Shown here in pieces: positions 1 through 64,000 of a DNA stretch of 64,000 bases. The position numbers were made by a program, and so were the translations under genes. This DNA comes from Boswellia sacra (taxonomy: Eukaryota > Streptophyta > Magnoliopsida > Sapindales > Burseraceae). Position 1 is the stretch's first letter. Each line of letters opens with the position of its first letter. The stretch is from the NCBI GenBank assembly GCA_013180625.2, contig SNVD02002607.1, forward strand, positions 62,001 through 126,000, in the 5' to 3' direction. The notes beneath the pieces are model-generated. The model was not told the origin of the DNA. It was given only the letters and a program-made list of their open reading frames with translations, and did no database searches.

Positions 1-39
1 CAAGGTTCGCCCCTGTATATTTGTTTTACCTGTGTTGTG

Positions 40-181
40 GAAATTAAAAATATTTATGTTGCTAATCAGCAAAAACTCACGTATGTTTTCCAATTTTTCA
101 GTTACTTAATTTGCATAGGAGATATTACTTGCTTAGACAGGAGGTGTAACTTGGTCTAAACAAGCTAGTTGATCCAAAACA
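40..181 (+). promoter_or_regulatory. 5' leader of TIR copy 1, repeated upstream of copy 3
   Basis: About 142 bp directly before the TIR start codon are nearly identical to 18842-18984, upstream of TIR copy 3. The segment holds a pyrimidine-rich stretch ending in TTTTTCAG near 101, which could be the 3' end of an intron in the 5' UTR. Similarity stops abruptly near base 40, so copy 1 is duplicated only from within its leader onward. The promoter proper is probably not shared. Confidence 0.6.
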
Positions 182-760
182 ATGGCTTCCGTGAGCACTC
201 AAAGACACTCTACTGATGGTTCTTCTTCCTCGAGTCAGAAATATGATGTCTTTATAAGCTTCAGAGGAGAAGACACTCGAAACAGCTTCACAGATCATTT
301 ACAGGATGCTTTGAAACGAGAAGGAATCAATGTGTATAGTGATGAAGAAAAAATGAAGAGAGGAAAACCAATTTCAGAGCAACTCTTTAATGCAATTGAA
401 GCATCAAGAATTTCAATTATTGTTTTATCAAGGAATTATGCTGATTCAACTTGGTGTTTGGATGAGCTTGCTAAGATTTTTCAATGTAGAAATGACATGG
501 GACAAACAATCATTCCAGTTTATTATGATGTGAGTTCATCAGAGGTGAAGGAAGGAATCTTTAAGGAAGCCTTTATTAAACATGAGGAAACGAAGGATCT
601 AGAGAAGGTACAAACATGGAGAAGTGCAATGAGAGAGGTGACTAATCTCAAGGGATGGGAATTGAAGCATAGGTATGTGACAATTATTTATTGGTCCCTT
701 AATAAGATTCTACATTATCAACAAGCATGCGCTGTTGAGTTAATAAATGAGAAAAAATAA
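182..760 (+). CDS. TIR-domain protein, truncated TIR-NBS-LRR-type gene (copy 1, exon 1)
   Basis: This is a Toll/interleukin-1 receptor domain of plant immune-receptor type. The YDVFISFRGEDTR signature is at residues 21-33. The WCLDEL motif at 91-96 keeps the glutamate used by plant TIR domains for NAD+ cleavage. An HxxR-rich tail follows. A good splice donor (AG|GTATGT) ends the exon at 672. Read-through gives a 192-residue protein ending at 760. The second exon seen in copies 2 and 3 is not found downstream on this strand. The intron instead runs into an inverted repeat and a copia remnant, so the gene is cut off after its TIR exon. It may still give a TIR-only protein. The ATG at 182 follows AAACA in a leader shared with copy 3. 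The TIR assignment is sure; expression is unknown. Confidence 0.85.
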   Translation: MASVSTQRHSTDGSSSSSQKYDVFISFRGEDTRNSFTDHLQDALKREGINVYSDEEKMKRGKPISEQLFNAIEASRISIIVLSRNYADSTWCLDELAKIFQCRNDMGQTIIPVYYDVSSSEVKEGIFKEAFIKHEETKDLEKVQTWRSAMREVTNLKGWELKHRYVTIIYWSLNKILHYQQACAVELINEKK

Positions 761-1357
761 ATGAGAACATGACTTTTAGTATTCAAGGATTAGCTCACCA
801 TCTTTCTGATGGTACATTTATTTTTTCTCGTCCCTTGGTGAAGGTGTATGATGTTTTCTCAAGTAGGAAAATTTCATAAGCAACGAACCAAAAGAATCCT
901 TGATTAGATTAGCTAAGCTTAGATTTCATAGAGTTAATGATTGATGGCTAATAGCTTGGTCCCTTAATAACTTTCTACATTATCGGCATGCATGCGCTGT
1001 TGGAGTGTTGTGATCAACTCTTGAAAACCTGGGTAGATTAGTTTTCCATTTAGACTACATGTAGAAGGATAGGCAGGTAAGGTGAGAGATTGTTTGTCTG
1101 ATTAGCATGTGAGAGTTTAATAATCAAAATGTAGACAAATCCTGGAAAATAAAAATTATATACTAATTGGGATGAAATGATGATTGGCGTTTTGATCCAA
1201 ATGAAGGAGAAACAGAGCAAATAAACATTAATGGGAATAATTAAGCAAAGGAGAAAATAAAAATATTGAGTTAATAGCATTACGGAGAGAAAGAAAAAGG
1301 AAAAATTATGATTAAAAAACCAACAGTATATAATAAATGTGCAATAGATTGTACGGA
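761..1357 (+). repeat. Left arm of a 597-bp inverted repeat
   Basis: These 597 bases match the reverse complement of 4414-5010 with very few differences by eye. One difference changes a single residue in a spurious reading frame common to both arms. The arm is TIR-gene intron sequence: a diverged version occurs in the intron of copy 3 near 19490-19830. Arm ends are sharp on both sides and the arms have equal length. The spacer is about 3.06 kb. Confidence 0.9.
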
Positions 1358-1369
1358 TATAGAAAAGTT

Positions 1370-2300
1370 AAAGAACTCCAAACCAAAATCTTAGCACGCT
1401 AATTCTTTATTTGAGTGACATGGTGTTGAGGTAAGTTTCAAGGATGAACTCTTTATTCAAGAACTCCAAACCATTATTAGTTCTAAGCTTTTGAACTTTT
1501 CTTCTCATTTGAATCTCAATCATCTTTTGTCAATCTTTGAACTTTTGGAGTGCCTCATCCTTCGTCTTCAAGACGTATACCTACACCTTCCTTGAACAGT
1601 CATCTATAATAGACATAAAATATCTATCTTCATCTAATTAGAGAAAACTTACCTTAACACCATGTCACTCAAATAAAGAATTAGCGTGTTTTAGGCTTTA
1701 TTCATGATGTCACTCCTTTTCTCAGCACTGTAGCTATCCGACATCTTTTTTTTACCTCCAAGAGCTTCATCCAATCCTAGGTTGCCAAGCAAAGCCAACA
1801 TCCTCATTCTTTAAATAGCAAAGTCGTTGCTAACATCAAACTTCTCAATCTCATGCTTGGTAGTTGATGTAGCCATCATCGGAATTCCGTTAAACACCTT
1901 CCGTATTTTGCAAATACGACTTCAGACTTTTATCAAATACCTATCGTACGAAGGACTTAATCACCCATGAATCTCCAAAACAGCTAACAACAGAGCTTTG
2001 ATACCAATTTATTGTGAAGATGAGGGGCACACATACTCACAAGTAGCTTAATGCGAAATTAATCTAAGAGTTTCAAACACATGTCCAAGCAAAGCAAACA
2101 AAGTAAACAACAAGAACACAAGAATTTATACTGGTTAACACCGCAAAAGTGATCTTACATCTAGTTGCTAGTGATAAGCAATCCACTACGATGAAAAACA
2201 AGAGAATACAAGAGATTTTACAAAGCAAACTAGAAGAAAATAGGTTAACTTTATCCACAAGAAATCTCCAATTTCTCTAAACCTTATCTCTCTTATATAT
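1370..2300 (-). mobile_element. Decayed Ty1/copia (Tork/TNT-like) remnant
   Basis: Reading the minus strand from about 2300: LTR-like sequence ending CTTCACA at about 2011; then a primer-binding-site-like TTGGTATCAAAGCTC complementary to initiator tRNA-Met (about 1994-2008); then a gag N-terminus from about 1880 (KHEIEKFDVSNDFAI, then RMRMLALLGNLGLDEAL) with a stop where the family has tryptophan; then an integrase piece (RYFMSIIDDCSRKV, LRTNNGLEFLNKEF) at about 1380-1640. Between gag and integrase most of the element is deleted. Stops and frameshifts throughout make it non-functional. The outer boundary of the LTR was not found. Confidence 0.6.
1395..1688. repeat. 44-bp inverted repeat inside the copia remnant
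   Basis: Bases 1395-1438 and 1645-1688 are reverse complements over 44 bp with about one mismatch, separated by about 206 bp. The arms contain AATTCTTTATTTGAGTGACA and its complement. Copia genes are not known to carry such a repeat. It probably arose by inverted duplication during the internal deletion of this remnant. Confidence 0.7.
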
Positions 2301-3250
2301 TATGAAACAATGATAAAACGCGGCCCTATTATATTCCAAGGTATATATGTGTAAGCCAAACTCTAAGTGCCAAGTGTCATATTTGAACTAGGAAAACCGA
2401 AGTTATGCTTCAGCATAATCTCTCTGCCTCGACACACTTCCAAACCCAGATTTCATGCACTTGTGCATATAACCTTGCTCGCTTTGCCAAGTCTCTACCT
2501 ACAATGTCTGATGCTACATAGTTGCACTCCGAAGCAGCTCCATATGCACTCTTGCGCAACCTTGATGTCTGCACTACACAAATTGAGTCATTCTTCACAC
2601 ATGCCCTCTTTGTAACAAGTTATTAAGAGAAGCTACCACAATATCTTTGCGTCTGCATACATGTAAGTTATTGCCTTTATGTTTTAGTACTTTGCTTTTG
2701 TTCTTGTTCATACATGTTGTGATCTGGGTTTGCTCTGATTCTTGGTATTTTGATATGGATGTTTGCTTATTTTGAAAATTTGTTATTAGGTTCTTGGTGG
2801 TTTTGTTGTGATACATGCGTTCCAATTCTATTGATTCTTTTTAGTATTATTATGTTGTGGATTACATTTCTTGAAATTTTATTCCATAAATGGTGTCTCA
2901 TTCAGACACTGCATATTCTTGGTTATCTTCTTCTCGATTCTTGTTTCCATTTATATCTTGCTTGAAGATTTTGCGAGATTAAATTTGTTACAAGGCATCG
3001 GTTAGAATGACTAGATATGGTCTATTCTTTATAGGGTTCATGTGGTGCAATTAATGTTATCCACACTTTCCAAAAACAGAAATATATTATCCCAAATGTT
3101 TCTAAAGCTATCTTTTCAAATCAATATACAAGTAAGTATCATTTTCATTGCATTTAGTTCTGTAATAGGTATCCGACGTTATAGTGACTCACGTGTTACA
3201 AAAATTATGGACTCTTGATAACTTGTTTTTGATACATTGAACTTTGAAAT
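2301..3250. other. Intergenic stretch without recognisable gene
   Basis: No conserved domain, RNA gene or terminal repeat could be recognised. The short open frames on both strands (for example around 2367-2615 and 2750-2965) have low-complexity, hydrophobic or unconvincing products and are treated as chance. Confidence 0.5.
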
Positions 3251-3259
3251 TCAACTAGT

Positions 3260-4300
3260 TTGCAGCCATCTTGCTAAACCGGGCACTAGCCATAAGATAT
3301 TATCTTCATGTCATATATGAGCAAATATAAAAATATTAGGCAAAATCGATTAATTGTTGAAAATGGTTTATTAAATAGAAAACTCTTATTATTATTATTA
3401 TTATTATTATTTTATGAATTACGTTTTTTGGGATGCCTAAATTGCCCTATATCCCAATTTTCCTCTAATTTAGAAAAACAAGCTTTCACATTTCATTTTA
3501 AGTAATACAAAAAAAAATCCTATGAATAGTGTAAAATTCCATACCATGCATAAAAAGATTGAAGGTATAAAAACAGGAACATGCAAATTGTAGAATGATA
3601 AAAAAAAATTTAAAATTAATCAAACTAAGTGACTGATTACAAGTGTTTGGCAGGGGACATTGCAAATGTAGAAGAGAATGAAAAGAAAACACGCTCTTGG
3701 CCCTTGAGTAACTTCATTAAACAGGTTTCAATGGGGACCCCTCTGCTGAAAAGTATGCTGAGCGCACGATCACGTTAAACTGAGCGTCATGCTTTTTCTT
3801 TGCTAAAAGATTGAAAAAATAAAAAAAAACACTACGATAATTGCGGACAGTCAAAGTGGGTCCCCATTGAAACCAGGTTCCATCACCCACCACTTGCTTC
3901 AGTAGTTTCTCGAAACACGACTTTCCTGCAACCAGTAACTTCTCCAAATTCGCGAGTCTTGAACCTAAAGGATGCAATTCGTTTGATATGTATTTAACAA
4001 TCTCTGCAATAACTTGTGTCTCCCGCCTGCAACATCAAAAACACACCATATTAGTTACAATTACATAATTCAAATGCATCTAAAATCCTCAATTTATAAA
4101 TCTCTACATATTAATATACCCCCTCTACCTCCCTCTTTGTTCGCATATTAAGTTTTTCATCATCAATTTTATGGGTAAATCATTTTGCTACTCCCACTTT
4201 GAGGATTCACTTATTATCATTAATTAAAGTCATTCGTAACTCCATTTCATGTTTATTTATCATACTAACATAACATCTACCTATGTATAAATATATTTCA
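3260..4300 (-). repeat. Segment inverted relative to 19850-20860 (exon 2 region of TIR genes)
   Basis: Read on the minus strand this block matches the plus strand around 19850-20860. The match includes the end of the TIR intron, exon 2, the 3' flank and a TTA/TAA microsatellite (3384-3411 here, 20780-20802 there). It shows that copies 2 and 3 derive from one ancestral two-exon TIR gene placed in opposite orientations about 15 kb apart. Confidence 0.75.
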
Positions 4301-5585
4301 CTATCTATATCCATATCATCCTATATATAGTAAACCCAATCAATTCAATTAAGAAACTATATAACATTATTTCTTTAACTTTTCTACTTGGATCCCAAAC
4401 ATAAATATAAATTTCCGTACAATCTATTGCACATTTATTATATACTGTTGGTTTTTTAATCATAATTTTTCCTTTTTCTTTCTCTCCGTAATGCTATTAA
4501 CTCAATATTTTTATTTTCTCCTTTGCTTAATTATTCCCATTAATGTTTATTTGCTCTGTTTCTCCTTCATTTGGATCAAAACGCCAATCATCATTTCATC
4601 CCAATTAGTATGTAATTTTTATTTTCCAGGATTTGTCTACATTTTGATTATTAAACTCTCACATGCTAATCAGACAAACAATCTCTCACCTTACCTGCCT
4701 ATCCTTCTACATGTAGTCTAAATGGAAAACTAATCTACCCAGGTTTTCAAGAGTTGATCACAACACTCCAACAGCGCATGCATGCCGATAATGTAGAAAG
4801 TTATTAAGGGACCAAGCTATTAGCCATCAATCATTAACTCTATGAAATCTAAGCTTAGCTAATCTAATCAAGGATTCTTTTGGTTCGTTGCTTATGAAAT
4901 TTTCCTACTTGAGAAAACATCATACACCTTCACCAAGGGACGAGAAAAAATAAATGTACCATCAGAAAGATGGTGAGCTAATCCTTGAATACTAAAAGTC
5001 ATGTTCTCATTTTGATAAACAACCTCTCTCTTCTAAAGAAGAAGAAATAACTCAAATAAGTGTCCTATCGGTTGTGTAAGAAATAATGTCTTTATTAAAT
5101 TTTTTTTTAAAAAAAAGGCAGTTTTACCTTTCTTTCAAATGCCATCCGGAGAGATTAGCCACCTCTGTTAAATCTTTCCTCCACATTTGTAGCTTTTCTA
5201 TGTTCTCTTTAAAAGTTTCTTCATATCTAGCAAAGGCTTCTTGAAAGTTACCTTCTTGTTTTCTTACGGTTGATGGATCAACATGATAGAAAATTGGAAT
5301 GACTGTTTGTCTTCTTACTTTCATACCATGAACAATCTTAACAAGTTCATCCAAACACCGAGTGGAATGTGCATAGTTTCTTGAGAAAATCACAATTAAA
5401 AATCTTGACTCTTCAATTGCTTGACTTTCTAGTTCATTTTCACCTCTAAATACAGCGATTCCTTTTCGTTCCAAATTAGTATACAGATGATCTGTAAAGT
5501 TATTTTCTGTGTCTTCACTGTTGAAGCTTATATAAACATCATACTTCCAATAAGGAGTATTTGAAGAGACTCTTTGGGTACTCAT
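3717..5585 (-). CDS. Two-exon TIR-domain gene with non-NBS C-terminal exon (copy 2)
   Basis: Exon 1 is 5128-5585 (ATG at 5585-5583, donor AAG|GTAAAA). Exon 2 is 3717-4026 (acceptor TTGCAG|GCGGG). Both junctions are phase 2, and the joined frame is open for about 255 residues. Exon 1 is a TIR domain (YDVYISFNSEDTENNF) that keeps the CLDEL glutamate. It has arginine for the usual tryptophan (STRCLDEL) and is 9 residues shorter than copies 1 and 3 before AIEESR. Exon 2 starts with the usual TIR-to-NBS linker (RETQVIAEIVKYISNEL). It then continues with LEKLLVAGKSCFEKLLKQ and GTWFQWGPTLTV instead of an NB-ARC domain. The intron holds the right arm of the 597-bp inverted repeat. The TIR exon is much more diverged from copy 1 than the intron is, so the gene is probably a recombinant. 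It could encode a TIR-X protein or be a pseudogene. Confidence 0.65.
4414..5010 (-). repeat. Right arm of the 597-bp inverted repeat
   Basis: This is the partner of 761-1357 and lies inside the intron of TIR copy 2. The first part of the arm here, next to exon 1, reads smoothly into copy 2 intron sequence. In copy 1 it interrupts an already started intron, where a short stretch (about 692-757) is repeated again at about 956-1010. Copy 2 is therefore the likelier donor. Confidence 0.9.
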
Positions 5586-5959
5586 TTTTGCAGTTGAACT
5601 AAGCTTGTTCCGACAAAAAATTTCCTCCAATATTAAACCTGAAAATTGGTAGAAAAAAAAAAGTGACTTCCATATACATAACAAAGATGATCCAAATTAT
5701 CCATCATCTATGTAACTGAACTTAGATAAAAATATTTAGCTAGCAAGAAAATATAAAGGGTAAGCAATATGTATCCATAAAATACTTTTGACATCCACTT
5801 TTTAAAAAAAAAGTTATATTTCAAACCGTCTATAAATCAAAATCTGAATTTCCTTATGGATCCCTTAATCATAAACCCATAAACTCACAGTACAACAAAT
5901 ATTTAATCTTAAAAGGTAGGAACAACTCATATCATCCTTGCCTAACAGCTTACATTGTT

Positions 5960-6560
5960 GAGAGATTATTGTACTATGACGATCTTTGGAATTCCGATAT
6001 CGATCTGAATTATCGTATGAATTCCTATGTTGGAGCATTGAACACAATTTTTCTATCGCTAGGCTTGTGGAATTTAGTTCAAGTTAACCGTCCAGAACAA
6101 GCATCGATGATCTTCAATGAAGCCACATACTCAACAAAAAGCACTCAAAAGGAAAGTTACAAAAGGTTTGCATCATTCTTACCCTATTTTTAATAGAATT
6201 ATGAATGCTACAAAGTTAAAAGACGCATGGATTGAAAATTCTGAAAAGGGATTTTGAAGGCCCAAGCAAAGCCATCTCTATTAACTTGCAATCACCATGG
6301 AGAGACCTTTGATAACTTAGAAAATATGAAAGAAAGCACTTGACAATTTTTCTCCAATGGTAACAGAAATTATTAACCAAACTGAAAGCCTTGACGATGA
6401 CTCTTTGGATACCCTTCTAACCATTGAAGACTGATATACCAGATAAAACAATAATCTAGAAAAGTTTAAGTAGTTTGCCTCCAAAATTTGATCACATAAC
6501 TGTTGTAATTGAAGAATCCAAAGATCTGACAAAAATGCTGTTCACAGAGCAACAGCCAAC
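5960..6560 (+). pseudogene. Decayed Ty1/copia gag (UBN2/DUF4219-type) fragment
   Basis: Translated pieces in several frames match copia gag polyproteins: YDDLWNSDIDLNYRMNSYVG and LGLWNLVQV near the start, then EFEGPSKAISINL-like residues, a TEIINQTESLDDDSLD piece, and PPKFDHITVVIEESKDLTKML at the end. Stops and frameshifts separate the pieces. No LTRs, primer site or pol were found nearby. It is an isolated gag remnant. Confidence 0.55.
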
Positions 6561-9560
6561 AGGGCATCATGTATGTTATATTTAATCTAAACTATCCAAA
6601 TCTTTCCTCATTCTATGCCACTAAGCAAATTTACTTTCGACGCAATAGCTTGAACGTTTAGTTTCTTGAATTTTCTTAATTCCCTGAACTTGTGCTAAGC
6701 CTTGTAAAAACAACTCAAGTACCATAAGTTTATTTATATATTTAAAAAAAAAAAAAAGAGTTGCTATCTAATCTTATTCTGTAATAAGCTAAGTTAAGCA
6801 GATCCATCAGCTTGTTGAACCAAAAATAAAATTTAAGTAAATTTCAAAAACAACGAGTAGCATTTAAGAGATCCAAGAACGTGCAGAAACTTACGGTCTT
6901 GAGGGTTTTTGCAGCAGTCCGATTCTGAAACTTTTAACCGAAATCAATGAGATTGTTTGAGAGAACGCAATGAAGGTCACGTCACTCAATTTTCGTCCCC
7001 TTTCTGTCTTCACAAAAGGAAAATACCAAGAGCTTTCCACGAAAATTCCACTATAACTTTTATTAATATTTTTCATACTTGCCTTGCCTTTTTCTTTTTT
7101 TGACTCTGAGTTTTTTTATTGTTTTCGCCACTGCAGACCCACAGGCCCCGACAGAATAATATTATAAAAATACGTGTAACTCTAACTTGATCAGTTTGCG
7201 GGTACGAGTGGATTTGGTTTTCCCATTACTCGGGTCATGGATTAAACATAAATGTAACGGTAAGAGATATTTTAAAATAAAATTTTACATACATTTTTTA
7301 TCATTGATCTCCTTAAATTTAATAGTTAATAGTTAAGATTAAAAATTAAAAGATTATATTTAATTATCAACTCATCAATTATTTTAATTAAATCAATAAT
7401 TAAAAACTTTTATCTGACTATTTATTATATGTACAATTAGAAGTTAAGTTGAAGAAAATTTATGAGTACGTGATTTATAAGATTGATTTTTAAAATGTGA
7501 ACACAATGACTAAATTAAACATGATCTTGTAGACAATTCTTTAATTTATAAGCAATTCTCTAAATTAATTTTTAATATTTAAATCCTTTCAATGATTTAA
7601 AAAATATTTAAAATTATAATTTTAAACTTAATTTCAATATTATATTTGTTATTTTATTATAAATTAATAGATATATTTAAAATTAAAAAGTTAAATAATT
7701 AAGAAAACGATTATTGGATGACATCGGTAAAATGAATAGGGGCGATGACTGATCTACTAAACACTATGTAATGTTACAGGGATAGAGTGATACTTTCAGT
7801 CGCTAAAAGAAGTCAAAGATTTAACGGCCAAATCTTCTTAAATTTTTCTACTGTAAACAATAGCTGTTGTCTGATGATTGTCTTCTTTTGGTTAAAAATT
7901 ATTTTTAAATAGTTAATTAATTTAAAAAAAAAATTATGTAAAGTTATTTTGTGGTTAAATATAATTTTAGAGGGATAGTTTTGGTTTTTGAATGCATTGA
8001 AAATTAATTTTGAAAAGCTTTTTCTCACCTTCATTCATAATCTAATACAAAAATAGTAAGTTGACATGCTAAATCAAAAAATTATGGCTCTGTTCTTTTA
8101 TGAATCTAAATCCTGTTTTCTGTACTACATATTTTTCAATGCAATTTACATTTAATCTCAACCACATATCCTTTTTAAAATTTAAAATAATTTAAAATCA
8201 ATCATATATTCCTAAATTCAATTGAAAATAAAAATACTATATTCATAAACGAACACAACCTATATTAGGCAAAAGGCTGGGCTGGAGAGGCAGGCCTAAT
8301 TTTTGTGGACTTCACAGGCCTACATGCCAGGCTAAGTGTGGTGCGGAAAAACTTCGGCCTGGAGCTGGCCCAAGAGCAACAGGCTAGGCCAGGCCAGGCC
8401 GGGCACCTCTTGTTTATTTATTTATATAATTTTTGTTTTTATATTTTTTCAATTTCTTACTTTTTAATAATTTAAAAATTATGTTATTATTACTATAAAT
8501 TTAAAATAATTTAATAATTTAAATACAACACTTAAAAATAATTTAAAAAAGAATACTTTATATTAGTTAAAAAATAATACTTTATATTATTAATAGAAAA
8601 TCTAAACTACAATTAGGAATAATCTAAGATACAATACTTCGTAAAAAAAAAATGTTATTATTAATAGAAGTTTCAATAAAATTAACATTAATTAAGAGAC
8701 AAAATTGATAATAATTTAAAAGAAAAAATATTTCATTAATACAAGTATAATATAATGTTAGAGATAACTATAACATTATAGTTTGCTAACTAATTTGGCA
8801 CCTACCTATCTACCATTTGCATTTATCTATTCTAATTACAAAATTCATACCAAAAATAAAAGTAACATTCTAAAGTACAATAAATTTAAAAATCATCCTC
8901 AACATTTACATTGAAATTATGAAGACAAGAGAGAGTTTGAGATTAGAGAGTAAAAGTCTTCGTCTCTATGGAAACTTCTTTGTTTGGTCTCTTTGTAATG
9001 TTGTGCGAATAACCTAAGATTAAATGGTTAGATATTATGAATTTTACCGTGAGAATATTGGCACATGTTGTCTATTCTAGCAAAATTTTTATAGTATTTT
9101 GAATACCATTTTGGAACCAAAATCTTTTTAATATAGGATTTAGATGGTAAAGGCAAAGCCCTAACCTAATCTTTAAATAGTGCCCAACAGTTAAAGGATT
9201 ATATTGGATGGATGAATTATTAGAGTGATTGTGGTAAACACTAATGGTTGAATTATTAAGTGTGGAATTTTGTCTTGTTCCCTTATTTTCTTATGAAGAT
9301 GTAGTTGAACTCCTGGACTGCTTTCGATTTCTTTTGTAGTAGGATAATTTTCATCCCTAAATTTCAGACTCTTTTGAATGGCAAGTTACATTTCAAATTG
9401 ACGTGCTTGTAACGTGTTGAATTTGCGGTGTTGCAACAATAATCTATTAGCATTTTGATAACTTACCATAACTCATTACCTATGAACAATTTCAAAGAGG
9501 ATTGGCAACACTGACTACAAGAGAAGGAAATTCAATGTTCTCTCATTCATTTAGATTTAT
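6561..9560. other. AT-rich intergenic DNA
   Basis: This is a long AT-rich stretch with no recognisable gene, RNA gene or complete transposon. The only compositional break is the GC-rich patch at 8278-8412. Short open frames here have Lys/Phe/Ile-rich chance products. Confidence 0.6.
8278..8412. other. GC-rich patch, possible transposon fragment
   Basis: About 135 bp rich in GGCC/GGCCTG motifs (GGCTGGGCTGG at the left, CCAGGCCAGGCCGGGC at the right) stand out in an AT-rich region. Such short imperfect palindromic GC patches are common inside nonautonomous hAT-like elements. No terminal inverted repeat or target duplication could be confirmed, so the class is left open. Confidence 0.3.
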
Positions 9561-9567
9561 TATGAAC

Positions 9568-10229
9568 CATATTCTGTCAGCTCAAGTAAGCTTACATTAG
9601 CACACCCCTCATGTCGAAGCTTCAATCTGTTCCGAAATTGGCTGTGGCAGCTCTTGTCTACTATTACGTTATCAAAGGACAGGGCTAGAAATAATGGTGC
9701 CTTTGTCAAGAACTAGAAGATATCATTGGAATCCAGACCACATTGCTTCAGAAACTCTAGTCTGCGATGTAATTTCCTCTCCCGGCTAGCTCTAATAACA
9801 CCTGGGAGCGCAGAAATTATCTTGAATATTTCCTGATCATTTAAGCCAGCCAAAGACTTCAAGAACACAACATGGTTCTCTAAATGTTTCACACTGTAAT
9901 TTAAGACTATTAAGAATTCCCTCAACACAGTGCCTACAGCATCAACGTGACCCCAACTAAACTCTTAAGAAAGCCAATCCGTGGAATCAGCTGAGTCTCC
10001 AAATTATAATTGAGAATCCTCGGACGCCTTACAATTATCTCACTGCCACCAGAGGGGTTCAAGAAAGCCAATGTTCTTTCAATTTGTTCCGTTGACTTGG
10101 GACGTATACCCTCAGTTAAGTTAGCATTGTTGACAACATGAACAATCTTTTCTTCAGGAACGCCATGTTGAAGAAGTAGCCTAACCTTCTGATCAAACCC
10201 CACCAAGAATCTTGTCTCAGTTGCAGCCA
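9568..10229 (-). pseudogene. mTERF-family protein pseudogene fragment
   Basis: The minus strand encodes about three mTERF helical repeats. These include FDQKVRLLLQHGVPEEKIVHVV, IERTLAFL, PRIGFLKSLVG, LNYSVKHLENHVVFLKSL and a last repeat ending in LEFLKQCGLDSNDIF. mTERF proteins bind organellar nucleic acid and act in organelle transcription or splicing. The frame is broken twice: a single-base frameshift near 9945-9950 (GGGGTCACG, where DAVGTVLREF resumes in another frame) and an in-frame TAG at about 9713. Behind the TAG, recognisable mTERF residues (FLTKAPLFLALS) continue. There is no start codon of its own; upstream it is joined to exonuclease sequence. The identification is firm, and it is not functional. 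Confidence 0.75.
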
Positions 10230-10407
10230 AAAGGCGTTGGAGGAGGGAGACAGTGGGGAAAGTGGGTTGGGGTGCGCAAAGGGGCTTCCATTCAGTGTCG
10301 AGTGCTACGATATTGGAGCGAGTCAGGGCCCGAGTTAACTGAGTACTCTGGTGACTCGGTTGATGAAACTAGGTGGGTTTTAGGGGCTTCTTGTATTTGG
10401 AATCGGT
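10230..10407 (-). pseudogene. 3'-5' exonuclease (DEDD/Mut-7-like) first-exon fragment fused to mTERF
   Basis: Read on the minus strand, this encodes SNIVALDTEWKPLCAPQ and FPTVSLLQ, matching the exonuclease I motif (D-x-E) of plant Mut-7-like 3'-5' exonucleases. Compared with the paralogous exon at 17114-17667, the start codon ATG has become ACC (about 10407) and there is a frameshift before the motif. After LLQ the sequence passes straight into mTERF residues (LAATETRFLVGF). The fusion point at about 10228 is therefore a breakpoint between two unrelated genes. Confidence 0.7.
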
Positions 10408-10735
10408 GGAACTCTTTTTGCGTTGGAGCGAGCTCTGCCTTTTACATGATTTACGATGGGCTACTTTTGAGCAAGGCCCATTATGATTTGAGCTGTACAT
10501 AATCCACAAATGGTGTTATTACGTCATATCTAGAATATTGAAAATATGTAAGCATAATTATTAGTCATATTCATTCTCAATTTAATATTAAATGATACAA
10601 TATATCTTAACAAATTATCAAGTTGCCAAATTGTGGAAGAAAAGTTATCAAAGTTGGTAAGCAACCTTTATAGTTTGACGCTTTAATTTATCACTTGACA
10701 CTTTGGTTAATGGAAAAAAAAATGAAAAAAAAAAG
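10230..10735. repeat. Segmental duplication, paralogous to 17118-17985
   Basis: From the exonuclease exon through its 5' flank, this block is similar to 17118-17985 once the 371-bp MITE is removed from the latter. Shared landmarks are GGAGGGAGACAGTGGGG, CTTTTACATGATTTA and ATTACGTCATAT. Similarity fades in an A-rich stretch near 10730. Confidence 0.75.
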
Positions 10736-11245
10736 AAATTGACTAAATTTTAAGAGACACCCTAAAATTTATCCTTTTGTATTTTTTTCAAAGAATTTGG
10801 AAGAATTATCAAAATAAATAGAAAAGTATGTTATAAAAATAAATTAGACAAAAAATTCATATATCATAACTTTGTTTAATACATCCGATAGTGTTCAATA
10901 TAACATCCTACAATATTTAACATGGAGTATCTAATAAGAAAAGAGTCATAGTATACAAATTTTAAAAAATTACTGCATAAATCAGCCATTTGAATCAGTA
11001 TTCTTATTATTATTATTAAAAAATAAAATAATTTCGCCCTGACCTTCCCTATTAGCTCAACAAAGCAGAAGAACAAATAGAAAGAAGCCACGTGGCGGGA
11101 GCAAAAAACCCATTCGCGCGAAAACCACGTTTCCCGCGAAACCAAAATAGCCCGCGAAAACCAACTACTTGCCATTGCCTTTGCCTCCGCCTCCACTGTT
11201 AAATCAACCAAACTCTCCCTCTCCTTCTCTCTCAATCTCAATCCG
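10736..11245. other. Intergenic region and 5' flank of the ATXR6-like gene
   Basis: An AT-rich segment gives way at about 11070 to a GC-richer, pyrimidine-rich stretch with CGCGAAA/CCCGCGAAA motifs (about 11115-11157). TTTCCCGCGAAA-type sites are E2F-binding consensus sites. Such sites fit the S-phase expression known for ATXR5/6 genes in Arabidopsis. The link to this locus is inference from the motif and its position just upstream of the start codon. Confidence 0.5.
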
Positions 11246-13370
11246 ATGGGTTCTTCGCGAAGAACGACAACGATGATTCGGCGGCGCAGAACAGAGGCTC
11301 CAAACCCACATTCGGACCCTCCATTTGCGGATTACGACGACGCTTGCTGCCAGAAATGCGGGTCCGGCGACTCCCCCGCCGAGATGCTTCTCTGCGACAA
11401 GTGTGATAAGGGTTATCACCTCTTTTGCCTCACACCCATTCTCGTTTCTGTGCCCAAAGGCTCTTGGTTTTGCCATTCTTGCTCCATCCACAAAACGCCC
11501 AAGTGTATGTTCATTTCCATTGCTTCTTTTATTTTATTTAATCTATTTTTGAATGTTTGAAGCATTATTTGATTCAAATTTTAATTTTTTATTGACTTTT
11601 ATGATGATAAGGAAATGAAATTATTGATTTAGGTGGATGATAAAATGTAAAATAAATAAAATTGTAAATAATTTCAATAAAATGGCTTTGAAATGTCTTG
11701 ACCTTAACATTTTTATTGTTCTCAATGCAGCTTTTCCACTTGTTCAAACTAAAATTATTGATTTCTTTCGCATTCAAAGGACTCCAGACTCAACCCAGAA
11801 ACTAAGTCGAGGTAGTCGGAAATTTTTAGTTCTTTTTTTTTTTTGGTACTTTTTATTTTTCATTTCTACTTTATTGGTTCACGTTACTGAGAGGTTGAGA
11901 TTTCATTAAAGTTTGCATTTTGTTTTATTAGAAATCTTGAGAAAGCGAAAGCGAGCTAGTAGTTTAGTGATGTCAAAAAAGAAAAGGAAACTGTTGCCAT
12001 TCAATCCAACTGAGGATCCTGAGAGGAGATTACAACAAATGGCATCACTGGCCACAGCTCTGAGACCTTCTGGAACAGAATTTAGTAATGAGCTAACTTA
12101 TATTCCTGGCATGGCACCACGATCTGCAAATTGTGCAGCTTTTGAGAAGGGAGGAATGCATGTAATTAAGAGCACAAAATTTTTTGAATTTATAGCATGT
12201 TATGTATGAAATTAATGTAATGTTAGAAATAAGCTCGATTGTTCTGACATTTTGCCATATTATCTGCTTAGATAAAATTAAAATTTGTAAAATTTTATTC
12301 AACTGCATTCCAGGTATTGTCAAAGGAAGATACTGAAACATTAAATTTATGCAAAAGCATGATGGACAGAGGGGAATGGCCTCCCCTGATGGTAGTTTAT
12401 GATCCTAAGGAAGGGTATGTAGAAATTCATATATTAATCAAGTTGATTTTTAACATATTTGGTTCCTTAGCTTGGAAAAAATGCTTATTTGTTTGTAAAT
12501 TGTAACAGATTCACGGTACAGGCAGATAGATCTATAAAAGATTTAACAATAATTACGGAATATGTTGGAGATGTTGATTACCTGAAGAATCGTGAATATG
12601 ATGATGGTGACAGTACAATGACCCTGCTCCATGCTGCTAATCCCTCTAAAAGCCTTGTTGTTTGTCCTTACAAGCATGGCAACATTGCCCGCCATATAAA
12701 TGGCATCAATAATCACACAGTGTAAGTTCATTTTTAAGTATTGAATTCAGACTTTATATGTCCTTTGGCCTCCACAAAATTTAATAAATTGAACTGTCCA
12801 TGGTAGAGGGTTACGGTTAAACTGTAAACTGAGTTGCATTTTGAATGCTGCATATTGTTTATTACTGAACTTTTACTGGTAATGGCATCAAAACAAGATT
12901 TGGCTAGCAAAACAAGGCGTACGGTTGATGCTCAGTTTTCTGTATTTTTTATTTCAAATTTGACATTGCTATCAATGAAAAAATGCTCTTTTCTCCTTGT
13001 CCAAGTGAAACAAAAGTGTTTAGGAGTAAGACCATGGATGGGCATTTTGTACTTATAAACAGCCTGTAAGGAATGATAAATGGCATCATTTAGATGCACC
13101 AAGAACAAAATGGACTCGAGGACACTCGTTTTCCATTGAGCTTCGAAAATTTTCAAAAGAAGTATTAGAGTTTTTGTTTCAATCTAATGTGAACACTGTC
13201 TCTTATGCAGGGAGTGGAAAAGAAAGCAAAATCTGAAATGTGTCAGATATGCTGTGAATGGCGAGTGCCGGGTTCTGCTGATTGCAAACAGAGATATAAG
13301 AAAGGGAGAAAGGTTGTATTATGATTACAATGGATATGAACATGAGTACCCAACTGAGCACTTTGTTTAA
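11246..13370 (+). CDS. ATXR6: Histone-lysine N-methyltransferase ATXR6-like (H3K27 monomethyltransferase)
   Basis: Six exons join without a phase conflict: 11246-11504, 11731-11811, 11932-12161, 12314-12414, 12509-12721 and 13211-13370. They give 347 residues, the length usual for ATXR6. The N-terminal PHD finger (about residues 35-79) has all eight zinc ligands, C35/C38/C50/C53/H58/C61/C76/C79. A PCNA-interacting PIP box QTKIIDFF is at 92-99. A basic stretch (RKRKRASSLVMSKKKRK) follows. The SET domain fills the C-terminal third, with NITEYVGDVDYL-type and YYDYNGYEHEYPTEHF motifs. ATXR5/6 enzymes monomethylate H3.1 lysine 27 at replicating chromatin and keep heterochromatic transposons silent. 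ATXR6 fits better than ATXR5 because there is no long plastid-type N-terminus. E2F-like CCCGCGAAA sites lie upstream. All splice sites are GT-AG. It looks intact. Confidence 0.93.
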
Positions 13371-14061
13371 CTAATTTTCCTGTCACTGATCCATACTAAG
13401 ATAGATAGATCATAGATGGAATTTAACAAGCTAATTGAATAACAATGAATGGTTGTCCCAAGGTCATAGTAATGTAATTGATTCAACTTTCACTTTTTTG
13501 ATAGAAAACAATTCATTGGAGAGAAAAATCCAAAGGGATATAAAGTTCTTCTTTTTTTTTTTTTTTTAATTTTATCTTGCTCTACTTCTTGATACTTGTG
13601 CTTTTATGCTATTCAAACTCTTTGTACAAATCAATCATTATCAACATATTCTGGTTTTTTTTTCTTATATTAATTGAATAATGAGTAAAATTACTCTTTA
13701 CAAATGCCCAATATACTGTTGTGGTATTAACATAACTTTTTATATCATTCTTGCATTATTATTCTATTATAATGTAACAATTTGTATATAATATTACACT
13801 ACTCCAGATAATAGACTCATTATTTAAACATTATATGTAGAGAATTATATTAAAATAATCTTATATTACATTCAACCTGTATTCCTTTTTTTTTCCTCAT
13901 TATTGGAAATCATATCTAACAATTTAGTTGATTTGTTAAGATTTTCAACTTAATACGCTTAATCATTAAGTGGTTTATTCAATTCATGGAATTTATTATC
14001 CTCGCTATTCTATATGGGATAAAAAGTTGTAAAACTTAGGTTGTCTTAACTTGTGCTTTAA
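13371..14061. other. 3' flank of the ATXR6-like gene
   Basis: AT-rich DNA with several AATAA-like motifs that could serve polyadenylation. No further gene was recognised before the MITE at 14062. Confidence 0.5.
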
Positions 14062-14808
14062 GGTCATGTTTGGCACGTAACATTGTATAGTATTATTATT
14101 AATAATTGTATTGTATTGTATTGTATTGTATTAATTAATGCTATGCATAATATAATGGATGTTTGGTAAAACATTACACTGTACTATTTTTTATACTATA
14201 CTATACTATATTTATATTTGGAGTATTTTTAAATTGTATTATATTATCTTTCATTCAAAAATTAACAACATATTATTAAATAAATTAAATATTATTTTTA
14301 TACCAAATTAAATAAATTAAATACTAAATTAAATAATTATAACCTACAATTATAAAAATATATAATCTTCCTCATATTTAATTAAATTCATATTGTCCTA
14401 ATTAATATAAAAAATTATATTATAAAAATAGTTTTCTTGTGTCACAAAGTACAGTCTATAACAAAAAAAAAAAGGTAAAGACTAGTTCCATTTATATTAA
14501 ATTCATATTGTCCTAATTAGATCAAATTCAAAAATATAATTTTTTTATTTTACACAAAATTATTATTGTATGTAAGGGTTTTCTTGTATTTTAAAATTAA
14601 AGAGGAAATATATAATGATTTATTAATTTAGTGTAGTGCAGGGTAATGCGGTGGTTTTTCTCTGCATTAAATAATGTAATACATGTTACATTAAATTATG
14701 CAGTGTATTATTTAGTACAATGTAAAGTTTATTCCAAATATAAGTATTGTATAAATTAATACAGTACAAAATTTTTATACAGTACAATGTGGGCTGCCAA
14801 ACATGCCC
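14062..14808. mobile_element. Tourist/Harbinger-type MITE (747 bp)
   Basis: The left end GGTCATGTTTGGCA and the complement of the right end GGGCATGTTTGGCA form terminal inverted repeats with one mismatch. Both ends are flanked by TAA (14059-14061 and 14809-14811), the 3-bp target duplication typical of PIF/Harbinger elements. The interior is AT-rich with subterminal TGTACTAT/ATAGTACA-type inverted motifs and a TTGTA microsatellite at 14106-14131. There is no transposase, so it is nonautonomous. Confidence 0.8.
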
Positions 14809-14811
14809 TAA

Positions 14812-15059
14812 GATTACATGTTAAATCTTTGAAGATTATATAAATTCTTTTGAAATTTATGTATTTAACGATTTTTACATTGTTTTCAAGAGAATTTACA
14901 TAATTTTTTATAGTTTAACATGTGTTCTTATGGCATATTTTAAGACTAACTATAAAGATTATATCAACATCTTTCACCATGTCATTGTAATTATTTCATT
15001 TAATGGGATCATTAGAGAGCCATAAAATTAATAATAATTCAATCATTTAGCATAATAAC
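14812..15059. other. AT-rich spacer
   Basis: Nothing recognised beyond AT-rich sequence between the MITE and the GC-rich block. Confidence 0.4.
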
Positions 15060-15243
15060 TCGAGTGGGGGAGGCGTCACACCCGTGTGTAGATACACGGA
15101 GTGTGGACAAAACCGTGCGGGACCGGTGGGCCCCAGAGCGGACAATACCTTAGAGTGTCCGGCCATGTACCTGTGACCTCGGAGGCAGGGCAGGGGGGTC
15201 CTTGTGCGCCCGGGAGAGATCGGGCGGGGGATGGGTCGTTACA
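15060..15243 (-). mobile_element. GC- and CpG-rich LTR-like fragment
   Basis: About 184 bp of GC- and CpG-rich sequence sit in AT-rich surroundings. On the minus strand it begins TGTAACGACCC, the same start as the LTR of gypsy element E at 40021. Its other end, GTGACGCCTCCCCCACTCGAG, resembles sequences seen at edges of plant LTR elements. No target duplication, primer site or coding part was found, so it is probably a truncated LTR. Confidence 0.4.
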
Positions 15244-17113
15244 TCAACAATGTACGAAAAGATGAATGTAAAGAACTTCAACCATAAGATACAATATTTT
15301 TCATTCCAAATTTTCGATCCTTCGACTAAATTGGTTAAAAAATATAATAATAAATCACGAAAATTTTTAAACAGTTTCAAATTGAGTTATACATAGAGAG
15401 ATCAGGGCTTATGTATGTAGAGTTAGAAAGCATTTATTAAGTTAAAAAAATTAGATATTCTATTAGTGCAGATGGGTTTTTGAAGTAATTCAAGTTAAAA
15501 GATTACATTGTAATTAAAAATAGGGTTTGAGAACAAAAGCAGCATTTAATTCTTTAAAGGGAAAAACGTTATATGAGCTAATGAAGCCTGCTAATAACGC
15601 TAAAATCATTCTCCCTTTTAGGGTTATCGGTTTATAATCTTTTATCTTTTTTCCTTTCATAAAAAGCAGTATGATTCATTGGTAAAAATACAACAAATAC
15701 TGAGCCATTGTATCCTAAGATTGTTGTGAGGCAAAGGCTTGATATTAATAGCACGTTTGTTTCATCTTATCCACCCATCAAAATGATAAATCTTTTTCTT
15801 TTTTTTTTTTGTGTTTGGCCACTTTTTAAAAAAATTTTTAGAATGATTCAATAAATAGTTTCACGCGAATCGTGAGAAGCTCAAAAGCGAAACCCTATGG
15901 GCTAAAAATTGGTAAAGATGTAAGGACAATAGTACAAAAACTGCTTTTTAACTTATATTCTAGCATCACACATGGTTTGAAGAGATTAATACTAATTGAA
16001 TAATTGTAGCGCTCTTGCTGCCTCAAGATGTGTTTTAGGGTGAAATATGTTAACGAAACATAAAGCAAATCTCTGAAGACGAAGGATGGTTAGGTGAAAC
16101 CAATGGAAGTGTTGTGGATGAAAAGGCCAATTATCCATTGAAGTAACATGTAGGCCCTCTTATCCATAGATTGTGCTACCACTCTCTCTTTGTAGAGTCA
16201 TTTATATCAAGTAAATAATTTTGTTTTTTTTTTATAAATAATATTTGTCAAAGATATCGAAAGAGCATAAATAGCTTTAAAATCCAATGCGCAAAAGCCC
16301 TAAAAGAGAAATGAATGATCAGCAATGCTGGTTTCAATCTCAGATGAAAAACTTATATTTATTCGACCACATAAAATGACACATCTGATCAGCAAATTTT
16401 CATCCCAATGCTCGCCCTTTAGATTATATCAAACTTAAAATCTACAGAACTTTAAAGAACTAACCATCTATGATTGACTTATGTTCATTACATAAATGAG
16501 TCTAATCTCGATCACATATTCATTTAACCAGTTATGAAAATAGAACATTAATGGAAAAACATTACTAACAACTTAAATGTTAAGCCTCCTAGTCAAATCA
16601 TTACACATTTCTGGTCTGGTAAACCTCACCTTTTCACCATGATCAACTTCTAACATTTACAATTCACAAGCTATATGCAATCAATATGAAATTTATCATT
16701 AAATGTTATAAATATCAAGTTACACATTGCATAGAGCTACAAAAAAAAAAACATAAATAAATAAATAAAAAGAGTAACCCACTATTAGCTAAAATATCAA
16801 TAACCCTTTTGAGATAATTCATCGCCAATCATTTCCCACCAATTTTTTTTTTAATTATTATGAAGAGGAAAAGATAATGATTATTAATGCAACACTTACC
16901 CTATCAAACCCCAGTTCACATCCTTGTGCACAGAAAGTTTAAGACAAGTAAATCAAATCTTGCTTGAATTTAAACCGCAATTTCAACACATCTGGTGAAA
17001 CAAACACGTCTTTTAATAATTCCCACATTGACGGCAAAGGAATTGACGACAGGTCCAGCAAGAAACCACCGACTCACTTAACTCGTCAAAGTCCGAACTG
17101 AGTATGGGATCGA
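15244..17113. other. Intergenic DNA
   Basis: AT-rich sequence with no recognised gene or complete transposon. Near the right end (about 17017-17113) the minus strand is still open past the exonuclease exon, but it no longer matches the family. Confidence 0.5.
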
Positions 17114-17667
17114 GTTGAAGGAGGGAGACAGTGGGGAAAATGGGCTGGTGCGCGCGAAGGGGTTTCCATTCAGCGTCGAGCGCTAGGATATTGGACCAAG
17201 TCAGGGCCCGAGTTAAGTGAGTGAACTCGGGTGACTCGGTTGACGATACTAGATGGATAGGGATGGCAAAATCCGGGTGCCCCGCACGCGCACCCTAATT
17301 TTGTATCTTGTCCCCTGTCGTCGGAAAAATCCGGATTTTTAGATTTTTTCATGTGCGGTGTGGGTGCGGGTATTTGCGCGTTTTGAGATTACCGCACCCA
17401 CACCGCACTCGAAAAAAACCTGGATTTCTTCGAATTTTTTTCACTTGTATCTTCACCCGAAAAAATTCGGATTTTTCTGGATTTTTTTCTTTCTTTTTTT
17501 TTTAATTTTTTTAAGAATTATGCATATGCGGTGCGGGTGCGGGATTTATTAGCAATATCGCACCTGAATTTTTTATCCTGATAATTCGGGTTTTTTTACC
17601 CGGATTACCCGGGTTTTTTTGCCATCCCTAGATGAATTTTCAGGGGCTTCTTGTTTTGGGGATCCAT
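17114..17667 (-). pseudogene. 3'-5' exonuclease (DEDD/Mut-7-like) first exon split by a MITE
   Basis: The minus strand starts with ATG at 17667-17665 and reads MDPQNKKPLKIH. It is interrupted by the MITE and then continues LVSSTESPEFTHLTRAL, ILALDAEWKPLRA and FPTVSLLQL. The LDAEWKP motif holds the first two acidic residues of the DEDD exonuclease active site. Leaving out the MITE and one copy of its 8-bp target duplication keeps the frame open through the junction. The insertion therefore struck a coding exon. No later exons of the gene were found in the window. This is the better-preserved paralogue of 10230-10407. Confidence 0.75.
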
Positions 17668-17985
17668 CGAAAAGTTTTTCCCTTCGAGTGAGCTTTGCCT
17701 TTTACATGATTTATGATGGACCATTTTTGGGCAGGCCTATTGTGAATTGAGCTGCACATAATCCACAAGTACTGTTATTACGTCATATTTATAATATTGA
17801 TTAATATGTTAGTATAATTATTAGTCATATTTTATTCTAAAATTTAATATTAAGTGATACGATATTATCTAAGCAAATTATAAAGTTGCCATATTGTGGA
17901 ATAAAAGTTACCAAAGTTGGTGACCAACCTTGATAATTTGACGCTTTAATTTATAACTTGACACTTAAATTAAGGAAAAAAAATG
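17118..17985. repeat. Segmental duplication, paralogous to 10230-10735
   Basis: Exonuclease exon plus 5' flank, in the same orientation as the 10.2-kb copy. This copy is longer by the 371-bp MITE. It lies upstream of TIR copy 3. Confidence 0.75.
17259..17629. mobile_element. hAT-type MITE (371 bp) inserted in a coding exon
   Basis: The terminal inverted repeats are AGGGATGGCAAAA and TTTTGCCATCCCT. Flanking 8-bp duplications AGATGGAT (17251-17258) and AGATGAAT (17630-17637) differ by one base. Interior subterminal repeats of CCGGATTTTT and GTGCGGGTGCGGG types are present. The 8-bp duplication and TIR sequence fit nonautonomous hAT elements. The paralogous locus near 10370 lacks it, giving a direct empty-site comparison. 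Confidence 0.88.
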
Positions 17986-18841
17986 ACAAAAAAATACTAA
18001 TTAACTTCAATACTCTGCCTTCAACATATTTTAACTTAAATTTTTTTAACTGTTCTTGTTCATTGGTTTTACTTGTAAAAAAAAATCCATTTATACTAAC
18101 AAGTTTGAAAAGAGAAAACTCTTGGCGAGAATAAAACTAACCAGGGAATATATGAACCTGAAGCTCAATTTCAACCCAGCACTTGTATAAGTTGATCAAT
18201 TGTTTGGATTTGATTGAGGTGAATATCGTTGATTTTTAAAATTGATAGTCTATCATGCTAATTATTTGATTTTAATTAAAATTGCTCAGTGGATTTTAAT
18301 TAAAAAAATATATATACGGGGGAGTTGGTTAAAAACGTTTGGGTTGTTTGGTCTCTAACCAAATCTTAGGGGTGTCAACTAATTCTTTGAGGACTTTGCG
18401 ACGACTGGAGTAAAGTGAAGAAATTGCGTTCCCTTTCCTTTTACATTGTAATGAACAAAAGTGCTCGGTCTTCTGCTTCGTTGCTTTCTTTGATCAATTT
18501 CAATTCTCAAACGTCAAGCCCTGAAAAGCTGTAAGTTTTCTCGCGTTATTGGATTTCTTAAATATTAATTATTTGTTCTATTTTTAGTTTAATTTTAAGA
18601 AGATGATGCATCGGTTAGTTTCCTATTACAAATTGAGAAATTACCTTGTTTTAATTAAGCTGAGCAAGAATTAACCAGATAGTTTTCGCTTCTTATCTAC
18701 AAAATATATTAGATCAGGGGCTGATCAGTCGTTGACCAAATAGATTGCGTATGTGAATACTTAAAAAATAATAATAATCACCGATCAGTTATCGGAGATA
18801 TTGTATATGGCATAGATTTATTTGTTTTATCAGAGATATTT
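17986..18841 (+). promoter_or_regulatory. Upstream region of TIR copy 3
   Basis: AT-rich upstream DNA. A possible noncoding first exon ends at a GTAAGT-like donor near 18531 (AAAAGCTGTAAGTTTTC). The matching acceptor may be the TTTTTCAG near 18904, inside the leader shared with copy 1. This organisation is inferred from splice-site appearance only. Confidence 0.35.
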
Positions 18842-18984
18842 GAAATTAAAAATATTTATGTTGCTAATCAGCAAAAACTCACGTATGTTTTTCCAATTTT
18901 TCAGTTACTTAATTTGCATAGGAGATATTACTTGCTTAGACAGGACGTGTAACTTGGTCTAAACAAGCTATTTGATCCAAAACA

Positions 18985-20250
18985 ATGGCTTCCACGAGCA
19001 CTCAAAGACTCTCTACTGATGGTTCTTCTTCTTCGAGTCAGAAATATGATGTCTTTATAAGCTTCAGAGGAGAAGACACTCGAAACAGCTTCACAGATCA
19101 TTTACAGGATGCTTTGAAACGAGAAGGAATCAATGTGTATAGTGATGAAGAGAAAATGAAGAGAGGAAGACCAATTTCAGAGGAACTATTTGATGCAATT
19201 GAAGCATCAAGATTTTCAATTATTGTTTTATCAAGGAATTATGCTGATTCAACTTGGTGTTTGGATGAGCTTGTTAAGATTGTTCAATGTAGAAATGATA
19301 TGGGACAAACAATCATTCCAGTTTATTATGATGTGAGTTCATCAGAGGTGAAGGAAGGAATCTTTGAGGAAGCCTTTATTAAACGTGAGGAAACGAAGGA
19401 TCCAGAGAAGGTGCAAACATGGAGAAGTGCAATGAGAGAGGTGATTAATCTCAAGGATGGGAATTGAAGCATAGGTATGTAACAGTTATTTATTGCTCCC
19501 TTAATAACGTTCTACATTATCGGCATGCATGCGCTGTCGAGTGTCGTTGTGATAACTCTTGAAAACCTGGGTAGATTAGTTTTGTATTTAGACTTCATAT
19601 AGAAGGATAGGCAGGTAAGGTGAGAAATTGTTTGTCTGATTAGCATGTGAGAGTTTAATAATCAAAATGTAGACAAATCCTGGAAAATAATAACTACATT
19701 CTAATTCGGATGAAATGATGATTGGAGTTTTGATCAAAATGAAGAAGAAACAAAGAAAATAAACGTTAATGAGAACAATTAAGCAAAGGAGGAAAAAAAA
19801 AGTGTTGAGTTGATAACATTACGGAGTTACGAATGACTTTAATTAATGATAACAAGTGAATCCTAAAAGCACTAGCAGCAAAATGATTTACCGATAAAAT
19901 TGATGATGAAAAACTTAATATCCGAACAAAGAGGGAGTTACAGGGGGTATATTAATATATAGAGATTTATAAATTGAGGATTTTAGATGCATTTGAATTA
20001 TGTAATTGTAACTAATTTGGTGTGTTTTTGATGTTGCAGGCGGGAGACACAAGTTATTGCAGAGATTGTTAAATACATATCAAACGAATTGCAACCTTTA
20101 GGTTCAAGACTCACGAATTTGGAGAAGCTGCTAGTTGCAGGAAAGTCGTGTTTCGAGAAACTACTGAAGCAAGCGGAGGCTAATGGAACCTGGTTTCAAT
20201 GGGGACCCACTTTGACTGTCTGCAATTATCGTACTGTTTTTTTTTTTTAA
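18985..20250 (+). pseudogene. TIR-domain gene copy 3, frameshifted at the end of exon 1
   Basis: Exon 1 encodes a TIR domain almost identical to copy 1 (YDVFISFRGEDTR, WCLDEL with the catalytic glutamate). One G is missing relative to copy 1 in CTCAAGGATGGG (about 19453). The frame therefore ends with TGA at 19467, giving a 160-residue TIR-only product. Exon 2 (20040-20250, acceptor TTGCAG) carries RETQVIAEIVKYISNEL, LEKLLVAGKSCFEKLLKQ and GTWFQWGPTLTV, the same non-NBS extension as copy 2. Here it ends in a T-run and stop. Because of the shift, exon 2 would not be read in frame after normal splicing. A short TIR-only protein is still possible. Confidence 0.8.
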
Positions 20251-21451
20251 TCTTTTTTTTCTCAGGGTCGGCAATTCTTAATGCTAGTTGAAAGTGACTT
20301 TTGAGCAGACTTTTGAGCAGATGCGGTCCCCATTGAAACCTGTTTAATGAAGTTACTCAAGCGTTAACAGCATGTTCTTCTCATTCTCTTCTACAGTGGC
20401 AATGTCCCCTCCCAAACACTTGTAATCAGCCGCTCAGTTTGATTAATTTGAAATAGAATCAAGTGCTATTTAGATTTTACTCTCTTTAGATACTTGTCAA
20501 TTCAAATATTTTATTGCAATAACAAAATTATGGTGAATATCGGTCAATTTTTATGCAAGTTCATTATTAATCCTTCTTTTTTTTTTTTTTTATCATTCTA
20601 CAATTTGCATGTTTCTGTTTTTATACCTTCAATCTTTTTATTAATGGCATGGAATTTTAACACTATTCATAGGATTTTTTTGGGTAACTCAAAAGAAAAT
20701 GCGAAAGCTTGTTTTTCTAAATTAGAGGAAAATTGGGATATAGGTTCAACTTAGGCATTCAAAAAAACGTGATTCATAAAATAATAATAATAATAATAAT
20801 AAGAGTTTTCTATTTAATCAACTATTTTAAAAAATTAATCAATTTAGCCTAAAATTTTTATATTTGCTCCTCGATGGTATGACTAAATGAGAAAAAAAAA
20901 AGGACAACATTAAGAATCCCCAATCCTGGAAATTAAAAACATATTAAAAAAAGTGAAACTTTCTATTTCATATTGATTATTTCCTCAAATTATAAAAAGA
21001 ATACCAAACCTTCTTTTAGAAATTTTTAGAATTCAATTGACAAATCAATCAGTGCAGAACATTAGCCAATGTAAATTGTTACTTGCTTTTATTATTTATT
21101 TGTCATTAAAAAAAAACAAACTTTTATAATTATAAACCTATTTCTCATAATGTTGCCCTCAATAGATGCTAGGGTATTTGTGGATATTTTCCCCCTTATG
21201 AGTTCTTATTATTTAAGATTTTCGTATTTGTGTTGATAAAATTTCTCGATGGTTTAAAATTTTGGAACAATACTTCTATGATGTGAATCTTCCAAAAAAA
21301 TTAAAGATTGATTGTACAACATCCAAATACAGAGATTTTGCTTACAAATGCTAAGAGGTTGAGCAAAGTTGTACATGAACGAAAAACAAGATTTCTTGCG
21401 ACGTGGCATAAGATGAAACAATTAAAAGTGAAAAGTTTTATAGTTGATAGT
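20251..21451. other. 3' flank of TIR copy 3
   Basis: The block to about 20860 pairs with the inverted block at 3260-3715, including a TAA microsatellite at 20780-20802. The rest is AT-rich with no recognised gene. Confidence 0.5.
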
Positions 21452-21641
21452 GAGAGAGTCTGTCCTACCTCGGCTGCACAACTGTATTGCTTATTTGGTG
21501 CAGCCAGCCAATGAGAGAGTAGAAAAGTGGAGGATAGAAACTAAAAAAAGTTACTGTTCACATCATTTTTCCCTCTCTTATTGACTAGCTGCACCACTCA
21601 ACCCAACCACGTGGTGTAGCTGAAGTAGGACAGACTCTCTC
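21452..21641. mobile_element. Mutator-type MITE (190 bp)
   Basis: Terminal inverted repeats of about 25-30 bp start GAGAGAGTCTGTCCTAC and end GTAGGACAGACTCTCTC. Perfect 9-bp target duplications GTTGATAGT lie at 21443-21451 and 21642-21650. A 9-bp duplication is diagnostic of Mutator-like elements. The short interior is noncoding. Confidence 0.88.
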
Positions 21642-21650
21642 GTTGATAGT

Positions 21651-22652
21651 TTTGTTCAATATTTTATACCAAGGTTCTATCGAGAGTTGCATTATATGAA
21701 GTCACAACCACAAGCACCACAAGTGTCTAGAAGTAGTAAACTTCGAACACATAAGCCTTCTTAAGTGATAAGTCCTCAATCTCAAAATCATAATGAACCT
21801 TGTGATTATATAGATGATATCTACTACGAATCTGTCCTTTGAACAAATGCAAGCTATAATTGATTAACTAATTCAACATTTAGGAATAAACCACAAATAT
21901 AACCAAATCCCCAAAATTCACACTTAGACATTCAACCACTTTCACATACGACCCATACCAACGTTTTTCTATCACCATACACGCCCAATTCGTCAACAAA
22001 TAAAATTTGTTAGACCCCTCCATCTTTACCCAAAGCCTTGTGAGCAAGAGAAAAATATTGAGAGTGAACCTGTTGTAGATGAAATTACAATTCAAGACAA
22101 ACAAGAAGATGACTTTAGTGAAGATGATGAAGCAATGAGATTGATTTTGAACATGAATTAAATAACTCTAACATTATCTATAGATTAATCTAAATAACTC
22201 TAGATTATTTTTTTAAGATTAATTCTACCTTTAGGTATATAATTTCAAGATTATTAGGTTTCTTTTCGGCTTATCTATTAATATATGTTGGTACATCATC
22301 TCATAAGCCAAGAATTGGATTAAGCTTCTAGCTTATTGCAGAATAATGTGGCGCCAATACATTGATTAGTTATTTCAGTTGGAAACAATCCAAAAGCATA
22401 TCTAATTATAATTCATCCTTATTTTATTAATACATAATCTTCATCTCAAAATACCATTAGAAGACTATTTAATTACGTTTATAATGGGCATTGACACAAG
22501 TTCCTTTGAATACCATTTCAATGTTAGTTTTTTAACACTTACAAGGTTAAGATCAATATTATTGGGACAACTGGTTCGCTTGGCACTAGAGTTCTATGAT
22601 CCGATGGCCATTGCCAGTATAATTACATGAAGATAATATCTTATGGCTAGTG
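21651..22652. other. Decayed DNA, possibly old transposon
   Basis: Fragments of reading frame occur (for example an acidic DKQEDDFSEDDEAMRLILNMN piece near 22100), but no family could be named. It ends at the LTR of element A. Confidence 0.35.
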
Positions 22653-24064
22653 TGATAGGTGTCTGATTATATATCATTTTCATATTAATTCGTCCATGTT
22701 TCTTTGCTATATTCCTTGGTATTTTTATGTTTTTGTATGGTTTTGATATTTGTCGGAGTTTTGGAGCAACTTGCACAAAAATGGAGTAAAACCTTTCATT
22801 TTCACCGCTGCTAGTCAACTATATTCTCGGATTTAATTGTATTGATATACAATGAACCCGATGACATATTATATACTGTTGGAAAGCTCTCGAAGTCTAT
22901 TTTCTGGAGAAATTTACGGTTTATAAATCCATTCAGTGTACCAAAAGTTATAATCAAAACAGTGTGCGAAGTATAGAAATGTAATTCCACAAATCACTGT
23001 AGCATGTATAATACGGGACACTGTAGCAGGTTACTGTATCAGAGTATATAAACACATTTTAGGGTTTTATTTGAATGACTTGAAGAGGGGAGAACGTGGT
23101 AGAGGCTGCAGCTCTGGAATTCTTTCATCTCCTGGAGTTCTTGAAGGGGAAAGGAAGCTTGGAAAGAGGAAGAATCACAATCCAAAGAGAATTACATCAA
23201 ATTTGCTAAGTTTTTCCCTTCCCTTTCATTTTCTGGAATGTCTCCATGTTGTATTGTATTTATCACATTCTTAAACATGTGTAACTCAATCTGAATTGGT
23301 TGAGGGTGATTTCAAAGCCCCTGATATGGTTTTTGTAAGTTGATTGTTCAAGAAGTTGTTATCCAATTCTCTAATTGAATTTGCTTGTATTTTCCTATAT
23401 CTAATGCTTATGATTGCTTGCTGGATTGTATTTCGAATGGCCAACTGAATATAATCTGGTTGTTGTCTATTGCTAGACTAGAAATCTTGATCCGTAATTG
23501 TCTTGAATTTCTAATCCTTAGTAGCAAAATTGTGATCAGAGATTGCAATTGGAGAATACAACCTAAGTTAAATAATCCGAGCTTGTGTGTTTATTGCTTA
23601 GATCAACCTATCTTTCTTATCGTAATGCATCCATTGAATTAAATTTAGAGAGCTTGTTCTAGGTTGTTTAATGGATAGAGATTAAATAAAGAGCCTGTTT
23701 ATTTAACAACAAAGTAAGGAAAGATTGGGATAACAGAGCTTGTTGTTATCTACGGTTGATAATTTGAATGGTGTAATTGGATGACAATTCTATGATTAAT
23801 TCACAAATCCATATCTTGTGGTAGAGAAGGATCCCTTAACCAGATTTCTCTCATTGATTTTTCACTCAAATTAACTTTCTGTTTTGTTATTCTTAATTTG
23901 CATTCTTATTTCATTTAGTTAATCATTCAACAAAACCCCCCTTATTTAGTTTATTGTTGCTGGAAAATAACAAATTCAATTAGAATCAATCCTCGTGGGA
24001 ACGATATCTACTTATCACTTTATTACTTGTGCGACTAGTATACTTGCTAGTTTCGAACGCATCA
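22653..24064 (+). repeat. 5' LTR of element A (1412 bp)
   Basis: It runs from TGATAGGTGTCTGATTA to GAACGCATCA, with TG..CA ends and the primer site directly behind. It matches the solo LTR at 52870-54276 in inverted orientation over its full length. Confidence 0.85.
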
Positions 24065-24070
24065 AGTTTT

Positions 24071-24088
24071 TGGCGCCGTTGCCGGGGA
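24071..24088 (+). other. Primer binding site of element A (tRNA-Asp type)
   Basis: TGGCGCCGTTGCCGGGGA is the primer site typical of Athila-group elements. It is complementary to the 3' end of plant tRNA-Asp and lies 6 bp after the LTR. Confidence 0.85.
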
Positions 24089-24177
24089 TTGATTTTCTAA
24101 TCGATTTGTTATTTTGTTTTCATTGTTGATTCATATTTTCTTTGTTTTTCTTTTCTGATTGTTTGTGTTTAGACGAC

Positions 24178-25421
24178 ATGGCAGTAAACTTTCATCAATT
24201 CAGTGGCGGATTTGAGCCACAAGTACCATGGAGAGTAAATGAGGTAAGCACTCCGAACATTGAACAACAACTTTCTGAGCTAACCTCTCTTGTGGAAAAC
24301 ATGGCTGTAGGACATATGCAGAAATCTTATGCATGTGGGTATATTCTACCAATGGAGCATCCAATCGACATGTATCCAACTTTGCAAGGAGATATGGAAC
24401 AAGCCAATACCATGGATGGATTTCCAGGACAAACAAGGCAATGGTATGATCCCTTCTCTAATACTTGTAATGCTGGATGGGAAGATCACCCTAATTTCAG
24501 TTACTGGAATCATCAACCAATCGCCCCAAATGCCATACCAAATCGGCCACAAGGTTTTAATCAACTTAGAGTGCAGCAACCATTTCAAATGCAACCACCA
24601 CCAATGCCACAACCAGCACTACAACCAGCTTCAGAAAACTCAGGTATGTCACTCCAGGATATTGTTAATACACTTGCCACTAACACAATGCAATTCCAGC
24701 AGGAAACTGGGGCAAGTATCCAAAACCTGGCAAATCAAATGGGACAATTGGCCACTAGCATGAGCAAATTCGAGGGCCAAGGCTCAGAAGAATTATCTTG
24801 TCAAACGATGATCAATCCAAGAGAGAATTCTTGTGCGATAACTTTGCAAAATGAAGAGCAATTAGATGTCCTGCCAAAGAAATCACAAACTGATGAAGGA
24901 GATGACACCACTTCCACCATGAACAAAACACTGACTTCTCAGGTAAATCCTATAACTCCCATTCCTTCATATGCTTCTCCTCCACTTTTTCCTAGTAGAT
25001 TTGCAAAATCGAAGGAGGAACAAGAACAAGAAATCCTGGAAACTTCTCGCAAAATTAAGGTAAATATACCACTTCTGGATGCTATCGAGCAAGTACCTCA
25101 TTATACAAAATGTCTCAAGGAGTTATGCACCAGCAAAAGAAAGTTAAAAAGAAATGAGAAAGTAAGTGTGGGGGAAGATATTTCAACTGTATTGCAAAGG
25201 AAAATTCCTCCAAAGTGCAAAGATCCAGGTACGTTCACCATGCCATGCACCATTGGTAAAACCAAGTTTGAAAGAGTTATGTTAGATTTAGAAGCATCTA
25301 TTAACATCATGCCATATTCTATTTATGCTTCTTTAAATCTTGGACCTTTTGCGGAAATTGGTATTACCATTCAAATTGCTGATCGTTTTAATGCATATAC
25401 CAAAAGAGTTGTGGAAGATGT
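24178..25421 (+). pseudogene. gag-protease N-terminal part of Athila-like element A
   Basis: One open frame runs from the ATG at 24178 to the insertion of element C. It holds the Gln/Pro-rich late gag (WYDPFSNTCNAGWEDHPNFSYW, then Q/P-rich). A protease region follows, with VNIPLLDAIEQVPHYTKCLKEL and DLEASINIMPYSIYASLNLG. The protease motif normally reads DLGAS in this group; glycine has become glutamate, which should abolish activity. The N-terminal capsid part seen in element B is absent, so gag is itself partly deleted. The frame ends in LTR sequence of element C. Confidence 0.75.
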
Positions 25422-27146
25422 TGTTAGCCCTAAGGCTACATGATAATTTTGATGATAACAATACACATTGATTAATTGAGATTTACTAACATGTTTATTT
25501 ATGTGCAAGAGTAAGATCATTGAAATAATTTTAAAATCAAGAAGAGGCTTATTAAAATGAAGTGTTGAAGCTAAGGAGAAGACTACATGTTAAAGGCACC
25601 AAAGTTTAAGAACAAGGATTGACTCAAGGAATGTGACACATGAGCAATGTTCAATCAATTGGTCATATATATCTCTACAAATATCAAATGATGTGATTCT
25701 TAAGCCTTTGGAAAGCTTACTCAATTTATAACATTTCATATGTTTTAATGAAATTCAAATTTCAAGTGCAAGGTTGTCCAAATCATCATGCAATTTGAAA
25801 GACAAATGGAAGCAGCTGACATGAGCACCGAATACTCCTTTGGACATATCTTGAGCTAGAAAAATCAAAATGACTTGATTCTTGCGGCATTGGAAAGATG
25901 ACTTAATGAGGAACATTTCATATGTTTTGAAAAAATTCAAATTTCAAATGAAGGCCGACATAATTGACATGCAATTCGGTGGACTGACACAGAGAAGAAA
26001 AATCAACTCACATGAGCACCGAATGGTGTTTTGGCCATATCTTAAGATAGAGATATCCAAATGCTTTGATTCTTAATGTTTTGGAAAGCTTATTCAAATA
26101 TTAAGATCTTTTATGTTTTGAAGAAATTCAAATTTCAAACGGAAGGCTGACAGAATTATCATTCAATTCGGTGGACTGACACATGGAGGAAAAATCAAGT
26201 CACATGAGCACCGAATGGTGTTTTGGCCATATCTTGAGCTACAGATATCCAAATGACTTGATTCTTGATGCGTTGGAAAGCTTATTCAAATGTGCAGATC
26301 TTTTATGTTTTGAATATTTTCAAATTTCAAACGGAACATTGACAAAAATGGCAGACAAAATTACGATTTTTATGGTGGGCAGAAAATTTGGAGATGGTGT
26401 CTTCACTTGATTAAGTTCATCCTATTTGCCTATAAAAGGAGTCCTTCTCCCATGCATTCAGAAGAAGAAGAGAAGAATCTATCAAGCAAAAAACAAGAGA
26501 AATATCAAGTCTAGAGAGCTTTTATATTCTTTATCTACTCTTTGAAGAGAGTTATACTTTTGTTGTAAAAATTATCTTTGTTCTTGTATTGTGGTGAGAG
26601 TGAGATATTCTTGTAAAGGATAATAGTTATCCTTGAGAGAACTCTTGTTGTGCGTTATCAAGAGTTGAAGGAAGTTGCCTTGGTGAGGTTGTTCATCAAG
26701 AAGAACTCTTGGTGTGGTGTTATCAAGAGGTTGAAGAAGTTGCCTTGGTGAGGTTGTTCATCAAGAAGAACTCTTGGTGTGGTGTTATCAAGGGTTGGAA
26801 GAAAAAGTCTTGGTGAGGTTGTTCATCAAGCAAGTTGTAAAGATTTCTACAACTTAGTGGAAAGCTTAGCTCGTGGAGCTAGGAGCCCGTGGATGTAGGC
26901 AAGGTTTGCCGAACCACGTACATCGAGTTTGCACTCTCTCTATCCCTATCCTCTTTATATTTACTTGCACTTGTGATTGTTCTTTATTCCCATTCTCTTG
27001 ATTGCATTTTATTTCATCTTCTTCACCTTTGTTCTCAAAGAAAGAGTTAAATAATTTTGATCTTTCAAGAAAAGTTTTCTAAATCCGTTTTGATAAATAA
27101 AAACCCAATTCACCCCCCCTCTTGGGTTGCCATACCTGGGTCAACA
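25422..27146 (+). repeat. 5' LTR of element C (1725 bp)
   Basis: It runs from TGTTAGCCCTAAGGCTAC to TACCTGGGTCAACA. It contains four tandem units of about 181-192 bp (starting near 25641, 25822, 26013 and 26205) and two full copies of a 65-bp minisatellite (26682-26811). Confidence 0.88.
26682..26834 (+). repeat. 65-bp minisatellite, 2 full copies plus a partial
   Basis: The unit begins GGTGAGGTTGTTCATCAAGA. Two complete units at 26682-26746 and 26747-26811 are followed by a partial one. The 3' LTR holds about five. Confidence 0.85.
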
Positions 27147-27148
27147 AG

Positions 27149-27160
27149 TGGTATCAGAGC
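27149..27160 (+). other. Primer binding site of element C (initiator tRNA-Met)
   Basis: TGGTATCAGAGC lies 2 bp after the 5' LTR, the standard plant copia primer site complementary to initiator tRNA-Met. Confidence 0.9.
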
Positions 27161-27201
27161 AAGGTTGCTCAATTTTTTAAATCTTAATCGATTTTTGAGC
27201 T

Positions 27202-29479
27202 ATGGCAACTTTTAATTCAACTTCATATGTTGAGGGGCTTTCTATCTCTAGACCTCCATTTTTTAATGGAAGTGATTACTCTATTGGAAAACTAGAATGA
27301 GTATTTTCTTGAAATCTTTGATTATGATTTGGGTCTATTGTTTTGGAAGGACCTTTTGTTCCTACCAAAATTGAAAATGGGGAATGCATGCTTAAAGAAC
27401 CTAAAGAGTTTAGTGAAGATGATAAAAAGAAATTGAGTTTGAATGCTAAAGCTATGAATGTGTTGTATTGTGCTCTAGATAGAAATGAGTTTAATAGAAT
27501 ATCTACTTGTTCTACGGCACAAGAAATATGGCACACACTTGAAGTAACTCATGAAGGAACTAGTCAAGTTAAAGAATCCAAAATTAGTATGCTAGTTCAT
27601 AGTTATGAGCTTTTTAAGATGAAATCGGATGAATCAATTTCTGAAATGTTTACTAGATTTACGGATATTATTAATAGTTTGAAATCTCTTGGTAAATCTT
27701 ATTCTAATGTTGAAATGGTGAGAAAGATTCTTAGGTGTCTACCAAAATTATGGGAGCCAAAGGTGACGGCAATTCAAGAGGCAAAGGACCTCACCAAACT
27801 ACCATTAGAAGAACTTATGGGTTCTCTCATGACTCATGAAATCACCTTGAAGGAGAACGAAGAAGATTTCAAGAAAAAGAAAATATCGCTTTCAAATCTT
27901 CAACAAAAGAAGATGATGAGTCCAACGATGAAGGAGATGATGAAGATCTTGCATTCATCACAAGAAAGCTAAAAAGGATGACTAGAAGAAACCAAGGATT
28001 CAAGAAGATTTCTAGAATGGATTGTCCATACTTGAAGAATCAAGACAAGAAATCCAAAGCAATGAAAGCCTCAAATTGGGATGATAGTGAGGCTAGCTCC
28101 ACCGAAGAAGAAGATTGTGAAATGGCAAATATGTGCTTCATGGCTTTAAGAAAAGATGAGGTAAGTATTCTAAACTATGATCCTAAGTTTTCATATGATG
28201 AATTATTTGAAGCATTCCAAAATTTACATGTACAAGTTGATAAACAAAATTCAAAAATCAATGCTTTCAAAAAGAAGTCAAAAATCCTGTTATCTCATTT
28301 AGAAGAGTTGGTGGAAATAAATGAAGCTTTAGAAAATGAAAATGAAATTTTAAAGCAAAAAGATTTTGAAAGTTTGGAAAGTCAAATACCTTTTTTAAAA
28401 ACTGAAAATAAGGTTTTAAAACAAAAGGATTTTGATAAATTGGAGAAAGAAAATGTTATTTTGAAAAAGGAAAATAATGACTTGAGAAATATTGTTGATA
28501 GTTTTACAACAAGCACAAAAAATTTGAACTCTATGTTACAAAACCAAAGGTGCGTTTTTGATAAAAGAGGCTTAGGATATAAAACTCATAAAAATCAAAA
28601 GTATTTTAAAAATTATTTTGCTCATGCATCTTTTTGGAATAATCCTAATCATTTATGTACTTATTGTGGAAGAAAAGGACACAAAGTATATTCTTGCTAT
28701 ATTAAGAGAAATCCTAATTTGAAACAAATATGGATTCCAAAAAGTACCATAACTAACCCCCATGGACCCAAGAATATTTGGATACCAAAAAGTTGCTCTT
28801 TGAATGTTGATTGTAGAAATAAAGGAGTAGCAAACACAAGTGTTACTTAGATAGTGGATGCTCAAGGCATATGACCGGAGATGCCTCCAAATTCTCAAGA
28901 TTAATCATGAAGAAAGGAGGATATGTGACCTTCGGTGATAATGCCAAAGGAAGGGTAATCGGATATGGTAATATTGGTAACCCTTCTTCACCTATTATTG
29001 AAAATGTTTTGCTTGTTCGTGGTTTGAAACATAATTTGATTAGCATTAGTCAATTGTGTGATAAGGGATATTTTGTTGCTTTTGAGCCTAATAGATGTGT
29101 GATTAAGGATGTTAGTAACGATAAGACATTATTTATTGATAATAAATGTGGTAAAATTTATACAATTGATATTGATGTTAATAATCATGTGAAAAATTGT
29201 TTCATTGTTAATCATGATACTTGGTTATAGCATAGAAGGTTAGGTCATGCTAGCATGGACAAAATTTTAAAATCTTCTAAAAATGATTTAGTTGATGGTT
29301 TTCCAAGAATAAAATTTGAAAATAACAAGATTTGTTATGCTTGTCAATTTGAAAAACAAGTGAGAACTTTTTTAAACAAAAATTTTTTTTCAACAAATAA
29401 ACCCCTTAGTCAAGATAGATTTTGCATAATTAGAAAAGAATTAGACATATTGGATATGCTTAATTTTGCTTTTATATGA
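27202..29479 (+). pseudogene. gag-protease-GAG-pre-integrase of copia element C
   Basis: The ATG at 27202 opens MATFNSTSYVEGLSISRPPF, with frameshifts soon after it (about 27280-27340). The UBN2 gag domain is open from about 27343 to 27900. Another frameshift lies near 27895-27970. A coiled-coil region and a CCHC zinc knuckle CTYCGRKGHKVYSC (about 28657-28698) follow. The protease signature DSG is at 28850-28858, in a frame shifted from gag. The GAG-pre-integrase (LVRGLKHNLISISQLCDKGY) is followed by HRRLGHASMDKIL, where a TAG at about 29228 replaces the usual tryptophan codon. Coding ends after the CYACQFEKQ segment. Several independent lesions make it a dead, internally deleted polyprotein. 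Confidence 0.85.
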
Positions 29480-29702
29480 TAATCTTTTAATGGTAGCATA
29501 TGTTAAGGGGGAGAATATATTTAGGGGGAGTAATTAATTTGATTATATCTTTTTGATGATAACAAAAGGGGGAGAAATGGTTGGATTGCTTATATTCATA
29601 ACAAGTGCCAAATTTTTATTTATTCTTGATTTTGTTTTCATTCTTGATTTAGATATTATTTTAAAGCAATCAATGGTTTGTCATCATCAAAAAGGGGGAG
29701 AT

Positions 29703-31578
29703 TGTTAGCCCTAAGGCTACATGATAATTTTGATGATAACAATACACATTGATTAATTGAGATTTACTAACATGTTTATTTATGTGCAAGAGTAAGATCA
29801 TTGAAATAATTTTAAAATCAAGAAGAGGCTTATTAAAATGAAGTGTTGAAGCTAAGGAGAAGACTACATGTTAAAGGCACCAAAGTTTAAGAACAAGGTT
29901 TGATTCAAGGAATGTGTCACATGAGCAATGTTCAATCAATTGGTCATATATTTCTCTACAAATGTCCAAATAACGTGATTCTTAAGCCTTTGGAAAGCTT
30001 ACTCAATTTATAACATTTCATATGTTTCAAAGAAATTCAAATTTTAAGTGTAAGATCGTCCAAATCATCATGCAAGTTGAAAGACAAATGGAAGCAGCTG
30101 ACATGAGCACCGAATACTCTTTTGGACATATCTTGAGCTAGAAAAATCAAAATGACTTGATTCTTGTGGCATTGGAAAGAGGACTTAATGAAGCACATTT
30201 CATATGTTTTGAAGAAATTCAAATTTTAAATGGAAGGCCGACATAATTGACATGTAATTCGGTAGACTGACACAGAGAAGAAAAATCAACTCACATGAGC
30301 ACCGAATGGTGTTTTGGCCATATCTTAAGATAGAGATATTGAAATGCTTTGATTCTTAATGTTTTGGAAATCTTATTCAAATACAAAGATCTTTTATTTT
30401 TCGAAGAAATTCCAATTTCAAACAGAAGGCTGACATAATACACATGCAAGTCGGTGGACTGACACATGGAAGAAAAATCAAGTCACATGAGCACCGAATG
30501 GTGTTTTGGCCATATCTTGAGCTACAGATATCCAAATGACTTGATTCTTGATGCGTTGGAAAGCTTATTCAAATATACAGATCTTTTATGTTTTGAATAT
30601 TTTCAAATTTCAAACGGAACATTGACAAAAATGGCAGACAAGATTACGATTTTTATGGTGGGCAGAAAATTTGGAGATGGTGTCTTCACTTGATTAAGTT
30701 CATCTCATTTGCCTATAAAAGGAGCATTCTCCCATGCATTCGACAAGAAGAAAAAGAGAAGAATCCATCAAGCCACAAATAAGAGAAATATCAAGTTTAG
30801 AGAGCTTTTATATTCTTTATCTACTCTTTGAAGAGAGTTATACTTTTGTTGTAAAAATTTTCTTTGTTCTTGTATTGTGGTGAGGGTGAGATCTACTTGT
30901 AAAGGATAAAAGTTATCCTTGGTGAGGTTGTTCATCAAGAAGAACTCTTGGTGTGGTGTTATCAAGGGTTGAAGAAAGTTTCCATGGTGAGGTTGTTCAT
31001 CAAGAAGAACTCTTGGTGTGGTGTTATCAAGAGTTGAGGAAAGTTGCCTTGGTTCATCAAGAAGAACTCTTGGTGTGGTGTTATCAAGGGTTGAAGGAAG
31101 TTGCCTTGGTGAGGTTGTTCATCAAGAAGAACTCTTGGTGTGGTGTTATCAAGAGTTGAAGGAAGTTGCCTTGGTGAGGTTGTTCATCAAGAAGAACTCT
31201 TGGTGTGGTGTTATCAAGGGTTGAAGGAAAAAGTCTTGGTGAGGTTGTTCATCAAGCAAGTTGTAAAGATTTCTACAACTTAGTGGAAAGCTTAGCTCGT
31301 GGAGCTAGGAGCCCGTGGACGTAGGCAAGGTTTGCCGAACCACGTAAATTGAGTTTGCACTCTCTCTATCCCTATTCTCTTTACATTTACTTGCACTTGT
31401 GATTGTTCATTTATTATTCATTCATCTTTGATTGCATTCTAATTTCATCTTCTTCACCTTTGTTCTTAAAGAAAGAGTTTAAATAATTTTGATCTTTCAA
31501 GAAAAGTTTTCTAAATCCGTTTTTATAAATAAAAACCCAATTCACCCCCCCTCTTGGGTTGCCATACCTGGGTCAACA
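29703..31578 (+). repeat. 3' LTR of element C (1876 bp)
   Basis: Same ends as the 5' LTR. It is about 150 bp longer, mainly because the 65-bp minisatellite is expanded (30920-31236). The four 182-192-bp units start near 29922, 30104, 30296 and 30488. Confidence 0.88.
30920..31258 (+). repeat. 65-bp minisatellite, about 5 copies plus a partial
   Basis: Units start at 30920, 30985, 31050 (shortened to 57 bp), 31107 and 31172, with a partial at 31237. The translated frames across it are repetitive artefacts, not genes. Confidence 0.88.
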
Positions 31579-33250
31579 ATAAAACCCTCTGCTTTACGGA
31601 GGAATGATTGATTGTCAACTTTCATTCAGGGAATTGAGAAGTTTAAAAAGGCTGCTCAGGATGTTGGTGTGGATTTACTGGTGTAGACCAGACATCAAAG
31701 GGGCTTTTTGGCTAGATCTCTTGTTTATATGGTATGTTGTTTATTTATGTTGGGAGAAATATATATATAAGTTTGTAATGCCAAATTCAACAGTCTTTAT
31801 CTATGAACTCAAATATTTTTTTTCTTGGTCATGTTGTATTGACAAGTTTATAATGATAAGTTAGAATATGTTTGAACATGGCAGAGTAGAAGTTGATGAT
31901 TAATTAGGTACTCAACAATTTTTTATCATATCCATATGTTCTCTCGGTGCTATAACTGTGTCAACCTTCTATTATTCACATAAAGTGCTCTGAAAACTAT
32001 CTTAATGAAAAAAAAACGTACAGTTTATGAGCCTGTTATACCCATAATTCAAGTTTGTGTTCAACTTGTTTTGGCTAAGAACTTTTGATGCCATTCCATG
32101 ATGACCATGCATCAAGTTGTGTTGTGTGATATGGTCCCATTGCATCGCATCATATTCTTGTCACAATGTGAGTTGTTTTTGTTTGTTTGTGTTAAAACAT
32201 TTTGCAGACTTTGGTAGTTCGTGGTCAAAACATTTACGAGAGTTTGGTAGTCAAGTTGGAGATGCCAAAAGATATGGAAATGGATACCTAACTCTCTTAT
32301 GTACTGATCATGTGATTTATCGGGTTATACTACGATACATACGTTGCATTCCAGGCACCTGCATTTAATATTAGGCATCGGTTTGAGCAACTTTGAATTA
32401 CATCACTTCCATTCTGAGCAAAGAGTTCACATCATGAATTTACTTGATGAGGGAAGATCCCATATCAAGTCAATTGTTGATGTGATTGATGAAAAGATTC
32501 AGCAATTTGATGTGGGCAGAGGACAGAATAGGGAGACTTATCTGAGAGATGAAAAGTTACATGAATTTGAATGTTGAGATGTACATATAAGTACTGATAA
32601 CAATACCAGCTTAGCTTCTAAGGTTTGTTCACTAGCGGCTTCAGCTATAAACTTAATCGTTTGCTTTGCTCTCTATGTCAATATGACACATAGCAATCTT
32701 CCATTTTGTATGTAACCATTTAACTTTACTCTAAGGGCTGCTTGTTTATTTCCAAAAATTAATCTCTAATAGGTAGTATGATTAAGTTAATGATACAATT
32801 GCTGGCTGGGAGATGCTATTGGCTTTTTTAAACTTCTCACTCCTTTTGTCCTTTTGCTTTACGGATCTAAATTTTATTCAATTTATTACCTTATATATTG
32901 CAGAGAAATGGTCATGTGTCATCTGATGTTGTAGCTGATAGAAAGGGTGACACCTCTGAAGCCCTCTCACTGGCTTTGCAAGAGAAGGTTTTCTGTACTT
33001 ATAATTATCCACTCTATTTGGATTTACTTATAATCCTACCATTTTATCTGTTTTACTTGAGGATACTATATGTGCAAGTGGTATCTTGTAGTATATACTA
33101 CTATTTTTTCATGCTATGGTTTCTTTGCCAGGTTGCTGCATTATTGCTCTTATCACAGCAGGAAGAAAGACATCTACTGGAAAGAACGTTGGAGACATCA
33201 ATTTCATTTTTTTGTATGCTGCACTTTTGCTCCTAGTCTAATTTCTAATT
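31579..33250 (+). pseudogene. Intron-bearing fragment of a coiled-coil protein gene (unidentified)
   Basis: Exon-like pieces with intact splice signals occur. 32904-32987 encodes GDTSEALSLALQEK between TTGCAG and GTTTTC. 33133-33187 encodes VAALLLLSQQEERHLLER after TTTGCCAG. Earlier pieces read GIEKFKKAAQDVGVDLLV (about 31630-31685, then a TAG), VVRGQNIYESLVVKLEMPKD (about 32210-32275) and SEQRVHIMNLLDEGRSHIKSIVDVIDEKIQ (about 32416-32505). The protein resembles a conserved plant coiled-coil family that I cannot name with certainty. Stops and missing parts show it is a partial genomic copy. Retained introns rule out retroposition of an mRNA. Confidence 0.5.
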
Positions 33251-34017
33251 CTCTATATTGACAAAAGATAACCTCTTCAAGATGGAAATCTCACGTGTTA
33301 TTGTCTTCTTATGTACTTTAGAATCTCATCAGTAGCTTTTCAAAAGAACAGTCATTTTATTAACTAGATATATCAAATTTGAAGGATAACCATAATTTTG
33401 ATTGCTCTTAGTGTCTGGATTGGAACTATGTCAATTAATAGTCAAAAGCCTGTTATATTATACAAGCTTTTTCATTTTCATATGATATGTCTTGCAGTGT
33501 AGATAGGAAGTACTTGTTGCTTCTCAGTTCAAGATAATGACTAGTTAAAATTAAATAACAAACTATTTTAGTAACCACGGTAGAAAGGGTAACTGAATTC
33601 TAAAGTTTTGCTGCATGTGCAAGTATTTCCCAAAACCAAGAGCAATTCTTGGCTAGAGCTTTACGTACATCTTGTTTGGAAAGTAATTTTGTTCCTCTCT
33701 TAGCTTGTGAAAAAGGTTTCCTTATATTTCTGCTCTGCCTGCTTTGCTATGCTTAACCTCTTTTTGGAATTATTTTTAAGATGTGATTTGATCTGTTTAA
33801 AACACAATGACAAAAGGTTTCTGATAAAAGTTAATGTTCAGAATCAACTTTTTCTGTAGAGATGGTGGAGTTGTAGAATAATTTTGGTCATTACTTAAGT
33901 TCACATTTGACTGAGTTTTCTCTGCATATTTGTTTTCATTATAGTATGTTTTGTTGGCTTTAGTAGCAAATATACTGTTGCTTAAGTACGCTTACACATG
34001 TTTCTGGTCTGTGCAGA
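33251..34017. other. Intron-like or intergenic spacer between gene fragments
   Basis: AT-rich, no recognised coding sequence. It ends at a CTGTGCAG-type acceptor before a small exon-like piece (34018-34083). Confidence 0.4.
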
Positions 34018-35540
34018 TATATCTTTAAGTGCTAGAAACATCTTGGAAGATCCTGAGCTTAAAAATGCTGTAAAAGCATTCAGGTGAGCTAGTGATTCAA
34101 GGGATTTAACTCCTAATGCTAATTATGGCTTTGAAATTGAACTAGTTTGACTTGAATAACCAACAATTTGTACTTGTTCCGTTGTTCGTTCAATCTGTAA
34201 GTTTTTATGCACTATCTCATCTTCTTAGGAACACGCTGATCGATGAATCTTATATTTTGCTTTTTTCACATTTAAACTATGCCTATCTTTAACTAATAAT
34301 GCTTCAATGGCCATTAACTATGCAGCTAATTGCCGTAGAAATTGAAGAGTACATAAAGCTACTCCAGTTATATGAGCTTTTTCACATTTAAAATCTTGTT
34401 TATCAAAAGAAGAAAAGTTACATATTTTGAATCTTGTGCTCTGACTAATTTATTTAATGTTGATTTCTCTCATTCAAAACTTCACAAATTTTGGCCACGG
34501 GTTTGCCATCTTCTCTCTACTGTTATATTTGCTTTCTATGATCACCTGATCTTTCTTTCTTGCAGGTTCAGACAGATTATTTATCAGCACTTAGTGGCAA
34601 TTCAACACCTTTATCATCTTCCCATAACAGTGGATCTACCAGGCCTCCACTTCCTCCAACACCAGCTCCATTTTCATCTAGCCCTTATAATTTATCATCT
34701 TTGGAAACTTCAATTTCAATGTCCATATACAATCAGACAAATGTTGGAACAACTAAGCTTCCCCAGGCCCAGATAGATAGTGTTTCTGCATCAGTCGCTG
34801 GACTAGCAACTTATCCACCACCTCCCCTCATGCCACCCTTTAGTCTTCAATAGGCCAGCATCAATCCCTGTAACTCTTTATGGAAGCACACCAACTCAGC
34901 AGCAAGGCGAAAACCAACCAAATATTATGCAGAATCTCTCTATTTTTCAGCCTTCCATTCAGTCAATGCATTCCCTTGCTCAATTGCAGCTTTTGCAGCC
35001 ACCAGAGGTTCCACGTCCTCAGCAACCACCTCAGCATCTTAGACCACAAATGCAAGCTTCACAACAGTTGGAACAAGGCATGTCTCTGTAGAGCCCTGTG
35101 CAAATGCAAGTCCATCAACTACAAGTGTTATAGCCACCACAAGTTTCTCCAGTTCATACTTGTTATCAATCCCAACAGCAAGACTTTTCACCAGCACAGC
35201 AGCAACTGCAAGTTGAACGTGCTCCATCTCAAGTTCTACATCCCCAAGGGGATTTTGCAACCCGGCAGCAACAAGATTCAGGATTGTCATTACATGAGTA
35301 TTTCAAGTCCCTAGAAGCTATTCAGGTATTTTTTCCCCATCAAGTATTGCTAAAGATTTCATAAATTCATTTTTTCTTCTTTATTTAATTTGTTGAATAT
35401 TTTTTGTAGACTTTACGTGTACTCTTTCTGATTGTTTTGTCATGGTTTTTTTTTTTCCATTGCAGTCTTTGCTGAGTGGCCGAGATAAACTTTGCCACCT
35501 TCTTTTGGAGCAACATCCAAAATTAATGTAGATGCTTCAG
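34018..35540 (+). pseudogene. VIR: VIRILIZER (m6A writer subunit) C-terminal fragment
   Basis: The exon 34566-35325 and the exon 35466-35540 encode the C-terminal tail of plant VIRILIZER. Key pieces are VQTDYLSALSGNS, TRPPLPPTPAPFSSSPYNL and QPSIQSMHSLAQLQ, then a Gln-rich stretch, and SLHEYFKSLEAIQ joined to SLLSGRDKLCHLLLEQHPKLM. VIR is the scaffold of the nuclear mRNA m6A methyltransferase complex. Lesions are a one-base frameshift near 34840 and TAG stops at about 35089, 35131 and 35532, each where the family has glutamine (CAG to TAG). The intron 35326-35465 keeps GT-AG, so this is a DNA-level copy. A small upstream exon-like piece (34018-34083, SARNILEDPELKNAVKAF) is not clearly VIR. 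Confidence 0.75.
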
Positions 35541-36049
35541 GTTTCGATTACTTAAGAGAGTTTTTTTTTTTAATTTTCCAGATCTTTCCCTTCTTTCAAA
35601 GGGATTGGATATATTGCTGATAGGCGTAAAAATAGAGCCAAGAGAGATGATGGAACATGAAACACTACACAGGATTTCATTTCATTTCTCTGATTTTGGT
35701 TTTTTTTTTGTTTGCTGTGCTGATGTTTTATAAATCTGAAAATTCACTGTTGAAAATGTTAGGGCTTAGAGCAATTGCAACTGGATGTATGGAACTGCCT
35801 AAATTTAGGGATAATTTTACAGAGTCTGATCTTTAAAAATATTTATGGAAATGTTTAGTTGAAAGTATATTTTCTCTTGTTATTTTATTAGCTTCTCTAT
35901 TTTCATTTTTTCTTCTTCTTAAGTTCTAGCATGGGTCACAAGTTTGAGTTATTGATTTTTATGCTCAAGGAAAATGTTCATCTGGATGTAATTTTAAATT
36001 ATTTATTTATTTCCCGAAATTCCAGTTCTTGCGTATCAGTCGTTTTGTA
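35541..36049. other. 3' flank of the VIR fragment
   Basis: AT-rich, no recognised gene. It probably holds 3' UTR-like sequence of the captured fragment before the transposon subterminal repeats begin. Confidence 0.4.
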
Positions 36050-36717
36050 ATGCTCAAAGAAAAATTAGTTTTTCATTTCGTCATACTTGACAGTGTCGAA
36101 ACGGTCAAGTATTAAAGTAATAATATTTGACTGTCAAATAGCTCACATACTTGACGGTCAAAAGCAATCAATGTTCGTAAAGAGTCAAATATTAGCCAAA
36201 ATATTTGTCATACTTGACAGTATCGAAAGGGTCAAGTATTAAAGTAATAATATTTGTCTGTCAAAAGAGTCAAATATTTCTATGCTCACATACTTGACGG
36301 TCAAAAGCAATCAAATATGAAAAAAATTTCGTAAAACTTGACTCTGCACAATACTTGACGGTTATAAGCAGTCAAATTTTGAAAAATTCGACCGTTAGGT
36401 TCATAATATTTGACGGTTACTGTCAAATATTATTAACAAAAATTTTAAAATTTTGACCGTTACTTTGTCATATTTGACAGTTAATGTCAAATATTTCTTC
36501 AATAAACCGTCAAATAAGGCCTAAAATTTGAATCCAAAGGTATACAAACTTGACTGTTTTGTAAGAGTCAAATAATGCTATAGTGAATATTTGACCGTTC
36601 GACCAACGATCAACTATTATCATATTTGACGGTGACATATATGACACGTAAAAAGCGTCAAATATTATCATATTTGACAGCTAAAAACAGTCAAATATTT
36701 ACTTTTTTCTTGTAGTG
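36050..36717 (-). mobile_element. CACTA (En/Spm) transposon terminus with subterminal repeats
   Basis: On the minus strand the block begins CACTACAAGAAAAAAG at 36717, the CACTA terminal repeat. It then carries many direct and inverted copies of a short motif around TATTTGAC/GTCAAATA, spread over about 650 bp. This subterminal array is diagnostic of plant CACTA elements. The outer end abuts Athila DF integrase sequence (next bases TGT on the plus strand). The other terminus was not found. The element may extend left across the captured gene fragments. Confidence 0.8.
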
Positions 36718-37250
36718 TGTAGAAACTTTATGGGTTATTCCATATTTCTTAATTAGAGTTTCAAGTGGTTTGTTACAAAAATGTGTACCTCCATCACTAA
36801 TAATGGCTCGAGGACTTCTAAATCTATACAAGATATTCTCTTTCAAGAATTTGATAATTGTTTTGCGATCATTATTTTGACATTGAATTGCCTCGACCCA
36901 TTTTGAAATATAGTCTACTGCAATAAGAATGTACACAAAACCAAATGATGGTGTGAAAGGTCCCATAAAATCAATACCATAACAGTCAAAAATTTCAACA
37001 ACATGAATGAGATTCAAAGGTATCATATTTTGTTTTGAAATGGAAACCAATTTTGAACAATTTTCACAAGTTTTACAAAATGCATGTGCATATTTAAATA
37101 AGGTGGGCCAATAAAATTCACATTACAAGATTTTAGTAGCTATTTTTTTAGATGAAAAGTGTCCTCCACATGCTTCGGAATGACAAAAATTAATGACACT
37201 ACTTACCTCATTGTCGAGTATGTATCTTCTAATTGTTTGGTCGGAATAAT
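36718..37250 (-). pseudogene. Integrase fragment of element DF
   Basis: It contains the catalytic-core pieces [32 protein letters not shown] and [10 protein letters not shown] (written here in shortened reading), with the first two acidic residues of the DDE triad. The third acidic residue lies beyond the CACTA insertion. Downstream of THKVSTHY the frame runs into CACTA sequence. Confidence 0.75.
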
Positions 37251-37267
37251 ATTTGAACAGATATGGA

Positions 37268-38800
37268 TTATCCTAAAAAAAAAAATTTCACCTTGGACAA
37301 AAACTTCCTTTTGTCTTGAGCACTCCAATGAGGTGGCATTTCTCCTGTTACAAGAAAATTTACAATGTTAGCAAACCATGGTACTACAATAACGGGGAAT
37401 AAAAATTCATCAAGAAAATAGTTATTGATACGTGAAGTCTTAAATGATGCCTCTGTCGTTAATCTTGACAGATGATTTGCAACGCCATTTTCGGCTCCCT
37501 TCTTATCCTTTATTGTGATGTTGAATTCTAAGAGCAATAAGATCCCATGTATCAATCTAGGTTTTGCATCCCGTTTAGACATTAAATGTCTCACAGTTGC
37601 ATGGTCAGTATAAACAATAGTTGGAGAACCAATTAAATAAGATCGAAATTGTCCAATGCAAATACTACTACAATTAGTTCTGTTTTAGTTGTAGTGTAAT
37701 TCATTTGTGCATTGTTTAAAGTTCTACTTGCGTCGTATATTACATAAGGCTTACCTTCTCTTCTTTGTCCTAAGATAGCACCAACTGCATAATCGCTTGC
37801 ATTACACATCAATTCAAAAGGTAAGGACCAATCAAGATATTGCATAATTGGAGTGAATGTTAAAAGTCCAATGAATTTATCCAAAGCATTTTGACATTCT
37901 TGAGTCCATTCAAAAGAAATGTCTTTTGATAATATGTTACAAAGAGGTTTAGATATAGCACTAAAATTTCTTCTAAACCTCCTATAAAATCTAGCATGCC
38001 CTAAGAATGAATGGACCTCTTTGACTGTTTTTGGTGGAGGCAACTGGGAATTAAGTCCACTTTTGCTTTCTCCACTTCAATTTCCTTGGAAGACAACACA
38101 TGACCTACGACAATTCTTGAGGTAACCATATAATGACTTTTTTTTTTTAATTCAAAATAAGACCTTTTTAAGACTTTTTCTAAGTTTTCAAGACAATTAT
38201 TGAAAGAATTTCCAAAGACAGTTAAATCATCTATGAAAACTTTGAAACAATGCTCAACCATATCACTGAAAATGCTTAACATGCATCTTTGAAAAGCGGT
38301 TGGAGGATTACAAAGTCCAAAAGGCATCCTTCTAAATGCAAAAGTGCCAAAGGGGGCATGTGAATGTGGTCTTTTCTTGGTCTTCAAGTGCAATGGGAAT
38401 TTGGTAATAGCCTGAATAGCCATCAAGAAAGCAGTAGTAAGAATGTCCTGCCACTCTGTTTAAAATTTGGTCAAGGAATGGTAAGGGAAAATGGTATTAT
38501 CTAGTGAAAGCATTTAATTTTTTATAGTCAATGCACTCCCTCCAATTAGATGAGATTCGAGTTGGCAATGATTCACCTTTTTCATTTTTTACTACTGTAA
38601 TGCCAAATTTCTTAGGTACTACTTGTGCAAGGCTTACCCACTTACTATCCAAAATAGGGTTGATAATTCCCATATCAAGTAGTTTAGGAACTTCAGCCCT
38701 AATTACCTCTTTCATATGAGGATTTAATCTCCTCTGAGGTCGTTGGGATGTTTTTATGTTTTCTTCTAAATATATTCTATATATACAAATCAAAGGGTTA
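37268..38800 (-). pseudogene. Reverse transcriptase and RNase H of element DF
   Basis: RT pieces include ECIDYKKLNAFTR, FGTFAFRRMPFGLCN and VFIDDLTVFGNSF, where the FIDD box is the catalytic motif. RNase H pieces include [19 protein letters not shown] and [17 protein letters not shown]. The frame is broken at several places (about 38040, 38430-38490, 37600). It matches the corresponding region of element B closely. Confidence 0.8.
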
Positions 38801-39513
38801 GTGCCTTTATTGTCTTTTAAGGTTCACCCAATTGCATTTTTATGCTTTTTAAGTGCTTCTATCAACTTGTCTTGTTACTTGCTTGTGAGGGATGAAGAAG
38901 TTACCATTGGATACGTATCATTCTCCCTAAGATATGTGTATTTTGATCCTTCATGTAAAGGTTTCAGTTCTAACTTGGGAGCTTCCTCTTCCTTGCTTTC
39001 ATTTATTTGTCCCAATTCTTTGAATTGTTGTTTTGAGCCTTTGTTTTCTATCACTTGTGCACAATCCAGTAAAGAACATATATTAGAAAGATCATGCTCC
39101 AGTTGCATGCTTGATTCTAATGAATTGACTAAACAGGTTTCCAAAGGTTCAGAAAAACTCCCTTTTTGGATGTGGCCTTCCACAATAGGTTCAATCATGT
39201 TATCATTCTCAAATTCATCATTTTTTCATCGGTTGTTTACACATATTAAAAATGTTAAGTTCCAATGTCATGTTCCTGAATGATAGCTTCATGACTCTAT
39301 TCCTACAATTAATCAAAGCATTAGAGGTAGCTAAAAATGGACGCCCTAAAATGACAAGAATTGAATTACATACTTCCACTGGTTATGTATCCAAGACAAT
39401 AATATCTACTGGGTAAATGAATTTATCGACTTGAACTAACGTATCTTCTACTACTCCTTTTGGTACATTAATTGATCTATCATTAAGCAAAAGAGTCACA
39501 GAAGCCAGCTTTA
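38801..39513 (-). pseudogene. Protease end and pre-RT linker of element DF
   Basis: The acidic linker (SMQLEHDLSNICSLLDCAQV, PKLELKPLHEGSKY) precedes RT. The protease C-terminus (SVTLLLNDRSINVPKGVVED, VDKFIYPVDIIVLDT) is directly cut by the LTR of element E at 39513. An in-frame TAA follows VLDT. The part with the protease catalytic site is missing. Confidence 0.7.
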
Positions 39514-40021
39514 TGTCACGAGCTTAGAGGTTTGCGCAGCTGCTTATGCGGCACTTAGGCAACTTGACTCCAAAAGTTGCTAAGTAAGCCTTGATGCTAG
39601 TCTTCTCGCTCAAGAAGAAGAGAGGATCGTTGAGCCGAAGAGCCTGTAGGCAAAGAAGAGAAGAGATGGAGACAAGAAAAAAGAGCTTTGTATTAAAGTA
39701 GAGAGCTTTACAATGCTTGAATGCTAGAATGTTTGTGGATTTTTGTGGATACTTGTGGATGATTTACAAATGAGCTTGGAAGGGTTTATATAGGAACCAC
39801 CTCTCAAATGAATGGCCTAGATCTAATGCATCTAATGGTCCTAATTCATCCTTATCTACAACTTTACATAAATAGATAAGTACAAAGGAATATTCAAATA
39901 ATATCCTATCTTGCTAGAGTATTCTAGAAGACGGGCTTGGGCTTGCAACTTTCTAGAAGCCAGGGCAAGTCCTTACACATAAATGGGCTATTCTAGCAAG
40001 TAAATTGGGCGGGTCGTTACA
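39514..40021 (-). repeat. 3' LTR of element E (508 bp)
   Basis: On the minus strand it runs from TGTAACGACCCGCCC to CTAAGCTCGTGACA. A GGTGGGGGAGGA polypurine tract lies just before it (40022-40033). The first 157 bp of the plus-strand form match 55000-55156. Confidence 0.85.
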
Positions 40022-40912
40022 TCCTCCCCCACCTAATTTCGCGACGTCCTCGGCGCGCTCTCGTCCTTGTAGCATTGGATGTGCTCGCTAAATTGCCACA
40101 AGTACTAAGTCTCCTTCTTGGAATGTGAGGTGTCGTCTCTTGGTGTCCGTCCACTTCTTCCTCTGTTGGGTGGCCTTGTCCAAGCATGCTCTTGTAGTAT
40201 CGGCTTGCAACCTTTGCAAGCTTGTAGGCCGCTGAACTCTTCCCCTCACTTGCCAAGTTCAATGAGGTTTTGTTGGCTATGGGGTTGTGCTCTAGGCCTT
40301 GTTTGATGCCGTCGATGAGCACATTTTGTGGATGACTCATGCTCGAAGTGGCGAGTTTCGCCTTGCGACTTGGTGCGTTGGCAACAACATTTGCCTTGCC
40401 CGTTTTGTACTCGAGCGAGTCTTGGAGTTGTTTATCTAACTCCACAAGTTTGGGTGGTGCCATGCAACAAGGCACCATGGTTGGAGGGTTGGCATCGAGC
40501 TTCAACTCGATTTGATGGTTGACTTCCCATCGTGAAGGTAACTTCTTTGGGAACTCTCGAGGCTTCACATCCTTATATTTCTCAAGGATGGCCCAAATTT
40601 TGCTTGGCATTGGGTTCTCGGTAATGGCAACATCCTCACCAATGTTTTGTTCTCGAACGGTGGCAAGGAAGCTTGGATCCATCTTCGTTCCCCATTTGAG
40701 TTGTAGTGCGGAGAACGTTTTGCCTTCAACTTTTGCTACACGTTCCGCCTTGATCATGCATGCATGACTCCCATCGAGAATGTTGAGGGAGTTAGAAGAT
40801 GGTATGGGGAAGGTATGAACTTGGTCGAAGAATTCCATTCCAAGCACTACTTGAAAGTCATCCATGGGGACAATGGAGAAATCGAGCTTACCGTTCCATG
40901 TGCCAAGTTGTA
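40022..40912 (-). pseudogene. pol remnants of element E
   Basis: Reading down the minus strand: protease-RT junction (DFQVVLGMEFFDQVHTFPIP), conserved pre-RT residues ending MAPPKLVELDKQLQ, and then a jump to the RNase H/integrase joint (KTGKANVVANAPSRKAKLA, IDGIKQGLEHNPIA). A further jump leads to the integrase C-terminus (ACLDKATQQRKKWTDTKRR, FQEGDLVLV) in a shifted frame. Two internal deletions removed RT proper, RNase H and the integrase core. No chromodomain is seen. Confidence 0.7.
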
Positions 40913-40917
40913 CCGAG

Positions 40918-42281
40918 TGATGAACACTTAAATATGCATGTTTAATAAGAGTTTAGTTCATCATATTGCATTAATAGTGTCATTAAATTCCTCAACTTAA
41001 GCATATTTGTAGCATTTACATCTTTGGAATTAATTTCTCTTAATTTTGGTTTTGTTACAGGTTCGGTAAAATGGGCATAACTCTCTATTTATAGATTAGA
41101 ATGGTGCAATTCTTAATGTTTTGGAAAGCTGATTCAATTTTATACAAGATTGCATTTCACAAGCATCATCAAATTCGGGCTCTTAGTGGACCAAAATTGG
41201 GCTTGAAGTGAACCCATCTACAGTCTCGACCCAGTCTGACCAAGCTCAGTATTTGGACCGTATCTCTCCAAATACGTATCCAAATTGTGCAAATCAATAT
41301 GTTCTAGAAAGCTGAGAGAAATATCTACAACTTTCATGAAGACATGTGATTAAAATTCACAACAATTCGATGTCAAAATTGATGGTCAAAGTCGGTGCCT
41401 AATGATCCCAATTGTCAAAGATATTTACAACTAATATTTGACAATTATGCCCTTGTAATTTGACAAGTTTGCCCCTGGATGTATCTATAAATAGAGGTGC
41501 CTTGTGACCCATTAGGGCATCTTGGCCTTGGCTGGAACATTTTGGCTTTGGCTAGGATCTTGTATTGTGTTTTGTGTGTTTATGTTATTAATGAATTTCT
41601 TTTTCTTACATTTTATTTTCTTTCTATTATAATGTTCTTCTAATTTCTCTTTTGCTAAGGTGAAAGGGTGAAACCCTTGATATGAGAATAAGGATTCTCT
41701 AACCCTTAATATGTGCTTAATAATCTTAATTTTATAATGTTTATTCAATATGATTTATATTTAATTTCTTAATCAATCTTGACACCACTCGTAAAGTGGA
41801 GGTCTTGATCCATTGTCGACAATCCTTGGCACATCAAATGCTTGGATCCTTTCTAGATGATGTATGGTTCTTCCTTACCGACACGAATCTAGTTAGGAAC
41901 CTTGATTTGTTGTAGACATATGGTGATTGGCACATTGGATGCTTGAACCCATTTACAAGAAGTGGTATAAATATTGGTAACGAAACAAATATAATTCATA
42001 TAACTAAAATGGGTTAATTATCCTTATTCGAAATATCAAGGGCGGATCCCCTAACCTTAGCTTTCATTATTATTGTGTTAATTCCTTTTACTTGCGCATT
42101 TTAATTATTCTCATCCATTGTTGATATTATCTTGTCATATCTTTGAATCATCATATCGTATTTGCTTAGCTTATAATTTGAGCGCTAAAATCTCCTTCCT
42201 CGTGGATCGACCCCGGTCTCACCGGGTTTTATTACTTCGACACTCCTATACTTGGGAGACAATCCTTTTTCGGATGTGTCA
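40918..42281 (+). repeat. 5' LTR of element B (1364 bp)
   Basis: Begins TGATGAACACTTAAATATGC and ends CGGATGTGTCA. It contains a CTATAAATAG TATA-like box near 41485-41494. Confidence 0.9.
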
Positions 42282-42287
42282 AGTTTT

Positions 42288-42305
42288 TGGCGCCGTTGCC
42301 GGGGA
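42288..42305 (+). other. Primer binding site of element B (tRNA-Asp type)
   Basis: TGGCGCCGTTGCCGGGGA, identical to that of element A, 6 bp after the LTR. Confidence 0.88.
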
Positions 42306-42475
42306 AGGTAAAAATTGGCGTGCAAAATTGTAAGTGTTCTCTTTTCTCATTTTAGATCTTAATTTCTTGTGTGTTCACCTTTTCTTCTCTTTCCGTCTCT
42401 CTTCCTTGCATGAAAATTTGATCACGAACATCTAGTGGTAGACTTGTTAGAAAAACATCATCTTCCTTAGATTAC

Positions 42476-44079
42476 ATGGCCGACAATCATGCGGAAATAT
42501 TCACGGATGAAGGGTACAATCGTTCGCAACAAAATGATCAAAACCAACGAAGAACCCTTAGAGACTACATGAATCCGGTAAGGACTAGTGCACCATCTTG
42601 TGTAGTTTCTCCTCCAGATTCAATCCATTTTAATTTCAAACCAAGTTTTGTTCGACTTCTACCCACTTTTCATGGCCTTGACATGGAGAACCCATATTCG
42701 CACTTGAAACTCTTTGAAGAGGTATGTAACTCCTACACTGACCCAAATTGTAGCATAAACACCATTAGATTAAAGCTTTTTCCTTTTTCTTTAAAAGATA
42801 AAGCTAGAACATGGCTACAAAATTTGAGGTCGAATTCCATCAGTTCATGGGATGAGATGAAACAACAATTCTTGAAAAAAATTTTTCCTACCCATAGAAC
42901 AAATTCTCTTAAAAGACAAATTTCTGATTTCTCTCAAAAACAAGGGGAAACCCTTTACCAATGTTGGGATAGGTATAAGGAACTACTTAATACCTGTCCT
43001 CACCATGGTTTTGAGACTTGGAGAGTAGTTGCACACTTCTAGGAAGGGTTAACACCTCAAGATAGGCAACTAGTGGAATTAATGTGTAATGGAGAATTTA
43101 AAGAAAAGACCTCTGAGGAAGCACTTGACTTCCTAGATCCTTGGCAGAAAAAAGGCACAAATTGGGACAATTGCTGGGGGGGACACCTATGGGTACCTAG
43201 GCAAGGCCCCAACCTCGACATCCAATAGAGGCATTACAACCTTAGGGAAGACCATGACCTTCAAGCCAAATTTGCATCCCTAGCTAGAAAAGCGAGGCTT
43301 TAGAGATGAAAAAGAGGTGGTCAATTGAACATCGATTCAAAAAAATGTCTTAAAACATATGTGAGACAATGACCATTATACGATGATTGCCCAACTTTGC
43401 CTGCCTTTAGGGAATGTCTCCATGAAGAAGCCAATGCCTTAAACACTTGCAAAAGGCCAAATCACAATCCATATTCACAAACCTACAATCCTGGTTGGAG
43501 AAATCATCAAAATTTTAGCTGGAAAAATGACAAACATGCACAATCTTCACAAGTCCCTTTTCAAGCACAACAAAATTTTCAAAATTCTCATGATCATGAA
43601 TATGCTCCTCCTCATAGGAATGACCTTCAAGAAACATTGCATTCATTCATTACAAAGCAAGAGACTTTCAATAGCCAAACTGCTCAAACATTAGCAAATT
43701 TGTCAGAAACTCTTGCAAAATTTGCATCTACATTTAGTATCCAAGAGAAAGGAAAATTTCCTTCTCAGACATTGCAAAACCCCAAAGATCAATCTAACTC
43801 AAATGCAGGGAGTTCAAGTAACCATTATTTTGACCAAGCCAAGTCAGTCATGACCCTTCGCAATGGTAAGATTATTGAAAAACATATTCCTAACCCTTGT
43901 GAGAAAGAAGAAGAATCGATCTCTAAAAGGCAGGAAGAGGTTTCCAAACCAACACCTAGCGAAGAGGAAACCAAATCCTCATCTGTGCCTCCATTTCCTC
44001 AAGCATTAGCCACACAAAGAAGCCAACTCACAATTCTGAAATCTTTGAAATTTTCAAACAGGTAAAGGTCAACATTCCC
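42476..44079 (+). pseudogene. gag of element B
   Basis: From the ATG at 42476 (MADNHAEIFTDE) the Retrotrans_gag capsid region is open: FNFKPSFVRLLPTFHGLD, KDKARTWLQNLRSNSISSWD, QISDFSQKQGETLYQCWDRYKELL. A TAG at 43040-43042 (tyrosine in element DF) and further lesions to about 43390 break it. A second open stretch (43397-44065) encodes LPAFRECLHEEANALNT and the NPYSQTYNPGWRNHQNFSW motif. The zinc-knuckle region between is degraded. A frameshift near 44065 separates gag from protease. Confidence 0.82.
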
Positions 44080-44520
44080 TTGCTTGATGTGATCAAACAG
44101 GTACCTTCTTATGCAAAGTTTTTGAAAGACTTGTGCACTGTGAAAAAAAAACTAAATGTGAAAAAGAAGGCCTTTCTAGCCGAGCAAGTAAGTGTTATTC
44201 TTCAAAATAATAATACAGTGAAATATAAGGATCCAGGTTGTCCTACAATTTCATGTGTTATTGGAGACCATAAGATTGAACAAGCTTTACTTGATCTTGG
44301 TGCTAGTGTGAATTTGCTTCCATACTCGGTTTTTCAAAAACTCAATCTAAGTGAGTTAAAACCAACTTCGGTGACTCTTTTGCTTGCTGATAGATCAATT
44401 AAAGTACCAAGAGGAGTAGTAGAAGATGTATTAGTTCAAGTCGATAAATTCATTTACCCAGTGGATTTTATCGTCTTGGACACACAACCAGTGGAAGTAA
44501 GCAATTAAATTCCTGTTATT
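44080..44520 (+). pseudogene. Aspartic protease of element B
   Basis: It carries the Athila-type protease motif LLDLGASVNLLPYSVFQKLNL, with the catalytic aspartate codon at about 44293, and LLLADRSIKVPRGVVEDVLV. The DLGAS active-site motif is intact here, unlike element A. The frame ends at a TAA near 44506, short of the usual GRPFLATA segment, which is found shifted at about 44520-44545. Confidence 0.75.
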
Positions 44521-44599
44521 TTAGGGCGTCCATTTCTAGGCTACCTCTAATGCTTTGATTAATGTAGAAATGGGAGTCAATGAAGCCTATCATTTGGGA

Positions 44600-45977
44600 A
44601 ACATGACATTGCGAACTTAATGTTCAATATGTGCAAACAACCAAATGAAGAAGAAGATGAAGTTGATAAAGCCAATGTAATTGAATCTATTGTGGAAGAT
44701 CACATCCAAAAGGGAGTTCTTCTGACCCTTTGGAAACTTCTCTAGTGAATTCATTAGAATCAAGCATGGAACTAGAGTCTGATTTTTCTGATATATGCTC
44801 TTTATTGGATTGTGCACAGGTGATGGAAAAATGCTCAAAATCAAGATTTGAAGAATTGGGGCAAATGAATGAAAGCAAGGAAGATGAAGCTCCCAAGTTA
44901 GAATTGAAGTCCTTACCTGAAGGACTGAAATATGCTTATCTTGGGGAGAATCAGACATATCCGGTGGTAATTTCTTCATCCCTCACATGCGAGCAACAAG
45001 GTAAGTTGATAGAAGTACTTAAAAGGCATAAAAATGCAATTGGGTGGACTTTAAAAGATATAAAAGGCATTAACACTTTAATTTGCACAAATAGAATACA
45101 TTTAGAGGAAAATGCCAAAACATCTCAACAACCTCAAAGGAGATTAAATCCACATATGAAAGAGGTCATTAGGGCTGAAGTTCTCAAACTACTTGATGTG
45201 GGAATATCTATCCTATTTCTGATAGTAAATGGGTAAGCCCTACACAAGTAGTGCCAAAAAAATCTGGCATTACAGTTGTTAAAAATGAAAAGGGGGAATC
45301 ATTGCCAACTCGTGTCTCATCTAGTTGGAGGATGTGCATTGATTATAGAAAATTAAATGCTATCACTAGAAAAGACCATTTTCCCTTACCTTTCCTTGAC
45401 CAAATTCTTGAAAGAGTAGCAGGACACCCCTACTACTGCTTTTTTGATGGATACTCAGGCTATTATCAAATTCTCATTGCACTCGAAGACCAAGAAAAGA
45501 CCACATTCACGTGCCCCTTTGGCACTTTTGCATTTAGGAGAATGCCTTTTGGACTTTGTAATGCTCCAGCTACTTTTGAAAGATGCATGCTAAGCATTTT
45601 TAGTGACATGGTCGAGCATTGTTTAGAAGTTTTCATGGATGATTTAACGGTCTTTGGAAACTCTTTTGATAATTGTCTTGAAAACTTAGAAAAAGTCCTA
45701 CGAAGGTGTGTAGAAAAAGGTCTTATTTTGAATTGGGAAAAGTCATTATATGGTTTCACTTCGAGCCATTGTCTTAGGTTATGTGGTGTCTTCTAAGGGA
45801 ATTGAAGTGGACAAAGCAAAAGTGGAATTAATTTCCCAGCTGCCTCCACCAAAAACAGTTAAAGAGGTTCGTTCATTTTTAGGGCATGCTGGATTTTATA
45901 GGAGGTTCATAAGAAATTTTAGTGCTATATCTAAACCTCTTTGTAACCTCTTAATAAAAGATACTTCCTTTGAATAG
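44600..45977 (+). pseudogene. Reverse transcriptase region of element B
   Basis: The acidic linker (44730-45236) is followed by RT: WRMCIDYRKLNAITRKDHFP, GYSGYYQILIALEDQEKTTF, FGTFAFRRMPFGLCNAPATF and FMDDLTVFGNSFDNCL, whose FMDD box holds the catalytic aspartates. Frameshifts lie near 45235-45251 and 45750-45770. A TAG at 45975-45977 replaces a tryptophan codon at the RT/RNase H border. Confidence 0.85.
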
Positions 45978-46037
45978 ACTCAAGAATGTCAAAATGCCTT
46001 TGATACATTAATTGGGCTTTTAACATCTGCTTCAATT

Positions 46038-47788
46038 ATGCAATCTCCTGATTGGTCCTTGCCTTTTGAATTGATGTGTGATGCAAGCGACTATGCAGTT
46101 GGTGCTGTCTTAGGAAAAAGAAAAGAAGGTAAGCCTTATGTGATATACTATGCAAGTAGGACTTTAAATGATGCACAAATGAATTATACAACAACTGAAA
46201 AAGAACTACTTACAATAGTATTTACATTAGACAAATTTCGATCGTATTTAATTGATTCTCCCACGATTGTTTACACTGACCATGCAGCTATAAGATATTT
46301 AATGCCTAAACAGGATGCAAAACCTAGATTGATACGGTGGATCTTATTGCTCCAAGAATTTAACATCATAATAAAGGATAAGAAAAGAGCTGAAAATGTC
46401 GTTGTAGATCATCTTTCAAGACTAACGACAGAGACATTAATTGAAACTTCACCTATCAATGATTCTTTTCCTGAAGAATTTTTATTTTCTGTTGCTACTG
46501 TACCTTGGTTTGCTAACATTGTAAATTTTCTTGCGACAGGGAAAATGCCACCTCATTGGAATGCTCAAGACAAAAGAAAATTTTTAACCAAGGTGAAAAA
46601 TTTTTACTGGGATGACCCATATCTGTTCAAATATTGTCCAGACCAAATAATGAGAAGATGCATACCCGACAATGAGGTAAGTAGGGTCATTAACTTTTGT
46701 CATTCTGAAGCATGTGGAGGACATTTTTCATCTAGAAAAACAGCTGTTAAGATCTTACAATATGGATTTTATTGGCCCACCTTATTTAAAGATGCACATG
46801 CATTTTGCAAAACGTGTGAAAATTGTCAAAAATTGGGATCTATTTCAAAAAGAAACATGATGCCGTTGAATCCCATTCTTGTCGTTGAAATCTTTGACTG
46901 TTGGGGTATTGATTTTATGGGACCTTTTCCACCATCATTTGGTTTTGTGTACATCCTTGTTGCAGTAGATTATGTTTCAAAATGGGTCGAGGCAATTCCA
47001 TGTCAAAACAATGATCACAAAACAGTTGTCAAATTTTTGAAAGAGAATATCTTAAGTAGATTTGGAATTCCTCGAGCCATTATTAGTGATGGGGGTACAC
47101 ATTTTTGTAACAAAACATTTGAAACTATAATGAAGAAATATGGAATAACCCATAAAATTTCTACACCTTATCACCCACAAACAAGGGGACAAGTTGAATT
47201 AGCTAATAGGGAGATAAAACAGATCTTAGAAAAAACGGTTAAACCAAATCGTAAAGATTGGTCTTTAAGACTTAGTGATGCACTTTGGGCTTACCGAACT
47301 GCTTTTAAAACATCATTAGGAATGTCTCCTTATAGACTAGTTTATGGAAAACCTTGTCACTTGCCTGTGAAAATTGAGCATAAAGCTTATTGGGCCATTA
47401 AAACATTCAACACAAATTTGAATAGTGTTTGCAAATTACGTAAATTTCAACTGAGTGAACTTGAAGAAATCAGGAATGAGGCTTATGAAAATTCTAAAAT
47501 CTGCAAAGAAAAAATGAAGGTTTTTCATGACAAATCCATTGTTAGAAATCTTTTGAACCTTCACAAAAAGTTTTTTTGTATGATTCAAGATTGCATTTGT
47601 TTCCTGGTAAACTTCGGTCTCGTTGGACTGGGCCTTTCATTGTAAAAAATGTTTTCCCTCATGGAGCAATTGAAATTGAAAACCCAAAGAATGGTAATGT
47701 GTTTAAAGTTAATGGACAACGGTTAAAACCATTCTTTGAAAATTTTGACAAAAACGAAGAGTCCATTGCTTTAATTGATCCTTTTTAA
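46038..47788 (+). pseudogene. RNase H and integrase of element B
   Basis: A long open frame starts with the RNase H pieces [20 protein letters not shown] and [10 protein letters not shown]. The integrase follows, with a zinc-binding region ([21 protein letters not shown]) and a DDE core ([36 protein letters not shown]). Then comes [19 protein letters not shown]. One frameshift near 47570 moves the C-terminal part ([20 protein letters not shown]) to the frame ending at 47788. The catalytic residues are present, so only a few lesions separate it from an intact enzyme. Confidence 0.88.
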
Positions 47789-47913
47789 GGATTGATTTTC
47801 CCGGTCAAGTGGCGGATACGGTACTCCGTGGCTTTTAAAGTCGGTTTTTTAGTTCCCTAAAAACTGTTGCTCACCTTGCATCCATTTTCTTTTCTTCTCT
47901 CTCATTTTCTCAC

Positions 47914-48469
47914 ATGGATACCAATTCTCTCAAAAATTGCACAAAAAATTGCCCTTCTTCCCCAAAAGATTTGCCTTAAAATTATAAAGCTGTCTCTTAG
48001 TGCAGAAAGACTAAGGTTATTGATGCGTAAGGGTATTCCTGCCGATTTAAGATGGTTAATTGAAGCCAAGGTTCGATTCTCTTGTGAGTTTTCAGATAAT
48101 CTTGTTTACCATATGCCAAGTTTGGAAAAAAGCTCTTATGCTAAAAAGAGAAGAGCAAAAAGGTTACAAGTTTGTCACAAATGTGCAAGATGGACTTGTA
48201 ACCAGCGTTGCCGCTCTTTGGGATATTTGTCTAACAATCGAGAGGATAAGCTACAGTTCATCAAGGATGGACTGAGTAAGGAGTCCTTGGATGATATCCG
48301 AGTGACTCTTGAGACGCATTCTTGTGGACTTGTGCAGCGTGAAATTTTTAATTTGTGGACACAATTCCGAGATGAGCAGGAACGCTATAGTCTTGGGAAT
48401 CTGACTCAAAACGACCCTGTTTGCCAGTTTATAAGAAAACTGGATGGGAAGCATATCCCCAACTCATAG
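47914..48469 (+). CDS. Post-pol Cys-rich reading frame of element B
   Basis: An open frame of about 150-180 residues lies 100-130 bp after pol. It reads LSAERLRLLMRKGIPADLRW, SCEFSDNLVYHMPSLEKSS, a basic KKRRAKRLQ stretch, and CHKCARWTCNQRC (cysteines spaced C-x2-C-x4-C-x3-C, about 48174-48215), ending DGKHIPNS. It looks like a small zinc-binding protein. The N-terminus is uncertain: an ATG at 47914 opens another frame (MDTNSLKN) that stops early, which suggests a frameshift near 47970-48000. Athila-group elements often carry an extra frame after pol, sometimes called env-like, but I see no signal peptide or convincing membrane anchor. Its function is not known. Confidence 0.55.
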
Positions 48470-48783
48470 AAGGTGTTTAAGCCGTTTCTGGACGTAAAAC
48501 CAGAGGAAGATGTGAGCCACAGTCACAACTACCTGTACATATGCATGCGTGCCATCATTTTTGAATTTTAATACCTCATAGCTGTCATTTTTGAATTTGT
48601 ATCTTTTGTTTGACTTATGTGTCTTATTTCATCATCTTTTGAATTTTTGTGCATTATTGTCAACTTTTTCAACAAACAATCGAGCTACCTAGATAGATAT
48701 CATCATTAGCATACCTTTTTGCACCCCATAAATACCACATGTCTTGTTCTCTTCTTCACACATAGTTAGAGAGTTACATAGAC
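48470..48783 (+). promoter_or_regulatory. Leader and possible core promoter of the LOG gene
   Basis: A T-rich stretch with repeated ATTTTTGAATTTT units is followed by CCCCATAAATACC (about 48724-48736), a TATA-like box. It lies about 50 bp before the LOG start codon and 30-45 bp before a likely transcript start in TTCTTCACACATAG. It resembles a normal plant core promoter, which would be unexpected if only an mRNA was captured. Inference from sequence only. Confidence 0.4.
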
Positions 48784-49434
48784 ATGGAGGGAACTTCAAA
48801 ACGTCGAATCCAAAGGATATGTGTATTCTGTGGATCTCGACCAGGTAAAAGTGAAGAGTTCGTAGAAGTAGCGAATTATCTTGGTAGGCTACTGGCTGAA
48901 AGAAAGATTCATGTGGTTTATGGGGGAGGTAGCCTCGGGTTAATGGGTTGTGTGTCAACAGCTGCACATGTAGGGGGTACTCAAGTTTTAGGAGTTATTC
49001 CTAAAGCTTTGGCTGTAGAAAGTATTGTTGGAAAAACGGTTGGGAAGGAGTTACAGGTCTCCTCTATGCATGAACGCATGGCACATATGCCCATCAATTC
49101 AGATGCCTTTATTGCTTTACCAGGTGGCTTTGGCACTCTTGAAGAAATTTTTCAAATTGCCTCTTGGGCCCAACTGAATCTCCATAAAAAACCCATAGGT
49201 TTGTTGAATGTTAAAAATTTCTTTGATCCTTTGATAAGTTTTGTCGATGCAGCTGTGAAACAAAATTTTATCCCTCATTCAGCGAGAAAGATCCTTGTTT
49301 CTACCACTTCTACTGGTGAGTTACTTGACAAATTACAAGAAGTTGAGTATGAACCTGACCCAGCTAGTACTCAAATTAATTGGGCAGGAGGGCAAAACAA
49401 AAAGTGCAAATTGGATCTGAATCTCCGTTTATAA
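48784..49434 (+). CDS. LOG-like: Intronless LOG-like cytokinin riboside 5'-monophosphate phosphoribohydrolase inside element B
   Basis: It is a complete 216-codon frame from ATG at 48784 (sequence ACATAGACATGG) to TAA at 49432. LOG enzymes release the active free-base cytokinin from its nucleotide in the cytosol. Motifs visible are FCGS (15-18), VVYGGGSLGLMG (44-55), SMHERMAHM with the catalytic arginine R98 (94-102), and PGGFGTLEE with the catalytic glutamate E121 (113-121). WAQLNLHKKPIGLLNV (128-143) follows. Length matches plant LOGs (about 210-220). The SMHERMAHM form, with M after the arginine where classical LOGs have K, marks a LOG-like side branch. The C-terminus LDLNLRL (210-216) fits the LxLxL EAR pattern. 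Plant LOG genes normally have several introns and this one has none. It sits between pol and the 3' LTR, in the same strand as the element. No stop or frameshift is present although gag and pol are broken. Confidence 0.93.
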   Translation: MEGTSKRRIQRICVFCGSRPGKSEEFVEVANYLGRLLAERKIHVVYGGGSLGLMGCVSTAAHVGGTQVLGVIPKALAVESIVGKTVGKELQVSSMHERMAHMPINSDAFIALPGGFGTLEEIFQIASWAQLNLHKKPIGLLNVKNFFDPLISFVDAAVKQNFIPHSARKILVSTTSTGELLDKLQEVEYEPDPASTQINWAGGQNKKCKLDLNLRL

Positions 49435-50768
49435 TTTTTCTCTTGTCCTTTATTTTATTTTATTTTAGCATGTTATTTTATGAGTCTTTCAGGTCATCTC
49501 TCTTGAATAACAGACGCTTCAGGTAATATCTCCTATACTTTATCTCTCTACATTTAAACATTGAGGACAATGTTTCATTTGGTTGGGGGGGAAGGATAGT
49601 AGACATAAGTGTGTCTTGAAATTTATTTTTTTTTGCAAAAAAAAAAAAGGCGAGTTAGTAATTAGATTCAAAGTACGGTGTAAGGAGTTCAAATCCTCTT
49701 GAGACGCATTCTGGGTCAGGAATGGCAGAGTATGGAGGGCCAGTTTGAACTCTTGAAACCCATTCTAACCAATTTGTCATTTTATTTTGATCTTGTGCAC
49801 TCATTTAGCTAACTTGATATTATTTAGTCTTGATTTTTGAATTTTATAACAAGGGGGTCTTATTCATTTCACTTTGAATTATTCAAATCTATGAACTCTC
49901 ACAACCTTATCATTTAAAAATTGTGTGCTTATGTACTCATTAAACAAGTATTCATGAACCTTTCTTCACACACACACACATACCTTGATGCATGATTGTG
50001 GATGGCAAAATGAAATGTTGTAATATTGAGTTCTTTTGTTTTGTTTAGGATAACAACACAAAGGAAGGGGAAAGTTAAAAAAAAAGTGAAAAAAAAAGTG
50101 AAAAAAAAAAAGAAGAGAAGAGAGCAATTGTGGATAATTTGGTCTCGTAGCCTCCTTAATTCGAGCAATTAAGCCCGAGGGGTGCCTCAACACCTAATAC
50201 CCTAAGACCAACTGGTTTGGGAGCTCTTGGCCCAAAGCTCGCTACATGGATTAAGGAGAAAGCTTAATGGGATTGAACATTGCACTATCCACAAGTTTCT
50301 AAGCAAAAATAAAGTATCGGCAACCCGAGTCGTTAAGCTCGTAGGGGTGTCTTAACACCTAATGCCCTAAGGCAACTGGTATGGGAGTCATTAGCCTAAG
50401 GCTCGCTACATGGGTTAAAGATGCATTCCTTCAAAAAAAAAAAAAGAGAGAAAAAAAAAATATATATATATAAAATGAATAAATGCCCCTTACCCAAGGT
50501 TGTTAGCCTTAACAAATATTAGAACCGATATGACTTCTTTCTAATAAGCCCCATAATCATGTGTTGACTAAGCACAAAAAGAAGGTTTATTGATATCTTG
50601 ACTAAAGGGTACGTGAGTCATAAAAAAAAAATCAGTTGAGAGTTTGTTTATTTGGATAAAATCAAGGAGAGTGCAATAATGAACACCTTGGATGTAAAAT
50701 TATATAAATCACTTCTAAATAATAACGCTTTAATTGCTAGGGACTAGCAATAAGCTGGTTGGGGGGTG
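49435..50768 (+). other. Noncoding 3' region of element B with internal duplication
   Basis: No gene. It holds a TTGAGGACAATG...TTGGTTGGGGGGG motif (about 49561-49590), usual in the 3' noncoding region of Athila-like elements. A diverged tandem pair at about 50165-50270 and 50325-50415 shares CACCTAAT.CCCTAAG, CAACTGGT and GCTCGCTACATGG. Poly(A) and TA runs are present. A G-rich tract GGTTGGGGGGTG at 50757-50768 serves as the polypurine tract. Confidence 0.7.
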
Positions 50769-52117
50769 TGATGAATACTTAAATATGTATGTTTAATAAG
50801 ATCTTAGTTCATCATATTGCATTAATAGTGTCATTAAATTCCTCAACTTAAGCATCTTTGGAATTAACTTCCTCTTAATTTTGGTTTTGTTACAGGTTCG
50901 GTAAAATGGGCATAACTCTCTATTTATAGATCAGAATGGTGCAATTATTAATGTTTTGGAAAGCTGATTTAATTGTCTACAAGATTTCATTTCACAAGCA
51001 TCATCAAATTCGGGCTCTTAGTGGACCAAAATTGGGCTTGAAGTGAACCCATCTACAGTCTCGGCCCAGTCTGACTAGGCCTCCGTATTTGGACCGTATC
51101 TCTCAAAATACGTATCCAAATTGTGCAAATCAATATGTTCTAGAAAGCTGAGAGAAATATCTACAACTTTCATGAAGACATGTTATTAAAATTCACAACA
51201 TTTCGATGTCAAAATTGATGGTCAAAGTCGGTGCCTAATGATCCCAATTGTCAAAGATATTTACAACTAATATTTGACAATTATGCCCTTGTAATTTGAC
51301 AAGTTTGCCCCTGGATGTATCTATAAATAGAGGTGCCTTGTGACCCATTAGGGCATCTTGGCCTTGGCTGGAACATTTTGGCTTTGGCTAGGATCTTGTA
51401 TTGTGTTTTGTGTGTTTATGTTATTAATGAATTTTCTTTTTCTTGCATTTTATTTTCTTTCTATTATAATGTTCTTCTAATTTCTCTTTTGCTAAGGTGA
51501 AAGGGTGAAACCCTTGATATGAGAATAAGGATTCTCTAACCCTTAATATGTGCTTAATAATCTTATCTTATAATGTTTATTCAATATGATTTATATTTAA
51601 TTTCTTAATCAATCTTGACACCACTCGTAAAGTGGAGGTCTTGATCCATTGTCGACAATCTTTGGCACATCAAATGCTTGGATCCTTTCTAGATGATGTA
51701 TGGTTCTTCCTTACCGACACGAATCTAGTTAGGAACCTTGATTTGTTGTAGACATATGATGATTGGCACATTGGATGCTTGAACCCATTTACAAGAAGTG
51801 GTATAAATATTGGTAATGAAACAAATATAATTCATATAACTAAAATGGGTTAATTATCCTTATTTGAAATATCAAGGGCGGATCCCCTAACCTTAGCTTT
51901 CATTATTATTGTGTTAATTCCTTTTACTTGCGCATTTTAATTATTCTCATCCATTGTTGATATTATCTTGTCATATCTTTGAATCATCATATCGTATTTG
52001 CTTAGCTTATAATTTGAGCGCTAAAATCTCCTTCCTCGTGGATCGACCCCGGTCTCACTGGGTTTTATTACTTCGACACTCCTATACTTGGGAGACAATC
52101 CTTTTTCGGATGTGTCA
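50769..52117 (+). repeat. 3' LTR of element B (1349 bp)
   Basis: Begins TGATGAATACTTAAATATG and ends CGGATGTGTCA. It lacks about 15 bp found near 40998 of the 5' LTR and is otherwise nearly identical by eye. Confidence 0.9.
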
Positions 52118-52122
52118 CCGAG

Positions 52123-52864
52123 GTTCCCTTGGATACTCCCAATATTGCCGTGACGGGTGAGTTTACCGCCTTGATGGTACCTCCTCCATTGACATATTTA
52201 AGGCCTAGCCGTTTGGCCTCGTCTTCGAAAATGAAATTGTGCGTGGCTCCAGTATCAAACATCACACGCACATCCTTGCCGTTGATGGTGGCACTCACAT
52301 ACATGAGACCCTTTTGCATATGTGGGGGTCTCTTGAGTGCGCCAATTGTGCGGAGAGAACCCATCCCCGCTTGAGGTTTCTCATTTTGTACGCCCTTTTG
52401 TTGAGTGGCTAGGGCACTGAGAGCCTTCCTCTTTGGGCAATCCGCACCCAATGAGGACCATCACAAATAAAGCAAGGACTTTTAGGTTTGGGGGTATCGG
52501 ACTTACCTTTGTTAGGTGTGTCACGCTTGTCTCCCCCGATTGGTTTTCGTGCACTACCTTCCTTTCGGCCATTGTCCTTTTTGGAATTCTGCTCTCCCCC
52601 ACCTTTTCCTTGGTTGGTCTCCTTCTCCTTGGATTGGAATGTGTAATCAATGAGGGACTCAGCCACGGTTATGGCGTCATCAAGGTTTTGTACACCGCAC
52701 CTTTTAAGTTCAACCCTTCCCTAATCTTTTAACCCGTCGAGGAAGTAGAAGAGAGAATCATTACATACCTTCGATTTCAAGGATGATGGTTGTGAAATCC
52801 TTGATATACTCACGAATCGTGCCGCTTTGCTTCAAACGGCGGAGGCGACCCCTTGCCTCCTTCT
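52123..52864 (-). pseudogene. Protease, zinc knuckle and late gag of element E
   Basis: The minus strand encodes a retropepsin: LMYVSATINGKDVRVMFDTG, with the DTG active site intact, then ATHNFIFEDEAKRLGLKYV. It is cut after LGVSKGT by the insertion of element B. Upstream are a zinc-knuckle start PCFICDGPHWV, broken by a frameshift before its last cysteine, and basic gag sequence with stops. This continues to the solo LTR at 52870. Confidence 0.75.
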
Positions 52865-52869
52865 CGGCA

Positions 52870-54276
52870 TGATGCGTTCAAAACTAGCAAGTATACTAGT
52901 CGCACAAGTAATAAAGTGATAAGTAAGACATCGTTCCCACGAGGATTGATTCTAATTAAATTTGTTATTTTACAGCCACAACAGAACAAATGGGGGGTTT
53001 TGTTGAATGATTAACTAAATGAAATAAGAATGCAAATTAAGAATAACAAAACAGAAGTTAATTTGAATGGAAGATCAATGAGAGAAATCTGGTTAAGGGA
53101 TCCTTCTCTACCACAAGATATGGATTTGCGAATTAATCGTAGAATTGTCATCCAATTACAGCATTGAAGTTATCAACCGTAGATAACAACAAGCTCTGTT
53201 ATCCAATCTTTCCTTACTTTGTTGTTAAATAAAACAAGCTCTTTATTTAATCTCTATCCATTAAACAACCTAGAACAAGCTCTCTAAGTTTAATTCAATG
53301 GATGCATTATGATAAGAAAGATAGGTTGATCTAAGCAATAAACACACAAGCTCGGATTATTTAACTTAGGTTATATTCTCCAATTGTAATCTCTGATCAC
53401 AATTTTGCTACTAATGATTAGAAATTCAAGACAATTACGGATCAAGATTTCTAGTCTAGCAATAGACACAACCAGATTATATTCAGTTGGCCACTCAAAT
53501 ACAATCAGCAAGCAATCATAAGCATTAAATATGGGAGAATACAAGCAACTTCAATTAGAGAATTGGATAACAATTCCTTACACAATCAACTTACAAAAAC
53601 CATATCAGGGGCTTTGAAATCACCCTCAACCAATTCAGATTCAGTTACACATGTTTAAGAACGTGGTAAATACAATACAACATGGAGACATTCCAGAAAA
53701 TGAAAGGGAAGGGAAAAACTTAGCAAATTTGATGTAATTCTCTTTGGATTGTAGTTCTTCCTCTTTCCAAGCTTCCTTTCTCCTTCAAGAACTCCAAGAG
53801 ATGAAAGAATTCTAGAGCAGCAGCCTCTACCACGTTCTCCCCTCTTCAAGTTATGAAAATAAAACCCTAAAATGTGTTTAAATACTCTGCTACAGTAACC
53901 TGCTACAGTGCCCCGTATTATACATGCTACAGTGGCTTGTGGAATTATATTTCTATACATCTCACACTGTTTTGATTACAACTTTTGGTACACTGAATGG
54001 ATTTATAAACCGTAAATTTCTCCAGAAAATAGACTTCGAGAGCTTTCCAACGGTATATAATATGTCATCGGGTTCATTGTATATCAATACAATTAAATCC
54101 GAGAAGATGGTTGACTAGCAGAGGTGAAAATGAAGGGTTTTACTCCATTTTTGTGCAAGTTGCTCCAAAACTCCTACAAACATCAAAACCACACAAAAAC
54201 ATAAAAATACCAAGGAATATAGCAAAGAAACATGGACGAATTGATATAAAAATGATATATAAATAGACACTTATCA
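52870..54276 (-). mobile_element. Solo LTR of the element A family (1407 bp)
   Basis: On the plus strand it starts TGATGCGTTC and ends GACACTTATCA, with TG..CA ends. Exact 5-bp duplications CGGCA lie at 52865-52869 and 54277-54281. It matches the 5' LTR of element A in inverted orientation. No internal sequence is present, so it is the product of LTR-LTR recombination after insertion into the gag of E. Confidence 0.9.
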
Positions 54277-54281
54277 CGGCA

Positions 54282-54966
54282 TTACTAGGAGAGAAGTGCT
54301 TCCGAAGTTCTCTCTTGAAATCCTCCCATGTACGAAGGGAGACGATGCCTCTGCCCACGTCGCTGTACGACACCACCACAATTGGGATGCATCTCAAAGG
54401 AATGTGGGTGCAATGCCAATCCTCGAAGCATCATCATTGACATGCTTGGCTTCGAAGTATTGATCCAAGCCAAATAGGAAGTTTTCAACTTCCGTGGCAC
54501 TGCGAGTGCCATTGTATGTGGCAGGAGTAGGCACGTGCATAGTACTTAGCCCACTTGGGTAAGTCGGGTTAGCACGATCACATTGATGCTTCTTCCATTT
54601 CGTGCGGGATTCCTCCACATCCGCACGAATTGCTCGCAACTCATTCTCCATAAAGGTCCGCAAGCTGATGAGCTCTCATGTAAGGTTATGTAACTCCTTT
54701 TCATAGGCGTTACTAAACTCAAGAATTTTTTACTTTGTTACTTGGGTAATCTCTCCATAGTCCGTCTCTAGGCTTTTGAGACGGTCGGAGAGGCCCTCAA
54801 TTGCATTGTCCATCCCCGATATCGCTTGCTCTAAGCTACCAACACGAGGCTCTAAAGACTCCGAGGGTGGAGCTTTGGACTTACCTCGTTTTCCTTGTTG
54901 ACGTGGTTGAAGTTGCTCCTCTCGTCCACGAACTTCCTCCATGGTCACTTCAAGGTCGGATGCCAT
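54282..54966 (-). pseudogene. gag N-terminal part of element E
   Basis: ATG at 54966-54964 opens MASDLEVTMEEVRG. A coiled-coil-like stretch follows (SLEQAISGMDNAIEGLSDRL). After a stop near 54730 come MENELRAIRADVEESRTKW, PATYNGTRSATEVENFLFGL and TWEDFKRELRKHFSPSNA, typical Retrotrans_gag motifs in shifted frames. It is interrupted at 54276 by the solo LTR. Confidence 0.75.
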
Positions 54967-54985
54967 GCTCTTGTGCTCGAACTGT

Positions 54986-54997
54986 GCTCTGATACCA
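54986..54997 (-). other. Primer binding site of element E (initiator tRNA-Met)
   Basis: On the minus strand TGGTATCAGAGC follows the LTR end TAGTGACA by two bases. Confidence 0.85.
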
Positions 54998-54999
54998 AC

Positions 55000-55156
55000 T
55001 GTCACTAGCTTAGAGGTTTGCGCAGCTGCTCGTGCGACACTTAGGCAACTTGACTCCAAAAGTTACTAAGTAAGCCTTGATGCTAGTCTTCTTGCTCAAG
55101 GAGAAGAGAGGATCGTTGAGCCGAAGAGCCTGTAGGCAAAGAAGAGAAGAGATGGA
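55000..55156 (-). repeat. Truncated 5' LTR of element E
   Basis: Only the 157 bp next to the primer site remain, matching 39514-39670. The outer 350 bp are lost, together with the adjoining part of DF gag/protease. Confidence 0.8.
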
Positions 55157-56344
55157 TTCACCTTCTTTCTCATAAGGTTTAAGAATGTGTTTTTCGACAA
55201 TCTTACCATTGCGAAGGATCATGACTGATTTCGCTTGGTCCACATAATGGCTATTTGAACTACCTGCACTTGAGTTAGATTGATCTTTGGGGTTTTGCAA
55301 TGTTTGAGAAGGAAATTTTCCTTTTCCTTGGATGCTAAATGTAGATGCAAATTTTGCAAGAGTGTCTGACAAATTTGCTAATGTTTGAGTAGTTTGACTA
55401 TTGAAAGTCTCTTGCTTTGTAATGAATTAATGCAATGTTTCTTTAAGGTCCTTCCTAGGAGGAGGAACATATGCATGCTCATGAAAATTTTGAAAATTTT
55501 GATGTGTTTGAAAAGGGACTAGTGAAGATTGGGCATGATTGTCATTTTTTCAACTAAAATTCGGATGATTTCTCTAACCAGGATTGTTGATTTGTGAGTA
55601 TGGATTGTGAATTGGCCTTTTGAAAGTGTTTAAGGCATTGGCTTGTTCACGGAGACATTCTCTAAAAGCAGGCAAAGTTAGGCAATCATCAATAGAATGA
55701 TCATTAGCATTACAAATGTAGCAAACAATTTCTTGAATAGAATTCAATTGTCCACTCTTTTTCATTTCTCAAGGCTCGACTTTTCTGGCTAGGGATACAT
55801 ATTTGGCTTGAAGGTCATATTCTTCCATAAGGTTATATATGCCTCTATTGGATGTCAAGGGTGGGGCTTTGCCTGGTACCTCATAGGTGCCAGCAATGTC
55901 TCAATTTTGGGCCTTTTTTGCTAATGAGTCTAGGTAGTCAATTGCTTCCTCAGGGTCTTTATCACCAAATTGTCTGTTACATATTAGCTCTACTAGTTGC
56001 CTATCTTGAGGTGCTAAACCTTCATAGAAGTGTGCAACTAATCTCCAAGTTTCAAAACTATAGTGAGGACAGGTATTAAGTAATGAAGGAGTACATATGT
56101 TTTCAAAGTTTTTTAAGTGTGAATATGGGTTCTCCATATCAAGGCCATGAAAGGTGGGTAAAAGTCGAATGAAACTTGGCTTGAAATTGAAATGGATTGC
56201 ATCGGGATGAGAAACTACACAAGAAGGTGCAGTAGTCCTTACCGAATTCATGTAATCTTTGAGGGTTCTTGGTGGGTTTTGGTCATTTTGTTGGAAACGA
56301 TTATCCCATTCATCTGTGAACCTTACCACTTGATTGTCAGCCAT
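55157..56344 (-). pseudogene. gag of Athila-like element DF
   Basis: ATG at 56344-56342 opens MADNQVVRFTDEWDN, homologous to the gag of element B. FNFKPSFIRLLPTFHGLD is followed by an internal deletion of the capsid core (NICTPSLLNTCPHYSFETW). Then come YICNANDHSIDDCLTLPAFREC, with a partial CCHC knuckle, and ILRNGKIVEKH before the frame reaches element E. Several stops are present. Position 55901-56344 lacks the stop that breaks the same place in element B. Confidence 0.78.
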
Positions 56345-56518
56345 GTTTTCTAGGGAAGATGATGTTTTCCTAACAAGTCTACCACTAGATGTGCATGACC
56401 AAATTTTCATGCAATTTTAAAAGAGAAAAAGAAAGAAAAAGATGAGCACACAACAAAAAAATTAAGATCTAAAATGAGAAAAAGGAATATTTACAATTTT
56501 CCATGCCAAATTTTAACT

Positions 56519-56536
56519 TCTCTAGCAATAACGCTA
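56519..56536 (-). other. Decayed primer binding site of element DF
   Basis: On the minus strand TAGCGTTATTGCTAGAGA stands where elements A and B have TGGCGCCGTTGCCGGGGA. Every difference is a G-to-A or C-to-T transition, as expected from deamination of methylated cytosines in an old silenced copy. Confidence 0.75.
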
Positions 56537-56542
56537 AAAACT

Positions 56543-58096
56543 TGACACATCCGAAAAAGGATTATCTCCCAAGTATATGAGTGTTGAAGTAATAAACTCA
56601 GCAAGACCAGGGTCAATCCACGAGGAAAAGGATTTAGCGATACAAACTAAAAGATGAGAAATATGATATGAATAATTCAAATAATTAACAAGATGATATT
56701 AACAAATAAAAGTAAATATGGTAGACGGTAAAAGCGACTACTCAAATGTAAACAAAAATAAAAGGTGGTAAAACCATCCATTGAAATAGGAAGTAAGACC
56801 TATCATAGCAAATGAAAGAAAAAGTTCATAAACAATAAACAAGAATACTTAAAATACACAAGTAAGAGGAATTAACACATTAATATTGAAAGCTAAGGTT
56901 ATGAGATCCGTCATTGACATATCAAATAAGGATAAATAACCTGATTATAACTCAATTAGAATCCACATGTCAAGGAGGTTCCAATTAGAAGGTATGTCAT
57001 TTAAGCCCATTTTAGTTATATGAATTATATTTGTTTCTTTACCAATGTTTATATCACGTCTTGTAAATGGGTTTAAGCATCCAATGTGCCAATCACCATA
57101 TGTCTACAACAAATCAAGGTTCCTAACTAGACTTGTATCGATAAGAAAGAATCATACGACATCTAGGAAGGATCTAAGCATTTGATATACCAAGGATTGT
57201 CTACAATGGATCAAAACCTCCACTTTACGAGTGATGTCAAGATTGATTAAGAAAATAAATATAAAACATATAAAATAAACAACTCAAGATTATGATTTTT
57301 AAGAATATATCAAAGGGTTAGAAAATCTGTATTCTCATATCAAGGGTTCCACCCTTTCACCTTAGTAAGAGATAATTTAGCAAGATATTATGCAAGAAAG
57401 AAAATAAATTGCAAGAAGAACATGATTTATTAATAACATCAAAAGAACAAAACACAAGAGAGAAAACACAATGTTAAGAGATCCCAGACAAGAGCTAAGA
57501 TGCCTTAATGGGTCACAATCTGCCTCTATTTATAGATACATTTGGGGGTAAACTTATTAAATTTACAAAGGAACAATTGTAAAATATCTTGTTAAAAATT
57601 TGAATCATGATGTGCACCAACTTTGACCACCGATTTCGGCATCGAAATATTTAGAATTTTGATAACATGTCTTCATGAAAGTTGTAGATATATCTCTCAG
57701 CTTTCTATAATATCTTGATTCATATGATTTAGATACGTATATCAAGAGATATGGTCAAAATATTGAGGCACGGTTAGGCTCAACTGAAACTGCAGATGGG
57801 TTCATTTTAAGCCCAATTTTGGTCCACTAAAAATCTGAATTTCATGATTATTGTGAAATACAATCTTGTAGAAAATTTAATCAGTTTCCAACAAATCTAG
57901 ATTTGCACCATTCTGCTTTATAAATAGAAAGTTATGCCAATTTTATCGAGCCTGCAACAAAAATTGAAATTAAGATGAAGCTAATTTAGAAGATGCAAAG
58001 ACTACAAATATGCTTAAGTTGAAGAATTTAATGACACTATTAGTGCAATATGATGAATTAAGCTCTTATTAAACATACACATTTAAGTGTTCATCA
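56543..58096 (-). repeat. 5' LTR of Athila-like element DF (1554 bp)
   Basis: Minus strand TGATGAACACTTAAATGTG to CGGATGTGTCA, clearly the same LTR family as element B but more diverged and about 190 bp longer. The outer end of the nest is at 58096. The matching 3' LTR is not in the window. Confidence 0.82.
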
Positions 58097-59430
58097 ATGA
58101 GTTATATTAAGAGTGATACGATTTTTAAAAACTATTCATGCAAACTTTCCTATATAAACCAATGCGTCATAATTTGATTAGAGGAGTGAATTTTGAATTT
58201 TATTTACATTAATTAATGTAGATGATGTGATAGTCATTCAATTATGTCACATAAGTTTATATGAATAGTTTGTAAGAGTAGCACATTCGAATGATGAATG
58301 CAAATAAATAGTTTGTAAGAGTACCACTACAGATTGAATGAAGGAAGCTTTTTAAGATTGGTCACAATGAGAATTATTAAAAGAGTTTTGTCGGTAAGTA
58401 GTGTTTGGCCTCAATGAATTATTTGAGGGAAAATTCTCAATTGAAGATGGTCGAAGATCCTCTATTAATTCTAATTAATTAAGTGGATAATTTTATCATA
58501 AGTGCCTACAAAATCAACCTTTTTTGCCTAATAATTAGAAGAAAATAAGCACCAAGTTATGTCTAACTTCTCAATTTACATCTAATACAAAAGCAATCCC
58601 AATTAACATATCTTTTTAGCTAGCTACTGATTTTTAAATTCCTTGGTTATGTAATTATGTAAGTCATTTATAGTTTAAAACCATACTATTTAGATGCCAT
58701 TTAAAATAAAGGCATACATTACATAAAAAGTGGGGCAATTTTCTTCCAAATAATAACTTTAGACACCCATTATTTTTAGGGTGGACTATTTGCAACATCC
58801 TTTTTTATTAACACAACAACTTTTTTGTCCTCTGTCAAGAAATCTCTGACTGATGAGTTAACTTCAGTCCTGGTACCTAGAATTGCACCCCACTCCTTAC
58901 TATAAATATATTTGATAACTTTCGTAGAAGTAATTTTTATCGTCAGAGGCAATATGATAATTTTGATAGAGTGGTGCTATTTGCACCCTACTATTGATCC
59001 AAAGGATTCCCACTCCTTATTATATGCCATTTAAAATTCGATGAATTGACTGCGTATTTCTATATGATCTTAAACACACAGATACGCTATTGAAGATGAT
59101 CAAAGAAGTGTAAAAGAAAAGGATCAATATTTTTTAATGAAGAATTATTTTTTAAAGAAGATGATTTAAGGAAGCATAAGAGTCAGCCCAGTGAACTCCA
59201 GGGTCAAGAATTGAAGTCATGTCCTCTGATCTTTCTTTCAGCAAGCTCTTTACGTAGAATTGTTAAATGAGATGCACTTTAATCGTACTAATCTGATTTT
59301 GATCATTTAGTTGCTACACCTGAGACAAAAATAACCAACCAAAAGATATAACTATAATAAAGAAACAAAGTGACGAGAGTGTTCTACTTAAGTAAGCAAC
59401 AAACTGTCCGTATATATAGTTGGTACATCC
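58097..59430. other. Intergenic DNA, 3' flank of the ankyrin gene
   Basis: AT-rich, no gene seen. Segments at about 58775-58800 and 58965-58995 share GGTG.CTATTTGCA, which may belong to a small transposon, but ends could not be defined. Confidence 0.45.
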
Positions 59431-62400
59431 TTAATTTCTTGGCGGATAAAGGATTGACCTGTAGGTGGATGAATACATTTCAATCATCAGAGGCAACTGA
59501 TGTCTTACAAATATGATCACAGTAAGACCACCGAGGAGGGCGATTGGAATAAAAACCGCCGACCGTAGATCAGAAAGGAGTACATAAATGGCTGCGCAAA
59601 ACGCTGTCATCATGCTTGCAATGGAGAAGAACAGAGTGGAAAGGCCACTAATCAACTTCCCCGGTAAAGACTCCAGAAAATCTTCTTCTGAGTAACGTGA
59701 AGTAAGGATGCCCAAGAATGTAAACACTGACGCAGCGGAAGAAAAAAATGCGAGCGCGTCTGATATGATAAAGATTATGAAAGGTGGTTCGTGCAAAAAT
59801 AAGGGAAAGCCTTCACTGTTGTTGCCACCTGGTACAGTGAAAGCTGCAGCAAAAACAACTGTGATTATGAGTGCAGCTACAACTGAGCATGATGTAGCAG
59901 TATCCTTCATCCATTTTTCACCTTCTTCAACTAACTTCTTGTGTTTTTCAGTGAACAGTTCTGTAGGAGTTTGGTGGTGACCATTACGTTGTTCTTGAAG
60001 GGATGGATGAAGAAAGCTTTGGATAGCCTGAAGAAAAAACGTTAGCGTATGAAGAATACTGTGTTTGATTCTCAAAAAAAAAAAGAACAAACAAAACAAA
60101 AAAACTACAACATTATGTTGTAGTTGATAATTCAGAAGAATCATAGAGGCCCATAATAATAATAAACTACACGTAGAAGTTGTATCACCTTGAAGAATTG
60201 TAACTCCCTTTGCATCTGCAATGCTGCACCTGAGACCTGATTTGAAGGTACATAATCTGCAGCTAAATGCAATAAGTTGTCAGCCGTTGAAAGTTTTTCT
60301 TCTCCATGTTGGTCAGTTTTTGCTTTTGCATCATTTCTATTTGCATGTTGGTCATTTTTTCCTTTTGGAGCATGTGCATGTGCACGTTGTTCAATTTTTC
60401 CTTTTGCAGCTTCAGCATCCGCATGTTGGCCAAGTTTTCCTTCTGTAGCATCTGCATCTGCATGTCGGTCAGTTTTTCGTCTTTCTTTCCCTTCTTTTCT
60501 TTCTGGCGCTATTTTCCATTCCCAGCGAAATACCTTCATTTCTGTTATGAGATGAAAAACTTCAACTTGATGATGTAGGATGGCAAGATGAAGGATGTCC
60601 TCGGTTTCTTCTTTGTTGTGCAAAGCAAAAGAAAAGTAATTGGTCTTTAGAATTTCATTAACAATCTCACAGATCCCCAATCTTGTGGCTGAATTTAATG
60701 GTGTCCACAAAGACTCTAAAGCTTCTTCGTAGCTCCAAACAACGTCATGACACATCGCTTTGACAATTTCCAGGGTGTGCATATGTGTTAACTTTGTATC
60801 ATGCAATGATTTGATGCCTGGGACTGCACTTCTATTCAAGTCAATTGAAGAAGAAATCCTTGAAGGTACTCATCTGAAGAAAAATGTTTCAATGCTTACC
60901 TAGCATGAGAGGTTTCCAGAGCATAATGCATAATTTGTTGAACGAAGGACCTGTGATATATATAAGCAGAAGCATTAAATATTCAATATCATAATAAAGT
61001 GAAAGTTAATGTATAAATATAGTGATTTGAAGGAAAATTAATTAATAGATTTCAGAAGAATACGCTTTTTCGAAAAAGTATTTGTTATGTCAACCATGGG
61101 GTTCTGATTCTCCACGTCTGCATGCATATTTTCATTGTGGGGTGGAATAGTTTCTTCTGGCACTGGAATCCCTGCAAAGATATGCAAGGACTTCGTAATT
61201 TCCAAAATTTCTTTTGGCATGTGTAAAGTCGATACACATTAATATCAAATTAAAATAGGCCTAGCTATTTTTTTAATGTGTAATATCCAGTACCAGTATT
61301 GAACTGATAATAATTATTAAAAAAATGACCTTGCTAAAATAAAATATTATTTTTCAGGTACCAATTTTATTTTTGAAACAAATAAAAAATCAATTATTGT
61401 TTTAACAGTATTGTTAAAGTGCACACCTTAAGGTAACTCCAAATTTTGAGAGTAATTATAAGGATTCACTTGCACAAATAGATATTATCTATTTTGGATT
61501 TAACAAGTAAGATTGTGGTTTTTGAAATCACTCTGAAAACGTCATGTTAACATAAGGAGGTCACTGCATATATTTTCTGCCTTTAATCAGACACATAAAA
61601 TAGTTATGATATCCCAGTACCTTGGTTATTCTATTTTATACTATATAAGGTCGATTTTTTTTCCGAAAATATATATGTGTATGTGTGTACGTGTGTGTAT
61701 ATATATATATATACATCTTGACTATGGACTTTTCATTCAAGGGCTGTACGGGACTAGTAACCATTAATGGCATATTTCTAAAATATTATATAACCCTCTA
61801 GGAAGCAATATAAAAAGATATCTCTTAAGATGACTTTGTATTGTGAAGGCATTAAACTTTTGCAGGTAGAAAGTAAAGAATAGAAGAGAGTGGACAGCAA
61901 TTACAATCATAGATTTTGCTCTCCCAGTATCGAAGCTGACTACCACTTCTAAACGCCGAAGGCCTACCAGCCAGCATTTCTAAAATGCTTCCTCTGTCTT
62001 TCTTCTCTCCACGAGCTAAATTTGGATATTTCTTCAATAACTCAAAGGCTATATCTGTAAAAGGAGTGGCAAAAAATAAAACCAAGGCACTTAAAGAATT
62101 TAATCAATTAATCGAGAAGTTCATAAACTCGTGACATATCTATCACCTCATATGCACAATAAGATAAGGATAATTTTAAAATCATATCTGTCCTGAAAGC
62201 TAATGTTAAGATATCGACAACTGCGTATATGAAAAATAAAAATCATTAAATCACTTTCAGTACCAAACTCATTGAAAGAAGTGAAATATTATTAATTTAT
62301 CACAATCTCTGAATTAGTTTACTATTTGCTATAATGAAAGCAAGTTGCGTGTCATAGAAATCAATAAAATTGCACTTATCATAATGACCACAATTGATCA

Positions 62401-63290
62401 GATTTTTTAGCATTTTGAAACCTCTGTTGTTTTTCTTGTTATCCTTGCCATCCAAGGATACCGTTGTATGTTTCCACAGATAGTGAATTATTTCCTTATG
62501 GCCCCACTTCGCTGCACTCTGAATTGGCAGTAAACCGCGGCCGGCTTTCCTTTTATTTGGCATATCTTTGTTCATACCCACAAAGAATTTTGCAGCTTTT
62601 ATATTGCCAGCCAAAGCAGCCGCAAAGAGAGGGGACTGGCCATACTGATCGTCCAATTCTAGTGATTTTGGTTCAATTGATGCAAACTTCTCAAAAACCG
62701 AAACAGGGACATTTAAGTTCCTAGAAATTACATGAAAAATGGTCTCCTCATAAGTACTGAAAACAAACTTGGAGGTCAAGACCCGATTCTTTTCGTGTTC
62801 ACTTCTTACGATCTCAACTACACGTTTCCAATCTTTTTCTTGTATAGCCTTGAAGAATGGCCAGAACCGAATATAATCATTTGTCACTGCTCACATGAAG
62901 AATTTACATAAGAGAAATAGATAATAAGAAATAACCGAAATTCAAAGATAATTTTAAAAATTGCAGATCCATTATTTTCATCTTTAATTTTCCTAATCAG
63001 GCTCGTCTGTAAAAACCAGAGATGGCAAGTGTTTGTCAAAGGCACTGTCCATTTGCCCATAATGACCGGATGACCAGCGCTTATCGGTTTGTAATGAACA
63101 AACATATGGCATGTTAGCCTCAGTTACAGTTAGTTAGACAATTAAAAAAATTTTAGTTTAATTATTTTTCTTTCAAAGCATCCTTTTTTTTTTTTTAATA
63201 TCCTGAGAAAATATGAAATGCAGAAGCACAACAGACTGGTTATCAAAGTGTGATCAGTATGTTTAACTTACTTTTAGTATCACCTTTCAT
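59431..63290 (-). CDS. Ankyrin-repeat membrane protein with PGG domain (ACD6/ITN1-like)
   Basis: Seven exons on the minus strand: 63272-63290, 62323-62886, 61905-62054, 61064-61171, 60900-60950, 60189-60823 and 59431-60027. All have GT-AG junctions and consistent phases, giving 707 residues with no stop. The short first exon reads MKGDTK and meets exon 2 at a split ATG codon. Ankyrin repeats are in exon 2 (LDDQYGQSPLFAAALAGNIKAAKFF, GLLPIQSAAKWGHKEIIHYL in short pieces). An IPVPEE linker is followed by LVPGIKSLHDTKLTHMHTLE. A Lys/His/Ala-rich tandem repeat is in exon 6. The last exon carries the PGG domain: ATSCSVVAALIITVVFAAAF, then TVPGG, and three more hydrophobic helices. Relatives such as ACD6 and ITN1 act at membranes in defence and stress signalling. 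Function here is inferred by family only. Confidence 0.88.
60294..60467 (-). repeat. 39-bp coding minisatellite in the ankyrin gene
   Basis: Exon 6 encodes four consecutive 13-residue units: RHADADATEGKLG, QHADAEAAKGKIE, QRAHAHAPKGKND and QHANRNDAKAKTD. A partial QHGEEK follows. Units are in frame and separate the last ankyrin-like repeats from the transmembrane part. The antisense frames across it are repeat shadows. Confidence 0.85.
61659..61712. repeat. TA/TG dinucleotide microsatellite
   Basis: Alternating ATATAT and GTGTGT runs in an intron of the ankyrin gene (intron between 61171 and 61905). Confidence 0.7.
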
Positions 63291-63848
63291 CTCCGTCTCA
63301 GTGCTGAATACTGATGTTGTCTGCCTCCCTGCTAACCGAGTGGTTGGAAGTTTGAATGTCAGTTGACTTTGAGAAACAAGTTTGAGTTTCTTCTATACTA
63401 TCGCAAGCATATATATGCATAAATTGAAACCCACCTGTTTATAGTTAAGCAAAATGATGAGCATAGACTAGCCAATTCTTAAAATCAGCGAGTTGTTTGC
63501 CTCTCACATCGTTTACGACTTTCGGCATGGGATGCTGACATGCATTTATGAGGCATGAGTTGCCCGTAAGTGATGCAAGCAATGACACAATCCGTGAACA
63601 GGTGTATAGCTGTGGTGCTTAATCCAATAATAACTTTTTTGTGGTTTAGATTTTAGTGCATTTTTTAAAAAAAGAAAAAAAATATTATCATATTATTTTA
63701 TATATCTATTATTTATGAATCTTGATTTTCATCTGTTCTATTATAGAGAAAATTACCAAAATTACCTTTTTGTGCTCCATTGAACCCAAAGATGCTCAAG
63801 ATCAGAGATGAACGCAATAGTTTAAAGTTTGCTAATGATCAAAGAGGC

Positions 63849-63853
<5 letters not shown>
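63291..63853 (-). promoter_or_regulatory. Upstream region of the ankyrin gene
   Basis: This is the 5' side of the minus-strand gene. No TATA box could be assigned with confidence. The leader next to the ATG reads ACTGAGACGGAG. No other gene was seen. Confidence 0.4.

Positions 63854-63895
<42 letters not shown>
63854..63895 (+). repeat. (CT)21 microsatellite
   Basis: About 21 uninterrupted CT units, followed by imperfect CT and TA repeats to about 63927. It lies about 560 bp upstream of the ankyrin gene start. Confidence 0.95.
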
Positions 63896-63897
<2 letters not shown>

Positions 63898-64000
63898 CTC
63901 TATCTCTCTCTTTCTATATATATATAGACACAAAAACTTAATTTGACTTGTCATGTTATTTTCTACTTCAATAATGATATACCTATAATTCATTTTTTAT

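What the first reader, a model, noticed from the sequence alone, without database searches (positions are those of the whole stretch)
48784..49434. A complete LOG cytokinin-activating gene carried inside an LTR retrotransposon
Element B has matching LTRs and an exact CCGAG target duplication. Between integrase and the 3' LTR it contains an intronless, uninterrupted 216-codon LOG-like gene with the catalytic arginine and the PGGxGTxxE glutamate. Plant LOG genes have introns, so an mRNA-derived copy was probably captured. gag and pol have stops, but LOG does not, which hints at recent capture or selection. A mobile element that carries a hormone-activation enzyme could change host growth or its own somatic spread. 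I do not know of a described LTR family of this kind.
Basis: partly seen in the sequence, partly recalled or inferred. Interest (0 to 1): 0.93.

Follow-up and report, generated by a model that had tools for sequence, protein, structure and literature searches.

The report
Jumping gene carrying a hormone-activating enzyme
A large family of plant jumping genes carries its own copy of a cytokinin-activating enzyme next to a relative of a plant-virus protein, and both look maintained by natural selection, so a mobile element may be manipulating its host's growth hormones.

Summary
In detail: an intact intron-less 216-codon LOG gene lies between integrase and the 3' LTR of a Ty3/gypsy element with 98% identical LTRs and a CCGAG duplication. 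LOG domains ("YgdH") in gypsy elements were already reported, in two sentences, for Citrus and Populus, so the kind is known. Here it is neither a one-off nor recent: the host genome holds at least 300 LOG matches in two families, sampled element LOGs form one clade (100/100), Arg98 and Glu121 are invariant in 44 sequences, and dN/dS is 0.19 between families and 0.27 in copies not chosen by LOG. New to me, and absent from the one pertinent paper my searches found: (1) a second ORF just upstream of LOG, recognisable wholly or in part in 57 of 60 loci, matches plant-virus nucleic-acid-binding proteins/silencing suppressors; (2) element LOGs end in a basic run plus LxLxL, an EAR-like motif, in 96 of 120 against 0 of 120 LOG3-type proteins; (3) copies without reverse transcriptase and integrase keep the pair. 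I infer an accessory cassette that dampens silencing and keeps element-bearing cells dividing. Selection is shown; the benefit is inferred.

The parts
40913..40917 (.). target-site duplication CCGAG, left copy
40918..42281 (+). 5' LTR (TG...CA)
   Evidence: direct repeats; alignment
42288..42305 (+). primer binding site TGGCGCCGTTGCCGGGGA (tRNA-Asp type by recall)
   Evidence: sequence; tRNA assignment recalled
42305..42336 (+). two donor-like GT sites just after the PBS (..AAG|GTAAAA at 42308, ..ATT|GTAAGT at 42330): candidate splice donors
   Evidence: read from the sequence; not tested
42476..44062 (+). gag (interrupted): Retrotrans_gag in the first piece
   Evidence: E 1.5e-19
44080..44505 (+). 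aspartic protease piece
   Evidence: Asp_protease_2 E 9.2e-6
45251..45793 (+). reverse transcriptase piece
   Evidence: RVT_1 E 4.1e-27
46038..47642 (+). RNase H + integrase; no second RNase H and no chromodomain among its Pfam matches
   Evidence: RT_RNaseH, Integrase_H2C2, rve
47867..48469 (+). second accessory ORF: Viral_NABP/Carla_C4-like basic Cys-rich protein; in this copy the N-terminal part is out of frame, intact in other copies (e.g. L010:637-1182, 182 aa)
48757..48771 (+). acceptor-like CACACATAG|TTAGAG just before the LOG start; a like motif in 45 of 47 intact-LOG copies of two families
   Evidence: function inferred
48784..49434 (+). LOG (cytokinin riboside 5'-monophosphate phosphoribohydrolase family), 216 aa, intact
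49399..49431 (+). C-terminal tail KKCKLDLNLRL of LOG: basic run plus LxLxL, EAR-like; not seen at the end of any of 120 LOG3-type proteins
50757..50768 (+). G-rich stretch before the 3' LTR (polypurine-tract-like)
50769..52117 (+). 3' LTR
52118..52122 (.). target-site duplication CCGAG, right copy

Best explanation
An Athila-like Ty3/gypsy retrotransposon lineage of eudicots carries an old two-gene accessory cassette between integrase and the 3' LTR: a viral-NABP-like, basic, Cys-rich protein, and a LOG enzyme with an added C-terminal EAR-like motif. SHOWN by sequence: position, multicopy mobility, adjacency of the two genes, purifying selection on both, intact LOG active site, one clade of the sampled element LOGs, a tail not seen in LOG3-type proteins, and retention in derivatives without RT/integrase. 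INFERRED, in falling order of confidence: (1) LOG is catalytically active and frees cytokinin bases (about 0.8). (2) The NABP-like protein binds nucleic acid and weakens RNA silencing or alters host transcription, as carlavirus CRPs do (about 0.5). (3) The LOG tail binds TOPLESS-type corepressors (about 0.45). (4) Together they keep the element-bearing cell and its daughters dividing and less able to silence the element, raising the chance of reaching the germ line; this benefit works in cis, which would explain why copies that borrow reverse transcriptase from others keep the cassette (about 0.35). LOG may be made from a spliced subgenomic RNA (weak, from site-like motifs only).
For: Own genome: 150 of 150 scored matches cover at least residues 1-213 or 2-215 of LOG, 126 of 150 without stop by my count of the rows, and 150 loci at other places, 148 without stop in the half searched; both tables hold only the best-scoring candidates. 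NABP, whole or in part, beside LOG in 29 of 30 and 28 of 30 loci inspected. dN/dS between the two families, intact ORFs only: LOG 0.186 (dS 1.22; 28 v 19 copies), NABP 0.201 (dS 1.03; 11 v 5). In 19 copies chosen by non-coding flank: 0.267, bootstrap 0.229-0.314; 0.264 with the window copy and L020 added. Pfam: Viral_NABP E 1.2e-7 and Carla_C4 1.1e-6 for an intact copy, both above curated cut-offs. EAR-like tail 96 of 120 v 0 of 120, low-confidence/disordered in the model. Element LOGs one side of one branch, 56 of 56 rows (100/100) and 18 of 18 (100/99). RT/integrase replaced upstream in 11 of 30 family-1 loci and without match in 3 of 3 family-2 stretches fetched; one of those lies in a complete element with TSD AAGAT and about 2% LTR difference, NABP and LOG intact.
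Against: No transcript, protein or enzyme data. Most flank-chosen copies are broken (14 of 19; 13 of 19 by the other criterion). LxLxL alone does not ensure TOPLESS binding: ten LxLxL effectors tested did not bind in PMC7446885 (passages). Three of 8 NABP homologues scanned reach neither Pfam cut-off. Viral fold matches of the NABP model are not significant (best E 0.15), none in PDB by fold or sequence; model pLDDT 72, pTM 0.34. The Cys spacing differs from that of carlaviruses. Retention in RT-less copies may partly reflect recent deletion or recombination.
Confidence: 0.72

Rival explanations
1. Passenger: LOG was transduced by chance and carried along by an otherwise autonomous element, without use to it.
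For: Transduced host genes are known in plant LTR elements (recalled; PMC11963269 passages, say such cases are one or a few copies); most flank-chosen copies are broken (14 of 19).
Against: dN/dS 0.19 between families at dS 1.2, 0.27 in the flank-chosen sample; active-site residues invariant in 44 sequences; one clade with members in Malvaceae, Populus and Melia; kept in elements that dropped RT and integrase.
Confidence: 0.07
2. LOG is kept for a non-enzymatic role, for instance as a nucleotide-binding scaffold that brings TOPLESS to element or host chromatin through its EAR-like tail.
For: Conserved basic plus LxLxL tail (96 of 120), low-confidence and probably flexible in the model; partner ORF has a basic run before a Cys cluster (104 of 121).
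Against: Catalytic Arg98, Glu121 and the PGGxGT loop are (nearly) invariant in A4; a pure scaffold need not keep them.
Confidence: 0.15
3. The DNA of the 3' region is kept as a cis signal (packaging, splicing or promoter), and the ORFs are incidental.
For: Region kept in RT-less derivatives; acceptor-like motif before LOG in 45 of 47 copies.
Against: Third codon positions differ most in both genes between families (LOG 0.26/0.16/0.44; NABP 0.25/0.16/0.38), which points to protein-level constraint. Spacer and 3' flank also differ more than LOG (0.041 and 0.034 v 0.018, 27 of 30 loci), but those loci were ranked by LOG identity.
Confidence: 0.05
4. The cassette serves the host: the plant benefits from a reservoir of LOG copies (domestication).
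For: LOG is a host-beneficial enzyme in its ordinary form.
Against: 57 of 60 inspected copies have the NABP-like ORF, whole or in part, beside them; ordinary intron-bearing LOG genes coexist; copies are numerous and many decay.
Confidence: 0.06

Closest known systems
YgdH-domain Ty3/gypsy elements of Citrus sinensis, C. clementina and Populus trichocarpa (PMC9289625; cites Steinbauerova et al. 2011)
   Same: gypsy LTR elements with a LOG-family domain; Populus proteins fall in the same LOG clade here
   Different: reported only as a domain hit; no position, selection, tail motif, NABP partner or pol-less derivatives in the section read. The 2011 paper itself was not held and may say more.
Phalaenopsis gypsy elements with an AlkB/2-ODD m6A demethylase (PMC9289625, abstract and section 12)
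   Same: acquisition of a host-type enzyme as accessory ORF in gypsy elements
   Different: different enzyme; found in one orchid genus in that screen; no virus-like partner mentioned in what I read
Cys-rich NABP/silencing suppressors of carla-, allexi-, viti- and trichoviruses (Pfam PF05515, PF01623)
   Same: basic run directly before a Cys cluster; Pfam matches above cut-off for 5 of 8 proteins scanned; of the first 8 viral Foldseek rows 4 are named RNA silencing suppressor, 2 nucleic-acid-binding (NBP, nucleic acid binding protein), 1 '15kDa protein', 1 has no name, none significant
   Different: encoded by a retrotransposon; Cys spacing CX2CX4CX3C (103 of 121) against CX2CX12CX4C reported for a carlavirus (PMC8839810, passages)
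Canonical plant LOG (LOG3 and LOG8 types)
   Same: fold, PGGxGTxxE, Arg98
   Different: 45-49% identity of LOG3-type proteins to the window LOG, intron-bearing in three host genes, no C-terminal LxLxL (0 of 120 LOG3-type), separate clade
EAR-motif effectors such as HaRxL21 of downy mildew (PMC7446885, passages)
   Same: C-terminal LxLxL
   Different: here on an enzyme of an endogenous element; TOPLESS binding untested

Membership tests
Ty3/gypsy LTR retrotransposon | LTRs with TG..CA, 5-bp TSD, PBS, order PR-RT-RH-INT | tested here: met
Athila clade (OTA, non-chromovirus) | no aRH domain, no chromodomain, PBS other than tRNA-Met | tested here: inconclusive
   no second RNase H or chromodomain among Pfam matches of the pieces, fits the description in PMC6317226 (passages); PBS tRNA by recall; no RT tree against reference elements was made
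LOG (type-I phosphoribohydrolase) | Lysine_decarbox fold, PGGxGTxxE, catalytic Arg | tested here: met
LOG (type-I phosphoribohydrolase) | hydrolysis of cytokinin riboside monophosphate | not testable with these tools
   needs enzyme assay
Viral_NABP / Carla_C4 | profile match above curated cut-off | tested here: met
   5 of 8 scanned proteins at or above a cut-off on at least one of the two models (P0121, P0231, P0144, P0153, P0190); P0167, P0239 and P0213 not; window ORF above for Viral_NABP only
Viral_NABP / Carla_C4 | basic run then Cys cluster CX2CX12CX4C | tested here: not met
   basic run then CxxC in 104 of 121, but spacing CX2CX4CX3C in 103 of 121; so 'relative of', not 'member of', the carlavirus type
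Viral_NABP / Carla_C4 | silencing suppression | not testable with these tools
   needs a bench assay
EAR-motif protein | LxLxL or DLNxxP | tested here: met
   window LOG ends LDLNLRL
EAR-motif protein | binding to TOPLESS | not testable with these tools
   motif alone is not sufficient (PMC7446885 passages)
one-off transduced host gene | present in one or a few copies, no constraint | tested here: not met

The most novel reading that the evidence does not exclude
These elements are virus-like selfish agents with an effector cassette of their own: a virus-type silencing suppressor plus a hormone-producing enzyme tethered to the TOPLESS corepressor, which reprogram the carrier cell towards division and away from silencing. 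Selection acts at the level of the cell lineage, in cis, so that even copies without reverse transcriptase keep the cassette. That would be a hormone-manipulating transposon.
Probability: 0.33. Interest if true: 0.96.

Novelty: new variant of a known kind. Interest (0 to 1): 0.84.

Why it matters
Plants silence transposons but, unlike pathogens, transposons are not generally thought to manipulate host hormones (my view, not searched). An old, selected cassette of a virus-type silencing-suppressor relative and a cytokinin-activating enzyme with a TOPLESS-type motif makes it testable whether mobile elements act on the host cell cycle and germ-line access. Hundreds of extra LOG reading frames in one genome also matter for gene annotation: some public 'LOGL10' gene models of Populus fall in the element clade. 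The 2019 census of extra ORFs counted only those of at least 250 codons (PMC6317226, passages), so ORFs of 216 and 182 codons would have been missed.

Tried and rejected
Rejected: one-off insertion or assembly join; recent capture; an own TATA promoter for LOG, since a TATA-like box seen in the 5 family-1 copies printed is not evident in the 6 family-2 copies printed. The first dN/dS (30 copies, ratio 0.137) was set aside because those copies were ranked by protein identity; the within-family figures (LOG 0.143 and 0.157, NABP 0.234 and 0.165) share that bias. Flank-chosen sample: of the 40 hits I asked for 20 of the best 23, leaving out the window copy, L020 (in hand) and, by oversight, C53:21116, whose LOG has no stop; of the 20, 19 were used (L088 is cut by a contig end). 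With window and L020 added the ratio is 0.264 and 8 of 21 have an open LOG frame. In one search the printed 'frame ok' for L076 is wrong (a 10-base gap); it was not counted as intact. The host species was not identified; the three protein searches went to LOG, NABP and LOG3. The donor LOG subfamily is not settled: the element stem is long and the bacterial outgroup distant; canonical LOGs were sampled only as LOG3- and LOG8-type.

Papers: PMC9289625 (passages, outline, section 12 in full); PMC7264820, PMC6317226, PMC11963269, PMC8839810, PMC7446885 (passages); others seen only as search listings. Paper searches, PMC open library only: LOG or YgdH with retrotransposons, (2, 6, 1 and 8 papers listed; PMC9289625 the one that I judged pertinent by title or passage, the rest not opened); extra ORFs; NABP or silencing suppressor with retrotransposons, (none pertinent by title). 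No search joined LOG with the EAR motif (EAR with viral protein, gave 0 papers; one search was background), so novelty of the tail is not searched directly.

Full report
THE OBSERVATION. The ORF at 48784-49434 is real, uninterrupted and a LOG by sequence, profile and fold. It sits between integrase and the 3' LTR of an element with LTRs 40918-42281 and 50769-52117, TSD CCGAG, a TGGCGCCGTTGCCGGGGA primer site and a G-rich stretch before the 3' LTR. K2P between LTRs is 0.019, or about 0.7-1.3 million years at recalled rates of 1.3e-8 to 7e-9.

A FAMILY, NOT AN ACCIDENT. The window is contig C1297:62001-126000 of a 638.6-Mb assembly. Searching it with the window LOG gave 150 scored matches, the most that the tool scored, from 14493 first-look candidates, 93-100% identical; by my count of the rows 126 of 150 have no stop. 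A search with the C-terminal half of Arabidopsis LOG3 gave 150 loci at other places (7 contigs are shared by the two tables, at different positions), 148 without stop. The 30 of these that I fetched belong to a second family whose LOG pieces are about 54-71% identical to the first, mostly 64-70%. Both tables favour intact copies.

PRIOR ART. Alvarado-Marchena et al. 2022 (PMC9289625, section 12 read in full) report the 'YgdH' domain, found in LOG proteins, in gypsy consensuses of two Citrus species and, with a laxer filter, of Populus trichocarpa, in line with Steinbauerova et al. 2011 (not held). That section says nothing further about it. Searches of the open PMC library for LOG or YgdH with retrotransposons listed no other paper that looked pertinent (the others were not opened).

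A SECOND ACCESSORY GENE. Between integrase and LOG lies an ORF (47867-48469) that matches Pfam Viral_NABP (E 4.8e-7, above cut-off) and Carla_C4 (E 4.3e-4, just below cut-off). In this copy its N-terminal part is out of frame; an intact copy, L010:637-1182, 182 aa, scores 1.2e-7 and 1.1e-6, both above the curated cut-offs. These families are nucleic-acid-binding Cys-rich proteins of filamentous plant viruses, described as silencing suppressors and, in chrysanthemum virus B, linked to a host factor for cell proliferation (PMC8839810, passages). The element protein has a basic run followed by CxxC in 104 of 121 and CX2CX4CX3C in 103 of 121 sequences; the carlavirus spacing is longer. Of 26 viral fold matches the first 8 include 4 named RNA silencing suppressor, 2 named nucleic-acid-binding, one '15kDa protein' and one without name, but the best E is 0.15 and the model is of moderate confidence (pLDDT 72, pTM 0.34), so this is only a hint; PDB gave none. 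339 homologues were found, 120 listed, with names in Populus, Xanthoceras, Acer, Rhamnella and Orobanche. One Rhamnella protein joins an NABP-like part and a LOG part in one prediction (P0213). In the window's genome an NABP piece lies just upstream of LOG in 29 of 30 family-1 loci (two of them with 27 residues only) and 28 of 30 family-2 loci; strictly intact NABP frames were found in 11 and 5 of them.

THE LOG TAIL. Element-like LOGs end in a basic run and LxLxL, here KKCKLDLNLRL. Counting LxLxL in the last 15 residues: 96 of the 120 listed element-like proteins, 0 of the 120 listed LOG3-type proteins (6 of these 120 have LxLxL elsewhere, and 97 of 120 are of ordinary length). By my reading of the 24 misses, 13 are cut short, 7 have one residue changed, one has an altered end and three are long Xanthoceras predictions. 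The tail is predicted with low confidence, thus probably flexible. LxLxL is the EAR motif that can recruit TOPLESS; the downy-mildew effector HaRxL21 uses one at its C-terminus, but ten other LxLxL effectors did not bind (PMC7446885, passages). Binding here is therefore a hypothesis.

SELECTION. The first estimate (ratio 0.137) used copies ranked by protein identity and is biased. Two better ones: between families, intact ORFs, LOG dN/dS 0.186 at dS 1.22 (28 v 19 copies) and NABP 0.201 at dS 1.03 (11 v 5), with third codon positions differing most; and within family 1, copies chosen by the 3' non-coding flank (40 hits of 1887 candidates; 20 fetched; 19 usable): dN/dS 0.267, bootstrap 0.229-0.314, or 0.264 with two copies in hand added. 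The latter includes mutations after insertion, so the constraint on active copies is probably stronger. Only 5 of those 19 LOGs have neither stop nor gap, and 6 of 19 an open frame with the catalytic motif, which shows that most copies decay.

ONE OLD ORIGIN. In a tree of 77 proteins (56 element-like, 21 canonical) the element LOGs form one side of a branch with 100/100 support; with three host LOG8-side genes and two bacterial LOGs added and 18 element LOGs kept, again one side, 100/99. Named members come from Malvaceae, Populus and Melia. Three LOG-like genes in the same genome have their exons as separate pieces, and 16 places carry a last-exon-like match of 73-92% that stops at the same residue (some may be allelic). 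So the element gene came from an mRNA, long ago. The donor subfamily is open.

POL-LESS COPIES KEEP THE CASSETTE. By upstream sequence 15 of 30 family-1 loci have the integrase end, 11 have a gag-end sequence in its place and 4 are unclear; an intact NABP occurs in 5 of the 15 and 6 of the 11. The 3 family-2 upstream stretches fetched show gag/protease-like frames (recognised by eye) and no RT or integrase match. One of these belongs to C3725:115425-124638 (- strand; ends read by me), a complete element with TSD AAGAT, the same type of primer site with mismatches, and LTRs that differ at 25 of 1248 columns in the part compared and 10 of 384 in the partly overlapping part; its NABP and LOG are intact. 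Supplying RT in trans is ordinary; keeping NABP and LOG in cis is less so, and suggests they act for the copy that bears them.

MECHANISM. Best reading: a selected accessory cassette that lowers silencing and raises local cytokinin, so that the carrying cell and its descendants keep dividing. Enzyme activity follows from the LOG family and the invariant Arg98 and Glu121; the rest is inference. An acceptor-like sequence before the LOG start, present in 45 of 47 intact-LOG copies, and donor-like sites after the primer site allow a spliced mRNA, as in env-bearing elements (recalled); this is untested.

VERDICT.

Noticed in passing
window 36712-37845 (-): Integrase/RNase H pieces of a second, related gypsy element, about 72-78% identical to those of the LOG element.
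   Followed up: no
window 55010-56410 (-): ORFs that look like the gag of the LOG element, on the other strand (read by eye): a further related copy or fragment.
   Followed up: no
P0213 and P0197 (Rhamnella rubrinervis): Public gene models join the NABP-like ORF with a LOG part, or carry an RT-domain name: element ORFs annotated as plant genes.
   Followed up: partly
P0066, P0085 (Populus 'LOGL10'); P0001, P0002 (Xanthoceras): Populus proteins annotated as plant LOG fall in the element clade; two long Xanthoceras predictions are the top hits of the element LOG but lack its tail and were not put in the tree. Host LOG gene counts may be inflated.
   Followed up: partly
P0231, P0233, P0234, P0239 (Orobanche): The NABP-like protein also occurs, one cluster having 109 members, in a parasitic asterid; whether LOG accompanies it there is unknown.
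   Followed up: no
L062, C1119:1085959-1089058: Pol-less family-1 copies have a gag-end peptide (..SLLDFVQVKE..) where integrase should be: a non-autonomous subfamily.
   Followed up: partly
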